Positions 1 to 64,000 of a stretch of 64,000 bases of DNA are shown here, in pieces. The stretch comes from Flavobacterium terrigena (GTDB lineage Bacteria; Bacteroidota; Bacteroidia; Flavobacteriales; Flavobacteriaceae), in assembly GCF_900108955.1 (NCBI RefSeq), contig NZ_FNYA01000003.1:124001-188000 (forward strand), read 5' to 3'. How positions within the stretch are numbered: the first letter of the stretch is position 1; each line of letters begins with the position of its first letter. The notes under the pieces are model-generated. The model had not been told where the DNA came from, did not search any database, and saw nothing but the letters and a program-made list of their open reading frames with translations. The position numbers and the translations under genes were made by a program.

Positions 1-335
1 TTTCTTCTAAAGTAGTTGGAAGTAAAGATTTTCAGTATGTGATTTTTAATTTACCTGAGGATGTAATTCCAAATGAATTACGTTTTGACTTTGGTAGTAA
101 TGAAAAGCAAGAGGATATATACTTGAAAAGTATCAAGTTTGATTATGGAAATAAAACGAGATTATTAAGTGGGATGGAGATAGGTAGTTTCTTTAGAGCT
201 GATGGAAGTAATTGTTTATTTGAAATAAATACTGGTAAAATATCAAGCATTAAGAAAGATGGCAAAAGACAAATGCCTTTATTATATCCACATGAGGTTG
301 CTTTAAAGAATGAAATTGAAAAAATGATAAAATAA
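1..335 (+). CDS. C-terminal part of an unrecognised protein, cut by the window edge
   Basis: The frame is open from base 3, so the gene starts outside the window and only about 110 C-terminal residues are visible. They alternate beta-like stretches (YVIFNLPEDVIP, LRFDFGS, IKFDYGNK) with charged turns and end in a short lysine/glutamate-rich helix. No catalytic motif, signal peptide or membrane segment is visible in this part. The GTG at base 39 is probably an internal codon, because coding-like sequence continues upstream of it. A strong terminator follows, so this gene closes a transcription unit ahead of the polysaccharide genes. I do not recognise the family; a tail of a membrane or carbohydrate-binding protein is possible but only inferred from the neighbours. 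Confidence 0.6.
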   Translation, partial: SSKVVGSKDFQYVIFNLPEDVIPNELRFDFGSNEKQEDIYLKSIKFDYGNKTRLLSGMEIGSFFRADGSNCLFEINTGKISSIKKDGKRQMPLLYPHEVALKNEIEKMIK

Positions 336-340
336 TATTT

Positions 341-369
341 AAGGAAGTTTTAAAACTTCCTTTTTTTTT
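341..369 (+). terminator. Rho-independent terminator after the first partial gene
   Basis: A perfect palindrome (GGAAGTTTTAAAACTTCC) is followed by an unbroken run of nine or more T. It sits six bases after the stop codon of the partial gene and separates it from the methyltransferase gene. Confidence 0.85.
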
Positions 370-381
370 CTCTAAACAGTT

Positions 382-1044
382 ATGAATTACGATAAAAAAA
401 ACCCAGATTATTATTCTAACATAAGGCTAGATTTGGTTCAATTCATAAGTAATGAATCAAACTTAAAGATAATGGAAATTGGAGCAGCTTATGGAGAAAC
501 TCTGTTTTATTTAAAAGAAAATGGTATTGCATCAGAAGCCGTAGGAGTTGATTTATTTGAAGACAAAATAAACCCACAAAACTATAAGCCTTTAGATAAT
601 TTTATTTTTGGAAATATAGAAGAAATTCATTTAGAACAATATGTAAATTATTTTGATGTAATTTTTCTTCCAGATGTTTTAGAGCATTTATTAGAACCAA
701 AAAATGTTTTAAACAAAATATCGCAATATTTAAAAAATGATGGCAAAATAATTATTAGTATGCCAAATATTCGTCATTATTCTGCTATAAACAAAATTTT
801 CTTTAAAGGCGATTTTAGCTATGAAGAAAGCGGTATTTTTGATTATACTCACTTGCGTTTTTATTGTAGAAAAAACATTATACAATTAATTGAACAATCA
901 AATTACAAAGTTATAATAGAACAAAGCTCAATAAAAAACTATAAAGGAAAATCGCTAACAAAAATATTTAACCAAATTACATTTGGTTTTTTTGAAGAAT
1001 TTTTGAGTTATCAATATTTTTTTGTTGCAACAAAAGTAAAATAA
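382..1044 (+). CDS. Class I SAM-dependent methyltransferase (Methyltransf_23 type)
   Basis: This 220-residue protein has the SAM-binding motif I (MEIGAAYGET, residues 31-40), an acidic residue after the second strand (GVDLFED) and the FLPDVLEHLLEP stretch near residues 95-106 typical of small-molecule and sugar methyltransferases. The C-terminal half carries the HLRFYCRKN segment common in the methyltransferases of O-antigen and capsule loci. It lies directly upstream of the flippase gene (12-base gap), so it probably decorates a sugar or lipid-linked glycan in the cytoplasm. No promoter is obvious between the preceding terminator and the start. The substrate cannot be read from the sequence. 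Confidence 0.85.
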   Translation: MNYDKKNPDYYSNIRLDLVQFISNESNLKIMEIGAAYGETLFYLKENGIASEAVGVDLFEDKINPQNYKPLDNFIFGNIEEIHLEQYVNYFDVIFLPDVLEHLLEPKNVLNKISQYLKNDGKIIISMPNIRHYSAINKIFFKGDFSYEESGIFDYTHLRFYCRKNIIQLIEQSNYKVIIEQSSIKNYKGKSLTKIFNQITFGFFEEFLSYQYFFVATKVK

Positions 1045-1056
1045 AATCTCTTTTTA

Positions 1057-2316
1057 ATGAGTTTTAAAAAAATTTTCACTTCATCAGGAGTAAATTTCTT
1101 ATTCCGAATATTTGGTTTAGGAACCTCTTTTTTTACTACTATTATAATTACTAAACTTTTCGGAATAAATACTTTTGGAAACTACTCACTTATATTTGCA
1201 ATAGCACAAATTGCAGCATTGTTTTTTACATTAGGAATACCAAATACATTAATAAAAATAATAGGAAATGAAAATTTTAGTTATTTACAAGCTAAAAAAC
1301 TACTGATAAAAGGTTTAAAAGGAGCATTAGCATTTTCAATTATTCCAATGTTTTTCTTTTATTTTGGAGCAACTTTTTTTTCAGAAACAATTTTTAATAA
1401 TGTTCAATTAAAAAATTATTTTCTAATTATTTCCATAGCAACACCTTTGTTTGTTGTTCACGAAATTTTACTTTATTTTTTTATTGCCACCAAAAAATTT
1501 ATGAAATACAATTTTTTTATGTTTGTATTGCCAAATGTACTTTTAATTTTATTTCTGTTTTTGTTTTATAATTTAAAATTTGAAAATCACTTTACCTTTA
1601 TTGCTTTTTCAATTTCTATATTATTAACAGTTTTAATCGAAGTAACTACTATTTTTGAACTAAAAAATCAACAAATAAAAAGTTCTATTTCCACACTAAA
1701 TTTAATAAAAACAGCTTCACCTTTACTTTTTAGTGGTTTGTTTATCTATTTGTTAAACAATACAAATATAATTTTATTAGGTGTTTTGTCAAACGAATCA
1801 CAAGTTGGAATTTATAATATTGCCTATAAAGTGGGTAGTGTTGGTTTTCTTGTAATTGTTTCGGTTAGCACAATCATAACACCAAAAATGGCCGAATTGT
1901 ATGGTCAAAACAATTTGCTTGAATTAAAAAAACTAACACACAAAGCCACACAATTAATAGCTTTTTTATCCTTTCCTTTAGTTTTAATTTTAATCCTTTT
2001 TAGTAAATTTATTTTATCATTTTGGGGCGAAAACACTAGTTCAGGCAGCACTGCAATGATAATAATATCAATTGGAGTGCTACTTAGCGCAATTGTTGGA
2101 AATGTAGATCAAATATTAAACATGACAAACAATCAAAAAATTTTAAGAAACATTACAATATTTAGTTTTTTTATACACATCATAGTTAGTTATTTTCTTA
2201 TTAAAGAATATGGAATAAATGGAGCCGCAATAGCTACGTTAATTACTAATGTTTTAATTAATGTACTATGTTTGTATTACATAAAAAAGAAATTAGGATT
2301 TTACACTTTATTTTAA
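1057..2316 (+). CDS. Wzx-type polysaccharide flippase (MOP superfamily)
   Basis: The 419-residue protein is almost entirely hydrophobic, with about 12 predicted membrane helices and short basic loops, the usual size for Wzx/RfbX-type flippases. The opening segment (SSGVNFLFRIFGLG) and the long helix pairs match the polysaccharide_synt family. It should move undecaprenyl-linked repeat units across the inner membrane. It stands between a methyltransferase and a glycosyltransferase (2-base gap to the next start), consistent with one operon. Family assignment rests on hydropathy, length and context; sequence identity among flippases is low. Confidence 0.88.
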   Translation: MSFKKIFTSSGVNFLFRIFGLGTSFFTTIIITKLFGINTFGNYSLIFAIAQIAALFFTLGIPNTLIKIIGNENFSYLQAKKLLIKGLKGALAFSIIPMFFFYFGATFFSETIFNNVQLKNYFLIISIATPLFVVHEILLYFFIATKKFMKYNFFMFVLPNVLLILFLFLFYNLKFENHFTFIAFSISILLTVLIEVTTIFELKNQQIKSSISTLNLIKTASPLLFSGLFIYLLNNTNIILLGVLSNESQVGIYNIAYKVGSVGFLVIVSVSTIITPKMAELYGQNNLLELKKLTHKATQLIAFLSFPLVLILILFSKFILSFWGENTSSGSTAMIIISIGVLLSAIVGNVDQILNMTNNQKILRNITIFSFFIHIIVSYFLIKEYGINGAAIATLITNVLINVLCLYYIKKKLGFYTLF

Positions 2317-2317
2317 A

Positions 2318-3130
2318 ATGAATTTAGAATTATCAGTAATTATCGTTAATTATAATGGGTTAAAATATTTAAAAGATTGTTTAGACTCTTTATACAAAAA
2401 TTTAGAAGAAATTTCTTTTGAAATTATTATTATTGATAATAATTCTGTTGATGCAAGTTGTGATTACCTTAAAACAAATTTCCCAGAAGTTAAGTTAATT
2501 GAGTCAAAAATAAATTATGGTTTTGGAAAAGGAAACAATGAAGCTGTAAAAACTGCAAAAGGAAAATATTTATTATTAATAAATAATGATACGATTGTTT
2601 TAGATAATATAAAGTCAGTTTTAAATTTTATTGAAAGCAATAATAATGTTGGAGTGGTTGGTATCAATATGTTAAATAAAAACAAAGAATATCTTCCTGC
2701 TGCTGGTATTTTTCCTAATATTAGGAACATGTTTCAATTTAAAAATCTTTTAGATTTAGGACCCGAATTTAAAAAGGGAAAATTTTCAAAAGAAAGCTAC
2801 GAAGTGGATTGGTTATGTGGATCTTTTTTGTTTTTAGCTAAAAATACTTACACTACAATTAATGGTTTTGATGAAGATTATTTTATGTATGTAGAAGATG
2901 TTGATTTTTGCAAAAAAATAGCTAATATTGGATTAAAACGTGTTTTTATTCCAAATATAAACTACATTCATTTTGTTGGATTTAATTCAAATAAAAACCC
3001 AATGCTAGTAAAAGGATATAAGATTTATATTCAAAAACATTTTTCTGGAATTGAAAAACGATTAGTTTATGGCGTACTATTTATTAATTCGTTAGTAAAA
3101 GAAATAAAAGTAGCTTTTAAAAAAAATTAA
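2318..3130 (+). CDS. Family 2 glycosyltransferase, rhamnosyltransferase-like
   Basis: A GT-A fold is indicated by the N-terminal SVIIVNYNG motif (residues 6-14), the IIIIDNNS strand (37-43), the metal/nucleotide motif INND (88-91), WLCGSF (165-170) and the YVEDVDFC acceptor-side motif (191-198). This set is typical of WbbL-like rhamnosyltransferases and related family 2 enzymes. At 270 residues it is a soluble or peripheral enzyme with no membrane helix. It starts two bases after the flippase stop, so it is translated in the same unit. The donor sugar is inferred only loosely. Confidence 0.88.
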   Translation: MNLELSVIIVNYNGLKYLKDCLDSLYKNLEEISFEIIIIDNNSVDASCDYLKTNFPEVKLIESKINYGFGKGNNEAVKTAKGKYLLLINNDTIVLDNIKSVLNFIESNNNVGVVGINMLNKNKEYLPAAGIFPNIRNMFQFKNLLDLGPEFKKGKFSKESYEVDWLCGSFLFLAKNTYTTINGFDEDYFMYVEDVDFCKKIANIGLKRVFIPNINYIHFVGFNSNKNPMLVKGYKIYIQKHFSGIEKRLVYGVLFINSLVKEIKVAFKKN

Positions 3131-3154
3131 TTCTGTATTTTTGATGCTTAATTA

Positions 3155-4414
3155 ATGTTAAAGATGAAGATAAACAAAAGCAATTTTTATTCAATACTTT
3201 TCATGATTGTAATTTTTTTGCAATTGTATCTTCCTTCTTTTAAAGCAAACATATTTATTCAAATAGGAGTATTAGTACTCTATTTTTTTATAGAAAAATC
3301 AACTATTTCATTAGGTTTTATTAAGGCATTAGTGCCACTTGTATGTATTTTTTTTTTAGGTTTTTTAGGTACATTGATTCATAAATACTCATTATACGAG
3401 ATACTAAAAGATATTTTCCATTTTTTAAAACCAATTTTAGGATTGCTAATAGGATATCTTTTTTTTACTAAAATTAACGACTTTAAATTATTTGTAAAAA
3501 CAATTGTAATTGCGGGTTTAATCTCCGCATTAATTCATATTATTTTAGTTGCTTTTTTCAGCAGAACCGAAACAGTTTCTGATTTAAGAGAATTAGGTAA
3601 AGATAATTTTTTAGAGTTATTTGCGCTGTTTTTTTTAGGTTACTACAAAAAGTTTAAATTAGAAAACTTATTTAATAGCAAAACTATTTTTAGAATTATA
3701 TTTTACATGCTACTATTGTCTTGTGTTTTATATTTTTCAAGAACAATGATTGTAATTGCCATACTGCTTTTTTTATCTGTTTATGGTTTTACAAAAATTA
3801 CGAAGACTACAATAAAAATTATTACTATTTTTACTTTTTCCATAATTATATTTTATGCCTATTTGTTTTCAATAAAATTAGATAGAAATGGAAATAGCCT
3901 CGAGTCTTTTTTATACAAAGTACAAATTGCGCCATCTGAAATTTTAAAAACAAAAATAGATCGTGAAAACCATAAAGATTTATGGGATCATTGGCGCGGT
4001 TATGAAGCAAAACGAGCTTTTGCTTTAATGGAAGATAATCCAAGTAGTTTTGTATTTGGATGTGGCCATGGATCATTAGTAAACCTTAAATTTTACGCAC
4101 CATTAACCAATAATAAAAACGATAAAGGATTAAGATACATTTCGGAGTTACACAATGGATATCCATACATTTTATATAAAACGGGAGTTATTGGGTTGTT
4201 TTTTTACCTTGTTTTTTTAATAGGCTTTTACAAGAAAATTTATAGACCATTCAGTATGGAAGCCATATTTATATCAGCAATCGGATTGATGTTTTTATTT
4301 TCAACTTTGACAATAACAGGAATTTATAATTCTAGAGATATTGTCGTATTTATTTTAGGCGCTTTATTGTACTTTGAGAGAATCGTAAGTAAAAACAAAA
4401 TTTTAGAACGATGA
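3155..4414 (+). CDS. O-antigen polymerase/ligase-like membrane protein (Wzy or WaaL type)
   Basis: This 419-residue protein has roughly ten membrane helices and one long polar loop (around residues 240-340) before the last helices, the topology of Wzy polymerases and WaaL ligases. Inside the loop lies a HNGYPYILYKTG segment resembling the conserved His/Asn-containing element of that superfamily. An alternative ATG lies three codons in. Its stop overlaps the next start by four bases (ATGA), so the acyltransferase is translationally coupled. A second protein of the same topology lies at 8273-9625; which polymerises and which ligates is not decidable here. Confidence 0.8.
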   Translation: MLKMKINKSNFYSILFMIVIFLQLYLPSFKANIFIQIGVLVLYFFIEKSTISLGFIKALVPLVCIFFLGFLGTLIHKYSLYEILKDIFHFLKPILGLLIGYLFFTKINDFKLFVKTIVIAGLISALIHIILVAFFSRTETVSDLRELGKDNFLELFALFFLGYYKKFKLENLFNSKTIFRIIFYMLLLSCVLYFSRTMIVIAILLFLSVYGFTKITKTTIKIITIFTFSIIIFYAYLFSIKLDRNGNSLESFLYKVQIAPSEILKTKIDRENHKDLWDHWRGYEAKRAFALMEDNPSSFVFGCGHGSLVNLKFYAPLTNNKNDKGLRYISELHNGYPYILYKTGVIGLFFYLVFLIGFYKKIYRPFSMEAIFISAIGLMFLFSTLTITGIYNSRDIVVFILGALLYFERIVSKNKILER

Positions 4415-5088
4415 TAAAAAAAATTTTTCAGAAACTATTACATAAGTCAGGCAAGAGCTATACTATAGACTCTAGAATTCCAAGTAGCTTATTTTTTTAT
4501 ACTTTGAAAACAAGAGGATTTATGCTTTTTCGAGGTTTGTTATTTCTTAGAAAGAAAGTTTTTTTGGGAAAAAATTGTACAATACTCAATAAAAAAAACA
4601 TATGTTTTGGTAAAAATGTAACAATTGAACAAAGCACAAGACTTGATGGATATGCTTACGAAAAAATTATTTTAAGTAATAATGTTAGAATTGGTGCATA
4701 TTCTTATCTTACTTGTACAAGCCATATGAGTAAATACGGTAAAGGTTTAAAGATGGGAGAAAATTCTGCAATAGGAGATTTTACACATTTTGGAGCGTCA
4801 GGAGGAATCGAAATTGGCGACAATGTAATTATGGGTTCCTACATAAGTTTTCACTCAGAAAATCACAACTTTAAAAACAAAGAAATACTAATCAGAGAAC
4901 AAGGAGTTACCTCTAAAGGAATTAAATTAGGTAATAATATTTGGGTTGGAGCAAAAGTAACTTTTTTAGATGGTTCTTGCATTGGCGACAATTCAGTTGT
5001 TGCAGCTGGCGCAGTTGTTAGTGGTATTTTTCCTGAAAATTCCATAATTGGTGGTATTCCGGCTAAAGTGCTAAAGCAAATTGATTAA
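4411..5088 (+). CDS. Hexapeptide-repeat (left-handed beta-helix) acyltransferase
   Basis: Residues 50-225 show repeated hexapeptide imperfect units ([LIV]GxxxX), for example GDNVIMGSYI and GNNIWVGAKV, which form a left-handed beta helix. H148 and H152 in FHSENHNF match the catalytic histidine region of WcaF/NodL-type sugar O-acetyltransferases. The N-terminal 45 residues are basic and may associate with the membrane. It overlaps the upstream polymerase-like gene by four bases. It probably acetylates a sugar of the glycan built by this locus. The next gene converges on it with only seven bases between stops. Confidence 0.88.
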   Translation: MIKKIFQKLLHKSGKSYTIDSRIPSSLFFYTLKTRGFMLFRGLLFLRKKVFLGKNCTILNKKNICFGKNVTIEQSTRLDGYAYEKIILSNNVRIGAYSYLTCTSHMSKYGKGLKMGENSAIGDFTHFGASGGIEIGDNVIMGSYISFHSENHNFKNKEILIREQGVTSKGIKLGNNIWVGAKVTFLDGSCIGDNSVVAAGAVVSGIFPENSIIGGIPAKVLKQID

Positions 5089-5095
5089 CTTAAAA

Positions 5096-6256
5096 TTATG
5101 AAGTAAGTTCAATATATTTTTTTTCAAAAGAAGACACATATTGTTCAGTAGAAAAAACATCTTTTACTCTTTTATTTCCATTGTTTCCATATTTTTCTCT
5201 CAAATCTGGATTCAATACCAATATTTCTAATTTTTTTGCAAGATCATCTACATTTCTTGGTTCAAAAAACAATCCTGTTTCATTATCAACAACAATTTCA
5301 CACAAGCCTCCATGTTTTGCAGCAATCACAGGTTTGTTAGAAAGCATGGCTTCAGTAGCAACTAAACCAAATGGTTCCGGTTCAATAGATGGAACTACCG
5401 ATATATCTATAGCATCATATATTTGCCAAATATTTTTTTGAAAGTCAACAATAGTAACATTCTTTTCTAATTTGAATGACGCTATTAAATCGTTTAATTT
5501 GACTAAAAAATGATCTTGTCCAGGTGGCGTTGAACCAACAAATACTAAATGTATATTGGAATGTTTTTTTATTAATTTATCAAATGCTTCTAATAGAAGA
5601 TACTGACCTTTCCATCTGCTAATTCGTCCCACTAAACCAATAACAATTGCTTCTTGTTGTGTTTTTAAAACAGTTTCTTTTAATACAGTAATCAATGTTT
5701 TATCTGAAATAGGAAAGTTTCTTGATTGACCATTATATATTACCTCAGATTTTTTTTCAACTTTTGGATATATCTTTAAAAATTGATTATAAGAAGCTTT
5801 AGAATTATAAATAATTTTGTCTGAAAAAAAATTCACAATTCGAGGATATAATTTCGCAATCGTTTTAGGACTTTCAACTATTTCATGAACGTGCCATAAA
5901 TGAGGTTTATTGTAAAATAAAGAATAAAAAGCACCAATAAGCACAGAGATTGCATTAGAGTGAACCAAATCAATAGTTATTGTTTTAGTTTCTTTGCTAA
6001 TGATATAAAACCCTCTTATCGAATCTACAAAAACCCTATAAATTCCATAAAAACTTAAAAGCGATCGATTCAATTTTACTACGGGACATTTTATTACTTT
6101 AATTCCTTTCTGTAACAAAATTTCCTTTAAAGGGCCTTCGTTTTCTAAAACTACAATTGGGGTAAAATTTTTAGGAAAATTATCAATTAGTTCTAATAAA
6201 GCTTTGTCAGCCCCATATAGTTCTGATGATTGATTAATAATTAATACGTTTTTCAT
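5096..6256 (-). CDS. Family 4 glycosyltransferase
   Basis: The 386-residue protein has the two-domain GT-B layout. The N-terminal LYGADKAL element (residues 13-20) follows a first strand LIINQS; the C-terminal domain has GLVGRISRWKGQ (207-218) and the EX7E motif (E294 to E302, EPFGLVATE) that binds the nucleotide sugar, followed by GGLCEIV. It reads against the flanking polysaccharide genes together with the oxygenase gene upstream (gap nine bases), so these two form their own transcription unit inside the locus. The sugar donor is unknown. Confidence 0.92.
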   Translation of the reverse strand: MKNVLIINQSSELYGADKALLELIDNFPKNFTPIVVLENEGPLKEILLQKGIKVIKCPVVKLNRSLLSFYGIYRVFVDSIRGFYIISKETKTITIDLVHSNAISVLIGAFYSLFYNKPHLWHVHEIVESPKTIAKLYPRIVNFFSDKIIYNSKASYNQFLKIYPKVEKKSEVIYNGQSRNFPISDKTLITVLKETVLKTQQEAIVIGLVGRISRWKGQYLLLEAFDKLIKKHSNIHLVFVGSTPPGQDHFLVKLNDLIASFKLEKNVTIVDFQKNIWQIYDAIDISVVPSIEPEPFGLVATEAMLSNKPVIAAKHGGLCEIVVDNETGLFFEPRNVDDLAKKLEILVLNPDLREKYGNNGNKRVKDVFSTEQYVSSFEKKYIELTS

Positions 6257-6265
6257 AAAATACTA

Positions 6266-7042
6266 TTACTGATTCTTAGCAGTCGCACTTCCAAAAAACT
6301 TATTTTTAGTTTTAACCAAAAAATTATAATTTTTAGCAAATAATTTTTTTAAAGCAGACGCATCATCTTTTGGAAACCAATCTGTTGTTCGAGGTGTTTC
6401 AATAATACGCTCATGAATTTGATACGCATAAGTAGCTATTGATGTTCTAAATCTTCCCTCAGGAAAGTTTGTCATATCATAACCATGTAAAGTATAAGGC
6501 GCACATTGTTGAATAATCATTCTGTTAAAAGGAACGTCTAGTTCAGCTTCATCATTAGTTCTTAAATCTTTAATTCTCAAGCCACCTTTGTATTCTGGTT
6601 TCCAATCTTTATTTAAATAAAGCAACAAGTTCAATTCTCTATACCAGTTTTTATGTAAAGGATGATAATTAAAATCAAGATGCATATCCAAGAAACTGTT
6701 TTTCTTTCCTTGGTGTAAACCTCCACCAAAATTTTTAGGATCTACAAAAGTTTTCTTTGCAGTGATATAAGTTAGAATAGTATTAAATCGTTCGGATGCT
6801 AAATCATTGTATAACTCTAAAAATTCTGGACAAATTTCTTTGTAATTTGATTTTTCAAATTTATTCCCTGCAAAGCCATAATCCCTACTTTTATTATTCA
6901 GCTCAGGAACATTTTCATACGCTTTTAATAATTTTTCCTCATCACAAAAGGAATCAATAATCAAATGCGGAAAGGGTTGAGCAGTTAAGTATTGAGTTCT
7001 TAATTTATCTAAATTATTTTCTAAAAAAGTAAAATTTATCAT
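6266..7042 (-). CDS. 2-oxoglutarate/Fe(II)-dependent oxygenase, prolyl 4-hydroxylase-like
   Basis: The 258-residue protein has the iron facial triad in order: H121-x-D123 (MHLDF), distal H186 (YTLHGY) and the 2-oxoglutarate-binding R199 (GRFRTS). The flanking LLYLN and GGLRI segments fit the double-stranded beta helix of the P4Hc/2OG-FeII_Oxy family. Established members hydroxylate proteins, lipids or small molecules, and relatives occur in glycan loci. Here it precedes a glycosyltransferase in a two-gene minus-strand unit, so a role in modifying a glycan or its acceptor is an inference. A -7 box lies about 25 bases upstream of the start. Confidence 0.85.
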   Translation of the reverse strand: MINFTFLENNLDKLRTQYLTAQPFPHLIIDSFCDEEKLLKAYENVPELNNKSRDYGFAGNKFEKSNYKEICPEFLELYNDLASERFNTILTYITAKKTFVDPKNFGGGLHQGKKNSFLDMHLDFNYHPLHKNWYRELNLLLYLNKDWKPEYKGGLRIKDLRTNDEAELDVPFNRMIIQQCAPYTLHGYDMTNFPEGRFRTSIATYAYQIHERIIETPRTTDWFPKDDASALKKLFAKNYNFLVKTKNKFFGSATAKNQ

Positions 7043-7065
7043 AGCACTAGGAATATTATATTTTA

Positions 7066-7073
7066 CAAATGTA
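7066..7073 (-). promoter_or_regulatory. -7 box (TACATTTG) for the oxygenase / GT4 unit
   Basis: On the minus strand TACATTTG matches TAnnTTTG, 23 bases before the oxygenase start codon. No convincing -33 TTG is seen at the usual distance. Confidence 0.55.
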
Positions 7074-7191
7074 AAAAGAAATGCAATACAATTATTAGAT
7101 AAAAATCATTAAAATCTATAATTGAATAAAAACAAATCAAGATTTGATAAGACATATTAATTTTAACATTTTCTTAAAACCTTTTTTTCAT

Positions 7192-7199
7192 TACTTTTG
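7192..7199 (+). promoter_or_regulatory. -7 box (TACTTTTG) that fixes the start of the DUF1972 gene
   Basis: TACTTTTG matches TAnnTTTG and would start transcription near base 7205. It lies inside the longer open frame that begins at 7144, so the upstream start would not be transcribed; this supports the ATG at 7222. Confidence 0.6.
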
Positions 7200-7221
7200 T
7201 CAATTGAATGAAAAACGTTTT

Positions 7222-8337
7222 ATGAAAATAGCTATTCTTGGCACACGAGGTATTCCCAACTATTATGGTGGTTTTGAACAATTTGCTGAATTTTTTTCTG
7301 TTTATTTAGCAGAAAAAGGTCATGATGTGTATTGTTACAATTCACACAATCATAAATACCAAGAAAAAACGTTTCATGGCGTAAATTTAATACATAAGCA
7401 CGATCCTGAATATAAATTCGGCACTTTTGGCCAGTTTATTTACGATTTTAACTGTATTATGGATAGCCGCAAGAGAAATTTTGATATCATTCTTCAATTA
7501 GGATATACGAGTAATTCAGTTTGGTTTTTTCTTATGCCAAAAAAATCCATTAACATCATCAATATGGACGGTTTAGAATGGAAACGTTCGAAATATTCCA
7601 AACCCGTACAACAATTTTTAAAACTGGCAGAATGGTTGGCCGCAAAATCGGGTGATTATTTAGTTTCCGATTCGTTAGGAATTAAAAAATTTTTGCTAGA
7701 AAAATATAAAAAAGAGTCTACTTACATTGCTTATGGTGCGTATCCATTCAATTCGCCAAACGAAGATATTTTAAAGGAATATCAAGTTGAAAAAGAAAAT
7801 TTCAATATGATAATGGCACGTTTTGAACCAGAAAATAATTTAGATATGGTTTTGGAAGGCGTGGCTTTAAATTCAGAAGATAAAACACCTATTTTAGTTG
7901 TTGGAAATCACAATACCAAATATGGAGAATATTTAAAAAACAAGTTTAAACCTCATGAAAACATTCGTTTTATGGGTGGGATTTACAATTTGCAACACTT
8001 AAATAATTTACGTTATTATTCTAAATTATATTTTCATGGTCATTCGGTTGGGGGAACAAATCCGTCATTATTAGAAGCAATGGCATCTCAAGCACTTATT
8101 GCTGCTCATAATAATGATTTTAATAAAGGCGTTTTAAAAGAAAATGCGTTTTATTTTTCTAATCCAACAGAAGTGAAAAATTTGTTAAATAATAGCAAAA
8201 AAAGTAATAACTTGCCGTTCATAAAAAACAATTACGAAGCGATAGTTAATGAGTTTAATTGGACTAAGATAAATGGCGATTATTTACAACTTTTTGAACA
8301 ATGTATGGAAAGATATAAAGCAGGAAAATCAAAATAA
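7222..8337 (+). CDS. DUF1972-type glycosyltransferase (GT4-like)
   Basis: The protein (371 residues from the chosen start) opens with MKIAILGTRGIPNYYGGFEQ, the signature of the DUF1972/GT4 subgroup often annotated as rhamnosyltransferases. The C-terminal domain has the FHGHSVGGTNPSLLEAMA stretch corresponding to the donor-binding EX7E region. The open frame extends 26 codons upstream, but those residues are not typical of the family and lie upstream of the -7 box, so 7222 is preferred. The 3' end overlaps the next gene by 65 bases. It probably adds a sugar to the repeat unit in the cytoplasm. Confidence 0.9.
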   Translation: MKIAILGTRGIPNYYGGFEQFAEFFSVYLAEKGHDVYCYNSHNHKYQEKTFHGVNLIHKHDPEYKFGTFGQFIYDFNCIMDSRKRNFDIILQLGYTSNSVWFFLMPKKSINIINMDGLEWKRSKYSKPVQQFLKLAEWLAAKSGDYLVSDSLGIKKFLLEKYKKESTYIAYGAYPFNSPNEDILKEYQVEKENFNMIMARFEPENNLDMVLEGVALNSEDKTPILVVGNHNTKYGEYLKNKFKPHENIRFMGGIYNLQHLNNLRYYSKLYFHGHSVGGTNPSLLEAMASQALIAAHNNDFNKGVLKENAFYFSNPTEVKNLLNNSKKSNNLPFIKNNYEAIVNEFNWTKINGDYLQLFEQCMERYKAGKSK

Positions 8338-9625
8338 TTTTGCTTTTATTTTCATCCTATTATTATTGCTTTCTTTACCATTTAAATTAGCTGTTACCAA
8401 TACGATACTTACTTTTTTTGGAGTAATAGTTTTTTGGAATTATAAAAAATTAAAGTTCAATTTATCTTTTTCTTTACTACTTCCTATTCTGCTTTTTATT
8501 TTAATGATGTGTTCTTTTTTCTGGACAATTGATATGGAAAGAACTGTAAAAGCTGCGCCAAAAGAAGCTTTTTTATTAATTATACCGCTTCTATTTGCTA
8601 TAATTCCTAAATTTAGTAGAGATCAAATTAGCAAAATCTTAAAATATTACACTTACGGTTTTTTGATTTTTGCGCTTTTTTTCATTTTTAGAGCCGCAAT
8701 CAGGTATTTAATTTTAAAAGATACCGCCGTTTTTTTCTATCATCAAGATCAATATAAAGACTTAGGATTAATTCCAAAAGATTTAAACGCCATTCATTTT
8801 TCTGTATTTTCAATACTTGCTTATGTATATTTTTTAGCAATTGAAATAAAGAACATTTGGCAAAAAACAGCTATGGCAATTTTATTGTTTTTTATATTGT
8901 TACTTTCTTCTAAAAACATCATTTTAGTCGCAATACTTATCACCTTAATTTATATATTCTATTTTGCGAAATCAGCAAACAGAATGAGGTTGCGAAATCT
9001 AATTGTCTTTACATTAGTTGTAGGAAGCGTAGTGTTTTTGGGAAGAATTAAAAAACGTTTTGAAGCGGAATTTCAGTCTCACACCAATAAAAGTATCAGC
9101 CATAATGTTATTGATGGTGTTCCTGATAGCGTTCACTATGTTAGTATATATGAAGCTTGGAACAACCAAACATTTTCACCAAATGATTATTTTCCAGGTA
9201 CGGCATTTAGAGTTTATCAAACACGGTTATTTATTGAATTTTTATCTGAAGAAAGCATTTTTTGGAAAGGGTTCGGACTAAATGCATCGTTTAAAAAACT
9301 TGAAGAAAAAGGAGACAAATACAATATATATAAAGGAACAGGAAATGATGATGGTTATCAAAATAAAAACTTCCACAATCAATATATACAAAATTTTGCC
9401 GAATTAGGAATTTTCGGATTGCTAATTTTGCTAATGATGTTGTTTGTTCTGTTAAAAAAAGCATTTCATAACAAAGATTTTATACACTTTACTTTTTCAA
9501 TATTAATGATAAGCGTATTTTTGACAGAATCTTTTTTGTGGAGACAAAGAGGTGTGGTGTTTTTTGTGTTGTTTTATTGCATATTTATGTCTGAAAATCA
9601 CAAAAACAAAGAATTAATTGAATAA
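8273..9625 (+). CDS. O-antigen ligase / polymerase-like membrane protein
   Basis: This 450-residue protein has about ten to twelve membrane helices and a large polar loop (about residues 255-365) containing NKNFHNQYIQNFAELG, which matches the conserved histidine-containing loop of Wzy_C/WaaL proteins. The only good in-frame start is the ATG at 8273, 65 bases inside the previous gene, implying translational coupling; a TTG at 8294 is possible. It is the second protein of this topology in the locus. A division of labour, polymerase against ligase, is likely but cannot be assigned. Confidence 0.83.
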   Translation: MAIIYNFLNNVWKDIKQENQNNFAFIFILLLLLSLPFKLAVTNTILTFFGVIVFWNYKKLKFNLSFSLLLPILLFILMMCSFFWTIDMERTVKAAPKEAFLLIIPLLFAIIPKFSRDQISKILKYYTYGFLIFALFFIFRAAIRYLILKDTAVFFYHQDQYKDLGLIPKDLNAIHFSVFSILAYVYFLAIEIKNIWQKTAMAILLFFILLLSSKNIILVAILITLIYIFYFAKSANRMRLRNLIVFTLVVGSVVFLGRIKKRFEAEFQSHTNKSISHNVIDGVPDSVHYVSIYEAWNNQTFSPNDYFPGTAFRVYQTRLFIEFLSEESIFWKGFGLNASFKKLEEKGDKYNIYKGTGNDDGYQNKNFHNQYIQNFAELGIFGLLILLMMLFVLLKKAFHNKDFIHFTFSILMISVFLTESFLWRQRGVVFFVLFYCIFMSENHKNKELIE

Positions 9626-9659
9626 CTCTTAATGAATATGAGTTTTAAGAAATAAAAAA

Positions 9660-10643
9660 ATGAAAAGAATATTAATAACAGGAGCAGCAGGGTTTTTAGG
9701 ATCACATTTATGTGATAGATTTTTGGAAGAAGGCTATTTCGTAATTGGAATGGATAATTTAATTACAGGAGATTTAAAAAACATAGAACATTTGTTTAAA
9801 GAAAAAAACTTTGAGTTTTATCACCATGATATCACCAAATTTGTTCATGTTCCTGGTGAATTAGATTATATTTTACATTTCGCTTCGCCTGCAAGTCCAA
9901 TTGATTATTTAAAAATTCCAATTCAAACCTTAAAAGTAGGTTCGTTAGGAACACATAATTTATTAGGTTTAGCGAGAGTTAAAAAAGCAAGAATTCTTAT
10001 TGCATCCACTTCAGAAATATATGGTGATCCACTAGTGCATCCACAAACCGAAGAATATTACGGAAACGTAAATACGATTGGACCACGTGGGGTGTATGAT
10101 GAAGCAAAACGTTTTCAAGAATCAATTACAATGGCCTACCACACTTTCCATGGTGTAGAAACAAGAATTGTTCGTATTTTCAATACCTACGGACCAAGAA
10201 TGCGATTAAATGATGGTCGCGTTATTCCTGCATTTATCGGACAAGCCTTACGTGGTGAAGACTTAACTGTTTTTGGAGATGGAAGTCAAACCCGTTCATT
10301 TTGTTATGTAACCGATCAAGTTGAAGGAATTTATAGATTATTACTTTCAGATTATCATTTACCAGTAAATATTGGTAATCCAGACGAAATTACCATTTCC
10401 GATTTTGCAGAAGAAATTATAAAATTAACAGGAACCAATCAGAAAGTAATTTATAAAGATTTACCTGTAAATGATCCAATGCAACGTCAACCAGACACTA
10501 CAAAAGCAAAAGAAATTTTAGGATGGAGCGCTAAAGTAAACAGGGAAGAAGGAATGAAAATTACATATGAATATTTCAAATCTCTTTCACCTGAAGAATT
10601 AGCAAAAGAAGAACATAAAGATTTTTCAAAATATATTTATTAG
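9660..10643 (+). CDS. NAD-dependent sugar-nucleotide SDR, UDP-glucuronate decarboxylase-like
   Basis: The 327-residue extended SDR has the NAD-binding motif G8xxG11xxG14 (TGAAGFLGS), the T117/S118-E119 catalytic segment and Y146xxxK150 (VYDEAK). The [18 protein letters not shown] and [12 protein letters not shown] segments are those of UDP-glucuronic acid decarboxylases (UDP-xylose synthases) rather than RmlB. The length is typical for the soluble bacterial enzymes. It would supply UDP-xylose or a related nucleotide sugar to the neighbouring transferases. The initiating sugar transferase gene starts one base after its stop. dTDP-glucose dehydratase activity is a less likely alternative. Confidence 0.88.
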
Positions 10644-10644
10644 T

Positions 10645-11994
10645 TTGACAGCCAAAAAAGGTAGATACTCGGGAATACTAAGGCCTCTTGTAATGTTTTT
10701 AGATTTATTAATTATAAATCTATTGATATTAGTATGCCTTCGTTCTGCTATGAGTAATTTTGGATATCATGCCATTTTATCTGTTTTTTGGCTAATTATT
10801 GCTTATTATATAGGTTATTACGAAGTTTATAGAAATACAAAAGAAATATCTATTTTTATTAGACTTCTAAAACAATTTCTGTTTGTTTGGTTAATTACAT
10901 TTGCCTATGTAGGCTATAAGTATAAGTATGTAACTACAAATGAAATTTTTTATTATGTTTTTGTTTGTTTTTTGTCTGTTGGTTTTTTGAAATTCTTTGT
11001 TTTTTATTTATTAAAAAAATACAGACTTCTCTATAAAGGAAATATTCGAAGACTAATTATTTTAGGATCTAATAAAAACACAGAAGAATTAGTAAGTTAT
11101 TTTGATAAAAATCCTGATTTAGGATATAATATATTTAACAAGTTTGAGGTTAATAAGAAAAAAACAATTAACTATAAAGAAATATTTGAGTATATTATTG
11201 AAAATAAAATAGAGGAAATATACGCCTCTTTAAAGGATCTGAAAGATAATGATATAGAAAAATTAATTGACTTCTCTGATAATAATTATATAACATTAAA
11301 ATTAATTGCCGACAGTAAAAGTACACTTTATAGAAACTTAGCTGTGGAGTATTATGGTTATATACCAATTATAGCTCTTCGGAAGACACCTTTAGAGAAA
11401 CAAGTAAACATAAAGTTTAAAAGAACTTTTGATATAGTTTTTTCATTATTCGTAATTTTATTTATACTTTCTTGGTTAACACCTCTTTTAGGCTTGCTAA
11501 TAAAAATTGAATCAAATGGTCCTATTTTTTTTAAACAAAACAGACCAGGCCTTATGGAAAAAGAGTTTTTTTGTTATAAATTTAGATCCATGATGATTAA
11601 CAAAACTACCGAAAGAGAAGCAACTAGGAATGACCCTAGAGTTACAAAAATTGGTAAATTTATCAGGAAAACTAGTATTGATGAAATGCCACAATTTTTT
11701 AATGTTTTATTAGGAGACATGTCTGTTGTTGGACCAAGGCCACATCTTTGGGCACAAAATAAATTATATGGGACCAAGATCAAAAAATATATGATTAGAC
11801 ATCATGTAAAACCTGGTGTGACTGGATTAGCACAAGTTAGAGGCTATCGTGGTGAAATTGAAACAGATGAAGATATGGTTAATAGAATAAAATTTGATGT
11901 TTATTATATTGAAAATTGGTCACTTTGGATTGATATAAAGATAATATTTTTAACCGTAATTAATATTTTTAAAGGGGAAGAAAAAGCCTACTAA
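10645..11994 (+). CDS. Initiating polyprenyl-phosphate sugar phosphotransferase (PF02397 type)
   Basis: The 449-residue protein has four to five N-terminal membrane helices, a central CoA_binding_3-like domain (about residues 130-240) and a C-terminal sugar transferase domain starting at KRTFDIVFS, with KFRSM, SIDEMPQ, GDMSVVGPRP and KPGVTGLAQVRG. This is the WbaP/CpsE-like architecture that loads the first sugar phosphate onto undecaprenyl phosphate. The start appears to be TTG, one base after the upstream stop: the KKGRYSGILRP residues it adds are typical of Bacteroidetes homologues, whereas the first ATG (10693) falls at the first helix. It overlaps the next start by one base. Confidence 0.9.
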   Translation: MTAKKGRYSGILRPLVMFLDLLIINLLILVCLRSAMSNFGYHAILSVFWLIIAYYIGYYEVYRNTKEISIFIRLLKQFLFVWLITFAYVGYKYKYVTTNEIFYYVFVCFLSVGFLKFFVFYLLKKYRLLYKGNIRRLIILGSNKNTEELVSYFDKNPDLGYNIFNKFEVNKKKTINYKEIFEYIIENKIEEIYASLKDLKDNDIEKLIDFSDNNYITLKLIADSKSTLYRNLAVEYYGYIPIIALRKTPLEKQVNIKFKRTFDIVFSLFVILFILSWLTPLLGLLIKIESNGPIFFKQNRPGLMEKEFFCYKFRSMMINKTTEREATRNDPRVTKIGKFIRKTSIDEMPQFFNVLLGDMSVVGPRPHLWAQNKLYGTKIKKYMIRHHVKPGVTGLAQVRGYRGEIETDEDMVNRIKFDVYYIENWSLWIDIKIIFLTVINIFKGEEKAY

Positions 11995-12758
11995 TGAACT
12001 CGTTAGTTTCCATAATTACGCCATGTTTTAATTCTGAAAAGTATCTTTCTAAAGCCGTTCAATCGGTTATTTCTCAAACACATCAAAATTGGGAATTGCT
12101 ATTGGTAGACGATTGTTCTTCAGATGCAACGTTCGCTATAATCTCAAATTTTGCTAGCCAAGATTCTCGTATAAAAGCCTTTAAATTAGATAAAAATTCG
12201 GGAGCAGGTGTAGCAAGAAACTTCGCCATTCAACAAGCTTCAGGAAATTATATCGCTTTTTTAGATGCCGACGATTTATGGAAATCTGATAAATTGGAGA
12301 AGCAGATTAACTTCATGCAAACCCAAAATATTCCGTTTACTTTTTCGTTTTATGAAACGATTGATGAAGTAGGAAATTTGCGTAATGAAACGATTACAAC
12401 TCCTTCAAAAATAACGTACCAACAATTATATTTTTGCAATTGGATTGGGAATTTAACTGGGATTTATTCGGTAGATTTCTTTGGTAAAATTCCGATTTCG
12501 TCCATCAAGAAAAGACAAGATTGGATGTTATGGTTGCAAATCGTAAAACAAATAGAAACTGCTATTCCATTTCCAGAAAGTTTGGCTTATTACAGAGTTC
12601 GAGAAGATTCTATTTCCGCTTCAAAATGGAAATTGATAAAATATAATTTCAAAGTCTACCGAAATTTTCACCAACGTAATTTCTTTATGGCTAGTTTAGA
12701 TACGATGCGATTTTTATATGTTCAGTTGGTTATCAAACCAAAATTTAAGAAAAAGTAA
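11994..12758 (+). CDS. Family 2 glycosyltransferase
   Basis: The 254-residue GT-A enzyme has SIITPCFNSEKYL (residues 6-18), LLVDDCSSD (36-44) and the DAD metal-binding triad (FLDADDLW, 89-96), all standard for family 2. It resembles the WbyL/teichuronic-acid-type transferases often placed next to the initiating transferase in Flavobacteria. The TAATG overlap with the upstream gene shows coupling. It is the last plus-strand gene of the locus, followed by a non-coding repeat-rich spacer and a gene on the other strand. Sugar specificity is unknown. Confidence 0.9.
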   Translation: MNSLVSIITPCFNSEKYLSKAVQSVISQTHQNWELLLVDDCSSDATFAIISNFASQDSRIKAFKLDKNSGAGVARNFAIQQASGNYIAFLDADDLWKSDKLEKQINFMQTQNIPFTFSFYETIDEVGNLRNETITTPSKITYQQLYFCNWIGNLTGIYSVDFFGKIPISSIKKRQDWMLWLQIVKQIETAIPFPESLAYYRVREDSISASKWKLIKYNFKVYRNFHQRNFFMASLDTMRFLYVQLVIKPKFKKK

Positions 12759-12768
12759 ATAGATTTTT

Positions 12769-12904
12769 ACCACGAAATCAAAGATTCAGCGCAGCTAATT
12801 TCCGAATTGAATATTTTTTTAATTCGTCCCGATGATTCGGGATCGTCAAAGACGAACTAATTTTTAGCCAAATTAAATTTAAAATTCGTGAATTCGTGGC
12901 TAAA
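12769..12904. repeat. Spacer with nested inverted repeats (candidate interspersed repeat)
   Basis: Three nested or adjacent inverted repeats fill the spacer. CCACGAA (12770-12776) pairs with TTCGTGG (12893-12899); TTCGTC (12823-12828) with GACGAA (12851-12856), enclosing CCCGA/TCGGG (12828-12832, 12837-12841); TTTAGCCA (12863-12870) with TGGCTAAA (12897-12904). The AATTCGTGAATTCGTGGCTAA phrase resembles short intergenic repeats I associate from memory with Flavobacterium genomes. It contains no open frame and may also serve as a convergent transcription barrier. Confidence 0.5.
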
Positions 12905-12920
12905 GAAAAACAAATAAAAC

Positions 12921-14228
12921 TTACAACAAAGAAGTAAATTGTTTCAACTTCCCACGGTTGCTTCTCGTTAAGAAGTCTTTTCGAGCGTAAGTAAATTTTA
13001 AATTCGGTTCCAAATACAAATCAATCGCTTTCTGAATTTCATCTATTTGTACAGAAGAAAGTGCTTTTTCACTCACATAATCAATTTCAAAACTATCCAA
13101 TTTCGTTTGCTTAATCACGAATTCTTTCACGTTTCCGTCATCTTCAATGATACTTTTCGTCACATAATAAAACGTTAATCCTGGTGATTTTTTGCCGCTT
13201 GGTAAAACAGCCACATCATTCGTTCTACCAATTAATTGTTTCAAAAGTGGTTTTTTCCAAGTACTTTTTTCGTCTAAAATTCCAATATCGCCAATCTCAT
13301 AACGAATAAAAGGATGCGCTTTGTTGTATAAAGAAGTTACCACAATTTTACCAGAAGTTCCGTTAGCAACTGGCTGATTATTCTCATCTAAAATTTCAAT
13401 AAATAAGGTTTCAGAATTGACTTGCCATTCGCCTTTTGGATTCTGGAAAGCTAATAAATCTAGTTCCGAAGCGCCATATTCATTAACAATCGGAATGCCT
13501 AAATATTTTTCAAGTAGTATTTTATCATCATCAAAAAGCATTTCAGATGTCACCATACAGACTTTTAAAGTCGGACAAACATCTTTTAAAACAATATTTT
13601 TCGATTGTAAAAATTTAGCAAAAAGCACCACAGAACTCGTGTATCCATTAATATAATCAAATTTCTTTTGTTGAAATTTTTTCAGAATTTCTTCTAAAAC
13701 CACATCCGATAAATCGAAAATAGGGAAACGATATCTTTTGGCTAAAAAATCTTTGAAGCGTTCTTTATAATATCCAACTTTATCCAACGGAACACCATAA
13801 AATCGCGCTTGAAACGACGAATTAAAATCAATGCCAAACCAACCAAAGCGGTAAATATTAGAATACCAAGTTAGCGCATGCGAAAATTTATCTTTCGCGA
13901 AAATAAACGGATCACCACTAGAACCAGACGTTTTATTGATGTAAATATTTCTTTCAAAACCTTTGGAAAGTCTTTCTGCTAAAGGAACTTGAAGATTTTT
14001 TTTAGTTAGAATAGGTAAATTATTCCAATCAGAAACATCTCTATTTCCAACCAAATTTTTATAGAAAGTATTGTTGTCTAAATGAAACTGTACAATCTCT
14101 TTTCTTTTTTCTTCAATGAATTTTTGATAATCAGATTCAGAAATTTGCAGATTTTTTTCAAACTCCAATTGGGCTTCCTTCATGGGAAAACCATTAATTT
14201 TTAACGTTAAATTGAATAAGTTGAGCAC
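12921..14228 (-). CDS. PaaK/CapK-like adenylate-forming enzyme
   Basis: The 435-residue protein belongs to the phenylacetate-CoA ligase-like branch of adenylate-forming enzymes: the phosphate-binding loop KTSGSSGDP is present near residue 100, followed by NEYGASELD (adenine/acyl pocket) and YEIGDIG with GRTNDV at the hinge. Relatives named CapK occur at the edges of capsule and O-antigen loci, where they are thought to activate an acyl or amino acid for glycan modification; that role is inferred here from position. A second possible ATG lies 15 codons in. A -7 box stands upstream. It converges on the glycan operon and has its own promoter. Confidence 0.85.
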   Translation of the reverse strand: MLNLFNLTLKINGFPMKEAQLEFEKNLQISESDYQKFIEEKRKEIVQFHLDNNTFYKNLVGNRDVSDWNNLPILTKKNLQVPLAERLSKGFERNIYINKTSGSSGDPFIFAKDKFSHALTWYSNIYRFGWFGIDFNSSFQARFYGVPLDKVGYYKERFKDFLAKRYRFPIFDLSDVVLEEILKKFQQKKFDYINGYTSSVVLFAKFLQSKNIVLKDVCPTLKVCMVTSEMLFDDDKILLEKYLGIPIVNEYGASELDLLAFQNPKGEWQVNSETLFIEILDENNQPVANGTSGKIVVTSLYNKAHPFIRYEIGDIGILDEKSTWKKPLLKQLIGRTNDVAVLPSGKKSPGLTFYYVTKSIIEDDGNVKEFVIKQTKLDSFEIDYVSEKALSSVQIDEIQKAIDLYLEPNLKFTYARKDFLTRSNRGKLKQFTSLL

Positions 14229-14244
14229 GTTTTCTGAATTTATT

Positions 14245-14252
14245 CAAAAATA
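14245..14252 (-). promoter_or_regulatory. -7 box (TATTTTTG) for the CapK-like gene
   Basis: Minus-strand TATTTTTG matches TAnnTTTG 16 bases before the start codon at 14228, giving a very short leader. Confidence 0.5.
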
Positions 14253-14309
14253 ACAAACCTAATTTTATAATCTAGTAAAGACTTACTTTTTTTTCCAATT
14301 AAAACGAAC

Positions 14310-14317
14310 TATTTTTG
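14310..14317 (+). promoter_or_regulatory. -7 box (TATTTTTG) for purD
   Basis: TATTTTTG ends 21 bases before the ATG at 14339. The TTG at 14315 that would extend the frame lies inside this box, so the shorter start is correct. Confidence 0.6.
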
Positions 14318-14338
14318 CACAAACAAACAACACTCTAT

Positions 14339-15610
14339 ATGAACATTTTACTTTTAGGTTCGGGCGGAAGAGAACATGCTTTTGCTTGGAAAATGACTCA
14401 AAGCTCACTTTGCTCACAACTTTTTGTAGCACCAGGAAACGCTGGAACATCTCAAATAGCTACAAATGTTGCTATGAATCCAAATGATTTTGAAACCGTT
14501 AAACAATTTGTTTTAACGAATGCTATTGAAATGGTTGTGGTCGGACCAGAAGATCCTTTAGTAAATGGAATTTACGATTTCTTTAAAAATGACGCAGCTT
14601 TAAACGCGATTCCTGTAATTGGACCATCAAAATTAGGCGCACAATTAGAAGGAAGTAAAGAATTCGCTAAAGAATTTTTAGTAAAAAATAATATTCCAAC
14701 GGCGAGATACGAAAGTTTTACTTCAGCAACAGTTGAAAAAGGTTACGCTTTCTTAGAAACACTTTCTCCACCATATGTTTTAAAAGCCGATGGTTTAGCA
14801 GCCGGAAAAGGAGTGGTGATTTTAAACGATTTACAAGAAGCTAAAGACGAATTAAAAGCGATGTTAGTAGATGCTAAATTTGGTTCTGCTAGCGCGAAAG
14901 TGGTTATTGAAGAGTTTTTAGATGGAATCGAATTAAGTTGTTTCGTTTTAACTGACGGAAAAAGTTATAAGATTTTACCAACGGCAAAAGATTACAAAAG
15001 AATTGGTGAAGGTGACACAGGTTTAAATACTGGTGGAATGGGCGCTATTTCTCCAGTTCCATTTGCGGATGCGGCTTTGATGCAAAAAATTGAAGAGCAA
15101 GTTGTAATTCCAACTATCAATGGTTTAAAAAACGACAATATTGAATACAAAGGTTTTGTGTTTATTGGTTTGATTAAAGTGGGTGATAATCCTTTTGTGA
15201 TTGAATATAATGTAAGAATGGGTGATCCAGAAACGGAAGTAGTTATCCCAAGAATTAAATCTGATTTAGTAGCTTTATTTCAATCCGTTGCGACTGAAAA
15301 ATTATCAAATTTTGAATTGGATTTAGACGAAAGAACGGCTGCAACAATTGTTGTGGTTTCTGGAGGTTATCCTGAAGAATTTGAAAAAGGAAAAGAAATT
15401 TCTGGATTAGATAATAACACAGAATCTTTAGTTTTTCATGCAGGAACAAAAGAAGAAAACGGAAAAATTTTATCTAATGGAGGTCGTGTTTTAGCGGTAA
15501 CTTCATTCGGGAATACGTTTAAAGACGCTACAAAAAAATCTTATGAAACCATAGAAAATCTAAAGTTTGATAAGATGAATTATAGAAAAGATATTGGGTT
15601 CGATTTATAA
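14339..15610 (+). CDS. purD: Phosphoribosylamine-glycine ligase (GAR synthetase)
   Basis: This 423-residue ATP-grasp enzyme makes glycinamide ribonucleotide in step two of purine synthesis. It starts with LLLGSGGREHA (residues 4-14), has the glycine-rich ATP loop KADGLAAGKGV, and the PurD signatures GLNTGGMGAISP and RMGDPETEV. Length matches the family. The start at 14339 is chosen over an upstream TTG because the -7 box overlaps that TTG and GARS proteins begin with this strand. It is transcribed alone and ends in a strong terminator. Confidence 0.97.
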   Translation: MNILLLGSGGREHAFAWKMTQSSLCSQLFVAPGNAGTSQIATNVAMNPNDFETVKQFVLTNAIEMVVVGPEDPLVNGIYDFFKNDAALNAIPVIGPSKLGAQLEGSKEFAKEFLVKNNIPTARYESFTSATVEKGYAFLETLSPPYVLKADGLAAGKGVVILNDLQEAKDELKAMLVDAKFGSASAKVVIEEFLDGIELSCFVLTDGKSYKILPTAKDYKRIGEGDTGLNTGGMGAISPVPFADAALMQKIEEQVVIPTINGLKNDNIEYKGFVFIGLIKVGDNPFVIEYNVRMGDPETEVVIPRIKSDLVALFQSVATEKLSNFELDLDERTAATIVVVSGGYPEEFEKGKEISGLDNNTESLVFHAGTKEENGKILSNGGRVLAVTSFGNTFKDATKKSYETIENLKFDKMNYRKDIGFDL

Positions 15611-15636
15611 TAGAACCTTAACTTTATACAAGCAAA

Positions 15637-15673
15637 AATACCCGTAATAGTTGTTATTACGGGTATTTTTTTA
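15637..15673. terminator. Bidirectional terminator between purD and the small membrane gene
   Basis: AAATACCCGTAATA pairs with TATTACGGGTATTT over 14 bases around a five-base loop, with A and T runs on both sides, so it can end transcripts from both convergent genes. Confidence 0.85.
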
Positions 15674-15689
15674 TATTTTAAATGCTATT

Positions 15690-15923
15690 TTATTTTGTTA
15701 AGAAAGAGTGAGCAGTTGTATCTTGCTCGTCTTCTCCTGAACTTTTGAATATTGCTAGTTGTTTCGTCCAGTAATATGTCCAATAACAACAGATAACAAT
15801 AAATACCCAGTTGATAATATTTGCACCCCACCAGTTAGTTAATTCCCAACTTCTTAATAAGTCCATTGGTACAAAAAGTACTTCAACAAATAAAAATTGT
15901 ATTGCTTCGAAAAATGCTTTCAT
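15690..15923 (-). CDS. Small membrane protein of unknown function (DUF6341-like)
   Basis: The 77-residue protein has an amphipathic aromatic start (FFEAIQFLFVEVLFVP), one clear membrane helix (IINWVFIVICCYW) and a charged, acidic tail ending AHSFLTK. From memory this matches the flavobacterial DUF6341 family, which sits beside a DUF6427 gene and upp in related genomes. It is divergent from the DUF6427-like gene (44 bases between starts) with its own -7 box. No function is known to me. The codon usage and position between a promoter and terminator support it as a real gene. Confidence 0.8.
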   Translation of the reverse strand: MKAFFEAIQFLFVEVLFVPMDLLRSWELTNWWGANIINWVFIVICCYWTYYWTKQLAIFKSSGEDEQDTTAHSFLTK

Positions 15924-15947
15924 TTTTTTATTATTATATTTACACTA

Positions 15948-15955
15948 CAAAAATA
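15948..15955 (-). promoter_or_regulatory. -7 box (TATTTTTG) for the small membrane gene
   Basis: Minus-strand TATTTTTG lies 24 bases before the start at 15923, in the short divergent spacer. Confidence 0.5.
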
Positions 15956-15967
15956 TAAAATATCTTT

Positions 15968-16894
15968 ATGATTGCAAGCCTTTTTAGTAAAACTCGACCA
16001 ATTAATTACGCATTAATTTTTTTAATGCTACTTTCTTGCTTCTTTTTATACCAATTTCAACTCGAAAACATCGATTTTACAACAAAAATTATAATCGAAA
16101 AAGCGGCAGTTCTGGTTTTAATTATATTTTCGTTTTTTTTAGTAAACTTTATTTCTCTAAAAAATTCGCTAACTAAAAACGACAATTATGCGATTCTTAT
16201 ATTTTTCATTTTCATCCTTTTATTCCCAACGATATTAGACGATTCGAAAATTGTATTGTCAAATGTGTTTTTATTATTGGCTTTGAGAAGATTGGTTTCC
16301 TTAAAAACTTTAAACTCTCCAAAAGAGAAAATATTTGATGCTTCTTTTTGGATTTTCCTTTCTGCAATATTCCATTTTTGGAGTATTCTGTATATTGTTT
16401 TAGTGTTTATTTCCATCATTTTTCACTCAGGAAAAGATTTTAAAAACTGGTTGTTGCCGTTTGTTTCTTTCCTTTGTGTTTGGATATTGTACATTTTTGC
16501 AAGTTTGGTTTTGTTTGATAATTACACCATTAACGACAATATTTTTGATGTAAGTTTTAACTTTTTCGCTTTTGATAATGTCTATCAAAACATGGCTTTG
16601 GCACTGTTTGTGTCTATTTCAGTTTTGTTTTTTGCTTCTCAAACTTTCGATTATCAAAACAAACCATTGAACATGCAGTCCTCTTATAAACAAATTTATT
16701 TTTCGTTTATTTTAGCGGTTGGAATTTATATTTTTTCACCAAATAAATCTAACGATTTACTAATCTATTCTTTTGCGCCTTTATCTATTTTAGGTGCGAA
16801 TATGTTCGAAAAATTTGAAGATTCCGTTTATAAAGAAGTTTCTTTATATCTGTTATTTGCAGTTGGATTGTTTTTCTTTTTTGCGCAATTATAG
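15968..16894 (+). CDS. Multi-pass membrane protein of unknown function (DUF6427-like)
   Basis: The 308-residue protein has about nine to ten hydrophobic helices and few charged residues outside short loops. The opening SLFSKTRPINYALIF segment matches, from memory, the DUF6427 family of Bacteroidetes. It lies between the small membrane gene and upp, the arrangement known in related genomes. No catalytic motif is visible. Its stop overlaps the convergent upp stop by six bases, so the two transcripts share their 3' ends. The function is unknown. Confidence 0.82.
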   Translation: MIASLFSKTRPINYALIFLMLLSCFFLYQFQLENIDFTTKIIIEKAAVLVLIIFSFFLVNFISLKNSLTKNDNYAILIFFIFILLFPTILDDSKIVLSNVFLLLALRRLVSLKTLNSPKEKIFDASFWIFLSAIFHFWSILYIVLVFISIIFHSGKDFKNWLLPFVSFLCVWILYIFASLVLFDNYTINDNIFDVSFNFFAFDNVYQNMALALFVSISVLFFASQTFDYQNKPLNMQSSYKQIYFSFILAVGIYIFSPNKSNDLLIYSFAPLSILGANMFEKFEDSVYKEVSLYLLFAVGLFFFFAQL

Positions 16895-17542
16895 TTTATT
16901 TCCATACGCTAAATCGCCAGCATCACCTAAACCGGGAATGATATAATCTTTCTCATTTAGTTTTTCGTCAAGTGAAGCCACCCATAAATTACAACTGTCG
17001 GGTAAATTTTCTTCTAAATGTTTAATTCCTTCTGGTGCGGCAATTACCACAGCAATATGAATTTGTGTCGGTTGATGATCGACTAAAAGCTTATTTAAAA
17101 CCGCAACTAAAGATTGCCCAGTAGCCAACATCGGATCAATTAAGATTAAACTTTTATTAGTTAAAGTTGGTGTGGCTTTGTATTCTACCAAAATATCAAA
17201 TTCATCATCGTTATTATAATGATGTCTGTATGCCGAAACAAAACCGTTTTCTGCATCATCAAAAAAGTTCATAAACCCTTGATGAAGTGCCAACCCAGCT
17301 CGTAAAATTGAACATAAAACAATACTTTCTGCAATAGTTGTTGTGTGTTTTACGCCTAAAGGAGTTTGAACAGCAATATCTTTATATTCTAATTTTTTGC
17401 TTAATTCATAAGCCATAATCTCACCAATGCGTTCTATGTTTTTTCTAAAGCGCATGCTGTCTTTTTGAATGGTTACATCTCTAAGTTGAGTAAGAAAATG
17501 ATTTAAAATACTATTTTGTTCGGAGATATAATGTACGTTCAT
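16889..17542 (-). CDS. upp: Uracil phosphoribosyltransferase
   Basis: The 217-residue enzyme converts uracil and PRPP to UMP in pyrimidine salvage. The PRPP-binding loop is D136-PMLATGQS-144, and SILRAGLAL and the C-terminal PGLGDAGDLAYG uracil-binding element are present. Length is normal. It converges with the DUF6427-like gene and overlaps it by six bases, so no terminator can lie between them. The start is an ATG with no better alternative. Confidence 0.96.
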   Translation of the reverse strand: MNVHYISEQNSILNHFLTQLRDVTIQKDSMRFRKNIERIGEIMAYELSKKLEYKDIAVQTPLGVKHTTTIAESIVLCSILRAGLALHQGFMNFFDDAENGFVSAYRHHYNNDDEFDILVEYKATPTLTNKSLILIDPMLATGQSLVAVLNKLLVDHQPTQIHIAVVIAAPEGIKHLEENLPDSCNLWVASLDEKLNEKDYIIPGLGDAGDLAYGNKL

Positions 17543-17585
17543 GTGAGATAATTTGAAAATTGAGGTTAAAAGTACAAAAAATCCT

Positions 17586-17593
17586 TATTTTTG
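17586..17593 (+). promoter_or_regulatory. -7 box (TATTTTTG) for the DUF4254/GT9 pair
   Basis: TATTTTTG ends 18 bases before the ATG at 17612 in the divergent spacer between upp and this gene. Confidence 0.55.
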
Positions 17594-17611
17594 TAAATTA
17601 AATCAGAAACT

Positions 17612-18217
17612 ATGTTTGCAGAATTTGCCTTTCCTATCTTTGAACAATCGATAAAAGATTATCATATTATTAACGATGTATATCAACCTGTTTTGAATCC
17701 ATTTGAAAAAGGTTCAGTAGAACACTTGTTATATGCTAAAAACTGGGTAGATACCGTACAATGGCATTATGAAGATATTGTTCGTGATCCAAATATTGAT
17801 CCAGTTGCTGCGTTAGATTTAAAACGTAAAATTGATGCTTCAAATCAAGTGAGAACAGATATGGTAGAATATATTGACGGGTATTTTTTACAGAAATATG
17901 CGCACGTTCAAGTAAAACCTAATGCAAGAATTAATACAGAAAGTCCAGCTTGGGCAATTGATAGATTATCGATTTTAGCTTTGAAAATTTACCACATGAA
18001 TGAAGAGGCAACTCGTGAAGAAGCAACTGCAGAACACAGAGCCAAATGTCAGGAAAAATTAAATGTTTTGTTAGACCAAAAAAACGATATGTTTATCTCA
18101 ATTAGTCAATTAGTTGAAGATATCGAAAACGGTGACAAATTCATGAAAGTATACAAACAAATGAAAATGTACAACGACGAAGATTTGAATCCAGTTTTGT
18201 ACCAAAATAAAAAATAA
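17612..18217 (+). CDS. DUF4254-type protein
   Basis: The 201-residue protein is helical and charged with no signal peptide or membrane segment. Conserved-looking stretches are NPFEKGSVEHLLYAKNWVDT near residues 30-50 and ETPAWAID-like TESPAWAIDRLS near 108-120, which I recognise as the DUF4254 family. It ends directly before the family 9 glycosyltransferase (stop and start are adjacent), an arrangement common in Bacteroidetes, so it may assist that enzyme in lipopolysaccharide core synthesis. That role is inferred from linkage only. Confidence 0.85.
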   Translation: MFAEFAFPIFEQSIKDYHIINDVYQPVLNPFEKGSVEHLLYAKNWVDTVQWHYEDIVRDPNIDPVAALDLKRKIDASNQVRTDMVEYIDGYFLQKYAHVQVKPNARINTESPAWAIDRLSILALKIYHMNEEATREEATAEHRAKCQEKLNVLLDQKNDMFISISQLVEDIENGDKFMKVYKQMKMYNDEDLNPVLYQNKK

Positions 18218-19249
18218 ATGTCGCAACACATTTTAGTTATCAGGCTTTCAGCTATGGGCGATGTCGCTATGACAGTTCCTGTGCTGAAAGCTTTTTCTTT
18301 GCAATATCCCAATGTAAAAATCACAGTAGTTTCTCGACCTTTTTTCAAACCTTTTTTCGACGATATTGAAAACGTAACTTTCTTTGCCATCGATTTAAAA
18401 GAAAGACATAAAGGTTTTCCTGGTTTGTTAAGCTTATTTTCGGATTTACGAAAACTGAATATTGATGCAGTAGCCGATTTACATAACGTCTTACGTTCAA
18501 AAGTAGTACGAGCCTTATTTGCTTTAAGTGGTAAAAAAGTAGCAGCGACTGATAAAGGACGACAAGATAAAAAAGAGCTTACGAAGTTAGTCATCAAAAC
18601 CATTTCTCCAACAAAATCCATGTTTGCTAGACATGGTGAAACGTTTGAAAAGTTAGGATTCCCTTTAGATTTAAGTAAACCAACATTTCCTGAAAGAGCT
18701 ATTTTATCAGAAGAAATAATTGCAATTACTGGAAAAAAAGAAGGAAGTTGGATTGGAATCGCACCTTTCGCACAATATGAAAGCAAAGTTTATCCAATGG
18801 ATTTAATGCAAGAAGTGATTGATGAATTAGCTAAAAATGCTTCAAACAAAATTTTCTTATTTGGTGGAGGAAACGAAGAAATTAAGAAGCTAGATCAACT
18901 GAAAAATAATTATGAAAATGTGATTGTTTTAGCGGGAAAAACTAACTTGAAAGAAGAATTAGCCATCATATCTAACTTAAATGTGATGCTTTCTATGGAT
19001 TCTGGAAATGCACATATTGCAGCTATGTTGGGTGTAAAGGTCATTACACTTTGGGGCGCTACACATCCTTTTGCTGGATTCAAACCGTTCCATCAACCAG
19101 ACAATTTCTGTATCACTTCAGATAGAGAACAATATCCATTTTTACCAACTTCGGTTTACGGAAATAAAAAAGTAGAAGGTTATGAAAATGCGATGCGAAG
19201 TATTTTACCAGAAACGGTTATCGATAAAATAAAAAAGGAGCTTAATTAG
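18218..19249 (+). CDS. Family 9 glycosyltransferase (heptosyltransferase-like)
   Basis: This 343-residue GT-B protein starts with HILVIRLSAMGDVAMTVPVL, the ADP-heptose transferase N-terminus, and has GIAPFAQYESKVYP and the donor-binding region MSMDSGNAHIAAMLG with TLWGATHP. It should add a core sugar of lipopolysaccharide on the inner membrane face. It immediately follows the DUF4254-type gene. Its stop codon lies within the loop of the following terminator hairpin, so the last codons (EL N) are encoded by the hairpin's left arm. Confidence 0.92.
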   Translation: MSQHILVIRLSAMGDVAMTVPVLKAFSLQYPNVKITVVSRPFFKPFFDDIENVTFFAIDLKERHKGFPGLLSLFSDLRKLNIDAVADLHNVLRSKVVRALFALSGKKVAATDKGRQDKKELTKLVIKTISPTKSMFARHGETFEKLGFPLDLSKPTFPERAILSEEIIAITGKKEGSWIGIAPFAQYESKVYPMDLMQEVIDELAKNASNKIFLFGGGNEEIKKLDQLKNNYENVIVLAGKTNLKEELAIISNLNVMLSMDSGNAHIAAMLGVKVITLWGATHPFAGFKPFHQPDNFCITSDREQYPFLPTSVYGNKKVEGYENAMRSILPETVIDKIKKELN

Positions 19250-19258
19250 CTCCTTTTT
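19231..19258. terminator. Terminator hairpin, left copy of a near-identical pair
   Basis: A6 - GGAGCTTAATTAGCTCC - T5. The stop codon of the glycosyltransferase gene is inside it. The same 17-base core occurs again at 21313-21329. It can serve both convergent genes. Confidence 0.85.
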
Positions 19259-19278
19259 ATTTATAAGACAAAAAAAAT

Positions 19279-20088
19279 TTATTTTCCTAAATAAATAACA
19301 TTAATCTCACATTCGTTACCCAGTATTGCCGCAGATCTACCCACAACATGACTTAAAGCAGTTGTGTTATTTGAATATCCATCAGTTGCCACACCATTAT
19401 ATGCAGCATTAAGAGTGCAAGTACTTCCAGCAGTTAGAGGAATTTTTACTACTACATTAGATTCATTAAAAAGCTGGAAATATTGCATACTAGTTGCATG
19501 ATTGTAATAACTTACGGAGTAGGAATATTTTTTATAGTCCACGCCATTTATTGTCATCCTGAAATTTCCTTCAACCCAACCGAAATTATTGTCGGTAAAA
19601 AGAATTGAACCAACAGGTGTGTCAGATCCCAAATATCCAGTTAACGTAAATTGGTATATTCCATCATAAGGTACAATAAAGCTTAATGCCCCTAAACCAG
19701 GAATGTTTGTATAAGTAGATGCTGTTTTAGCGACCGCTAAGTCGGCAGATTGCACGAATCTTTTTTCAAAACCTCTTTGAAATTGTGGTACCCATTTTGT
19801 GCCATCCCAAAAATATAATCCTGGCACAACTCCAGTTATTCCAGCAGTTGATGCCGTATTAAACACCATAGTTCCAACTTCAAGCACACCTGATGCTGGA
19901 TTTACAACAGGAGCAGCAACATTTATGTCGGTTAATGCTACTCTTGGCATTAGAAACCCTGTTGTTGTACTGGTGATGTCTAAAGCAGCTTCAGGATTTG
20001 TAGTGCCAATTCCTACTTGAGCATTAATGAGAATAGGTAAAAATGCGCATATTAAAAAAACCAGTGTTTTTTTTGTAATTTTTTTCAT
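19279..20088 (-). CDS. Secreted protein with a GIGTTNP head and a C1q/TNF-like tail
   Basis: The 269-residue protein has a signal peptide (about residues 1-23, ending NAQ) followed by VGIGTTNPEAALDI, the recurring first motif of many secreted Bacteroidetes proteins, then GTMVFNT and LYFWDGTKWVP. The C-terminal 150 residues contain FIVPYDGIYQFTLTGY, which resembles the core strand of C1q/TNF-like jelly-roll domains; that is a pattern resemblance only. No type IX sorting tail is visible. It is divergent from the regulator-like gene and both are enclosed by twin terminators. Function is unknown; a surface adhesin or structural protein is plausible. Confidence 0.78.
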   Translation of the reverse strand: MKKITKKTLVFLICAFLPILINAQVGIGTTNPEAALDITSTTTGFLMPRVALTDINVAAPVVNPASGVLEVGTMVFNTASTAGITGVVPGLYFWDGTKWVPQFQRGFEKRFVQSADLAVAKTASTYTNIPGLGALSFIVPYDGIYQFTLTGYLGSDTPVGSILFTDNNFGWVEGNFRMTINGVDYKKYSYSVSYYNHATSMQYFQLFNESNVVVKIPLTAGSTCTLNAAYNGVATDGYSNNTTALSHVVGRSAAILGNECEINVIYLGK

Positions 20089-20116
20089 TTGTCTTGTTTT
20101 TTAGATAGTTAGGTCG

Positions 20117-20124
20117 CAAATATA
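20117..20124 (-). promoter_or_regulatory. -7 box (TATATTTG) for the secreted protein gene
   Basis: Minus-strand TATATTTG lies 28 bases before the start codon at 20088. Confidence 0.5.
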
Positions 20125-20239
20125 ATTTTACTAAAAGGGCATAACTAACTTTAAAAGAGACTTAAGTTGACTATAAAACAACCATAACTTTTAATTATTA
20201 AAAATATTTAAATTTATTTTCAAGTGAAATTGCAGATGA

Positions 20240-20304
20240 AATGAAAGAAAAACCTAAAAACAATCAAATTTCAAACAATTTGTTTTTTTTTAGGTTTTTT
20301 CATT
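20240..20304. repeat. Long inverted repeat in the divergent spacer
   Basis: AATGAAAGAAAAACCTAAAAACAA (starting near 20240) is nearly complementary to the TTGTTT...AGGTTTTTTCATT arm ending near 20304, separated by about 17 bases. The spacer 20125-20464 has no credible gene; besides this hairpin it holds an A8G6 homopolymer junction at 20403-20416. The hairpin could be a terminator, an RNA element or an operator. Confidence 0.5.
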
Positions 20305-20464
20305 GTATATATCACAATAAAAATTACTTTAGCACTTTACTTTTTATTAAATAAGCAATAATCTTTTTGTTCTATAAAGAAATTGCATATTTGTTAACAT
20401 ATAAAAAAAAGGGGGGCTTATTGGAGTTTGATTTTGATAGTAATTATAAAAGAAGAAATTCAGG

Positions 20465-21307
20465 ATGGAAAAAATTATTGAAAAATTAAAACAAGAAATC
20501 ATTAATCATGATATTGTTAAAAACAGTTCATTGTTTGGTTCATTTCAGTGGAAAAGAGCACAATACATTTTATTGTCTGATATAATTTATGAAAGTTTGT
20601 CTAAATCTGAATTTATGCAAGGCTCCAAAAAAAACGATTTAGGCGTTTCCATTTCAAGTACCACTTTGCAAAGAATATTTACTAATAATTATACTGTTAA
20701 CGGCAATACCGATTTACGATTTTTGAAAACACTTGATAAATTGGCCATTTTTTTAGGTTATCCTAACTTAAATAGTTTCTTATTACACCATTCAAAAAGT
20801 GAAAAAACAGAAGTTGAAAAGGAACCGACAGAAACGGTTAGTGAGATTCAAGATACTAATCTTCCAATTCATTTTTTTACAGAAATAGTACTTAATTCTT
20901 GTAAAGAATATTTTGAGCTTTTGAAAAAATTACCAACAGTAGACATGGGAAGATTTTCCGAGTATGTTTTTGAGGAAAGCTCTGTATTTAAAAGAATTTT
21001 TGACTTACATGTAAAATATTCCGAATTAGACTACCATTTAAATTGTGAAAATAACCGTTCCAATTTTGAAGTTTATGGGTACAAATTGCGCAGTATTAGT
21101 GAAGATACCGCAGTTATTGGCACGAAGGAATTTTGGAACATAGGCTTTGTGGATAGCAATGGGAAAAACAAGTATGTAATCAATGAGGTAACTCGTCAAT
21201 TATATTTTTTAAGGAAAATAAATGGTGTTTGGAAAATTTGGGACAACCATAATCCCGGTTATGACACATTAGCTGCCGATTTCTTAAAAACAAAAAGTGA
21301 CATATAA
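20465..21307 (+). CDS. Unrecognised cytoplasmic protein, possibly regulatory
   Basis: The 280-residue protein has no signal peptide. Residues 1-110 are helical with SISSTTLQRIFTNNY followed by DLRFLKTLDKLAIFLGYPN, a pattern I have seen in Bacteroidetes proteins that may bind DNA, since it resembles a helix-turn-helix in which the second helix is TLQRIF. After an acidic linker (about 115-135), the C-terminal half (135-280) is alpha/beta and ends in strands VINEVTRQLYFLRKINGVWKIW, suggestive of an NTF2/SnoaL-like fold. It is divergent from the secreted-protein gene and may control it. All functional statements are inference. Confidence 0.7.
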   Translation: MEKIIEKLKQEIINHDIVKNSSLFGSFQWKRAQYILLSDIIYESLSKSEFMQGSKKNDLGVSISSTTLQRIFTNNYTVNGNTDLRFLKTLDKLAIFLGYPNLNSFLLHHSKSEKTEVEKEPTETVSEIQDTNLPIHFFTEIVLNSCKEYFELLKKLPTVDMGRFSEYVFEESSVFKRIFDLHVKYSELDYHLNCENNRSNFEVYGYKLRSISEDTAVIGTKEFWNIGFVDSNGKNKYVINEVTRQLYFLRKINGVWKIWDNHNPGYDTLAADFLKTKSDI

Positions 21308-21335
21308 AAAAAGGAGCTTAATTAGCTCCTTTTTT
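21306..21335. terminator. Terminator hairpin, right copy of the near-identical pair
   Basis: A7 - GGAGCTTAATTAGCTCC - T6. It directly follows the regulator-like gene and also serves the convergent PaaE-like gene. It differs from the copy at 19231 only by one extra A and one extra T. Confidence 0.85.
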
Positions 21336-21351
21336 ATATACATTAATATTC

Positions 21352-22404
21352 TTAAATATTATCAAAATCAACTTTAATTTCAGCTGTTGTTGGTATAGCC
21401 TGACAAGCTAAAACCAATCCTTCTGCTACTTCGTTGTCTGTTAAAATTTGGTTTTTATTCATCACCGCACTTCCTTCTGTAACACGACAAATACAACTAC
21501 TACAAATCCCGCCTTGACAAGAATATGGTACATCTAAACCTTGTTTTAATGCTGCTTCTAAAATGGTTTGTTTCTGACTCATTTCAAAAGTAACTTCATC
21601 TGAATCTACTAAAATTGAAATATTAGTATGACCATTTTGTCCTGCAGCTGCATTATTTTCTGGTGCTGGAGAAGTACCAAATAATTCAAATTTGATATCT
21701 TTTTCAGCCACGTTATTTTCAGTTAAAGTTGCCGAAACCACTTTAATCATTTCTTCTGGTCCACATAAATAGAACTTAGAAAAAGTCTTATCTGCATGCT
21801 TGTTTTTAACAACAGCGTTTACCACAGATTTGTCAATTCTTCCAAATAATTCACCAGTAACATTAGCTTGACTGTAAACAAAATGTACAAAAAAGCGACC
21901 TAAATTTTTTAATTGTAAGGCGTGTAATTCATCGTGAAAAATAGTTTCTGCTTCTGTTTTATTTCCATAAACCAAAACAAATGTACTGTTTGGTTCTTCT
22001 TCTAAAACACTTTTCGCAATAGATAAAACAGGGGTAATTCCACTTCCAGCAGCAAAAGCCGCATAACTTTTTTGATGCTCGTGTTTGGCTTCAAAAACAA
22101 ATTTTCCTTCCGGAATACTTACTTCTAACAAATCGCCAACGGCTAAATTTTGATTCGCAAATTTTGAAAACACACCACTTTTTACTTCTTTCACAGCAAT
22201 TCGCATTTCGCCGCTTTTTGGAGAAGAACAAATAGAATATGCTCTACGAATTTCTTTTCCGTCTAAAGTTAATTTTAAGGTAACATATTGTCCAGCAATA
22301 AATTGATATACCGCTTTTAATTCCTCAGGAATATTAAAAACAATTGAAACCGCACTTTTGGTTTCTCTTTTGATTTCTTTTATTGCTAATTTATAAAAAT
22401 CCAT
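21352..22404 (-). CDS. PaaE-like ferredoxin:NAD(P)H oxidoreductase
   Basis: The 350-residue flavoprotein has an FAD domain (RRAYSICSSP near residue 55), an NAD(P)-binding domain (FAAGSGITPVLSI; FYLCGPEEMI) and a C-terminal plant-type [2Fe-2S] domain with C296-x4-C301-x2-C304 and C334. This order is that of PaaE, the reductase of phenylacetyl-CoA epoxidase, and of related electron-transfer reductases. No paaABCD genes are in the window, so it more likely passes electrons to another oxygenase or desaturase. The thioesterase gene lies ten bases upstream on the same strand. It ends at the shared hairpin. Confidence 0.9.
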   Translation of the reverse strand: MDFYKLAIKEIKRETKSAVSIVFNIPEELKAVYQFIAGQYVTLKLTLDGKEIRRAYSICSSPKSGEMRIAVKEVKSGVFSKFANQNLAVGDLLEVSIPEGKFVFEAKHEHQKSYAAFAAGSGITPVLSIAKSVLEEEPNSTFVLVYGNKTEAETIFHDELHALQLKNLGRFFVHFVYSQANVTGELFGRIDKSVVNAVVKNKHADKTFSKFYLCGPEEMIKVVSATLTENNVAEKDIKFELFGTSPAPENNAAAGQNGHTNISILVDSDEVTFEMSQKQTILEAALKQGLDVPYSCQGGICSSCICRVTEGSAVMNKNQILTDNEVAEGLVLACQAIPTTAEIKVDFDNI

Positions 22405-22414
22405 ATTTCTTTTT

Positions 22415-22927
22415 TTAATTTGTAAATAATGCTCTTAATTCTGTTGCATCACTAGGTTTCATTTTTCCAGCTAATACTAAACTTAATTGTTTTCTTCTTA
22501 GTGCCGCTTCAAAACGTTGAATTTCTAATTCTGTTTGTGGTTCAATTGGAGGAACTGGCATTGGAGTTCCCATTTCGTCTACGGCTACAAAAGTATAAAT
22601 ACCTTCATTTGCTTTTACTTTTATACCAGATTCTCTGTCTTCAATCCAAACATCAATATAAATTTCCATAGAAGTAGAAAACGTTCTCGACACTTTTGCT
22701 TCCACAGTAACCACACTTCCTAATGGAATTGATTTATTAAATGCTACGTGATTTACAGATGCGGTTACACAAATTCTACGAGAATGACGACGAGCTGTAA
22801 TACTCGCAGCTCTATCCATACGAGCTAATAATTCACCACCAAAAAGATTATTTAAAGGATTAGTTTCACCAGGTAAAACTAAATCTGTAAGAACAGTAAT
22901 TGAGTCTGAAGGATATTTGTTTTGCAT
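22415..22927 (-). CDS. Hotdog-fold acyl-CoA thioesterase
   Basis: The 170-residue protein has the hotdog thioesterase pattern NNLFGGELLARMDRAASITA (residues 21-40), with the Asn and Asp that activate water in the acyl-CoA hydrolase (YciA/ACOT) family, and FNKSIPLGSVVTVEAKVSRT on the central strands. The single-domain length suggests a homohexamer, as in relatives. It precedes the PaaE-like reductase by ten bases in one unit, with a -7 box eleven bases upstream of its start. The acyl substrate is unknown. Confidence 0.92.
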   Translation of the reverse strand: MQNKYPSDSITVLTDLVLPGETNPLNNLFGGELLARMDRAASITARRHSRRICVTASVNHVAFNKSIPLGSVVTVEAKVSRTFSTSMEIYIDVWIEDRESGIKVKANEGIYTFVAVDEMGTPMPVPPIEPQTELEIQRFEAALRRKQLSLVLAGKMKPSDATELRALFTN

Positions 22928-22937
22928 TGTTTTTTTA

Positions 22938-22945
22938 CAAAGATA
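22938..22945 (-). promoter_or_regulatory. -7 box (TATCTTTG) for the thioesterase/reductase unit
   Basis: Minus-strand TATCTTTG ends 11 bases before the start at 22927, implying a very short leader. Confidence 0.5.
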
Positions 22946-22968
22946 ATAACTCTAATTAAAAACAAGCC

Positions 22969-22993
22969 AAAAAAAAATCCCAAAATTGGGATT
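22969..22993 (-). terminator. Terminator of the SPOR protein gene
   Basis: AATCCCAATTTTGGGATT followed by a T run on the minus strand; the gene's TAA stop overlaps the first bases of the hairpin. Confidence 0.8.
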
Positions 22994-23981
22994 AGTCTAT
23001 TAGCAACCAAGCATCGATGCTATCTTTTTCTTTTATATTATGTTTAAAGTTCTGTGCTTCTTTTAAACTAGAATAACTTCCGAAAGCAACAGGAATTAAT
23101 CCGTATTTGTTTTTTGTTAAGATGTGCGCATCAAAACCTTGAGAAACTAATTGTTTTAATGCTTTGTTAGCATTTTGCTCACTTCTATAAGCGCCAGCCA
23201 CAACGTGATATTTAGCATTTGGTTTTTCTTCCAAAGTTAAGTCAACAGCTTCCATTGGATTTGGTAAAACGAAAGTGGCTTCTTGTAATTTCTGATTTAC
23301 TTTTTCTTGAACTGATTTTTCTACCAAAATGGTTTTCTGATCAATCGTATAATCGTAATACATTTTATAACCATAGGTTCCAGCTGTTGAAAGCACAATT
23401 ACAGCTGCTGCAGCATATTTTAGCCAATTAGTGTTTGGTTTAGATTGTACTAATGGAATAACTGGTGTTTCATCTTCAATAATAACTTCTTCCAGAATTT
23501 CATTTTCTAAAACTTCTGGAGCGATAGAAATGGTTTCAGTCGTGTTTTGAGTTTGATTTTCTCTGATGATTTCTGGAGAATTAAAGCCCGATAAACCAAA
23601 AGAATCCATTAAATAATTGACAGAAGTATTCGGTTTAAAAACTAAATTATTTTCAGAATTTGAAAAAACTTCACCAATATTTTCTAAGGTTAAAACTTCT
23701 TTGTTTTGCAATTTCTCTAACCAAAAAACAACTTGCGTTTGAATTTTCGCTAAAGCACTTTCGTAGCTAATTTTTTCTTGCAACGCGATATGATTCGCTA
23801 ACAAACCGTCATTGGTTTTGATGTTTGAATTGAAAGAAATTACTTTTCTTGGTGGAACAAACGAATTATGACCTTCAGCTATTTGTGCCGATTGCCATTC
23901 GCTTAAAAAAGCACCAAAACCAGGAATGCTAACGCATTGGTATCGGTACAATAATCCAGAAATGTATTTCTCTATTTTCAT
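22992..23981 (-). CDS. HU-CCDC81-like / SPOR domain membrane protein
   Basis: The 329-residue protein has two N-terminal HU-like domains of the bacterial CCDC81 type (IEKYISGLLYRYQCVSIPGF at the start; second domain about residues 65-135), an acidic linker, one membrane helix (about 186-205, YAAAAVIVLSTAGTYGY), and a C-terminal SPOR domain (about 255-329, YHVVAGAYRSEQNANKALKQ). SPOR domains bind denuded septal peptidoglycan, so it likely acts at the cell division site with HU-like domains inside the cell. The combination is known in Bacteroidetes. It is transcribed alone, with a -7 box six bases upstream of the start. Confidence 0.88.
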   Translation of the reverse strand: MKIEKYISGLLYRYQCVSIPGFGAFLSEWQSAQIAEGHNSFVPPRKVISFNSNIKTNDGLLANHIALQEKISYESALAKIQTQVVFWLEKLQNKEVLTLENIGEVFSNSENNLVFKPNTSVNYLMDSFGLSGFNSPEIIRENQTQNTTETISIAPEVLENEILEEVIIEDETPVIPLVQSKPNTNWLKYAAAAVIVLSTAGTYGYKMYYDYTIDQKTILVEKSVQEKVNQKLQEATFVLPNPMEAVDLTLEEKPNAKYHVVAGAYRSEQNANKALKQLVSQGFDAHILTKNKYGLIPVAFGSYSSLKEAQNFKHNIKEKDSIDAWLLID

Positions 23982-23986
23982 AAAAG

Positions 23987-23994
23987 CAAAATTA
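23987..23994 (-). promoter_or_regulatory. -7 box (TAATTTTG) for the SPOR protein gene
   Basis: Minus-strand TAATTTTG lies only six bases before the start at 23981, suggesting an almost leaderless transcript. The rest of the spacer up to 24234 shows no gene. Confidence 0.4.
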
Positions 23995-24234
23995 AGTATT
24001 CAAAGACAAAAACAAAATTTTATCAACAATTTTTATTAACAATCTGCTCTTTGAGTTTGTTGTGGTTTGATTTTCATACAAAGTTATTTATTGTTTTTTA
24101 TTGGTCGTATGGTATAGCCTTTATTTTCAATGGTGTTTATCTCAACAATTTTATTTATTATTGGTTTTCGATGATTTTCAATTGTTTTCACAAACTTGTT
24201 TTTTAGTGGCTATTTCAATTTCATAAAAAATAAA

Positions 24235-24242
24235 TATATTTG
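24235..24242 (+). promoter_or_regulatory. -7 box (TATATTTG) for dprA
   Basis: TATATTTG overlaps the TTG at 24240 that would lengthen the frame, so transcription starts downstream of it and the ATG at 24261 is used. Confidence 0.55.
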
Positions 24243-24260
24243 CAGGATATATTATACGCC

Positions 24261-25364
24261 ATGTTACATACTGAATTATTACACGCACTCGCACTCTTAA
24301 AAGTGGAAGGAATTGGTGATGTTGTTGCCAAAAAATTAATAAACCATTGTGGTTCTGCCCAAGCCGTTTTTCAATCTAAGAAAAAAACACTGTTAGCTAT
24401 TGATGGTGTTGGCGAAATTCTCTACAAAAAATTACAAGAAAAAACCGTTTTTCAGTTAGCTGAAAACGAACTTCGATTTATCGAGAAAGAGAACATTTCT
24501 ATTTCTTATTATTTAGATGAAAATTATCCTGAACGATTGAAACATTGTATCGACAGTCCAGTGATTTTGTTTCAATCGGGAAATATTAATTTTGAAAACA
24601 GAAGGTTGATTAATATTGTTGGAACACGACAAATAACACCTTACGGAACAGAATTCACTAAAAAACTAATTGCTGATTTAGCACCTTTAAATCCAATTAT
24701 CGTGAGTGGATTTGCTTATGGAGTTGATATTGTAGCACATCAAGCCGCGATGGAAAATAATTTGCAAACGATTGGCGTTTTAGCGCACGGATTGAATCAA
24801 ATTTATCCGAAAATGCACAAAAAATATATGGCGAAAATGGAACAAAATGGTGGTTTTATGACTGAATTTTGGAGTACTTCAAATCCAGATAGAGAAAATT
24901 TTGTAAAACGAAATCGGATTGTGGCTGGAATGTGCGAAGCTACAATTGTGATTGAAAGTGCCGAAAAAGGTGGTTCGTTAATTACAGCAAATATCGCCAA
25001 CGATTATAACCGAGATGTTTTTGCTGTTCCAGGAAGAATTACAGATAAATATAGTCAAGGTTGTAATAATTTGATAAAAACACAACGCGCCCATTTATTA
25101 AATAGCGCAGCAGATTTGATTTATATTTTGAATTGGGATTTGGCTGATAAAACCGTGAAGCCCATTCAAAAACAATTGTTTGTTTTCTTAACGGAAGATG
25201 AGCAAAAAATTTACGATTATCTTCTAACCAAAGATCAAGAACTTATGGACATTATTGCTTTAGATTGCGATTTTCCAATTTTTAAAATTTCTTCTTTATT
25301 ATTGAATATGGAATTGAAAGGCGTAATCAGGCCTTTGCCAGGAAAGTTGTTTGAAGCGGTGTAA
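24261..25364 (+). CDS. dprA: DNA processing protein DprA
   Basis: The protein (367 residues from the chosen ATG) loads RecA onto incoming single-stranded DNA during natural transformation. An N-terminal helix-hairpin-helix-like segment (VEGIGDVVAKKLI) precedes the Rossmann DprA core with NIVGTRQITPYG, VSGFAYGVDIVAHQAA, SAEKGGSLITA and AVPGRI, followed by a C-terminal winged-helix-like DML1 domain (last 65 residues). The canonical GLARGID is GFAYGVD here, a conservative variant. Start choice rests on the -7 box overlapping the upstream TTG. Confidence 0.93.
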   Translation: MLHTELLHALALLKVEGIGDVVAKKLINHCGSAQAVFQSKKKTLLAIDGVGEILYKKLQEKTVFQLAENELRFIEKENISISYYLDENYPERLKHCIDSPVILFQSGNINFENRRLINIVGTRQITPYGTEFTKKLIADLAPLNPIIVSGFAYGVDIVAHQAAMENNLQTIGVLAHGLNQIYPKMHKKYMAKMEQNGGFMTEFWSTSNPDRENFVKRNRIVAGMCEATIVIESAEKGGSLITANIANDYNRDVFAVPGRITDKYSQGCNNLIKTQRAHLLNSAADLIYILNWDLADKTVKPIQKQLFVFLTEDEQKIYDYLLTKDQELMDIIALDCDFPIFKISSLLLNMELKGVIRPLPGKLFEAV

Positions 25365-25367
25365 AAT

Positions 25368-25394
25368 AAAAAAGCCGACTGAAAAGCCGGCTTT
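25368..25394. terminator. Bidirectional terminator between dprA and trpS
   Basis: AAAGCCGaCT / AGcCGGCTTT hairpin with A and T runs on both sides, in the 46-base convergent spacer. Confidence 0.75.
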
Positions 25395-25410
25395 ACATTT
25401 ATTGAGGATT

Positions 25411-26382
25411 TTACATAAACCCTAATTTCTCTCTTACTCTTTTTAAAACTCCATCTGCGACTTTACCCGCTTTTGATGCTCCTTCGAAAAGTAATTTATC
25501 TACTTCTTCTAAGTTGTTGATGTAGTAATTGTATTTTTCTCTTTCTGTTTTGAATTTCTCCGCAATTAAATCATATAATTCTTGTTTGGCGTGTCCGAAA
25601 CCGTAATTTCCAGCTAAATATTTGGCTTTCAATTGTGCGATTTGTTCTTGTGAACCTAATAATTTATATAAGCCAAAAACATTACAGGTATCTGGATTTT
25701 TTGGTTCTTCTAAAGGAGTACTATCAGTTTCAATACTTTTAATTTGTTTTAATAATGCTTTGTCGTCTAAGAAAATATTGATAAAGTTATTACGAGATTT
25801 ACTCATTTTTTGTCCATCCGTTCCTGGAATTAACATCGTGTCTTCGCTCGTTTTTCCTTCTGGTAATACGAACGTTTCTCCCATTTGATGGTTAAAACGC
25901 GACGCGACATCACGCGTAATTTCTATATGTTGCATTTGATCTTTTCCAACTGGAACAATTTCTGCATCGTATAATAAAATATCTGCCGCCATTAACATTG
26001 GATATGTAAATAAACCTGCGTTTACATCCTCTAATCTGTCGGCTTTGTCTTTAAAAGAATGTGCTAAAGTCAAACGTTGAAAAGGGAAAAAACAACTCAA
26101 ATACCAAGTTAATTCTGCTGTTTGTGTCACATCAGATTGACGGTAAAAAACCACTTTACTCGTATCTAATCCGCACGCTAACCAAGCCGCAGCTGTGCTA
26201 TAGGTGTTTTCTTTTAATTCGGTTGCGTTTTTAATTTGCGTAATCGAATGTAAATCGGCAATAAATAAAAACGATTCATTTGCAGGATTATTTGCCATTT
26301 CAATAGCTGGAATAATTGCACCTAATAAATTTCCTAAATGTGGTGTTCCCGTACTTTGAACACCCGTTAATATTTTTGCCAT
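25411..26382 (-). CDS. trpS: Tryptophan-tRNA ligase
   Basis: The 323-residue class I synthetase charges tRNA-Trp. The HIGH-type signature is TGTPHLGNL (residues 11-19) and the KMSKS loop is at 192-196 (GQKMSKSRNNF). Length is typical of the bacterial TrpS I family. It is monocistronic, with a -7 box 18 bases upstream and a shared terminator at its end. Confidence 0.97.
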   Translation of the reverse strand: MAKILTGVQSTGTPHLGNLLGAIIPAIEMANNPANESFLFIADLHSITQIKNATELKENTYSTAAAWLACGLDTSKVVFYRQSDVTQTAELTWYLSCFFPFQRLTLAHSFKDKADRLEDVNAGLFTYPMLMAADILLYDAEIVPVGKDQMQHIEITRDVASRFNHQMGETFVLPEGKTSEDTMLIPGTDGQKMSKSRNNFINIFLDDKALLKQIKSIETDSTPLEEPKNPDTCNVFGLYKLLGSQEQIAQLKAKYLAGNYGFGHAKQELYDLIAEKFKTEREKYNYYINNLEEVDKLLFEGASKAGKVADGVLKRVREKLGFM

Positions 26383-26399
26383 TTTGTTTCTTGTTTTTG

Positions 26400-26407
26400 C
26401 AAATGTA
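26400..26407 (-). promoter_or_regulatory. -7 box (TACATTTG) for trpS
   Basis: Minus-strand TACATTTG lies 18 bases before the trpS start codon. Confidence 0.55.
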
Positions 26408-26480
26408 AGTTTTTATGTAAAAAGTAAAAAGTATTCCGTCGCAGTTTTCTATTTTCTCTTAAAAGGAGAACGTGATTAAT

Positions 26481-26556
26481 AACCCCGATTGCAGTGGCAT
26501 CCTGTTATAAATTGCTACTTCAAAAGCAATTTGTAACAGATATAACGGAAAGCGGG
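26481..26556. repeat. Flavobacterial interspersed repeat or structured RNA element
   Basis: The phrase CCCCGATTGCAGTGGCATCC ... ATATAACGGAAAGCGGG resembles an intergenic element I associate from memory with many Flavobacterium genomes. Its centre is a 15-base stem, 26502-26516 with 26525-26539 (one G-U), and an eight-base loop; outer CCCG and CGGG can pair. It is not in any open frame. Confidence 0.55.
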
Positions 26557-26577
26557 TGAGGTTTTGTTTTGAAATGT

Positions 26578-26585
26578 TATATTTG
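26578..26585 (+). promoter_or_regulatory. -7 box (TATATTTG) for the acyltransferase gene
   Basis: TATATTTG ends 18 bases before the ATG at 26604. Confidence 0.55.
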
Positions 26586-26603
26586 TGTTTCTAAAAAAGA
26601 AAA

Positions 26604-27344
26604 ATGAAAGTATTTAAATATCCGTTTTGGTTGCTATATAGAATTTGGTTTTACATTTTAATGTTAGTGCCAATTATTGTATTATTTCCTTTTATTTTGG
26701 TGACTATTTTAAATGAAAAAACCTATCCGTTATTTTTTAAAATTGCACGTCTTTGGGCTAAAATTATTTTAATAGGAATGGGTTTTAGATATTCGATTGA
26801 AGGCGATGAAATTTTTGAAGATGGAAAAAGTTATATGTTAGTGGCTAATCATACTTCTATGACTGATATTATGTTGATGCTAATTGCCGTAAAAGAGCAT
26901 CCGTTTGTTTTTGTGGGTAAAAAAGAATTGGTTAAAATTCCGATTTTCGGATTCATTTATAAACGCGTTTGTATTTTGGTGGATCGAAAAAGTAGCAAAA
27001 GCCGATATGAAGTTTTTGAACGCGCACAAAAAAGAATTCAACAAGGGTTGAGTATTTGTATTTTTCCAGAAGGCGGTGTGCCAGACGAAAGCGTTTTATT
27101 AGACGAATTTAAAGATGGCGCTTTCAGAATTGCTATTGAACATCAATTACCCATTGTTCCGATGACTTTTTTCGATAATAAACAACGTTTTTCGTATACT
27201 TTTTTTAGTGGAACTCCAGGAAAAATGCGAGCGAAAATTCATACACCAATTGAAACAAAAGGCAAATTGATGGAAGAAAGACATCATATAAAAGAAGAAG
27301 TTCGAAAGATTATTTTTGCCGATTTAGAAAACGATAATAAGTAA
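26604..27344 (+). CDS. plsC: 1-acyl-sn-glycerol-3-phosphate acyltransferase (PlsC family)
   Basis: The 246-residue protein has one or two N-terminal membrane helices (about residues 8-34) and the PlsC catalytic motif N82-HTSMTD-88, where H83 and D88 form the HX4D dyad, plus the substrate motif CIFPEGGVPDES near residue 150. It should acylate lysophosphatidic acid to phosphatidic acid on the inner membrane. It is transcribed alone from its own -7 box. Another lysophospholipid acyltransferase role cannot be excluded. Confidence 0.9.
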   Translation: MKVFKYPFWLLYRIWFYILMLVPIIVLFPFILVTILNEKTYPLFFKIARLWAKIILIGMGFRYSIEGDEIFEDGKSYMLVANHTSMTDIMLMLIAVKEHPFVFVGKKELVKIPIFGFIYKRVCILVDRKSSKSRYEVFERAQKRIQQGLSICIFPEGGVPDESVLLDEFKDGAFRIAIEHQLPIVPMTFFDNKQRFSYTFFSGTPGKMRAKIHTPIETKGKLMEERHHIKEEVRKIIFADLENDNK

Positions 27345-27393
27345 ATAATCCTTCTTTCTCCCTCTCTTTTGGAGCGGGTTGGGGTGAGGCAAT

Positions 27394-27420
27394 AAAAAAG
27401 CGCCATTGGTGTGGCGCTTT
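27394..27420. terminator. Bidirectional terminator after plsC and the barrel protein gene
   Basis: AAAGCGCCA pairs with TGGCGCTTT around a six-base loop, A run on the left. The preceding bases 27357-27390 (CTCTCTTTTGGAGCGGGTTGGGG) also resemble a short intergenic repeat common in Bacteroidetes, but I cannot confirm that. Confidence 0.75.
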
Positions 27421-27484
27421 CTCAGCTTCAAACTTTACTAAATAAAGAATTGAAACAACTTAACTAAATTCTGTATAACTAACT

Positions 27485-29260
27485 TTAAAATTTGTAACTA
27501 ATTCCGGTATTTACACCAATAACATAGGGTGAAAAATCTTCGGAGTTTTTATTAAATGTATTGATCTGATATTTTAATGTTGGTTCTAAATTCAACTGAA
27601 AATTTTTCATAAAATTATAGCTAAAGCCTAATCCCACATTACTACTAAAGTGAACATCATTTAAATTTGATGCTTTTCCAATTTGCATATTTCCGTCTGG
27701 AGCTTTTATAGAAATCTCATTCTCTGTTAAAAATAAAGTACTCATTCCGCCTTTTATAGCTACGCCAAATTTTTTGTTTAGTATAGCGTACGACATTTCT
27801 AAAGGCACTTCAATATATTGTGTTCTTTGATTTAAATTTCCTGTATTTTGACTAGACTGCATTACCTGATTTTCAACAGTATTTTTAGAAACATTTTTTT
27901 CATGTTTTAATACTAAGTATTTACTGTTGGCATTTCTTTCAATATTAGTGTTTGCAATTTTCGATTGATCTTCAAAACTAGAATAGAAAGCAATATCTTC
28001 GGTATCATAATCTAAGTTTAAATTGCTAATTCCTGTTTTTATTGAAAAACGTTTGTTTAAGGCATAAGCGACACCAACACCATAACTGGTAGAATTATTA
28101 AACGTTTTTTCGTTGGAAGCAAACTCATCTGAAATTGGAGAACCACTTGTAAAAGAATTGAAGAAAATAGGCGAAACATAACTGTTTACTGCCCATTTAC
28201 TCCATTTCTCTTTTTCATTAACAACTTTTTTTGTTTCTTTTTCACGAAGCAATTTTTCCAGCGGGTTTTCCTCAGTTGTAACTGTTGCTAATGCTATAGT
28301 ATCTATTTTTACGTCTTCAACAGCAACAATAGCAGTTGAAATATTTGAATTTTCTAAGCTCTTATCTGCCAATACTTCAGTAACAATATTTTCGTTTTTT
28401 GTTGTTTGATTAGAAGAATTGATATTTGTTAATTCAGAATTTTTATTTTTTAATGAATTGAAATCAGTATTAGTATTTAAATCTGATATTCCGGAATTAG
28501 TAGTGTTAATTTTGGTTGAATTAAATTTATTAAAAGAATTTAAATCAGAAATTTCAGAATTTGTGTTGTTATTTTTAGACAAATTAAAATCAGTAATTTT
28601 AGAATTTAATTGGGATTCGTTTTTAGATTTATTTCTATAATTTCTATGACTTTGATTGTTGGTAACAATTCCAGAATTGGGAGTAGTAAAATAACTTTTG
28701 TTCTTTTTGAAAGAAATATTTTGGTCGATTGCTTGGCTTCGATTGGTAACAAAATTAGAATTCGATTTGTAACTTTTTGAATTTTGTGCAGCACCTTTAT
28801 TTATTTTAGAATCGGCTTTAGAAATCGTATTTGTTGAATTATCATTATTTACGAGTGAATTGGATTTTGAATTACTTCCAGTTTCATTTGTAAATGAGGA
28901 ATTCGATGCGTTTTGATTGGTGTTTGTTTCTGAGGTATTAAATGTATTGTTTTCAACATTCTGATTAGAAGCTTTATTTTCTTGAGCTGTTCCAGAATTA
29001 ACAACTGCATTATTATTATTTGTGTTGATGGTATTCGTGTTGTTAAAGTCGCTATTTGTATTGTAAAAAACAACAGAAACAATGGCAACGAAAGAAGCTG
29101 CAATTCCAGTGGCTTTAAACCAAAACGGAATAACTCTTCTTTTTTGCTCTTTTGGATGTAATTTCTCTTGAATGTTTTCCCATACAAAATCTGGAGGGGA
29201 AACTTCAAAATCTTTAAATTTTTCCTGAAAAAGGCGTTCTATATTTTTGTTTTCTTTCAT
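27485..29260 (-). CDS. Membrane-anchored protein with Asn-rich periplasmic region and outer-membrane barrel end
   Basis: The 591-residue protein has a cytoplasmic head (1-42, with FVWENIQEKL), one membrane helix (47-66), then about 250 residues rich in Asn, Ser and Thr. That region contains four imperfect copies of NS[KEG]I[ST]D[FL]N (about residues 215-285). The C-terminal 220 residues (GVGVAYALNKRFSIKTGISN ... SYKF) look like an outer-membrane beta-barrel of the PorT/OMP_b-brl type ending in an aromatic residue. It lies downstream of an ECF sigma gene, so the head may act as an anti-sigma element, a role inferred from context. The layout would let one chain span both membranes. Confidence 0.75.
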   Translation of the reverse strand: MKENKNIERLFQEKFKDFEVSPPDFVWENIQEKLHPKEQKRRVIPFWFKATGIAASFVAIVSVVFYNTNSDFNNTNTINTNNNNAVVNSGTAQENKASNQNVENNTFNTSETNTNQNASNSSFTNETGSNSKSNSLVNNDNSTNTISKADSKINKGAAQNSKSYKSNSNFVTNRSQAIDQNISFKKNKSYFTTPNSGIVTNNQSHRNYRNKSKNESQLNSKITDFNLSKNNNTNSEISDLNSFNKFNSTKINTTNSGISDLNTNTDFNSLKNKNSELTNINSSNQTTKNENIVTEVLADKSLENSNISTAIVAVEDVKIDTIALATVTTEENPLEKLLREKETKKVVNEKEKWSKWAVNSYVSPIFFNSFTSGSPISDEFASNEKTFNNSTSYGVGVAYALNKRFSIKTGISNLNLDYDTEDIAFYSSFEDQSKIANTNIERNANSKYLVLKHEKNVSKNTVENQVMQSSQNTGNLNQRTQYIEVPLEMSYAILNKKFGVAIKGGMSTLFLTENEISIKAPDGNMQIGKASNLNDVHFSSNVGLGFSYNFMKNFQLNLEPTLKYQINTFNKNSEDFSPYVIGVNTGISYKF

Positions 29261-29351
29261 TTGTTTTTAACTATATTTTTTATCGGTAACAAATGGTATC
29301 GCTTTATAATTTATTGATATTTGTTCACGCAAACACGTTTCAGTATCGATT

Positions 29352-29891
29352 TTATTTTGTTCTTGAAATCGCGGTATTATATTTTTGTATTTTTTCTTTT
29401 AAAATCATTTTAGCTCTTGCTAAGTTTGATTTAGAAGTGCCATCTGTTATTTCTAACATTTCTGCAATTTCTTTATGTGAATAGCCGTCAACAACATATA
29501 AGTTAAAAACTAAGCGGTAACGATCTGGCAGTTCTTGAATAATTTTTAATAGAAATTCCATGGTTACAGATTCGTCATCTATTTCAACTTCTTCTACATT
29601 CGGAATTTTATCTGAAACCAATTCTAAAAAAGCGCCTTGTTTTCTATATTGTTGTAAAACATAATTTACGACTAATCTTTTGGCCCAACCTTCAAAAGAA
29701 CCATTTCCATTAAACTGTTTTAGTTTTTCAAAAATGATTAAAAAACTTTCTTGTAAATTATCTTGCGCTTCTTCATGATTTCTCGAATACTTTAAACTAA
29801 CCGCAAACAATTTAGGAGCTAAAAGCTTATACAATTGTTCTTGAGCCTGAGTATTATTTTTCTTACATTCATGTAGAAGGCTTTCAATCAT
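29352..29891 (-). CDS. ECF-type RNA polymerase sigma factor
   Basis: The 179-residue protein has sigma region 2 (NHEEAQDNLQESFLIIFEKL, then GSFEGWAKRLVVN) and region 4 (LPDRYRLVFNLYVVDGYSHK ... EIAEMLEITDGTSKSNLARA), with no regions 1.1 or 3, as in ECF sigma-70 factors. It lies nine bases after the lipoprotein stop and 91 bases before the membrane-anchored barrel gene. The barrel protein may be its regulator, as sigma/anti-sigma pairs are usually adjacent. The promoters it reads are unknown. Confidence 0.92.
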   Translation of the reverse strand: MIESLLHECKKNNTQAQEQLYKLLAPKLFAVSLKYSRNHEEAQDNLQESFLIIFEKLKQFNGNGSFEGWAKRLVVNYVLQQYRKQGAFLELVSDKIPNVEEVEIDDESVTMEFLLKIIQELPDRYRLVFNLYVVDGYSHKEIAEMLEITDGTSKSNLARAKMILKEKIQKYNTAISRTK

Positions 29892-29900
29892 TATTTATAT

Positions 29901-30308
29901 TTATTGGACATCAACAGATATTTCTTCAAAAATATCATCACCATTTGTATCTTTTCCTTTCCAAAATTTGAATAAATAGGTTCCCGTTTCAGTTGGTTCG
30001 AATTGTAGTACTTTTTCTAACCCCTGATCTGTTAAATTTGTACAGTTATCTTGTTCGATTACAACACTTTGAATTGCAACTGTTCTGGTTAATCCATCTT
30101 TTTCATAATAAAATCCATCAAAACCATGACAACTTGTAGGTCTAAAAAATTTTATGATAATATCATTATTTGTATTAGCATAAAATTCTGTTGGCATTAC
30201 TACAGATTCAACAGGTAGTAACTCTAAATGCATCTTCGTTTCTTCGGTTTCTGGTTCGCATGAAATCACCATCAAGAAAACCCCAATAAGTGCTAGTATT
30301 TTTTTCAT
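29901..30308 (-). CDS. Predicted lipoprotein of unknown function
   Basis: The 135-residue protein has a lipoprotein signal (MKKILALIGVFLMVISC, lipobox Cys at residue 17) followed by an acidic segment. The mature part is mostly beta strands and carries two further cysteines (RPTSCHGF and EQDNCTN) that could form a disulfide, with a strand pattern (FEPTETGTYLFKFWKG) like Ig/PKD-type domains. It is the first gene of a minus-strand unit with the ECF sigma factor. I do not recognise the family. Confidence 0.75.
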   Translation of the reverse strand: MKKILALIGVFLMVISCEPETEETKMHLELLPVESVVMPTEFYANTNNDIIIKFFRPTSCHGFDGFYYEKDGLTRTVAIQSVVIEQDNCTNLTDQGLEKVLQFEPTETGTYLFKFWKGKDTNGDDIFEEISVDVQ

Positions 30309-30365
30309 TTTGTTTTTTGTTTTACTTTATAGATGCAAAAATTACAAAAAGGTTGCGTCATAATC

Positions 30366-30396
30366 AAAAAAAAATCACCCAAATGGATGATTTTTA
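30366..30396 (-). terminator. Terminator of recA
   Basis: AAAAATCATCCatTTGGGTGATTTTT hairpin with a long T run on the minus strand, six bases past the recA stop codon. Confidence 0.75.
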
Positions 30397-30401
30397 ATTT
30401 C

Positions 30402-31406
30402 TTACGCTGTTTGTTCTTTTAGTAAAGCTTTAATTTTAACTTCTAATTCATCCATTAATTCTGGATTATCTTTAATTAATTGTTTTACAGAATCTCTTCC
30501 TTGTCCTAATTTGGTTTCACCATAACTAAACCAAGAACCGCTTTTCTTTATAATTTCAAAGTCAACGGCTAAGTCTAAAACTTCTCCAACTTTAGAAATT
30601 CCTTCACCATACATGATGTCAAATTCGCAAGTTCTAAATGGTGGGGCTACTTTGTTTTTTACAATTTTTACTTTTGTTCTGTTTCCGATAACATTGTCAC
30701 CATCTTTAATTTGAGAAGAACGTCTGATGTCAATTCTAATAGAAGCATAAAACTTTAATGCATTTCCTCCAGTAGTCGTTTCCGGGCTACCGAACATCAC
30801 TCCAATTTTATCTCTCAATTGGTTGATAAAAAATACCGTACATTTTGTTTTATGAATTGTTCCAGTTAATTTTCTTAAGGCTTGTGACATCAAACGAGCG
30901 TGTAATCCCATTTTGCTATCACCCATATCACCTTCAATTTCACTTTTTGGTGTTAAAGCTGCAACTGAGTCAATAACTACAATGTCAACTGCTCCAGAAC
31001 GGATTAAACTTTCAGCAATTTCTAATGCTTGTTCTCCATTATCTGGTTGAGAAATAATTAAATTATCAATATCGATTCCTAATTTTTCCGCATAAAAACG
31101 GTCAAAAGCATGTTCTGCATCAATAAAAGCGGCAATTCCACCTGCTTTTTGTGCTTCTGCTATGGCGTGTAAAGTTAAGGTTGTTTTACCAGAAGATTCT
31201 GGTCCGTAAATTTCAATAATTCTTCCTTTCGGATATCCATTTACACCTAATGCAATGTCTACACCTAAAGATCCTGATGAAATGGTTTCTACTTCTTCTA
31301 CGGCAGAATCTCCCATTTTCATTACAGTTCCTTTACCGTAAGTTTTGTCTAATTTGTCTAATGTTAGTTGTAAGGCTTTTAATTTTGCTTCTTTTTCCGT
31401 GCTCAT
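30402..31406 (-). CDS. recA: Recombinase A
   Basis: The 334-residue ATPase drives strand exchange and LexA-type cleavage. The Walker A is GPESSGKTT (68-76), Walker B is in VIDSVAAL, and the MAW (N-terminal helix), L1 ([20 protein letters not shown]) and L2 ([12 protein letters not shown]) regions are intact. Length is typical. It is transcribed alone. The dprA gene, whose product loads RecA, lies 5 kb away. No SOS box is recognised in the 158-base spacer to trhO. Confidence 0.98.
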
Positions 31407-31498
31407 AATAAAAAATTTTTCGTAAAAATACAGATTTTTTTAATCGGAACAAACATTGTTAATATGTTTCTGATTTTTACAGATTTAAAAAATATTTT

Positions 31499-31506
31499 TA
31501 TATTTG
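31499..31506 (+). promoter_or_regulatory. -7 box (TATATTTG) for trhO
   Basis: TATATTTG starts a leader of about 50 bases before the ATG at 31565. Confidence 0.55.
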
Positions 31507-31564
31507 CAGCAGAATTCTTCCAATTAGAGTTCACTTATTTATTTCTCACTTAATTGTTTATAGC

Positions 31565-32935
31565 ATGCAACTGTATAACACCTTAAGCGCAGAAGAAAGA
31601 GCCAAGTTAATTGATCAAGCCGGTCAAAGATTAACACTATCTTTTTATGCGTATGCCAAAATTGAAAACCCAACACAATTTAGAAACGACTTATTTCTGA
31701 AATGGAATAAATTAGATGCCTTAGGCCGAATTTATGTCGCTACCGAGGGAATCAACGCACAAATGTCTGTGCCAGCAGAAAATATTGATGCATTCAGAGA
31801 AACGTTAGATAAGTACGATTTTATGAAAGGTATTCGATTGAATATTGCAGTGGAACACGACGATCATTCTTTCTTAAAATTAACGATTAAAGTGCGACAC
31901 AAAATTGTTGCCGATGGTTTAAATGATGAAACGTTTGATGTAACGAATAAAGGGGTTCACTTAAACGCGAGAGAATTCAATGCGATTTTAGATGATCCAA
32001 ATACAATTGTGGTTGATTTTAGAAATCATTATGAAAGTGAAGTCGGACATTTTACGGGTGCGATTACGCCAGATGTAGAAACGTTCCGTGAAAGTTTGCC
32101 AATTATCAACGAGCAATTAAAAGATTTCAAAGAAGATAAAAACTTAGTGATGTATTGCACCGGAGGAATTCGTTGTGAAAAAGCTTCTGCATATTACAAA
32201 CATCAAGGTTTTAAAAACGTTTTTCAATTAGAAGGTGGTATTATTAATTATGCCAAACAAATAAAAGAAGAAGGTTTAGAAAGTAAATTTATTGGTAAAA
32301 ATTTCGTTTTCGATCATCGTTTGGGTGAAAGAATTACGGATGATATTATTGCACAATGTCATCAATGCGGTGAACCTTGTGATACGCACGTAAATTGCGC
32401 GAATGAAGCGTGTCATTTGTTATTTATTCAGTGTGATTCTTGTGCTGAAAAAATGGAAAGTTGTTGTTCTACAAAGTGTGTTGAAACAATTTATTTACCG
32501 TTAGAAGAACAAGAAAAATTAAGAAAAGGAGTTAAAAATGGAAACATGATTTTTCAAAAAGGAAAATCACCAGATTTAAAATTCAAACAACCTTCAGAAA
32601 GAAATATTTTTGAAGAACTGGCTCAAAAACCGATAAAAGTTTCAGCGGTAACGCAAATCAGAAAAAGAAAAATTGCCTCAGAAAGAAAGTTATATATCGG
32701 AAAAGGTCAGCATTATTTTTCAAAAGCGCAAGTCGGTCAATTTCTTATAGAAAACCAAGAGTTAAAAACAGGCGACACGATTTATATCATCGGACCAACC
32801 ACTGGAAATCAAAAAATTGAAGTGGGAACAATGTTTGTAAATGGTGTTGAAAGCAATGTAGCAAAATCGGGTGATAAAGTCACATTTGTCGTGCCATTTA
32901 AAATTAGAGAATCGGATAAAATTTATAAAATATAA
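31565..32935 (+). CDS. trhO: tRNA uridine hydroxylase TrhO with extra C-terminal domain
   Basis: TrhO uses O2 to make 5-hydroxyuridine at tRNA position 34. The 456-residue protein has the N-terminal UPF0176-type domain, a rhodanese domain whose active loop is C198-TGGIRC-204, and a cysteine-rich segment (about 265-305: CHQCGEPC, CANEAC, CDSC, CC, C) that may bind metal. Family members are usually about 320-350 residues; here about 90 extra C-terminal residues (from RKRKIASERKL, about 366) form a beta-rich domain with LKTGDTIYIIGPTTG and KSGDKVTFVVPF, resembling the peptidase U32 C-terminal domain. It is monocistronic. Confidence 0.9.
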   Translation: MQLYNTLSAEERAKLIDQAGQRLTLSFYAYAKIENPTQFRNDLFLKWNKLDALGRIYVATEGINAQMSVPAENIDAFRETLDKYDFMKGIRLNIAVEHDDHSFLKLTIKVRHKIVADGLNDETFDVTNKGVHLNAREFNAILDDPNTIVVDFRNHYESEVGHFTGAITPDVETFRESLPIINEQLKDFKEDKNLVMYCTGGIRCEKASAYYKHQGFKNVFQLEGGIINYAKQIKEEGLESKFIGKNFVFDHRLGERITDDIIAQCHQCGEPCDTHVNCANEACHLLFIQCDSCAEKMESCCSTKCVETIYLPLEEQEKLRKGVKNGNMIFQKGKSPDLKFKQPSERNIFEELAQKPIKVSAVTQIRKRKIASERKLYIGKGQHYFSKAQVGQFLIENQELKTGDTIYIIGPTTGNQKIEVGTMFVNGVESNVAKSGDKVTFVVPFKIRESDKIYKI

Positions 32936-32956
32936 ATCCAAATTCATAAGAAAATG

Positions 32957-32994
32957 AAACCTGTTGCGTTAGTATTATGCAGCAGGTTTTTTTG
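32957..32994 (+). terminator. Terminator of trhO
   Basis: AAACCTGTTGC pairs with GCAGCAGGTTT (one G-U) around an 11-base loop and is followed by a T run. Confidence 0.75.
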
Positions 32995-33060
32995 TTTGTA
33001 AAAACTTAAAAACGCATAACAATATTTTAAGGTAAAAAATGCTATCTTTACCCTCAAAAG

Positions 33061-33068
33061 TAATTTTG
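33061..33068 (+). promoter_or_regulatory. -7 box (TAATTTTG) for the ricT-gldH-pbp1A-scoAB operon
   Basis: TAATTTTG lies 41 bases upstream of the ricT ATG. It is the only likely promoter for the five tightly spaced genes that follow. Confidence 0.55.
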
Positions 33069-33109
33069 CAAAGTAGTTCCAAATTTAGGAGCGATCAATA
33101 TATATAATT

Positions 33110-34264
33110 ATGGCATGTACAAGTTGTTCAACTTCCGATGGTGGTGCACCAAAGGGGTGTAAAAATAATGGGACTTGCGGCACCGATAGCTGCAACAAAT
33201 TAACTGTTTTCGATTGGTTAGCAAATATGACTCTTCCTGGCGGACAAGCGCCTTTTGATTGTGTTGAAGTTAGATTTAAAAACGGAAGAAAAGAGTTTTT
33301 TAGAAATACCGAAAAGTTAACTTTAAGCATTGGCGATGTGGTTGCTACTGAAGCACAATCTGGTCATGATGTAGGTTTGGTGTCTTTAACGGGAGAATTA
33401 GTTCGTGTTCAAATGAACAAGAAAAACGTAAAAGACAACACTGAAGTTCCTAAAGTTTATAGAAAAGCAACTCAAAAAGACATCGATATTTGGCACGGCG
33501 TAAGAAATAAAGAAGACGCTATTCAAGTTAGAGCTCGTGAAATTGCAATTGCTTTAAAATTAGAAATGAAAATTTCTGATATCGAATTTCAAGGTGATGG
33601 TTCTAAAGCGACTTTCTATTACACGGCAAATGATCGTGTCGATTTTCGTCAATTAATTAAAGAATACGCAGGTGAATTTAAAATCCGTGTAGAAATGAAA
33701 CAAGTGGGTTTCCGTCAGGAAGCAGCTCGTTTAGGAGGAATTGGGTCTTGCGGACGTGAATTATGTTGTTCTTCTTGGTTAACAGATTTTAGAAGTGTAA
33801 ATACTTCAGCAGCACGTTACCAACAATTATCATTAAATCCTCAAAAATTAGCAGGACAATGTGGTAAACTAAAATGTTGTTTAAATTACGAATTAGATAC
33901 GTATTTAGACGCACTAAAAGGTTTACCAGATATGGACACTAAATTGCTTACAGATAAAGGTGATGCGTATTGCCAAAAGATAGATATTTTCAAAAATTTA
34001 ATGTGGTTTTCGTATGCAAATGCGCCAGCTCATTGGCATACCATCAAAGCAGATAAAGCAAAAGAAATTGTTGCCTTAAACAAACAAGGTAAAAAAATTG
34101 CACAATTAGAAGATTATGTAGAAGAAGTTTCTTCAATAAATATTGAGAAAAAATTCGAAAATGTAGTCGGTCAAGATAGTTTAACACGATTTGATCAACC
34201 TAAGAAAAAATCAAACAATAATAATAAAAGAAAAAAGAAACCGTTTAAGAAAAATGAACAATAA
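33110..34264 (+). CDS. ricT: RicT-like PSP1 family iron-sulfur protein
   Basis: The 384-residue protein has a PSP1 domain (about residues 60-270) with the paired cysteine motifs GSCGRELCCSSW (about 210-222) and GQCGKLKCCLNYE (about 250-262) that in RicT (YaaT) bind a [4Fe-4S] cluster. The N-terminus is unusually cysteine-rich (MACTSCSTSD, CKNNGTCGTDSC), a feature of Bacteroidetes homologues. The C-terminus is a basic tail (KKKSNNNNKRKKK). In Bacillus RicT acts with RicA/RicF in RNA processing; a similar role here is unproven. It overlaps gldH by eleven bases. Confidence 0.88.
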   Translation: MACTSCSTSDGGAPKGCKNNGTCGTDSCNKLTVFDWLANMTLPGGQAPFDCVEVRFKNGRKEFFRNTEKLTLSIGDVVATEAQSGHDVGLVSLTGELVRVQMNKKNVKDNTEVPKVYRKATQKDIDIWHGVRNKEDAIQVRAREIAIALKLEMKISDIEFQGDGSKATFYYTANDRVDFRQLIKEYAGEFKIRVEMKQVGFRQEAARLGGIGSCGRELCCSSWLTDFRSVNTSAARYQQLSLNPQKLAGQCGKLKCCLNYELDTYLDALKGLPDMDTKLLTDKGDAYCQKIDIFKNLMWFSYANAPAHWHTIKADKAKEIVALNKQGKKIAQLEDYVEEVSSINIEKKFENVVGQDSLTRFDQPKKKSNNNNKRKKKPFKKNEQ

Positions 34265-34742
34265 TTTTTTTAAAATACTAAGTTTTGCCTTGTTTTTTAT
34301 GGTAGTTTCTTGCGATAAAAATCAAGTTTTCGACGAATATAAAGAATTTGATGGCACTTGGAAAAAAAACAAGAAAGCCACTTTCACTTTCGAACAAAAA
34401 GACACTACTGGTGTGTATAATTTGTTTTTAAATGTGAGAAACAATAACGAATATCCGTACAATAATTTGTTTTTAATTGTGTCTTTAAATCAACCAGACG
34501 GAAAAGTTTTAGTGGATACTTTAGAATACCAAATGGCTTATCCCGACGGAACTTTAATGGGAACTGGTTTTTCAGATATTAAAGAAAGTAAACTGTGGTA
34601 TAAAGAAAACTTCAGTTTTGAAAAAGCAGGGAAATATACAGTTGATGTAGAACATGCCGTAAGACAAACAGGTAAAGTACAAGGTGTTCAGGATTTAATT
34701 GGGATTACAGATTTAGGATTAAGAATTGAAAAAAGAAAATAA
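34254..34742 (+). CDS. gldH: Gliding motility lipoprotein GldH
   Basis: The protein (163 residues from the chosen ATG) has a lipoprotein signal, MNNNFFKILSFALFFMVVSC (lipobox Cys at residue 20), and a beta-rich body with FDEYKEF and LEYQMAYPDGTLMGTGFSD, matching GldH, required for gliding in Flavobacterium johnsoniae. The frame extends 21 codons upstream inside ricT, but the signal peptide fixes the start at 34254. It sits between ricT and a penicillin-binding protein, the known flavobacterial order. It should be anchored in the outer or inner membrane envelope. Confidence 0.92.
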   Translation: MNNNFFKILSFALFFMVVSCDKNQVFDEYKEFDGTWKKNKKATFTFEQKDTTGVYNLFLNVRNNNEYPYNNLFLIVSLNQPDGKVLVDTLEYQMAYPDGTLMGTGFSDIKESKLWYKENFSFEKAGKYTVDVEHAVRQTGKVQGVQDLIGITDLGLRIEKRK

Positions 34743-34752
34743 ATAATAGAAT

Positions 34753-37074
34753 ATGGCAACTACTAGCACCCAAGTCAATTATTCAGATTACGTAAGGAAA
34801 TTTTGGAAATTATTCTGCTACACTTTTGGTGGCGTTTTATTGTTTTTTCTTTTAGCATCATGGGGATTTTTCGGGAAAATGCCTTCGTTTGACGAATTAG
34901 AAAATCCAGATACCAATATCGCTACAGAAATTATTTCTTCTGACGGTGTAACTTTAGGTAAGTTTTATAAAGAAAACAGAACACCAGTAAAATATCAAGA
35001 ATTACCAAAACACTTAGTGGATGCTTTAGTGGCTACTGAAGACGAACGTTTTTACGAACATTCTGGAGTAGATGCGAAAGGAACTTTGAGAGCTATTTCA
35101 AGCTTAGGAAGAAGTGGTGGAGCAAGTACAATTACGCAACAGTTAGCCAAAAATTTATTTCACGGTGAAGGTTCAAAATTTTTACCTTTTCGTATCATTC
35201 AAAAATGTAAAGAATGGATTATTGCTACAAAACTAGAAAGACAATATACCAAACAAGAAATCATTGCATTATATTTAAACAAAGTTGATTTTGTAAATAG
35301 TGCTGTCGGAATTCGTTCGGCTTCAAAAATTTATATGGGTAAAGAACCTAAAGATTTAACTTTAGAAGAAAGTGCTTTGTTTGTGGGAATGTTAAAAAAC
35401 CCTGCATTATTCAATCCAACAAAAGAAAAAAGAAAAGAAAAAGTTTTTAATAGAAGAAATACGGTTTTAGATCAAATGGTTAAAAACAAGTATTTATCGG
35501 AAGCTAAAGCGGAGCAACTTAAAAAAATGCCCGTAAAAATTAACTTCAAACCTGAAAGTCACGCAGAAGGAACGGCAACGTATTTTAGAGAATATTTACG
35601 TGAAAGTTTAAAACCAATCATCAAAGCCATTGAAGAAGAAAAAGGAGAAGAAATTGATCTTTATACTGCTGGATTAAAAATTTATACGACTGTCGATTCT
35701 CGTATGCAACAATATGCTGAAGAAGCTGTTGAAGAGCATTTGTCGAATTTACAACCAGAATTCAATCGTCGTCAAAAAGATAATCCGACTGCTCCTTTTT
35801 TAGATATTACACCAGAAGAAACTCAAAAAATCATGAATTCAGCCATGAAAAATTCTGAGAGATGGCGTATTATGAGTATCAACGGAAAATCGGATACAGA
35901 AATTAAACAATCTTTTGATATTCCTACCAAAATGAAAATTTTCACTTGGAAAGGTGAAAGAGATACCATCATGAAACCAAAAGATTCGATCCTTTATTAT
36001 AAGCATTTCTTACAAACTGGAATGATGGCTATGGAGCCACAAACTGGTCATGTGAAAGCTTGGGTGGGTGGAATTAACTATAAATATTTCCAATACGATC
36101 ACGTGGGTCAAGGTGCGCGTCAAGTAGGCTCTACTTTTAAGCCATTTGTTTATGCTACTGCTATTGACAGATTAGGAAAATCGCCTTGTGATTTGATTAT
36201 GGATTCGCCATTTACCATTTTAAAAGGTGATAATAACGATAAAGATTGGACACCAAACAATTCAGATGGAAAATTCCGTGGATTGGTTTCTATGAAAAAA
36301 GCATTAGCCAATTCTATTAATACGGTTTCGGCTCGTTTAATTGACGAAGTTGGTGCGCCTGCCGTTGTGGAAATGGCCAAAAATTTAGGAGTTTCTTCAA
36401 CTATTCCTAATCGTCCAGCAATTGCACTAGGAGCTGTGGAAATTACTGTTGAAGAAATGGTGGCAGCTTTCAGTACATTCGCCAATGAAGGTGTGTATAT
36501 CAAGCCACAATTAATTACGAAAATTGAAGATAAAAACGGAGTAGTAATTTACCAAGGTATAGAAGAATCTCATGATGTTGTAAATAAAGATGTAGCCTAT
36601 TCAATTATTAAATTGATGGAAGGTGTTACCGAATCTGGTACGGGTTCTCGTTTGCGTTGGGCAGCTTCTGCACCATCAAATTATTTAACGGGAGTACCTT
36701 ATAATATTAAAGGACCGGTTGCAGGAAAAACAGGAACTTCTCAAAACAATTCAGATGGATGGTTTATTGGAATGGTTCCAAATTTAGCCGCCGGAGTTTG
36801 GGTGGGTAACGAAGACCGTTCCGCGCATTTCAAAAGTACCAATATGGGACAAGGTGCTACAACGGCTCTACCAATTTATGGAATTTTTATGCGAAAATGT
36901 TTAGCAGATCCAACGTTGAATATATCACAACAACCATTTAAAAGACCAGCAAATATGTCTATTAAAGTAGATTGTGGACCAGAACCTAAAGCGGTTGTAG
37001 ATTCAACTGCAGTAGATTCAACTGCAGTTCCAATTGATGCACAACCAGATACAGAAGGAATAGACGGACTATAA
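34753..37074 (+). CDS. Penicillin-binding protein 1A (bifunctional transglycosylase/transpeptidase)
   Basis: The 773-residue class A PBP polymerises and cross-links peptidoglycan. A cytoplasmic head and one helix (about 19-39) precede the GT51 domain, with catalytic E96 in EDERFYEH and [10 protein letters not shown]; the transpeptidase has S460-TFK-463, the SxN-type motif SIN (in [11 protein letters not shown]) and K659-TGT. The C-terminal tail is low-complexity with a duplicated VDSTA unit. It follows gldH by ten bases and precedes scoA by eight. An ordinary class A PBP in all visible respects. Confidence 0.96.
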
Positions 37075-37082
37075 ATTATATT

Positions 37083-37784
37083 ATGATTTCAAGAAAAGTA
37101 AACAACGTACAAGAAGCGCTTGAAGGAATTCAAGACGGACAAACAATTATGCTAGGAGGTTTCGGACTTTGTGGCATTCCAGAAAACAGTATTGCAGAAT
37201 TAGTACAAAAAAATGTTACTGATTTAACTTGCATTTCAAACAATGCAGGTGTAGACGATTTTGGTTTAGGATTACTATTGCAAAAACGTCAAATTAAGAA
37301 AATGATTTCTTCTTATGTAGGTGAAAATGCCGAATTCGAACGTCAAATGCTTTCAGGAGAATTAGATGTAGAATTAACGCCTCAAGGAACTTTAGCAGAA
37401 AAATGCCGTGCCGCTCAAGCCGGAATTCCTGCGTTTTTTACACCTGCTGGTTTCGGTACTGAAGTTGCAGAAGGTAAAGAAACTCGTGAATTCAACGGAA
37501 AAATGCACGTTATGGAATTGGCGTATAAAGCTGATTTTTCTATTGTGAAAGCTTGGAAAGGTGACGAAGCTGGAAATTTAATTTTCAAAGGAACGGCTCG
37601 TAATTTTAATGCTTGTATGGCAGGTGCTGCAAAAATCACTATTGCTGAGGTAGAAGAATTAGTACCAGCTGGAACTTTAAATCCAAACGAAATTCATATT
37701 CCAGGAATTATGGTAAACCGTATTTTTCAAGGAGAAAAGTTTGAAAAAAGAATTGAGCAACGCACAGTAAGACAAAGAAGTTAA
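37083..37784 (+). CDS. scoA: 3-oxoacid CoA-transferase subunit A
   Basis: The 233-residue subunit has the family I CoA-transferase signature [17 protein letters not shown] (residues 20-36) and the [12 protein letters not shown] substrate loop. With subunit B it transfers CoA from succinyl-CoA to acetoacetate, giving acetoacetyl-CoA. It follows the PBP gene by eight bases and precedes scoB by two, so it shares an operon with envelope genes, an unexpected but close linkage. Acetate or butyrate CoA-transferase activity is a less likely alternative. Confidence 0.93.
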
Positions 37785-37786
37785 TC

Positions 37787-38446
37787 ATGGCATTAGATAA
37801 AAATCAAATCGCAAAAAGAATCGCACAAGAAGTTAAAGATGGTTTCTATGTAAATTTAGGAATCGGAATTCCAACTTTGGTTGCCAATTATGTTCGTACA
37901 GATATTTCAGTTGAATTTCAGTCTGAAAATGGTGTTTTAGGTATGGGACCTTTTCCTTTTGAAGGAGAAGAAGATGCCGATATCATCAACGCAGGAAAAC
38001 AAACTATTACCACTTTACCAGGAGCAAGTTTCTTCGATTCTGCTTTTAGTTTCGGAATGATTCGTGCACAAAAAGTTGATTTAACTATTTTAGGAGCAAT
38101 GGAAGTTTCTGAAAATGGAGATATCGCCAACTGGAAAATTCCTGGAAAAATGGTAAAAGGAATGGGTGGTGCTATGGATTTAGTTGCTTCTGCAGAAAAT
38201 ATTATCGTGGCTATGATGCATGTGAATAAAGCTGGAGAATCGAAAATTCTTAAAAAATGTACACTTCCATTAACAGGTGTAGGTTGTGTGAAAAAAGTGG
38301 TTACCGAATTAGCTGTTTTAGAAATTACACCAAACGGATTCAAATTATTAGAACGTGCTCCAGGCGTTTCTGTTGAAGAAATTATCCAATCTACTGAAGC
38401 TGAATTAATCATTGAAGGAGAAATTCCAGAGATGATTATAGAATAA
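37787..38446 (+). CDS. scoB: 3-oxoacid CoA-transferase subunit B
   Basis: The 219-residue subunit carries the catalytic glutamate E47 in SENGVLGMGPFP, the site that forms the glutamyl-CoA thioester, and NLGIGIPTLVANY (23-35) plus GAMEVSENGDIANW. It starts two bases after scoA and is the last gene of the five-gene operon, followed by a strong terminator. Together the subunits give access to acetoacetate released by tyrosine breakdown (hmgA/hppD in this window). Confidence 0.94.
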   Translation: MALDKNQIAKRIAQEVKDGFYVNLGIGIPTLVANYVRTDISVEFQSENGVLGMGPFPFEGEEDADIINAGKQTITTLPGASFFDSAFSFGMIRAQKVDLTILGAMEVSENGDIANWKIPGKMVKGMGGAMDLVASAENIIVAMMHVNKAGESKILKKCTLPLTGVGCVKKVVTELAVLEITPNGFKLLERAPGVSVEEIIQSTEAELIIEGEIPEMIIE

Positions 38447-38468
38447 ATTTAAAATAAATAATCCCTTT

Positions 38469-38498
38469 AAAAGCAGCCTTTTTTGGCTGCTTTTTTTG
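38469..38498 (+). terminator. Terminator of the ricT-scoB operon
   Basis: AAAAGCAGCC pairs with GGCTGCTTTT around a T-rich loop, followed by a T run. The same stem core recurs in the hppD terminator (59073-59100). Confidence 0.85.
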
Positions 38499-38607
38499 TT
38501 TCTAAATATAAAAGTTTATAAAAAATATAACAAATTCATAAAATTTTGTTAATATTGTAAACGTTTCCCCAAAAAACTTAATTATTATTAACTTAATCTA
38601 CTATGTT

Positions 38608-41600
38608 ATGAAAAAAACATTATTGTCATTACTATTGACTATGTTTTCCGTTTTAATGAGTCAGGGACAAACCGACCAACTATGGAAAAGTGTTAATCAA
38701 GAAACCTTAAAAATTCAAGAAAAACTTGGCAGAGGTTCTACCCCAAAAGCATTTAAGCTTTTTAACCTAAATTTTTCTGCTTTCAAAACTGTTTTACAAA
38801 ATGCCTCTTTAAGGGATGCTCAAACAGGATCTGGCCTAATTGTTTCCTTCCCAAATCCAGAAGGAAAATTACTAAAATACACAGTATACGAATCTCCAGT
38901 AATGGAAGCTGGCTTAGCCGAAAAATATCCAGACATCAAATCGTATGTTGGACAAGGAATTGATGATCGTACAGCTACAATTCATTTTAGTGTAACATCA
39001 TTTGGTCTTCACACGATGACACTTTCAGGTTACGCTGGAACAACATATATTGATACTTATACCAAAGATTTACAAAATTATATAGTTTACAAACGTTCTG
39101 ACTTAAGCAGCTCTAGAGCATTTAGTTGTTTGGTTCAAGATGATCATGAAAAAACAGCTTCAGTAACACCGTCAACAAGTGTCTTAAGAACAACTGATGG
39201 AACCAAAAGAACTTATAGATTGGCTATGGCTTGTACTATAGAATATGCTGCATATCATGTTAATGCTGCTGGTTTGAGTGGTGGAACTACAGCTCAGAAA
39301 AAAGCAGCAGTTTTAGCCGCAATGAACGTTACTATGACTCGGATTAATGGTATTTATGAAAGAGATTTAGCCGTAAGAATGAATCTTGTTGCTAATAATG
39401 ATGCGATTATTTTTATCACATCGGATTCTTTTTCAAACACCGACTCAAATGCTTTAATCGACGAAAGTCAATCTGTAATTGATGCAACAATCGGAAGTGC
39501 TAATTACGACATCGGACATACAGTTAGTACTGGTGGTGGTGGTTTAGCACAATTATACTCTCCATGTTCTTCTAGTAAAGCAAGAGGAATAACAGGACAA
39601 GGTTCTCCAGTAGGTGATCCTTTTGATGTGGATTATGTGGCACATGAAATGGGACATCAATTTGGTGGTAATCATACACAAAACAACGCTTGTAACCGTA
39701 GTTCAGCTGCTTCAATGGAACCTGGTAGTGGAAGTACAATCATGGGATATGCTGGTATCTGTGCTCCAAACGTTCAGAATAACTCTGATGCACATTTCCA
39801 TTCTAAAAGTTTAGATGAAATGTCAGCATTTATAACTGGATCTGGTAATAGTTGTGCTGTAAAAACAGCTAGTGGAAATACAGCACCTACATCAAATGCT
39901 GGAGCCGACTTTACAATTCCTAAAGGAACGCCTTTCGTTTTAAAAGGTGCTGGAACGGATGCTAATGGAGATGCATTAACATATTGCTGGGAACAAATCA
40001 ACCCTGAAACTTCTACACAACCTCCGGTAGCAACTTCAACTTCAGGACCTAATTTCAGATCAAATCCTCCTTCAACTTCTCCTGATAGATACATGCCAAA
40101 TTTAGCAACAGTTATCGCTGGAAATACTGCAAATACTTGGGAAGTAGTTCCAAATGTTGCTAGAACAATGGATTTTTCTTTAACCGTAAGAGATAACAGA
40201 GCAGGAGCTGGTCAACACGCTACTGATAATGTAAAAATAACAGTTAATGGAACTGCTGGTCCTTTCACGGTAAGTTCACCAAACACTGCTGTTTCTTATG
40301 TAGCAGGAACTTCTCAAACAGTAACTTGGAATGTTGCAGGAACTACTGCAAATGGCGTAAATGCTGCCAATGTTGATATCTTATTATCTACTGATGGAGG
40401 AAATACATATCCGGTTACTTTATTAGCTGCAACCCCAAATGACGGAACACAAGCTGTTACAATTCCTAATACTCCTGGTACTCAAAACAGAATCATGGTA
40501 AGAGGTAGCGGACATATTTTCTACGATATTTCAAATGCTAATTTTACAATCACGGCTGGATCTTCTGATACAGTTGCACCATCTGCTCCAACAAGTTTAA
40601 CAGCTTCAGGAACTACACAAACTACAACAAATTTATCTTGGACAGCTTCTACTGATAATGTTGCAGTAACTGGATACGATGTGTACAGAGGAACTACTTT
40701 ATTAGGGACAGTTACAACTACAACTTATAACGTTACAGGATTAACAGCATCAACAGCTTATTCATTCTCTGTGAAAGCTAAAGATGCAGCTGGAAATATT
40801 TCAGCATCAAGTAATGTAGTTAACGTAACAACATTAGCACCAGCTTCAGATACAACTGCTCCTAGTGCTCCAACAAGTTTAACAGCTTCAGGAACTACAC
40901 AAACTACAACAAATTTATCTTGGACTGCTTCAACTGATAATGTTGCAGTAACTGGATACGATGTATATCAAGGAACTACTTTGTTAGGAACTGTTGCTAC
41001 TACAACTTATAACGTAGCAGGATTAACAGCTTCTACTGCTTATTCATTCTCTGTGAAAGCAAAAGATGCAGCTGGAAATATTTCAGCTTCAAGCAATGTG
41101 GTCAATGTAACAACATTAGCTGTGGTTTCTGTTTACTGTACCTCACAAGGAAATAGCGTTTCTGATGAATTAATTGGAAGAGTGCAAATTGGAACAATCA
41201 ACAACGCTTCAACTGGCGGAACGGGTTATACTGATTTCACATCAATTTCAACAAACCTTACGAAAGGTGTTTCAACTACAATTACAATTACACCAACATG
41301 GACAGGCTCAGTTTATGCAGAAGGTTATGCGGTTTGGATTGATTACAACAACGATAAAGATTTTGCTGATGCAGGAGAATTAGTTTGGAGTAATGCAGCC
41401 GTTTCAACTACTCCAGTTTCAGGATCTTTCACAGTTCCAACAACTGCAACAACTGGTGCAACTAGAATGAGAGTGTCGATGAGATATAACGCAATTCCAG
41501 CATCATGTGGAAACTTTGATTACGGTCAAGTGGAAGATTACACCGTTAATCTAATCAATGCAGCTGCAGATACTACTGCACCAAGCGCTCCAACAAGTTT

Positions 41601-42555
41601 AACAGCTTCAGGAACAACACAAACTACAACGAATTTATCTTGGACGGCTTCAACAGATAATGTTGGGGTAACTGGATACGATGTATATCAAGGCGCAACA
41701 TTAAAAGCTACAGTTACAGGAACTACGTATGCAGTTACAGGTTTAACAGCGGCTACAACTTATACTTTTTCTGTAAAAGCGAAAGATGCTGCTGGAAATA
41801 TTTCTGCATCAAGCAATGTGGTAAATGTGACAACATTATCAAATACAGTAACATATTGCGCTTCCCAAGGAAATAATGTTTCAGATGAGTTTATCGATTA
41901 TGTAGCAATTGGTGGAATCGCAAATACAACTGGAGCTAACGCAGGTTATGGTAATTTTACAAACTTGGTAGGAAATATTCCTTATGGTTCAAATACGATT
42001 ACTTACAGTACTGGTTTCACTGGATCTGCTTATACAGAATTTTGGTCGGTGTGGATTGACTACAACAAAAATGGAACTTTCGAAACTACAGAAAAAGTAG
42101 CTTCTGGATCGTCTTCAAGTAGTGCTAATTTATCAAGTACTTTTACGGTACCAACATCGGCTTTAGCTGGAACAACTAGAATGAGGGTTTCGATGAAATA
42201 TAACGCTGCACCTACTGCTTGTGAAACTTTTACTTATGGAGAAGTAGAAGATTATACAGTAAATATTGGAGTTTCAGCTAGACCTCAATCAGAAGTTGGA
42301 GAGCAAATAGGAAGCGAATCGTCTATTTATGATTTAACTTTATATCCGAATCCTACAGAAAGTGAATTAAATATTGCAACGGCAGATGGACGTGAAGTGT
42401 CTTTCAGAATTGTAAATCTGATGGGTCAGGAAGTAAGAAAAGGGAAATTTTCGACTAAAGGAAATATTAATGTGAGTGACCTTAACAATGGAATTTATGT
42501 TTTTGAAATCAATGATGGTCAAAAAACAGTTTCAAAGAAATTTGTAAAGAAATAA
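38608..42555 (+). CDS. Secreted M12B-like metalloprotease with FN3, GEVED and T9SS tail
   Basis: The 1315-residue precursor has a signal peptide (about 1-20), a propeptide, and a metzincin domain with H346-EMGH-350-xxG-xx-H356 and a likely Met-turn (STIMGYAG), as in reprolysin-like M12B enzymes. Then follow PKD-like beta domains (about 430-650), FN3 (about 657-745 and 750-840), GEVED (841-985, ends GQVEDYTVN), FN3 (989-1080), GEVED (1082-1220) and a type IX sorting tail (1240-1315, YPNPTESELNI...KKFVKK). It should be exported by T9SS and act at the surface or in the medium. It is first of three neighbouring protease genes and has its own terminator. Confidence 0.9.
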   Translation: MKKTLLSLLLTMFSVLMSQGQTDQLWKSVNQETLKIQEKLGRGSTPKAFKLFNLNFSAFKTVLQNASLRDAQTGSGLIVSFPNPEGKLLKYTVYESPVMEAGLAEKYPDIKSYVGQGIDDRTATIHFSVTSFGLHTMTLSGYAGTTYIDTYTKDLQNYIVYKRSDLSSSRAFSCLVQDDHEKTASVTPSTSVLRTTDGTKRTYRLAMACTIEYAAYHVNAAGLSGGTTAQKKAAVLAAMNVTMTRINGIYERDLAVRMNLVANNDAIIFITSDSFSNTDSNALIDESQSVIDATIGSANYDIGHTVSTGGGGLAQLYSPCSSSKARGITGQGSPVGDPFDVDYVAHEMGHQFGGNHTQNNACNRSSAASMEPGSGSTIMGYAGICAPNVQNNSDAHFHSKSLDEMSAFITGSGNSCAVKTASGNTAPTSNAGADFTIPKGTPFVLKGAGTDANGDALTYCWEQINPETSTQPPVATSTSGPNFRSNPPSTSPDRYMPNLATVIAGNTANTWEVVPNVARTMDFSLTVRDNRAGAGQHATDNVKITVNGTAGPFTVSSPNTAVSYVAGTSQTVTWNVAGTTANGVNAANVDILLSTDGGNTYPVTLLAATPNDGTQAVTIPNTPGTQNRIMVRGSGHIFYDISNANFTITAGSSDTVAPSAPTSLTASGTTQTTTNLSWTASTDNVAVTGYDVYRGTTLLGTVTTTTYNVTGLTASTAYSFSVKAKDAAGNISASSNVVNVTTLAPASDTTAPSAPTSLTASGTTQTTTNLSWTASTDNVAVTGYDVYQGTTLLGTVATTTYNVAGLTASTAYSFSVKAKDAAGNISASSNVVNVTTLAVVSVYCTSQGNSVSDELIGRVQIGTINNASTGGTGYTDFTSISTNLTKGVSTTITITPTWTGSVYAEGYAVWIDYNNDKDFADAGELVWSNAAVSTTPVSGSFTVPTTATTGATRMRVSMRYNAIPASCGNFDYGQVEDYTVNLINAAADTTAPSAPTSLTASGTTQTTTNLSWTASTDNVGVTGYDVYQGATLKATVTGTTYAVTGLTAATTYTFSVKAKDAAGNISASSNVVNVTTLSNTVTYCASQGNNVSDEFIDYVAIGGIANTTGANAGYGNFTNLVGNIPYGSNTITYSTGFTGSAYTEFWSVWIDYNKNGTFETTEKVASGSSSSSANLSSTFTVPTSALAGTTRMRVSMKYNAAPTACETFTYGEVEDYTVNIGVSARPQSEVGEQIGSESSIYDLTLYPNPTESELNIATADGREVSFRIVNLMGQEVRKGKFSTKGNINVSDLNNGIYVFEINDGQKTVSKKFVKK

Positions 42556-42575
42556 TATAAATTTTTTAAATAATT

Positions 42576-42607
42576 AAAAAGGCGGGATATTAATTCCGCC
42601 TTTTTTA
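42576..42607 (+). terminator. Terminator of the M12B-like protease gene
   Basis: AAAAAGGCGGaatTA-type stem, GGCGGgatattaattCCGCC, followed by six T. Its sequence differs from those of the two M4 genes. Confidence 0.8.
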
Positions 42608-42705
42608 TTCTCTCATTTGTTATAAAAATAACATAATAATTAAATTATAATATAAATTTTAACAATTTTTACGGGAAATCCTTACCTGTTTTTTTGTCTT
42701 ACACC

Positions 42706-42713
42706 TAAATTTG
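42706..42713 (+). promoter_or_regulatory. Possible -7 box (TAAATTTG) for the first M4 protease gene
   Basis: TAAATTTG would give a leader of about 115 bases before the ATG at 42837. The leader contains TTAACCAACTAAAA (42813-42826), complementary to the predicted small RNA at 58721-58826. Confidence 0.4.
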
Positions 42714-42836
42714 AATAACCTAGAAAAAATTTCAATTATAAAATACTTGTTACGAGTGAATTATAAAATAATTTCAAATTTAAAAAATCAATCTGACCAA
42801 TTGATTTAATTATTAACCAACTAAAACAAATCTATT

Positions 42837-45800
42837 ATGAAAAAACCTTTAAACAGTATTGTTTCGGTATTTGCATTGTCATTATTTGCGCTGTCTGTAT
42901 CAGCTCAAGAAACAGACAAAAATGTAAAACAGAAAAACCATAGCGAGAATGGTTTGCCTAGTTTAATCACATTTAGTGAAAAATCGACTTATAAAAGTTC
43001 CGATTTTCAAAAAATCTTCAAAGACCAACTCGGTCTAAAACAAAACCAAAATTTTTCTAAAATTAAAACAGAATCCGATGGAGATGGTTTTACACATGAA
43101 AAATTCCAATTATTCCATCAAGGTTTAAAAGTTGAATTTGCCACGTATACCATGCATTCTAAAAATGGCAAATTGGCTTCAATGAGCGGTGAATTTTATA
43201 ACATTGGAGAAATAAATATAACACCAGCTATTTCTGCTGAAGTTGCACTTAATAAAGCAACTCGTCAAATTGGAGCTTCAAAATATCTGTGGGAAAATCA
43301 GGCAGAAGCCGATTTGATTGGATATCAAAAACCACAAGGTGAATTACTATTATTACCATTAATGCCGGAAGAAGGCAAATCAAAAACTTCAAATGATATA
43401 AGACTAGTTTATAAATTTGACATCTATGCCACTAGCCCTGCAAGTAGAGGAGATGTGTATGTAGACGCTCAAACGGGAGAAGTTTTATTTTATAACGCAA
43501 CAATTAAACACTTAGGAGAACATGCGCATGGCACAAAAACTACGAAACAAGCTTTTACTAAAAATATAGAAAAACCTAAATTTTCTGATCTTTTCAATAG
43601 CAATTCTTTACTTGTAGCAGGAACTGCTGCAACACGTTATAGTGGATCAAGATCTATTGAAACAACTCTAACAAGTGGAAGTCATAAACTTAAAGACGCT
43701 ACAAGAGGATTAGGAGTTGATACCTACAACATGCAAATGGGTATTAATTATAATAATGCGGTCGATTTTTCAGATGTTGATAATAATTGGACGGCTGCTG
43801 AATTTAACAACACCGCTAAAGACAATGCAGCTTTAGACGCACATTGGGCTGCCGAAAAAACATACGATTTTTTTAAAACAACCTTCAATAGAAACAGTTA
43901 CGATAATGCTGGAGCAAAAATTAAAAGTTATGTACATTTTGACTTAGTTGAATATGGCTATTCAAATAATGACAACGCCTTTTGGGATGGTTCAAGAATG
44001 ACTTATGGTGACGGAACATCTTTTCAACCGTTAACTTCTGTTGATGTAGCGGCACACGAAATAGGACATGCTATCTGTACTTATTCTGCAAATTTAGCCT
44101 ACCAAAGAGAATCTGGTGCGATGAATGAAGGATTTTCAGATATTTGGGCTGCTTGTGTGGAGTATTATGCGGATCCTACAAAACAAACTTGGGTATTGGC
44201 TGAAGAAATTGGTGGGCCAATTCGTTCTTTCTCTAATCCAAATGCAAAAAGTCAACCAGATACTTATGGAGGAACCTACTGGAAAAATGTAAACTGTGGT
44301 ACTCCAACACAAAGTAATGATTACTGTGGTGTTCACACGAATTCAGGAGTATTGAATCACTGGTTCTATATTCTTTCTGTTGGTAAAACAGGAACAAATG
44401 ATATTGGAAATGCCTTCAACGTAACTGGAATTACAATTGAAAAAGCAGGTAAAATCGCTTATCGTTTAGAAACAGCTTATTTATCCGCTAATTCAACATA
44501 TGCTGATGCCAGAACACATGGTATTCAATCTGCAATTGATTTATACGGAGCGGGTTCTGCTGAAGTTATTGCTACAACAAATGCATGGTATGCAGTAGGT
44601 GTTGGTGCGGCTTACGCAGGTTCAGGTGATACTGTAGCGCCATCTACACCAGCTAGTTTAGCGGCATCTGGAACAACTTCATCTTCAACTAACTTATCAT
44701 GGACAGCTTCAACTGATAATGTTGCGGTTGCGGGTTATAATGTATATAGTGGAGTTACTTTATTAGGAACAGCATCTGGAACTACTTACACTGCTTCAGG
44801 ATTAACTGCTTCTACAACGTATTCATTTACAGTGAAAGCAAAAGATGCAGCTGGAAATTTATCTGCTTCAAGTAATGCAGTTAGTGTTACGACTTTAGCC
44901 GCTACAGCTTCATATTGTGCTTCTCAAGGTGGTAGTGTTGCCGATGAATTAATTGGTAGAGTTCAAATAGGAACAATCAACAACGCTTCAACTGGTGGAA
45001 CTGGTTATACAGATTTCACATCAATTTCGACTAACCTTACTAAAGGCGCTTCAACTACAATTACAGTAACACCAACTTGGACAGGAAGTACTTATCCAGA
45101 AGGTTATGCTGTGTTTATTGATTATAACAACGATAAAGATTTTGCCGATGCAGGTGAATTAGTTTGGAGTAAAGCAGCCGCTACAACAACTCCAGCTTCT
45201 GGAAGTTTTACTGTTCCAACAACAGCAATTACGGGTTCAACAAGAATGAGAGTTTCGATGAAATACAACGGAATTCCAACAGCTTGTGAAGCTTTTCAAT
45301 ACGGACAAGTTGAAGATTATACGGTTAATTTAACTACAGGGACTGTAGATACAACTGCGCCATCTGCTCCAACAAGTTTAACTGCTTCTGGAACATCTCA
45401 AACAGGAACAAATTTATCTTGGACAGCTTCAACAGATAATGTTGGTGTAACTGGATACGATGTATATCAAGGTGTAACTTTAAAAGCTTCAGTTACTGGA
45501 ACAACTTATGCAGTAGCAGGTTTAACTGCTGCAACAGCTTATACTTTTTCTGTAAAAGCGAAAGACGCAGCCGGAAATATTTCTGCTGCAAGTAATGTAG
45601 TGAATGTAACAACATTATCAAATTCAGTAACTTATTGTGCTTCTACTAGTAGCAATACATCTGATGAAAAAATTGGTAGAGTTCAAGTAGGAACGATTAA
45701 TAATCCTTCAACTGGAACTGCTGGTTATGAAAACTTTACCGCTTTATCTACTAATTTAACGACAGGGACAGCCAATACAATTACAATCACACCTTCATGG

Positions 45801-46331
45801 ACATCAACTGTTTATAGCGAAGGTTATGCCGTTTGGATTGATTACAACAAAAACGGATTGTTTACAGATGCTGGCGAATTAGTATTTTCAAAAGCAACTT
45901 CTACAGCGACTACAGCAACGGGTTCTTTCACAGTTCCAACAACAGTTAGTGTAGGCTCAACAAGAATGAGAGTTTCTATGAAATACAACGGAATTCCAAC
46001 TTCATGTGAAACATTAGCTTACGGACAAGTAGAAGATTATTCTGTGAATATTGTTGCAGGAACTCCAATTTCAGCTATTACAGAAACGAATTCAAATGAA
46101 GTTTTAACAACACTTTCTTTATATCCAAATCCAACTAGAGATGTCTTGAATATTGAAACAAATAGTGATTCGAAATTAAACTATTCAGTTACTAATTATT
46201 TAGGACAAGTTGTAAAAACGGGAAGTATCGAAAATAACGTGTTAAACGTTTCTAGTTTAAATTCTGGAATTTATATTTTAGAAATTAATGATGGACAAAA
46301 ATCGGTTACCAAAAAATTCATTAAAGAATAA
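42837..46331 (+). CDS. Secreted M4 (thermolysin-like) metalloprotease, copy 1
   Basis: The 1164-residue precursor has a signal peptide (to about residue 23, SVSAQ), an FTP/PepSY-type propeptide (about 50-220), and an M4 domain with H407-EIGH-411, third zinc ligand E431 in MNEGFSD, and the [10 protein letters not shown] element near the active site. FN3 (about 601-690), GEVED (692-835), FN3 (839-928), GEVED (931-1075) and a type IX sorting tail (1092-1164, YPNPTRDVLNI...KKFIKE) follow. It is a paralogue of the next gene and shares a near-identical terminator with it. It probably degrades extracellular protein. Confidence 0.93.
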   Translation: MKKPLNSIVSVFALSLFALSVSAQETDKNVKQKNHSENGLPSLITFSEKSTYKSSDFQKIFKDQLGLKQNQNFSKIKTESDGDGFTHEKFQLFHQGLKVEFATYTMHSKNGKLASMSGEFYNIGEINITPAISAEVALNKATRQIGASKYLWENQAEADLIGYQKPQGELLLLPLMPEEGKSKTSNDIRLVYKFDIYATSPASRGDVYVDAQTGEVLFYNATIKHLGEHAHGTKTTKQAFTKNIEKPKFSDLFNSNSLLVAGTAATRYSGSRSIETTLTSGSHKLKDATRGLGVDTYNMQMGINYNNAVDFSDVDNNWTAAEFNNTAKDNAALDAHWAAEKTYDFFKTTFNRNSYDNAGAKIKSYVHFDLVEYGYSNNDNAFWDGSRMTYGDGTSFQPLTSVDVAAHEIGHAICTYSANLAYQRESGAMNEGFSDIWAACVEYYADPTKQTWVLAEEIGGPIRSFSNPNAKSQPDTYGGTYWKNVNCGTPTQSNDYCGVHTNSGVLNHWFYILSVGKTGTNDIGNAFNVTGITIEKAGKIAYRLETAYLSANSTYADARTHGIQSAIDLYGAGSAEVIATTNAWYAVGVGAAYAGSGDTVAPSTPASLAASGTTSSSTNLSWTASTDNVAVAGYNVYSGVTLLGTASGTTYTASGLTASTTYSFTVKAKDAAGNLSASSNAVSVTTLAATASYCASQGGSVADELIGRVQIGTINNASTGGTGYTDFTSISTNLTKGASTTITVTPTWTGSTYPEGYAVFIDYNNDKDFADAGELVWSKAAATTTPASGSFTVPTTAITGSTRMRVSMKYNGIPTACEAFQYGQVEDYTVNLTTGTVDTTAPSAPTSLTASGTSQTGTNLSWTASTDNVGVTGYDVYQGVTLKASVTGTTYAVAGLTAATAYTFSVKAKDAAGNISAASNVVNVTTLSNSVTYCASTSSNTSDEKIGRVQVGTINNPSTGTAGYENFTALSTNLTTGTANTITITPSWTSTVYSEGYAVWIDYNKNGLFTDAGELVFSKATSTATTATGSFTVPTTVSVGSTRMRVSMKYNGIPTSCETLAYGQVEDYSVNIVAGTPISAITETNSNEVLTTLSLYPNPTRDVLNIETNSDSKLNYSVTNYLGQVVKTGSIENNVLNVSSLNSGIYILEINDGQKSVTKKFIKE

Positions 46332-46350
46332 ATTTTTAGTTTAGTTTATT

Positions 46351-46380
46351 AAAACGTCTCGAATTTCGGGGCGTTTTTTT
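46351..46380 (+). terminator. Terminator of M4 copy 1, one of a duplicated pair
   Basis: Stem ACGTCTCGA / TCGGGGCGT with T7. Bases 46333-46381 match 49581-49629 at 48 of 49 positions. Confidence 0.85.
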
Positions 46381-46475
46381 ATGCTTAATGTTAGAGTTGT
46401 AGCGGGTTTATGATTTAGGAAATTTTAAGGTTAACTTAAGGATTATTTAAGTTAATCATCTAAAAAACAATTAAT

Positions 46476-46483
46476 TACATTTG
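46476..46483 (+). promoter_or_regulatory. -7 box (TACATTTG) for the second M4 protease gene
   Basis: TACATTTG lies 46 bases upstream of the ATG at 46529. The leader holds TTAACCAAT (46505-46513), matching the shorter part of the small-RNA pairing site. Confidence 0.5.
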
Positions 46484-46528
46484 TTTTCCCCAACAAACCA
46501 ATTATTAACCAATTTAACCTACTAATTT

Positions 46529-49500
46529 ATGAGAAATCACTACCGTAGCATAACTTCGGCATTTGTATTGTCTTTGTTTGCGTTATCTAGTTTCGCTCAG
46601 GAAACAGATAAAAATGTAAATCAAAAAAGCCATGGTGAAAATGGCCTACCGAATTTAATTACTTTCAAAGAAAACACGGCGTATAAAAGCTCAGATTTTC
46701 AAAAAATTTTCCAAGAACATTTAGGATTAAAACAAAACCAAAGTTTTTCACGATTAAAATCAGAATCGGATAAACTGGGTTTTACACACGAAAAATTTCA
46801 ATTATTCCACCAGGGAATAAAAGTAGAATTCGCTACTTACACGATCCATTCTCAAAATGGTAAGTTGACCTCTATGAGCGGTGAATTTTACAAATTGAAT
46901 AATGTAATTACAACTCCTTCAATTTCGGCAGAAGTAGCTTTTAATAAAGCATTAGCTCAAATTGGCGCAACAAAATACCTTTGGGAAGATAAAGTTAGTG
47001 CTGAAAGTATGGAGTATGTAAAGCCACAAGGCGAACTAGTTTTATTGCCTTCTATGGAACAGCAAGGCGAAAAAAGAACTTCAGACAATGTGCGTTTAGC
47101 TTATAAATTTGACATTTATGCAACAGCACCTATGAGTAGAGGAGATGTTTATGTTGATGCAGTAACTGGAGAAATTTTATTTTACAATGCAACTATCAAA
47201 CATTTAGGAGAACATAGCAACTGTAAAGGAGATACTCATGCAGCTGTACCATTTTCTAAAAAAGAATCCAATGCGGTGGTGGCTGGAACTGCTGCTACTC
47301 GTTATAGTGGATCACAGCCAATTCAAACAACATTAAGTGGTTCATCTTATATTTTGTCGGATGTTACTCGTGGAGGCGGAATTCAAACCTATAACTGTAA
47401 CAGAACAGGTACGCTTGGCACTACAAACTTTACTGATGCTGATAATAACTGGACAGCAGCAGAATATAATAATACGAACAAAGACAATGGAGCTTTAGAT
47501 GCACATTGGGGATCTGAAATGACATATGATTATTGGTCTGTTGTTCACGGAAGAAACAGTTATAATAATGCGGGTGCAAAAATGAAAAGTTATGTACATG
47601 TTGATTTAGTTGCTGCTGGATATTCAAATGATCAGAACAATGCATTTTGGAATGGAAGTGCCATGATTTATGGTGATGGATCTGGAACTGGTGGTTTCGA
47701 TATTTTAACTGCTCTTGATGTTACAGGTCATGAAATTGGTCATGCTGTTTGTAGCAGTACAGCTAATTTAGCTTATCAAAGAGAATCAGGTGCAATGAAT
47801 GAAGGATTCTCTGATATATGGGGAGCTTGTGTGGAATTTCGTGCTGCACCTAATAAAGCAACTTGGTTAATAGGTGAAGATATCGAAAGAAGATCAGGAC
47901 ATGCTTCTTTACGTTCAATGAGTAATCCAAACGTTGAAGGACAACCAGACACTTACGGAGGTACGTATTGGAAAAATGTAAATTGTGGTACACCAACACA
48001 AAGCAATGACTATTGTGGTGTTCATTATAATTCAGGTGTGTTAAACCACTGGTTTTATATTTTAACTACAGGAAAATCAGGAACAAATGATATAGGAAGT
48101 GTTTTTAATGTAACAGGTATTGGAATTGATAAAGCAGCCCAAATTGCTTTCCGTACTGAAAGTGTTTATTTAACTTCAAATTCTACCTATGCAAATGCAA
48201 GAACATATGGAATTCAATCTGCTGTCGATTTATACGGCGCAGGTTCTGCTGAGGTTATTGCTACAACAAATGCATTTTACGCAGTAGGAATTGGAGCTGC
48301 TTATGTTGGTCCAGCTGATACCATTGCCCCGTCAGCTCCAGCTAGTTTAGCGGCTTCAGGAACTACTCAAACAACAACAAATTTATCTTGGACAGCTTCT
48401 ACTGATAATGTAGGTGTTACTGGATATAATGTATACCAAGGAACAACGTTGAAAGCAACTGTTACAACTACAACTTATGCTGTAACTGGATTAACTGCTT
48501 CAACAGCGTATGCTTTCTCAATAAAAGCAAAAGATGCTGCAGGAAATATCTCAGCGGCAAGTAATGTAGTAAATGTAACTACTTTAGCACCAGCTGCTGA
48601 TACTTCAGCTCCAACAACCCCAACAAGTTTAACTGCTTCTGGAACTACACAAACTTCAACAAATTTATCTTGGACAGCTTCAACAGATAATGTTGGTGTA
48701 ACTGGATATGATGTTTACAGAGGATCAACTTTAGTTACAACAGTAACAGGAACTAGCTATACTGCTACAGGTTTAACTGCTGCAACTGCTTATACTTTCT
48801 CTGTAAAAGCTAAAGATGCTGCTGGAAATATCTCTGCATCAAGTAATGTAGTTAATGTTACAACTTCATCTACATCAGTTACGTATTGTAATTCAAGAGG
48901 AAATAGTGTTGCTGACGAATTTATTGATTATGTATCAATAGGTGGAATTTCAAATGCTACTGGAGCAAATGGTGGTTATGGTAATTTCACTAATCTTGTA
49001 GGAAATCTTTCTTATGGTAACAATCCAATTATTGTGAGTGCCGGATTTACAGGTTTAGCTTACACAGAATATTGGGCTATTTGGATCGATTTTAATAAAA
49101 ACGGAATATTTGAAATCTCAGAGAAAGTGGAATCTGGATCTTCTTCAAGTAGTGCCAACTTAACAGGAACAGTAAATGTACCAACGACAGCTTTAGCTGG
49201 AACAACAAGAATGAGAGTTTCAATGAAATACAATGCAGCACCAACTGCTTGTGAAACTTTTACTTACGGAGAAGTGGAAGATTATACTGTAAATATTGGT
49301 GGATCTAGTGTTACTGGAATTGCTACTAATGAATTTACAAATGAATCTAATATTTATGATTTCAACATCTATCCAAATCCAGTAGAGAATGTATTGAAAG
49401 TTTCTTTACAGGATAACAGAAAAGCTTCTTATAAAATCTATAATTTAATGGGTCAAGAAGTGAAAAGCGGAAACGTAAATCAATCAGAAATCTATGTTGC

Positions 49501-49579
49501 TAATTTAAATTCTGGTATTTACATTTTTGAAATGAATGATGGTCAAAAAACCATCACTAAGAAATTCATTAAAAAGTAA
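46529..49579 (+). CDS. Secreted M4 (thermolysin-like) metalloprotease, copy 2
   Basis: The 1016-residue precursor resembles copy 1 from signal peptide through the M4 domain (H401-EIGH-405, E425 in MNEGFSD, then [10 protein letters not shown]). The C-terminal modules differ in order: two FN3 (about 598-688, 690-780), one GEVED (784-915) and a type IX sorting tail (945-1016, [11 protein letters not shown]...KKFIKK). Its GEVED is of the EFIDYV...ANGGYGNF type and closely resembles the last GEVED of the M12B-like protease rather than those of copy 1. It ends in a terminator nearly identical to that of copy 1. Confidence 0.93.
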
Positions 49580-49598
49580 TTTTTTAGTTTAGTTTATT

Positions 49599-49628
49599 AA
49601 AACGTCTCGAATTTCGAGGCGTTTTTTT
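49599..49628 (+). terminator. Terminator of M4 copy 2, one of a duplicated pair
   Basis: Same stem as at 46351 with one G-to-A change that turns a G-U pair into an A-U pair, followed by T7. Confidence 0.85.
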
Positions 49629-49645
49629 ATTCCATTAAGTTAAAG

Positions 49646-49653
49646 TAATTTTG
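49646..49653 (+). promoter_or_regulatory. -7 box (TAATTTTG) for the rlmI-like gene
   Basis: TAATTTTG lies 15 bases upstream of the ATG at 49669. Confidence 0.55.
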
Positions 49654-49668
49654 CAAAAAAGATAAGCA

Positions 49669-50835
49669 ATGAGTTTTCCAAAAGTAATTTTAAAGAAAGG
49701 TAAAGAAAAATCTATTCAACGTCGTCATCCTTGGGTTTTCAGTGGAGCGGTTTATGCCGTTACACAAGAATTGAATGATGGTGAAATGGTTGATGTAGTC
49801 GATTCAGATAACAACCATTTAGGAACAGGATATTTCAGTGATAAAGGAAGTATCGTGGTTCGTATTTTAACTTTTGGAACGGAAGTTTTTTCAGAAACTT
49901 TTTGGAAAGACAAATTGCAATCGGCTTGGTATTTACGTACACAATTATTGGATTTTGAAGTAACTAATGCATTCCGTGTGATTCATGGAGAAGGTGATGG
50001 AATCTCTGGATTAATCATTGATTATTACGATAAAAATTGGGTAATTCAAGCCCATTCAACAGGAGTTTTTCTTCAAATGAAAGAAATTGCTGAAGCGATT
50101 CAATCTAACTTTCCGAATCATTGCGATACGATTTATTGTAAGAGTTCAGGAACGTTACCAAATACAGGAACCGATTATTTCTTATTCGGAACTAAATCAG
50201 AAACAGTTGCTAGAGAAAACAACATTTTATTTTCTGTGAATTGGGTAGAAGGACAAAAAACAGGTTTCTTCTTAGACCAACGTGAAAACAGAAAATTATT
50301 AGGCGAATTTTCAAAAGGTAAAAAAGTACTAAATACATTTTGTTACACGGGTGGTTTTTCCATTTATGCGATGAACGCTGGAGCAGAATTAGTAACTTCG
50401 GTTGATATTTCTCAAAAAGCAGTCGATTTAGCCGCAAGTAATATGGAATTAAATTTTCCAAAAGCGAATCATACCGCTGTGGCTGATGATGTGTTTAATT
50501 TTATGAGAGAACACACCCAACAATATGATGTGATTGTTTTAGATCCGCCCGCTTTCGCGAAAAGCATCAAAAGCAAACATACTGCAACTCAAGCATACAA
50601 ACGTTTAAATATAGCTGGTTTAAAAGCCTTAGCACCAAATGGAATTTTATTCACTTTCTCTTGTTCGCAAGTAATTGATGATGTATTATTTTACAATACT
50701 GTTGCGGCAGCAGCCATCGAATCTGGAAGAAACATTAGAGTGTTACACAAATTAGGACAAGGTCCAGATCATCCAACGAATATTTATCATCCAGAAGGAC
50801 ATTACTTAAAAGGATTGGTGTTGTTTGTGGAATAA
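49669..50835 (+). CDS. rlmI: RlmI-like 23S rRNA cytosine-C5 methyltransferase
   Basis: The 388-residue protein has an N-terminal PUA-like domain (KKGKEKSIQRRHPWVFSGAV near the start), an EEHD-like domain, and a Rossmann methyltransferase with NTFCYTGGFSIYA (SAM motif I) and VLDPPAFAKS (motif IV), the pattern of RlmI, which methylates C1962 of 23S rRNA in E. coli. GQKTGFFLDQRENR precedes motif I as in that family. The same position in this rRNA is inferred. Transcribed alone. Confidence 0.9.
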   Translation: MSFPKVILKKGKEKSIQRRHPWVFSGAVYAVTQELNDGEMVDVVDSDNNHLGTGYFSDKGSIVVRILTFGTEVFSETFWKDKLQSAWYLRTQLLDFEVTNAFRVIHGEGDGISGLIIDYYDKNWVIQAHSTGVFLQMKEIAEAIQSNFPNHCDTIYCKSSGTLPNTGTDYFLFGTKSETVARENNILFSVNWVEGQKTGFFLDQRENRKLLGEFSKGKKVLNTFCYTGGFSIYAMNAGAELVTSVDISQKAVDLAASNMELNFPKANHTAVADDVFNFMREHTQQYDVIVLDPPAFAKSIKSKHTATQAYKRLNIAGLKALAPNGILFTFSCSQVIDDVLFYNTVAAAAIESGRNIRVLHKLGQGPDHPTNIYHPEGHYLKGLVLFVE

Positions 50836-50861
50836 AGTTTAAAGTCGCAGTCTCAGTATAT

Positions 50862-50895
50862 AAAAAAGCCCAAAAATTATTTTTGGGCTTTTTTG
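50862..50895. terminator. Bidirectional terminator between rlmI and fumarase
   Basis: AAAAAAGCCCAAAAAT / ATTTTTGGGCTTTTTT perfect hairpin, framed by an outer imperfect repeat (AGTCGCAGTCTCAGT with ACTGAAAACTGTGACT). Confidence 0.85.
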
Positions 50896-50935
50896 TATTT
50901 ATTTTTTAAAACTGAAAACTGTGACTGAAACCTTT

Positions 50936-52537
50936 TTAAAGGTTCGCAAAGAAATCATTTCCTTTATCATCTGTAATAATGAATGCTGGGAAATCTTTTA
51001 CCGTAATTTTACGAACGGCTTCCATTCCTAATTCTTCAAAATCAACAACTTCAACAGATAAGATATTTTCCTTCGCTAAAATAGCAGCAGGTCCACCAAT
51101 GGATCCTAAATGAAACCCACCATATTTGTGACAAGCGGTTGTTACATCTTTGCTTCTGTTTCCTTTTGCTAACATAATCAAACTTCCACCAGCGGCTTGG
51201 AATTCATCAACATAGACGTCCATTCTTCCCGCAGTTGTTGGTCCGAAACTTCCAGAAGGCATTCCGTCTGGTGTTTTAGCTGGACCAGCATAATATACTG
51301 GATGGTTTTTGAAATACTCTGGCATTGGTTTTCCAGCGTCTAATAATTCTTTAATTTTAGCGTGAGCGATATCACGAGCTACAATCAATGTTCCGTTTAA
51401 TTTTAAACGTGTTTTGATTGGATATTTCGATAATTCCGCTAAAATTTCTTTCATTGGTTTATCCAAATTGATATCAACAGCTGGTTCTAAATGTGGCGCT
51501 GTTGCTGGTAAAAACTGACCAGGATTCGTTTCTAATTGCTCTAAGAAAATTCCATCTTTTGTGATTTTTCCTTTGATATTTCTATCTGCTGAACAAGAAA
51601 CTCCCATTCCAACCGGGCAAGAAGCCGCGTGACGTGGTAAACGAATTACGCGAACATCATGTGTTAAATATTTTCCACCAAATTGTGCTCCAATTTGACT
51701 TTCTTGACAAATTACTTGTACTCTTTTTTCCCATTCTAAATCACGGAAAGCTTGACCCGCCATGTTTCCAGAAGTTGGTAAATTGTCATAATAACCAGCA
51801 GATGCTTTTTTCACAGTCGCCAAAGTAGCTTCTGCTGAGGTTCCACCAATTACTAATACTAAGTGATAAGGCGGACAAGCCGCAGTTCCTAAATCGTAAA
51901 TACGTTCACGAACAAATTCTTCTAAAGATTTATCGTTTAATAACGATTTTGTTTTTTGATATAAGAAGGTTTTGTTTGCCGAACCACCACCTTTTGTTAA
52001 AAATAAGAATTCATAAGAATTTCCTTTTTTAGCATAAATATCAATTTGTGCTGGAAGATTCGAACCTGAATTTTTCTCTTCGAACATTGAAATAGGTACA
52101 ATTTGCGAATAACGAAGGTTTTTATTTTGGTAGGTATTGAAAATTCCTTTCGACAACCATTCGCCATCATCTGCGCCAGTATAAACGTTTTCTCCTTTTT
52201 TTGCCATCACAATTGCAGTTCCTGTATCTTGGCAAGAAGGCAATTGTCCTTCCACTGCTACAGCCGCATTTTGCAATAAATTATAAGCTACAAAACGGTC
52301 GTTGTCTGTTGCTTCTGGGTCTTCAATAATGTTTTTAAGTTTTTGTAAATGTCCTGAACGTAACATAAAAGAAACGTCGTCCATAGCTTCTTGAGCTAAC
52401 AACTCTAATCCTTTTGGGTCAACGACTAAGATTTCTCTGTCGCCTAATTGCTCCACTTTTACAAAATCTGAAGTTAATTTTTTGTAGGGTGTATCGTCTT
52501 TTGAAATCGGATACGGATCTTGATATATAAAGTCCAT
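50936..52537 (-). CDS. Class I fumarate hydratase
   Basis: The 533-residue enzyme interconverts fumarate and malate. It belongs to the oxygen-sensitive [4Fe-4S] class I family: candidate cluster cysteines lie in [17 protein letters not shown] and [10 protein letters not shown], and the C-terminal beta half has [10 protein letters not shown] and GNRSKDV. Length and single-chain layout match FumA-type enzymes. It is separated from the upstream SpmA/B-like gene by a strong hairpin, so it has its own promoter, although I see no clear -7 box. It also removes fumarate formed by tyrosine degradation. Confidence 0.94.
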
Positions 52538-52574
52538 TTGTATGTGTTTTGAAATGTAAAGTTAAGAAATATTT

Positions 52575-52612
52575 TAAAAAAACCCTCCAAGAGTTTGAAA
52601 CTCTTGGAGGGT
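52575..52612 (-). terminator. Strong terminator after the SpmA/B-like gene
   Basis: ACCCTCCAAGAGTTT and AAACTCTTGGAGGGT form a perfect 15-base stem with a one-base centre (52582-52612), followed on the minus strand by a T run. It ends the long minus-strand run from 58669. Confidence 0.85.
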
Positions 52613-52623
52613 TGATGAGATGG

Positions 52624-54069
52624 CTATTTCACAAAAAACCAACTAGCTACCAAAATTGCAGTAATCACACAGATTAAGTCTACTAATAACATCATAGCTA
52701 AGGTGTAACGTGTGTTCTTGATGTTGATACTACCAAAATAAACGGCAATTACATAAAACGTAGTTTCAGCACTACATTGGAAAATACAACTCAATCTACC
52801 AGTTAAGGAATCGACACCAAAAGTTTTCATCGAATCTATCATAAATCCACGTGAACCTCCTGAACTAAATGGACGTAACATGGCAACTGGTAATGAATCT
52901 GTAATTTGTTTAGAAACACCAATATTTGAAAAAGCAAATGAAAGGCCGTTACTAATAATTTCAAACAAACCACTATTTCTAAAGAATGAAATAGCCACTA
53001 GCATTCCCATTACGTAAGGAAAAATTTTGACACCAGTGTTCATTCCGTTTTTCGCTCCATCTACGAACGTATCGAAAATGGTTGTTTCTTTTTCAACGAA
53101 TTTTTTCTCGTGTATGAAAGAAAATATTAAAGTAAAAGCAATAATTGCAATTAGCATTAAGCCTGATAAATTACCTGTAAAGTAATTTTTACCAATAATA
53201 TCTAAACCGTTTATGTACCACATTAATCCTGTAATTGCACCAACGATAATACCAATTGATCCTAGTAATGTAAAACTTTTGAAGTTTAATTTTTGTCTGA
53301 TTCCAACCAACAAAAACGCTGCAATTGTACCAATGAAAGACGTAATAATACAAGGTAACATCACATCAGCTGGATTGGCAGCATTTTCTGCCGCTCGATA
53401 ACCAATAATTGAAGTTGGAATTAAAGTTAATCCCGCAGCATGTAAACACATAAACATAATTTGTGCGTCGCTCGCTTTGTCTTTTTCAGTATTTAAGGTT
53501 TGCAAACTTTCCATGGCTTTTAATCCGAATGGTGTTGCTGCCGAATCTAATCCTAAGAAGTTCGCTGCGAAATTCAACGTCATGTACGAAATAGATTCGT
53601 GATTTTTTGGAATAGAAGGGAAAACTTTTTCAAAAACAGGACTTAGTTTTTTTGCTAATTTTTCCGAAGCACCTGAAATAATTAACAATTCCATTAATCC
53701 ACAGAAAAAGGCTAAATAGGCAATTAAAGGTAAAATTATTTCGAATAAACTGAATTTACACGTTGGCAATAAACCATCAGATTTTTGTTTGCCACTAAAT
53801 ATTTTTACGGTTTGACTTTTATAAACATAAGTCGTATCCGGATTTATAGTATCACGATTTATGGTAAACGTTTTTTCATCCGATTTTTGAATACTGTCTT
53901 GAATAAACTTTGGTATTTCTTTTAAATATTTTTCAGAAATTAAAATAGGATCGTCTTTTTTTCCATTTAAAACGAAATCAATTGAATAACTATTTCCTGT
54001 AAATAACCCAATAATCACAAATGCTATTGATGAGATAAAAATCGCTAACCAAAATCTACTTAATACCAT
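52624..54069 (-). CDS. SpmA/SpmB-like fused nucleoside-recognition membrane protein
   Basis: The 481-residue protein has an N-terminal helix, an about 85-residue polar loop (about 22-105), then two Gate domains. The first matches SpmA (NFAANFLGLDSAATPFGLKA, about 165-185), the second SpmB (FPYVMGMLVAISFFRNSG and RPFSSGGSRGFMIDS), fused as in other Bacteroidetes. Such proteins are multi-pass membrane proteins of unknown transport role; SpmA/B of Bacillus affect spore core dehydration. It starts four bases after pgi in the same unit. Confidence 0.88.
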   Translation of the reverse strand: MVLSRFWLAIFISSIAFVIIGLFTGNSYSIDFVLNGKKDDPILISEKYLKEIPKFIQDSIQKSDEKTFTINRDTINPDTTYVYKSQTVKIFSGKQKSDGLLPTCKFSLFEIILPLIAYLAFFCGLMELLIISGASEKLAKKLSPVFEKVFPSIPKNHESISYMTLNFAANFLGLDSAATPFGLKAMESLQTLNTEKDKASDAQIMFMCLHAAGLTLIPTSIIGYRAAENAANPADVMLPCIITSFIGTIAAFLLVGIRQKLNFKSFTLLGSIGIIVGAITGLMWYINGLDIIGKNYFTGNLSGLMLIAIIAFTLIFSFIHEKKFVEKETTIFDTFVDGAKNGMNTGVKIFPYVMGMLVAISFFRNSGLFEIISNGLSFAFSNIGVSKQITDSLPVAMLRPFSSGGSRGFMIDSMKTFGVDSLTGRLSCIFQCSAETTFYVIAVYFGSINIKNTRYTLAMMLLVDLICVITAILVASWFFVK

Positions 54070-54073
54070 GTTG

Positions 54074-55714
54074 TTATTTTTTTAAAAATTTATTGATAAG
54101 TTGCGTGGTAGAACTATCGTGTTTTTTGACAGCACTATTTTCAATTTCGGTTAAAATAGAATTGGCCAATTGTTTTCCTAACTCAACGCCCCATTGATCG
54201 TAACTATAAATGTTCCAAATAATTCCTTGTACAAAAATTTTGTGTTCGTACATAGCGATTAAAGCGCCTAAACTTTCTGGAGTTAGTTTTTCAATTAATA
54301 TAGTGTTGGTTGGTTTGTCTCCTTGGAAAATTTTAAAAGGAATTAAATGCGAAACTTCTGTTTCTGTTTTGCCTTGTGAGATAAATTCTGAAAGCACTTC
54401 TTCTTTAGATTTGCCTTTTAATAATGCTTCGGTTTGAGCGAAAAAGTTCGACATCAATTTATTGTGATGGTCTTTTTCTTCGTGAAGTGGTTGAACAAAC
54501 CCAATAAAATCGGTCGGAATTAATTTCGTTCCTTGATGTATTAATTGGAAGAAAGCATGTTGTGAATTGCTTCCAGGTTCGCCCCAAACTATTGTTCCTG
54601 TTTGATAATTTACTGGAAATCCATTTCTGGCAATCGATTTTCCATTGCTTTCCATATTACTTTGTTGTAAATAGGGCGCTAATTTTTGTAAATATTGTGT
54701 GTATGGAATTAAGGCTTCCGTTTCAGCTCCAAAAAAATTATTGTGCCAAATGCTCAATAATGCTAATACTACTGGAATATTATTTTCAAAAGGTGTGGTT
54801 TTAAAATGGGTATCCATTTTGTTTGCACCTTTTAATAATTGATTGAAATTATCGTATCCAACGGCTAAACTAATGGTTAAACCAACGGCACTCCATAATG
54901 AAAAGCGTCCGCCAACCCAATCCCACATTGGAAAAATGTTTTCAGGAGCAATTCCGAAATTGGTTACATTTTGTAAATTACTAGAAACCGCCACAAAATG
55001 TTTGGCAATGTCTTTTTCTGTTGCAGACTTCAAAAACCATTTTTTAATTGTTTCCGAATTGGTCAACGTTTCTTGAGTTGTAAACGTTTTTGAAACTATG
55101 ACAAATAAAGTGGTTTCTGGATTTATTTTTTTTAATATTTCTTGTACATGATCTCCATCTACATTAGAAATAAAGTGTGTTTTTAAATTGTTTTTATAGA
55201 ACTGAAGCGCGTCAACAACCATTGCTGGACCTAAATCTGAACCACCAATTCCAATGTTTACTACATCGGTAAATGCTTTTCCAGAATAGCCTTTGGCTTC
55301 TCCAGAAATAATATAATTTGTAAAGTTTTTTATTTTGTTTTTGGTAGCGAAAATCTCAGGAATTACATTTTTACCTTCAAATAGAATAGTATCGTTTTCA
55401 TTTGCACGCAAAGCCGTATGAAGCACTGCTCTGTCTTCGGTTTCATTGATTTTTTCTCCTGAAAAATAGTTTGAAATAGCTTCTTGTAAACCTACTTCGT
55501 TGGCTAATTCAATAAGTAAACTTAAGGTTTCTTTGGTCCAATTATTTTTAGAAAAATCCACATAAAAATCGTTCCATTCAATATGGAATGTTGCTGCTCT
55601 TTTGGCATCTTTTTCAAACAAATCTTTTATCGATTGAAACTCAATTTCAGAAAAATGTGTTCTTAATTTTTGCCAAGCGTTAGTTTCGGTTGGATTTATG
55701 GTATTAAGGCTCAT
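54074..55714 (-). CDS. pgi: Glucose-6-phosphate isomerase
   Basis: The 546-residue enzyme interconverts glucose 6-phosphate and fructose 6-phosphate. PGI signatures are present: [15 protein letters not shown] and the later [19 protein letters not shown], with the catalytic Glu and His regions intact. The length matches the long (E. coli type) PGI family. It starts three bases after the M23 gene stop, inside the minus-strand operon. Confidence 0.96.
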
Positions 55715-55717
55715 TTT

Positions 55718-56953
55718 TTACTCTTTAAAAGTTTTTGCAGTAATGTCTTCTAATTCTTTTTTAAGCGGTGCAATTGTAGCCAAATATTTTTCCTTTTGTT
55801 TTTTTGTCATCGGCTCCGAAGAAGGTAATTTCAATCGCAATGGATCAACTTGAACTCCATTTTTCCAAAAACGATAACACACGTGTGGACCAGTCGCTAA
55901 ACCAGTGCTTCCAACTTTACCTATGACTTGTCCTTGTGTTACAGATTGTCCTCTGCGAACCAAAATTTTAGACATGTGAAGGTATTGTGTGGCATATTTT
56001 GAGTTGTGTTTTACTTTTACGAAATTTCCATTTCCTGAAGTGTATCCGGTGGCTTCCACAACACCAGAAGCTGTTGTCTTAATTGGCGTTCCGTGTGGTG
56101 CCGCATAATCTGTTCCGTTGTGCGCTTTCCAAGTAAATTGTACGGGATGAAATCTTCGAGCTGTAAATTTTGATGTTAATTTAAAGAAAGAAAGAGGTGC
56201 TTTTAAAAACATACTTTTCGCACCAGATGCTTTTTCGTCAAAATATTCTGGTCTTTTTTGTTTTTCGTTGATTTTATATGGGAACGCGTAGATTTTTTTT
56301 CCTTTGTATTCGAAATACGAAGCTTCCACTTCATCTACACCTAAATATTCGCCATTTTCGAAATATTTTTCTTTGATTGTAACGGCAAATTTGTCGCCTT
56401 TTTTAAGTTTGAAAAAGTCGATTGAGTATTTATAAATTTGAGCCAATTCGTTTGCTAAAGAAGCGCTAACGCCATTTCTTGATAAGGTTTCAGATAGTGA
56501 ACCATCTAATTCAGCCGCAATTGTTCTTCTTTTAATTACAGTTGGACGTTTCTTAATTTCTACCTTAATTGAATCTCTTAAATCGACAACCAAATAACTC
56601 GTTTTGTCCTGAACATAAACTAATGCTTTTATGTTTTTTTTATTTTTTTTGTCAGATAGAGTGATGAAAGGTTTACCTGCTCGAATATTTTTTATATTGA
56701 AAGAATCTTTGATTTTCTCTGTAACATCAAAGGTTTTTAAACTATCTGGTAACGTATACGCTTCTAAAATAGTACTAAAAGTATCTCCAGATTGCAAGGT
56801 GTCTTCCACCACCGAAAAGTCATTAAAAGTAAACCCGTATTTTTTAATAATAGGTTCTTTTTTAACGATTTTTTCTGCAATTTTTTTATCACCTTCTTTG
56901 TTTTGACAAGAAAATGTTAGTAGTAGTATAAGTGCGTATAGTAAATATTTCAA
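55718..56953 (-). CDS. M23 family peptidoglycan metallopeptidase lipoprotein with an H-to-C site change
   Basis: The 411-residue protein has a lipoprotein signal (lipobox LLTFSC, Cys16), a middle region resembling the N-terminal modules of MepM-type proteins, and a C-terminal M23 domain. The zinc motifs are H278-x3-D282 (HNGTDY) and H357-V-C359, where the second position of the usual HxH is Cys; H326 (YLHMS) is also conserved. M23 enzymes cut peptidoglycan cross-links, so the role is envelope remodelling, provided the Cys still binds zinc. It lies 3 bases before pgi and 16 bases after kynA. Confidence 0.9.
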   Translation of the reverse strand: MKYLLYALILLLTFSCQNKEGDKKIAEKIVKKEPIIKKYGFTFNDFSVVEDTLQSGDTFSTILEAYTLPDSLKTFDVTEKIKDSFNIKNIRAGKPFITLSDKKNKKNIKALVYVQDKTSYLVVDLRDSIKVEIKKRPTVIKRRTIAAELDGSLSETLSRNGVSASLANELAQIYKYSIDFFKLKKGDKFAVTIKEKYFENGEYLGVDEVEASYFEYKGKKIYAFPYKINEKQKRPEYFDEKASGAKSMFLKAPLSFFKLTSKFTARRFHPVQFTWKAHNGTDYAAPHGTPIKTTASGVVEATGYTSGNGNFVKVKHNSKYATQYLHMSKILVRRGQSVTQGQVIGKVGSTGLATGPHVCYRFWKNGVQVDPLRLKLPSSEPMTKKQKEKYLATIAPLKKELEDITAKTFKE

Positions 56954-56969
56954 ACTGTCTTTTTTTGTA

Positions 56970-57890
56970 TTATTCTCCCCAATTTTTTAATTCTTCTTCA
57001 CTCCAAAGTTTTGGAAAGAAAATTCTTCTTTGGTATTTTGGTAACATGTATTTTTTCCAATCGCTTCCACCAGTTGCTTCATGATTCCCGGGAACGCTTT
57101 CAATATATTTTTTAGCAGCATTGAAATGACCCATTACCCAAGTGATATTTACTGTTTTGTCGTAATGACGCATAGCGGCCACTAAATCTGGGTTTTTTTG
57201 ATCTGCTTCTGGTAATTGTTGGAATTTCTGCCAAAGATTGATGTTACTGTATTCTTCCATAAAACACAAAAATTCTTTTTTGTATTTGCGTTCAAATTCG
57301 CTTAACAAATAAGATTTTTCTCCTGTATGATAATCTTTTCCGGCAGCTTGCCAGTACATGTGTTCTAAAGTATTTGAATAAGATGCTGCGGTGTCAAATC
57401 CTGCTCTATATCTGATATCTACAAGATTGATTAAATCTGTTGATGCAAATTCAATCATTCTATATTGGGCACTTTGAAAGCCACTTGCAGGCGTTAAAGT
57501 ATTTCTGAATTTTAAATATTGTTCTGGCTCCATTCCATCTTTCATAATATCAAAAGAGGTAGTAAGCATATCAAAATATCTGCTAATTCTGTTTAATCTT
57601 TCTGTAAAAAATTCTGTGGTTGTTGCGGCATTATGACAAAGTTGTTCCATTTCCCAAAGAATCATTTTGAATACCAATTCGTTGACTTGGTGGTACATGA
57701 TAAATACCATTTCATCTGGTAATGTAGAACGCTGGATTTGTAGGTTCAAAAGGGCATCAGTTTGAATATAATCCCAATACGTAATTGGTTTAGCCCAAAG
57801 CAATCCTTCTAAATGAGTTTCTGTTTTCTGATTAATCTTATCAAACTTTTCGTTTAATTGTTCAATTTTTTCTTCGATATTCTCTTGCAA
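56970..57890 (-). CDS. kynA: Tryptophan 2,3-dioxygenase
   Basis: The 306-residue heme enzyme opens the indole ring of tryptophan to N-formylkynurenine. Family segments are present: KPITYWDYIQTDALLNLQ, DEMVFIMYHQVNELVFKM and GFQSAQYRMIEF, and the length is close to that of bacterial and animal enzymes. It is co-directional with DUF3108-like (five bases) and the M23 gene (16 bases), an unusual set with no other kynurenine-pathway genes in view. Confidence 0.94.
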   Translation of the reverse strand: MQENIEEKIEQLNEKFDKINQKTETHLEGLLWAKPITYWDYIQTDALLNLQIQRSTLPDEMVFIMYHQVNELVFKMILWEMEQLCHNAATTTEFFTERLNRISRYFDMLTTSFDIMKDGMEPEQYLKFRNTLTPASGFQSAQYRMIEFASTDLINLVDIRYRAGFDTAASYSNTLEHMYWQAAGKDYHTGEKSYLLSEFERKYKKEFLCFMEEYSNINLWQKFQQLPEADQKNPDLVAAMRHYDKTVNITWVMGHFNAAKKYIESVPGNHEATGGSDWKKYMLPKYQRRIFFPKLWSEEELKNWGE

Positions 57891-57895
57891 AATAA

Positions 57896-58669
57896 TTATT
57901 TTTTAAAATTTATAGGATGTTTCAATCCTTTATATTGGTCGATATCCGCTTTGATAGAACCAACTGCTAAACTTGCTTTTACTCGAATTGGAATTTTGTT
58001 ATTATCGTCTGAAATCCAAACGGTTAAACTTTCCTCTTCTTTGAAAACACGACCTGCTTGAACCAATGGTCTAAACATCATACAGTTAATTTCACCAAAT
58101 TTAGAGTTTATATTTTCTCTGCCTACAAATTTAAGTTTAAATTTCGTAGTTTCATCATCAAAAAACATATCAATTGTGATAGATTCACCAATATTTAGTT
58201 TGTCAATTTTTGGATGATTTCTTAAATAGTAAAATGCCGAAACAATATCTTGTACATTTTCTGGTACATTAAACGTTTTTTCGGTTTTGTTTTTATAATC
58301 TTTTACTAAAACAGTATTGTTGTTTTGATTGAAGTAACCTTGTTGGTTTTTTTTATAACCACCTTCATTTATGTTTCTAATGAAAACATATGGTTTGTTG
58401 GTTTCTTTATTAAAATAGCTTTCGTAGTTGTCTACTACTTTAAACATCATTTTTGTTACACCAGTAGTATAGCCTTTACCTACAACATGGTGCATTTTTC
58501 TGCCATTAAGTGCGGCGTCTTTAACTTCTAAAGTAGCATAGCCCGCATTAATAAGTCCGTAATGTATTCTTAGTTTAACAAATTCTCCTACAGTATAAGA
58601 ATCTGCTTGTTTTGTATCAAATGAATTTGATAAAACAAACACAGTAAAAAGTAAAATTATCTTTTTCAT
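57896..58669 (-). CDS. DUF3108-type periplasmic protein
   Basis: The protein (257 residues from the chosen start) has a signal peptide (MKKIILLFTVFVLSNSF) and a beta-rich body with FVKLRIHYGLINAGYATLEV and WISDDNNKIPIRVKASLAVG, the pattern of DUF3108 proteins found in the periplasm of Gram-negative bacteria. The frame extends nine codons upstream, but those residues (YSSKKTYK) do not fit a signal peptide. It heads the minus-strand run ending at 52624. Function is unknown. Confidence 0.85.
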   Translation of the reverse strand: MKKIILLFTVFVLSNSFDTKQADSYTVGEFVKLRIHYGLINAGYATLEVKDAALNGRKMHHVVGKGYTTGVTKMMFKVVDNYESYFNKETNKPYVFIRNINEGGYKKNQQGYFNQNNNTVLVKDYKNKTEKTFNVPENVQDIVSAFYYLRNHPKIDKLNIGESITIDMFFDDETTKFKLKFVGRENINSKFGEINCMMFRPLVQAGRVFKEEESLTVWISDDNNKIPIRVKASLAVGSIKADIDQYKGLKHPINFKK

Positions 58670-58705
58670 TTTATAAGTTTTCTTAGAAGAATACAATTAT
58701 TGTTC

Positions 58706-58713
58706 CAAAGTTA
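58706..58713 (-). promoter_or_regulatory. -7 box (TAACTTTG) for the DUF3108-headed operon
   Basis: Minus-strand TAACTTTG lies 36 bases before the ATG at 58669, immediately after the end of the predicted small RNA, so the two units are back to back. Confidence 0.5.
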
Positions 58714-58720
58714 CAAAAAA

Positions 58721-58826
58721 CAAAAAACCCAGTCAAATGATATGACTGAGTTTTTATGTTTTAACCAACCAAAAAACTATAAATTATGAAAACTTATATA
58801 CAATATGAGTCTACTACCTCTCAATT
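58721..58826 (-). ncRNA. Predicted small RNA of about 105 nt
   Basis: On the minus strand a TAnnTTTG box (58833-58840) is followed about 100 bases later by a terminator hairpin (58726-58752, AACTCAGTCA with TGACTGGGTT, one mismatch) and a T run, with no protein-coding signal between. The predicted transcript begins near 58826 and contains GTTGGTTAA at 58761-58769, just before the terminator. The same stretch on the plus strand resembles an mRNA leader with a 22-codon frame, which I judged less likely. A known conserved flavobacterial small RNA is possible but was not checked. The remaining spacer (58855-59072) shows nothing else. Confidence 0.6.
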
Positions 58827-58832
58827 GCCCTG

Positions 58833-58840
58833 CAAAGATA
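58833..58840 (-). promoter_or_regulatory. -7 box (TATCTTTG) of the predicted small RNA
   Basis: Minus-strand TATCTTTG, seven bases before the predicted start of the small RNA. No clear -33 TTG at the normal distance. Confidence 0.5.
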
Positions 58841-59072
58841 TGTTAAGGTTTTGAGTTTTATTTAAAGAAAAATCAACTTTAACACTTTTAACAGAATAAT
58901 ATGTAAGAAAAGTGGTTAAAATTTAACAAAACAAAAAAATACCGAACTATTATTGAGTATTTGATAATTTAAATTTTTAACTTATTGGTTTTTAATGGTT
59001 TAAAAATCATGAAATTTGTCTTTTTTTAGACAAATTCTTCCTGAAAATCACTGTGTTAAGAATATTTTATAA

Positions 59073-59100
59073 CAAAAGCAGCTTTTTATGGCTGCTTTTG
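59073..59100 (-). terminator. Terminator of the hmgA-hppD unit
   Basis: AAAAGCAGC / GCTGCTTTT hairpin around an eight-base loop, three bases past the hppD stop. The stem core is shared with the terminator at 38469. Confidence 0.8.
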
Positions 59101-59103
59101 TTT

Positions 59104-60267
59104 TTATAATGTACCTCTTTTGGCTTGTTCTCTTTCAATTGACTCAAAAAGAGCTTTGAAGTTTCCTGCACCAAAACCTTTAGCACCCATTCTTTGAATA
59201 ACTTCGAAGAAAAGTGTAGGTCTGTCTTCAATTGGTTTAGTGAAAATTTGTAACAAATACCCTTCTTCATCCGCATCAATCATGATACCTAGTTTTTGTA
59301 ATTCGTTAATGTCTTCTTTAAATTTAGACATATGATCTTTCAACCTTTCTGGGATAGCATCATAATATGCCTGTGGAGGCGTACTTAAAAATTCGATTCC
59401 ACGAGAACGCATATCAGCAACAGTTGTAATAATGTCATCAGTCGCAACTGCAATATGTTGTACTCCTTCACCTTCATAGAAATCTAAATATTCTTCAATT
59501 TGAGAACGTTTTTTTCCGTTAGCTGGTTCATTGATTGGGAATTTTATTCTTCCGTTACCGTTACTCATTACTTTCGACATCAATGCAGAATATTCTGTAG
59601 TAATTTGTTTGTCGTCAAAAGAAAGAAAATTCACAAATCCCATTACATCTTCAAACCATTTTACGGCTTCATCCATTCTGTTCCAACCAGTATTTCCAAC
59701 CATATGGTCAATAAATTTTAACCCAACTGGTTCTGGATTGTAATCAGATTTCCATTCACTGTATCCTGGTAAAAAGATTCCGTTATAATTTTTACGTTCC
59801 ACAAAAACAAAAACAGTTTCCCCATATGCACCATAAATACCTGCACGTACTACTTCACCATTATCATCTTTTTCAACAGTTGGTTCAAAATATGGTTTTG
59901 CTCCACGTTTTGTAGTTTCTTCAAAAGATTTGCGAGCGTCTTCTACCCAAAGTGCAATAACTTTAACACCATCACCATGTTTTTTTACATGTTCTCCAAT
60001 AGGTGAATTGCTGTTTAAAGCTGTTGTTAATACCAAACGGATTTTATCTTGTTTTAATACGTAAGATGCTCTGTCTTTTACACCTGTTTCTAATCCTGCA
60101 TAAGCTAATGATTGAAAACCGAAGGCTGTTTTGTAAAAATGTGCCGCTTGTTTCGCATTTCCAACATAAAACTCTACGTAATCTGTTCCTAATAAAGGCA
60201 AGAAATCTTGTGCGCCTTCAAATATTTTTTCTAAGCCGTATTCGACTGATTTTAATTCCTCTGACAT
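59104..60267 (-). CDS. hppD: 4-hydroxyphenylpyruvate dioxygenase
   Basis: The enzyme (387 residues from the chosen ATG) makes homogentisate from 4-hydroxyphenylpyruvate in tyrosine breakdown. It has two VOC domains; iron ligands are H188 (IDHMVG), H271 (VQHIAV) and E355 (FFEVIQRMG). The preceding frame uses a non-ATG start (60291) that adds MITKKYNI; MSEELKS at 60267 is preferred. It lies 52 bases after hmgA on the same strand and both end at one terminator. Confidence 0.95.
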   Translation of the reverse strand: MSEELKSVEYGLEKIFEGAQDFLPLLGTDYVEFYVGNAKQAAHFYKTAFGFQSLAYAGLETGVKDRASYVLKQDKIRLVLTTALNSNSPIGEHVKKHGDGVKVIALWVEDARKSFEETTKRGAKPYFEPTVEKDDNGEVVRAGIYGAYGETVFVFVERKNYNGIFLPGYSEWKSDYNPEPVGLKFIDHMVGNTGWNRMDEAVKWFEDVMGFVNFLSFDDKQITTEYSALMSKVMSNGNGRIKFPINEPANGKKRSQIEEYLDFYEGEGVQHIAVATDDIITTVADMRSRGIEFLSTPPQAYYDAIPERLKDHMSKFKEDINELQKLGIMIDADEEGYLLQIFTKPIEDRPTLFFEVIQRMGAKGFGAGNFKALFESIEREQAKRGTL

Positions 60268-60319
60268 AATGTTATATTTTTTGGTAATCAATTTACCTAA
60301 GTTGTGTTTAATTAATTTT

Positions 60320-61477
60320 TTATTCTACCCAAGATTTATAATACTGACCATCGTCTAATCCCATCGCTTCTTCTGTTACCATTAACGGACGGAAAGTATC
60401 TACCATAACAGCTAATTCTTTTGTTTCGGTATGACCGATACTTCTTTCCATTGCTCCTGGTGCTGGACCGTGAGGAATTCCTTTTGGATGTAAAGTGATG
60501 TGACCTTGTTCGATATTATTTCTACTCATGAAATCACCATCTACATAATATAACACTTCATCAGAATCGATATTACTGTGATTGTATGGAGCTGGAATTG
60601 ATTTTGGATGATAATCGTATAATCTTGGTACGAATGAACAAACCACAAAAGTTGCCGTTTCAAAAGTTTGATGAATTGGCGGTGGTAAATGCACACGACC
60701 TGTTATTGGTTCGAAATTGTGAATTGAAAAGGCATACGGGAAATTGTATCCGTCCCAACCGATAACATCAAATGGATGTGTAGCATAAACTACTTCATGC
60801 ATCATTCCTTCTTTTTTGATTTTGATTAAGAAATCACCTTTCTCGTCATAGGTTTCTATTTCCGAAGGCAATTTAAAATCTCTTTCGCAAAATGGAGAAT
60901 GTTCTAAATGTTGACCCGATTCGTTTTTATATCTTTTTGGTGTATAAAAAGGTGCAAATGATTCTACATAAAACAAACGATTGTCTTCTGAATTGAAATC
61001 GATTTGATAAATCATTCCGCGTGGAATAATTAGATAATCACCATATTCGAAATCAATATTTCCCATCATTGTTCTTAATTTTCCAGAACCTTTATGGATA
61101 AATATCATTTCATCAGCATCGGCGTTTTTATAAAAATAACTACGTAATGATTTTCTTGGTGCTGCTAAACCAATCGTACAATCTCTATTGACTAACATGT
61201 CTTTACGACTTTCTAAAAAATCGTCAGCTGGTTTTAATTCAAAACCTTTTAGTAATAATGATTTGATGTTTTTACCAATGGCAATTTTTGGTTCAACAGA
61301 ATATGATTTAATAATTTCTTTAACTTGTGTTGGTCTGTGAACATGATACAATAATGAAGAATGTCCATGAAATCCTTCTGTACCAAAAAGTTGTTCGTAA
61401 TATAATCCACCGTCTGGTTTTTCAAACTGTATGTGGCGTTTTTGAGGAAAATCTCCTAATTTATGATATATTGGCAT
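60320..61477 (-). CDS. hmgA: Homogentisate 1,2-dioxygenase
   Basis: The 385-residue cupin-type enzyme opens the homogentisate ring to maleylacetoacetate. Segments YNHSNIDSDEVLYY and HPKGIPHGP contain the His and Glu iron ligands, and the N-terminal half has EMIFIHKGSGKL and YLIIPRGMIYQ cupin strands. It lies directly upstream of hppD. The isomerase and fumarylacetoacetase of the pathway are not in the window. A structured 5' region is noted at 61640-61708. Confidence 0.95.
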   Translation of the reverse strand: MPIYHKLGDFPQKRHIQFEKPDGGLYYEQLFGTEGFHGHSSLLYHVHRPTQVKEIIKSYSVEPKIAIGKNIKSLLLKGFELKPADDFLESRKDMLVNRDCTIGLAAPRKSLRSYFYKNADADEMIFIHKGSGKLRTMMGNIDFEYGDYLIIPRGMIYQIDFNSEDNRLFYVESFAPFYTPKRYKNESGQHLEHSPFCERDFKLPSEIETYDEKGDFLIKIKKEGMMHEVVYATHPFDVIGWDGYNFPYAFSIHNFEPITGRVHLPPPIHQTFETATFVVCSFVPRLYDYHPKSIPAPYNHSNIDSDEVLYYVDGDFMSRNNIEQGHITLHPKGIPHGPAPGAMERSIGHTETKELAVMVDTFRPLMVTEEAMGLDDGQYYKSWVE

Positions 61478-61639
61478 TTTCTTTTTTTGTTTAAAAGTTG
61501 ATACTGTAATGACTTTAAAAGATTAAAATCATAAAATTTAAAAAAAGAAGTTTAGCTCATTCAGGATTTCTCTTGATGAGGAATTTCAAATACGCTAATA
61601 ATCCATTCCAATTTTTCATATTTGTAAAAACTTATTTTT

Positions 61640-61708
61640 TAGCGGTCAAATATGGAATCGCTATTTCTTAAGTGTTTTGCTATCGCAAAGTTTTATGCTT
61701 TAGCGATT
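61640..61708 (-). promoter_or_regulatory. Structured leader region with alternative pairings upstream of hmgA
   Basis: CGCTA at 61659-61663 can pair with TAGCG at 61640-61644 or, extended to AATCGCTA (61656-61663), with TAGCGATT at 61701-61708; these options exclude each other. A small hairpin TTTGC-TATC-GCAAA (61676-61689) lies inside the second. The spacer 61478-61740 has no gene. It may be a leader of hmgA-hppD, but no clear promoter box places the transcript start. Confidence 0.35.
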
Positions 61709-61745
61709 TCATTACACAAATATCGGAAAAATATATTATAAAAAA

Positions 61746-61770
61746 AAACGACTTCAATTTGAAGTCGTTT
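61746..61770 (-). terminator. Terminator of the amino acid permease gene
   Basis: AAACGACTTCAA and TTGAAGTCGTTT form a perfect 12-base stem with a one-base centre and a T run on the minus strand, seven bases past the stop codon. Confidence 0.85.
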
Positions 61771-61776
61771 TTGATA

Positions 61777-63246
61777 TTATTCTTGTTCTTGTTTGTTATT
61801 TAGTTTTGAATTTCGTTTACCATAAATGAAATATACTAAAATACCAATTGCTAACCATCCTAATGATAACAATTGTGCATCATGGCTTAAGTTAATCATT
61901 AAGTATGTATTAATTGCGATACCACAAACAGCAATTACTGGTAAAGCAGGAACTTTGAAAGTACGCTCTAAACCTGGTTGTTTTACTCTTAAAATCCAAA
62001 CCGCAATACAAACCATAGTGAAGGCAAATAAAGTACCAAAACTTGTCATGTCAGCTAATTTATTAATTGGAGTGAAGGCAGCAACAATAGCTATAAATCC
62101 TCCTAAGATCATTAAGTTATTTTGTGGAGTTCCAGATAATGGATTAATTTTAGAGAAAACAGAAGGAATTAATCCATCTTTAGACATTCCTAAGAAAATT
62201 CTAGATTGTCCCATAATCATTACCATTAATACTGAAATTAAACCAATAGTTGCAGCAATAGTAATAATGTAACCTGCCCAAGCTTGTCCAGCAATATCAA
62301 AGGCATAAGCTACTGGCGCTTTAATTGCTTCTGGATATTTTCCAAGTGGATTAAAATCGTGGTAACTCATCATACCTGTTAATACTAAAGAAACTAAGAT
62401 ATAAAGAACTGTACATACTAATAATGAAGCAATAATTGCGAAAGGAACATCTTTCTTAGGGTTGATCGCTTCACCTGCTTGAGTTGAAACGGCATCGAAA
62501 CCTACATAAGCAAAGAAAATTGCTGCAGCTCCAGAAACAATACCACCAACACCGTATGCTTTATGCGTTCCAGCTTTGTCAACAATTTCAGCAACTTCTG
62601 GAATAAATGGTGTCCAGTTGTCAGTATTTATAAAGAAAGCACCAGCGATAATTACGAAAATAACAGCAGAAACTTTTAAAATTACAATGAAGTTATTTGC
62701 GTTAGCCGCACTTTTTGTTCCTTTAATTAAGATAGAAATTACAAACAATACAATTAAAAACGCAGGTAAATTCATTGAAAACCCTTCACCTGTATAACTT
62801 GCAGGGTCTGTAGTTAGCCAATCGGGTAGCTTGATACCAAACATTTTGAGCAGTTTATTAAAATATCCAGACCAAGAAACGGCAACCGTCATGGATCCCA
62901 TGGCATATTCTAAAATTAATCCCCAACCTATAATCCAAGCGAAAACTTCACCAATTGTTCCGTAAGCATAAGCATAAGCAGAACCTTCTACTGGTAAAAT
63001 AGAAGCAAATTCAGAATAACATAATGCAGCAAATACACAAGCAATACCTGCAATAATAAATGAAATTGCTAATGCTGGTCCAGCGTGATAGTAAGCTCCT
63101 GTTCCGGTAAGTACAAAAATACCACCACCAATAATAGCTCCAATTCCAATTGCTGTTAAGCTCCATTTACCTAGAACTCGCTTTAATTCACTTTTTTTCA
63201 TATCCGCTTCAAAAGCTGATACTGGTTTAACTCTCCAAATAGACAT
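61777..63246 (-). CDS. APC-family amino acid permease
   Basis: The 489-residue protein has about 12-13 membrane helices and begins with a short cytoplasmic segment (SELKRVLGKWSLTAIGIGAI), then IIGGGIFVLTGTGAYYHAGP, the first helix pair of CAT/YfnA-type cationic amino acid permeases. PVEGSAYAYAY and FFAYVGFDAVSTQAGEAINP are family hallmarks. It has its own -7 box and terminator. Substrate choice is unknown; the neighbouring tyrosine degradation genes suggest, but do not show, aromatic amino acid uptake. Confidence 0.92.
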   Translation of the reverse strand: MSIWRVKPVSAFEADMKKSELKRVLGKWSLTAIGIGAIIGGGIFVLTGTGAYYHAGPALAISFIIAGIACVFAALCYSEFASILPVEGSAYAYAYGTIGEVFAWIIGWGLILEYAMGSMTVAVSWSGYFNKLLKMFGIKLPDWLTTDPASYTGEGFSMNLPAFLIVLFVISILIKGTKSAANANNFIVILKVSAVIFVIIAGAFFINTDNWTPFIPEVAEIVDKAGTHKAYGVGGIVSGAAAIFFAYVGFDAVSTQAGEAINPKKDVPFAIIASLLVCTVLYILVSLVLTGMMSYHDFNPLGKYPEAIKAPVAYAFDIAGQAWAGYIITIAATIGLISVLMVMIMGQSRIFLGMSKDGLIPSVFSKINPLSGTPQNNLMILGGFIAIVAAFTPINKLADMTSFGTLFAFTMVCIAVWILRVKQPGLERTFKVPALPVIAVCGIAINTYLMINLSHDAQLLSLGWLAIGILVYFIYGKRNSKLNNKQEQE

Positions 63247-63271
63247 AAAGTAATAATTTTTTTAGTTGCGT

Positions 63272-63279
63272 CAAATATA
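63272..63279 (-). promoter_or_regulatory. -7 box (TATATTTG) for the permease gene
   Basis: Minus-strand TATATTTG lies 25 bases before the start at 63246. Confidence 0.55.
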
Positions 63280-63317
63280 GGATATTTTCATTTAATTAAC
63301 CAAATCAAAATTTTTAA

Positions 63318-64000
63318 TTAAAAAGTGAAGCCTAAATTAAACCAAAAAGCAGAGAAATGTGTTTCAGGTGACCAAGTATATTTAATTTCAACTGGACCAA
63401 TAAGTGTATCTAATCCGTAACCTAATCCAAACCCTGTAAAGGAAGGCTTGTTTAACCAAGTTTTTGTGGCATTAAATATAAAATCGCCCACAATTGATGC
63501 GTTGTAAGTAAAGTTCACGTGGTTCTTTTTGTAAAATTCAAAATCAATAACAGAACTAGCTTTCACATAAGAATTTCCACTTAAGCTTAAAAAATCGTAA
63601 CCGTAAAAAGAACGAATATTGTTGGTGTCTTTAAATCCATTTCCACCTAAAACAAAATCGAAATAAGGTAAAGCAGAATATCCAACTTTAAACCCACCTT
63701 CGTTTTGAATAATTACAGAAATTTTTTTTATGGGTTCAAAAGCAATCGCCATATCGGCTTTTGCGATAGAAAACTTAGTAAATTGATTCGTATAATCAGA
63801 AGAATGGAAGTAATAATTAAAATTACTTTTAAAATACCATCCTTTTTTTGGAAAAAATTTATTGTCAAACGTATCGTGATTTAAATATCCAAAAAACGAA
63901 AAATAATTACTGTTTTCTATTGTTTTGTTAGCTTGGGGTAAGTTTTCCGATTTTAAATTTAAATGTTGGTGTTCTAAACCACCTCCAATATTATATTTTC
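63318..64000 (-). CDS. C-terminal part of an Omp85/BamA-type outer-membrane barrel, cut by the window edge
   Basis: The minus-strand frame is open to the last base, so about 227 C-terminal residues are seen; the ATG at 63752 is internal. The sequence alternates strands such as YFKSNFNYYFHSSDYT and ends GLGYGLDTLIGPVEIKYTWS...FWFNLGFTF, with a terminal Phe, the outer-membrane insertion signal. The GxGYGLDTLIGPVEIKY phrase is typical, from memory, of the barrel fused to patatin-like phospholipases in Flavobacteria. An upstream patatin domain would confirm this; other surface-antigen proteins are alternatives. Confidence 0.8.
   Translation of the reverse strand, partial: KYNIGGGLEHQHLNLKSENLPQANKTIENSNYFSFFGYLNHDTFDNKFFPKKGWYFKSNFNYYFHSSDYTNQFTKFSIAKADMAIAFEPIKKISVIIQNEGGFKVGYSALPYFDFVLGGNGFKDTNNIRSFYGYDFLSLSGNSYVKASSVIDFEFYKKNHVNFTYNASIVGDFIFNATKTWLNKPSFTGFGLGYGLDTLIGPVEIKYTWSPETHFSAFWFNLGFTF

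Follow-up and report, generated by a model that had tools for sequence, protein, structure and literature searches.

Sequence comparison indicates that the minus strand of the window, the 64,000-nucleotide stretch of the Flavobacterium terrigena genome analyzed here, contains a real small RNA (sRNA) gene with three hairpins and its own predicted promoter and terminator (Table 1). We consider it likely that this segment encodes a trans-acting sRNA of the Rfp18 family. Complements of its seed were found 14–18 nt 5′ of the predicted start codons of metalloproteases carrying type IX sorting domains, both in this genome and in Flavobacterium psychrophilum.

Table 1. Predicted features of the sRNA locus and candidate target boxes in the window
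Feature	Position	Strand	Remarks
Upstream neighbor, 4-hydroxyphenylpyruvate dioxygenase (hppD)	59104–60291	−	
Upstream element GTTAAAGTT	58875–58883	−	Conserved; candidate activator site or upstream promoter element
−7 box TATCTTTG	58833–58840	−	sRNA promoter
Predicted sRNA, ~110 nt	58718–58828	−	5′ end near 58828, 3′ end within the T run 58715–58723
Hairpin 1	58801–58827	−	G-rich loop
Hairpin 2	58778–58798	−	Contains the nearly invariant UUUUCAUAA (58784–58792)
Seed GGUUGGUUAA (core UUGGUUAA)	58761–58770	−	U6 before it; proposed pairing region
Intrinsic terminator hairpin	58723–58755	−	
−7 box TAACTTTG	58706–58713	−	Next gene (DUF3108)
Downstream neighbor, DUF3108 protein	57896–58672	−	
Predicted target box UUAACCAAC	42813–42821	+	8-nt core 16 nt before the start of the M4 gene 42837–46331
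Predicted target box UUAACCAA	46505–46512	+	16 nt before the start of the second M4 gene 46529–49579

Results

The sRNA Gene and Its Conservation

An earlier reading of this DNA from its sequence only had proposed an sRNA with its own promoter and terminator, and this proposal is backed by conservation, covariation and a fixed gene context. The signals that it had named were all located: a TAnnTTTG box, a terminator hairpin followed by a T run, and a separate −7 box of the next gene. The promoter motif of the sRNA is of the sigma-A type. In the F. psychrophilum transcription map, TAnnTTTG sits at −12 to −5 according to the available text of PMC9723704, which places the 5′ end of the predicted sRNA near 58828 and gives a predicted length of ~108–113 nt. 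The −7 box alone proves nothing, because TAnnTTTG occurs 119 times in the window against 117.8 expected. Three terminator-like sites were detected in 1.5 kb (two of them being both strands of the sRNA terminator place), compared with a shuffle mean of 0.3. The folding z-score of the segment was −4.35, and none of 200 shuffles was equally stable. Part of the terminator hairpin is also matched, on both strands at 85%, at another place in the same genome (G000:C10:45995–46040).

The decisive support for the predicted sRNA is its conservation. A 161-bp segment matched 193 of the 199 sampled genomes of the genus, including all 167 of the good ones. A covariance model built from 28 copies, run under strict filters at the cost of weak matches, matched 104 of 299 genomes of the family (96 of 249 good ones; 86 of 236 genera). 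The segment is widespread in both genus and family, and is not confined to close strains. In some family genomes the model matched more than once, at two neighboring or three dispersed places (G622:C122:29492–29609 and 29811–29930; G576:C7:237920–238320; three places in G421:C1). The sequence-only reading had also proposed a search with Rfam models, and membership in a known Rfam family was rejected: Rfam 15 contained no family that reached its gathering threshold in the segment, the best sub-threshold match being RefA9 on the opposite strand, with 22.5 bits against a threshold of 49. Elsewhere in the window, a Flavo-1 RNA (RF01705) was found at 26477–26563 on the plus strand, with 51.6 bits.

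From 5′ to 3′, the aligned copies show GTTAAA, the −7 box, hairpin 1 with its G-rich loop, UUUUCAUAAUUU, UUUUGGUUGGUUA(A), the terminator and the next −7 box. All 30 genus loci have the GTTAAA element, as do 29 of the 30 family-set rows (a set that includes two Flavobacterium rows); it lay 33–35 nt 5′ of the −7 box in 28 of the 30 genus loci, the 28 that were measured; it may be the binding site of an activator. In some genera GTTAAA is doubled (GTTAAAGTACGTTAAA). The TAnnTTTG box of the sRNA was found in all 30 genus loci and in 16 of the 30 family-set rows. Across the copies UUUUGGUUGGUUA(A) is nearly invariant, and UUUUCAUAA, which complements AUGAAAA, a common gene start, varies hardly more than the seed. 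In 42 copies, 16 of 23 pairs were altered on both sides while 91.9% of cells were paired; pairing was as high in none of 500 shuffles and fell to 61–67% when the partners were slid by one column. All five hairpin 1 pairs that were counted had changed on both sides, and the terminator stem differs in sequence between clades with its pairing kept (97.0% of cells). One copy (L010, 1513–1637, minus strand) retains the hairpin 1 stem and has lost the conserved G-rich loop.

In the computed fold the seed sits between hairpins 2 and 3. Its region had a mean unpaired value of 0.64, versus 0.39 for the part 5′ of the seed (42 copies), and UUUUCAUAA had a mean of 0.63 (41 copies). An alternative AGUUUUU/AAAAACU hairpin, spotted by eye, would put the seed in a loop.

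Complements of the Seed in Gene Leaders

On the plus strand of the window, 38608–49579 holds a row of three genes (M12B-like, M4 and M4) for HExxH metallopeptidases that carry type IX sorting domains. Predicted target boxes precede both M4 genes, 42837–46331 and 46529–49579, each of which encodes a type IX sorting domain; no box was found for the remaining HExxH gene (38608–42555, M12B). Within the window, TTAACCAA occurs in 2 of 50 leaders, namely in two of the three belonging to HExxH genes and in none of the 47 others.

We then pooled the window with two F. psychrophilum stretches, giving 279 leaders in which gene starts were the first ATGs of long frames and not annotated starts. In this set TTAACCAA was the commonest of its 420 permutations, with 7 matches against a mean of 0.59. 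Five of the seven belong to HExxH proteins at gaps of 14–18, and the remaining two have gaps of 0 and 35. The box was present for 5 of 8 HExxH proteins versus 2 of 271 others (Fisher p = 8.5 × 10⁻⁸), in a test that was not blind because the F. psychrophilum stretches had been picked owing to the published report and the sRNA. All five boxed HExxH proteins carry a type IX sorting domain. By duplex energy, the leader of the M4 gene 42837–46331 ranked first of the 50 window leaders. Duplex energy alone is weak evidence, because the best leader duplex of a reversed seed (−15.2) came close to that of the seed itself (−16.3).

In the F. terrigena genome, four of the six non-sRNA matches of TTAACCAA followed by ATGAAA are gene leaders; these belong to the first M4 gene of the window, an M43 peptidase, an outer-membrane beta-barrel protein and a DUF1574-like protein, the last being an assignment that falls under its Pfam cut-off. 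No full 10-nt complement of the seed was found in gene leaders of this genome, the sRNA's own antisense apart.

Across the genus, raw counts gave no support for the 8-mer and were only slightly raised for the 9-mer. The 9-mer TAACCAACC with ATGAAA 16–30 nt further on occurred 86 times, in 51 of 101 genomes, compared with 68 for the backwards pattern and 82, in 50 of 101 genomes, for the composition-matched control CCAACCAAT. For the 8-mer with ATGAAA, the raw count in 12 genomes was hardly raised (134 versus 125 for the backwards control). Seed and control sites are alike in number, and only their location in leaders differs: gene leaders account for 51 of the 85 classed seed sites, versus 8 of the 83 control sites (Fisher p = 2.5 × 10⁻¹²). 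In this classification, identical contexts were counted once and sites with two ATGAAA twice, which turned the 86 and 82 listed sites into 85 and 83. A leader required a frame of at least 80 codons from ATG, an in-frame stop at most 150 nt upstream and no other 150-codon frame over the box; without the rule on overlapping 150-codon frames the numbers were 52 and 9. One of the control leaders (L184) holds a seed box too. Orthologues inflate the figure of 51, and counting by protein-similarity clusters gave 26 for the seed versus 8 for the control. In no case among the 51 leader boxes did the TAA terminate a 50-codon frame lying upstream.

Pfam was applied to 20 boxed proteins, of which the genus supplied 17 and the family set 3. 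Eight contained a SusC-type TonB plug together with CarboxypepD_reg, and Peptidase_M4, DUF885, malate dehydrogenase, endonuclease I, amidase, sulfatase, peptidase M28 and prolyl oligopeptidase were represented by one protein each. No Pfam family was found in the other four (L117, L124, L218 and L322), the first three of which form one porin-like cluster by reading. Judging by these leader sequences, further targets in other species are likely to include SusC-type TonB receptors, outer-membrane beta-barrels and other proteins of the envelope.

The sRNA copies fall into two seed types, AGUUGGUUA in one clade versus GGUUGGUUA. The boxes in the AGUUGGUUA clade did not clearly change with the seed: the ratio of C to T in leaders was 4:3, versus 9:4 elsewhere, in a comparison for which 39 contexts were classed, 20 were picked for leader-like spacers and ~16 other non-sRNA matches were left out.

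This result bears on another explanation, in which the TTAACCAA box is a DNA- or ribosome-level leader signal of genes for secreted proteins that matches the RNA by coincidence, the RNA itself acting otherwise, for example by binding a protein. The lack of a clear change in the boxes (4:3 versus 9:4) and raw counts near those of the controls would be compatible with such a signal, whereas the permutation control and the location in leaders relative to the matched control favor the seed. Conservation of UUUUCAU and of the G-rich loop roughly equals that of the seed; the box is nevertheless an exact complement of the most conserved stretch of the RNA. Shine-Dalgarno sequences are absent in these bacteria (available text of PMC9723704), which would leave room for a signal of this kind, but the distribution of boxes agrees with the published mutant, in which Fpp1 and THC0290_0300 were affected but Fpp2 was not (see below). 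We therefore regard a coincidental leader signal as unlikely and favor recognition of the box by the seed.

Relationship to Rfp18 of F. psychrophilum

Gene context and sequence complementarity suggest that the sRNA is very probably a homologue of Rfp18. Comparison with the small RNAs of F. psychrophilum had been proposed in the sequence-only reading, and it led to this identification through the context of the gene and the complements at the reported Rfp18 targets. The available text of Guerin et al. 2021 (PMC9723704) describes Rfp18 as conserved in the genus and strongly folded, and predicts pairing both within the 107-bp spacer of fpp2-fpp1 and with further metalloprotease mRNAs, its pairing region being placed in the "third stem-loop." Deletion of rfp18 lowered Fpp1 and THC0290_0300 mRNA in stationary phase and left Fpp2 unaffected. 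In the same text, fpp1 comes second in an operon that has only one start site, dxs is THC0290_0298, and THC0290_0300 is a metalloprotease near dxs.

The sRNA shares these general properties, being conserved through the genus outside F. psychrophilum (193 of 199 genomes) and having a strong secondary structure (z-score −4.35, with covariation). In F. psychrophilum DSM 3660, its copy (G398:C45:38600–38715) has the same gene context. Two metalloprotease genes, for proteins of 1138 and 943 amino acids, lie ~4 kb away on the same contig (42412–48766); Pfam classes them as reprolysin-like and M43, which matches fpp1 (M12B) and fpp2 (M43), listed in the available source text as FP0231/FP0232 and, in FPG3, as FPG3_01260/01265. 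Their spacer measures 106 bp, against 107 bp in the published report, and contains UUAACCAACC, which as TTAACCAACC is the exact complement of GGTTGGTTAA over 10 nt. The pairing reported for this spacer is thus seen here as sequence complementarity, the box before fpp1 complementing GGUUGGUUAA.

The leaders of both M36 proteases beside dxs, on a different contig from the sRNA in DSM 3660, also carry the 8-nt core complement (UUAACCAA / TTAACCAA), 14 nt before the AUG. By gene order the second of these genes would be THC0290_0300, and its box is consistent with the reported pairing. No box was found in the 45-nt Fpp2 leader, in agreement with the unaffected Fpp2 mRNA of the published mutant.

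Other routes to Rfp18 yielded little. A motif search of the 258-kb contig for Rfp18 anchors returned one short match (TGGS) and nothing usable, and F. psychrophilum was not among the matches of the PSY1 pattern in 398 genus genomes. By title or abstract, no paper other than PMC9723704 was found to deal with Rfp18.

The conserved sRNA could instead be another published one, Rfp13 or Rfp15, given that Rfp11, Rfp13, Rfp15 and Rfp18 are all termed structured and conserved in the available text of PMC9723704. The place near FP0231/FP0232 (FPG3_01260/01265) fits several Rfp numbers after Rfp11, which is at 182,564. The spacer pairing and the effects on Fpp1 and THC0290_0300 are reported there for Rfp18, however, and it is at those sites that the complements were found; we consider Rfp13 or Rfp15 quite improbable and retain Rfp18.

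Gene Neighborhood

The usual place of the sRNA is between hppD and the DUF3108 gene, which were found in 53 and 58 of 60 sRNA loci, respectively. The two loci counted without DUF3108 are L004, which is truncated, and L062. This association, and a terminator directly upstream of the DUF3108 gene, would be expected if the segment were a cis-acting leader or attenuator in which the terminator sets read-through into DUF3108. Against such a leader stand L062, where the RNA is retained and no DUF3108 was found in the locus, and the seed complements located in trans. A separate −7 box for the next gene (TAnnTTTGGA after the terminator) is present in only 12 of 30 family-set rows, as attenuation would allow, but in 28 of 30 genus loci. 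On account of L062 and the −7 box in the genus, attenuation of DUF3108 was rejected as the main explanation and appears very unlikely.

A peptide gene in the 22-codon plus-strand frame at 58786–58854 can be dismissed, as its ATG start exists here but is gone in L020 and L030, the frames shift between species, the frame has 6 codons in F. psychrophilum and 4–30 codons in 11 family copies, and the peptide conservation that the sequence-only reading had set against an sRNA was not found.

Discussion

From these complementarities we infer a mode of action in which the seed (core UUGGUUAA) of the sRNA would bind metalloprotease leaders; the U run would lengthen the duplex, and in some targets UUUUCAU would add to it at the start codon. 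The sRNA would thereby raise the expression of its targets, protection of the mRNA leader being the likeliest route. For both leaders on the dxs side, a −7 box (TATATTTG) puts the target box at ~+4 to +11 of the predicted mRNA when the −12 to −5 rule in the available text of PMC9723704 is applied to the leader letters. A duplex at this position would cover the 5′ end of the mRNA, and such shielding fits the loss of mRNA in the published deletion mutant. It would not be valid for all targets, because fpp1 is second in an operon with a single start site. For other targets, repression at the start codon through UUUUCAU is possible.

A broader view, which we put forward tentatively and hold to be somewhat doubtful, is that one nearly invariant seed runs a post-transcriptional regulon throughout the Flavobacteriaceae, comprising type IX-secreted metalloproteases, SusC/TonB receptors, porins and other envelope proteins. 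The seed would recognize a UUAACCAA(CC) box ~14–30 nt before the start in leaders free of Shine-Dalgarno sequences, UUUUCAU would make a second contact on the start codon, and the sRNA would act by covering the mRNA 5′ end.

The Rfp18 family, to which the sRNA very probably belongs, has already been published; new here are the family-wide spread, the seed, the target box with its spacing, and the candidate SusC-type receptor targets. To our knowledge, target recognition by sRNAs in Bacteroidota is poorly understood. With the seed defined, the spacing of the box nearly fixed and candidate targets listed, the proposed mechanism becomes directly testable; the available text on Rfp18 gives targets and a pairing hairpin and no seed sequence or target motif (PMC9723704).

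The sRNA resembles Rfp18 in its conservation through the genus, its strong fold, its complements in the fpp2-fpp1 spacer and in dxs-side protease leaders, and its predicted secreted metalloprotease targets. Two differences stand out: the available text on Rfp18 gives conservation in the genus, whereas the sRNA described here is also found family-wide, and that text places the pairing region in the third stem-loop, whereas here it would be the nearly invariant GGUUGGUUAA. Candidate ncRNAs of Flavobacterium columnare ATCC 49512, a member of the same genus, were obtained by RNA-seq and lack an Rfam match according to the available text of PMC5395568; one of them could be the sRNA of the window. 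Flavo-1 is likewise a flavobacterial RNA but lies elsewhere in the window. FasX, acting on ska, and VR-RNA, acting on colA, are sRNAs that stabilize protease or virulence mRNAs through pairing with the leader. Pairing near the 5′ end of the mRNA, with more target mRNA as the outcome, is the mode that we propose for the present sRNA, which would resemble the FasX-ska and VR-RNA-colA systems in this respect.
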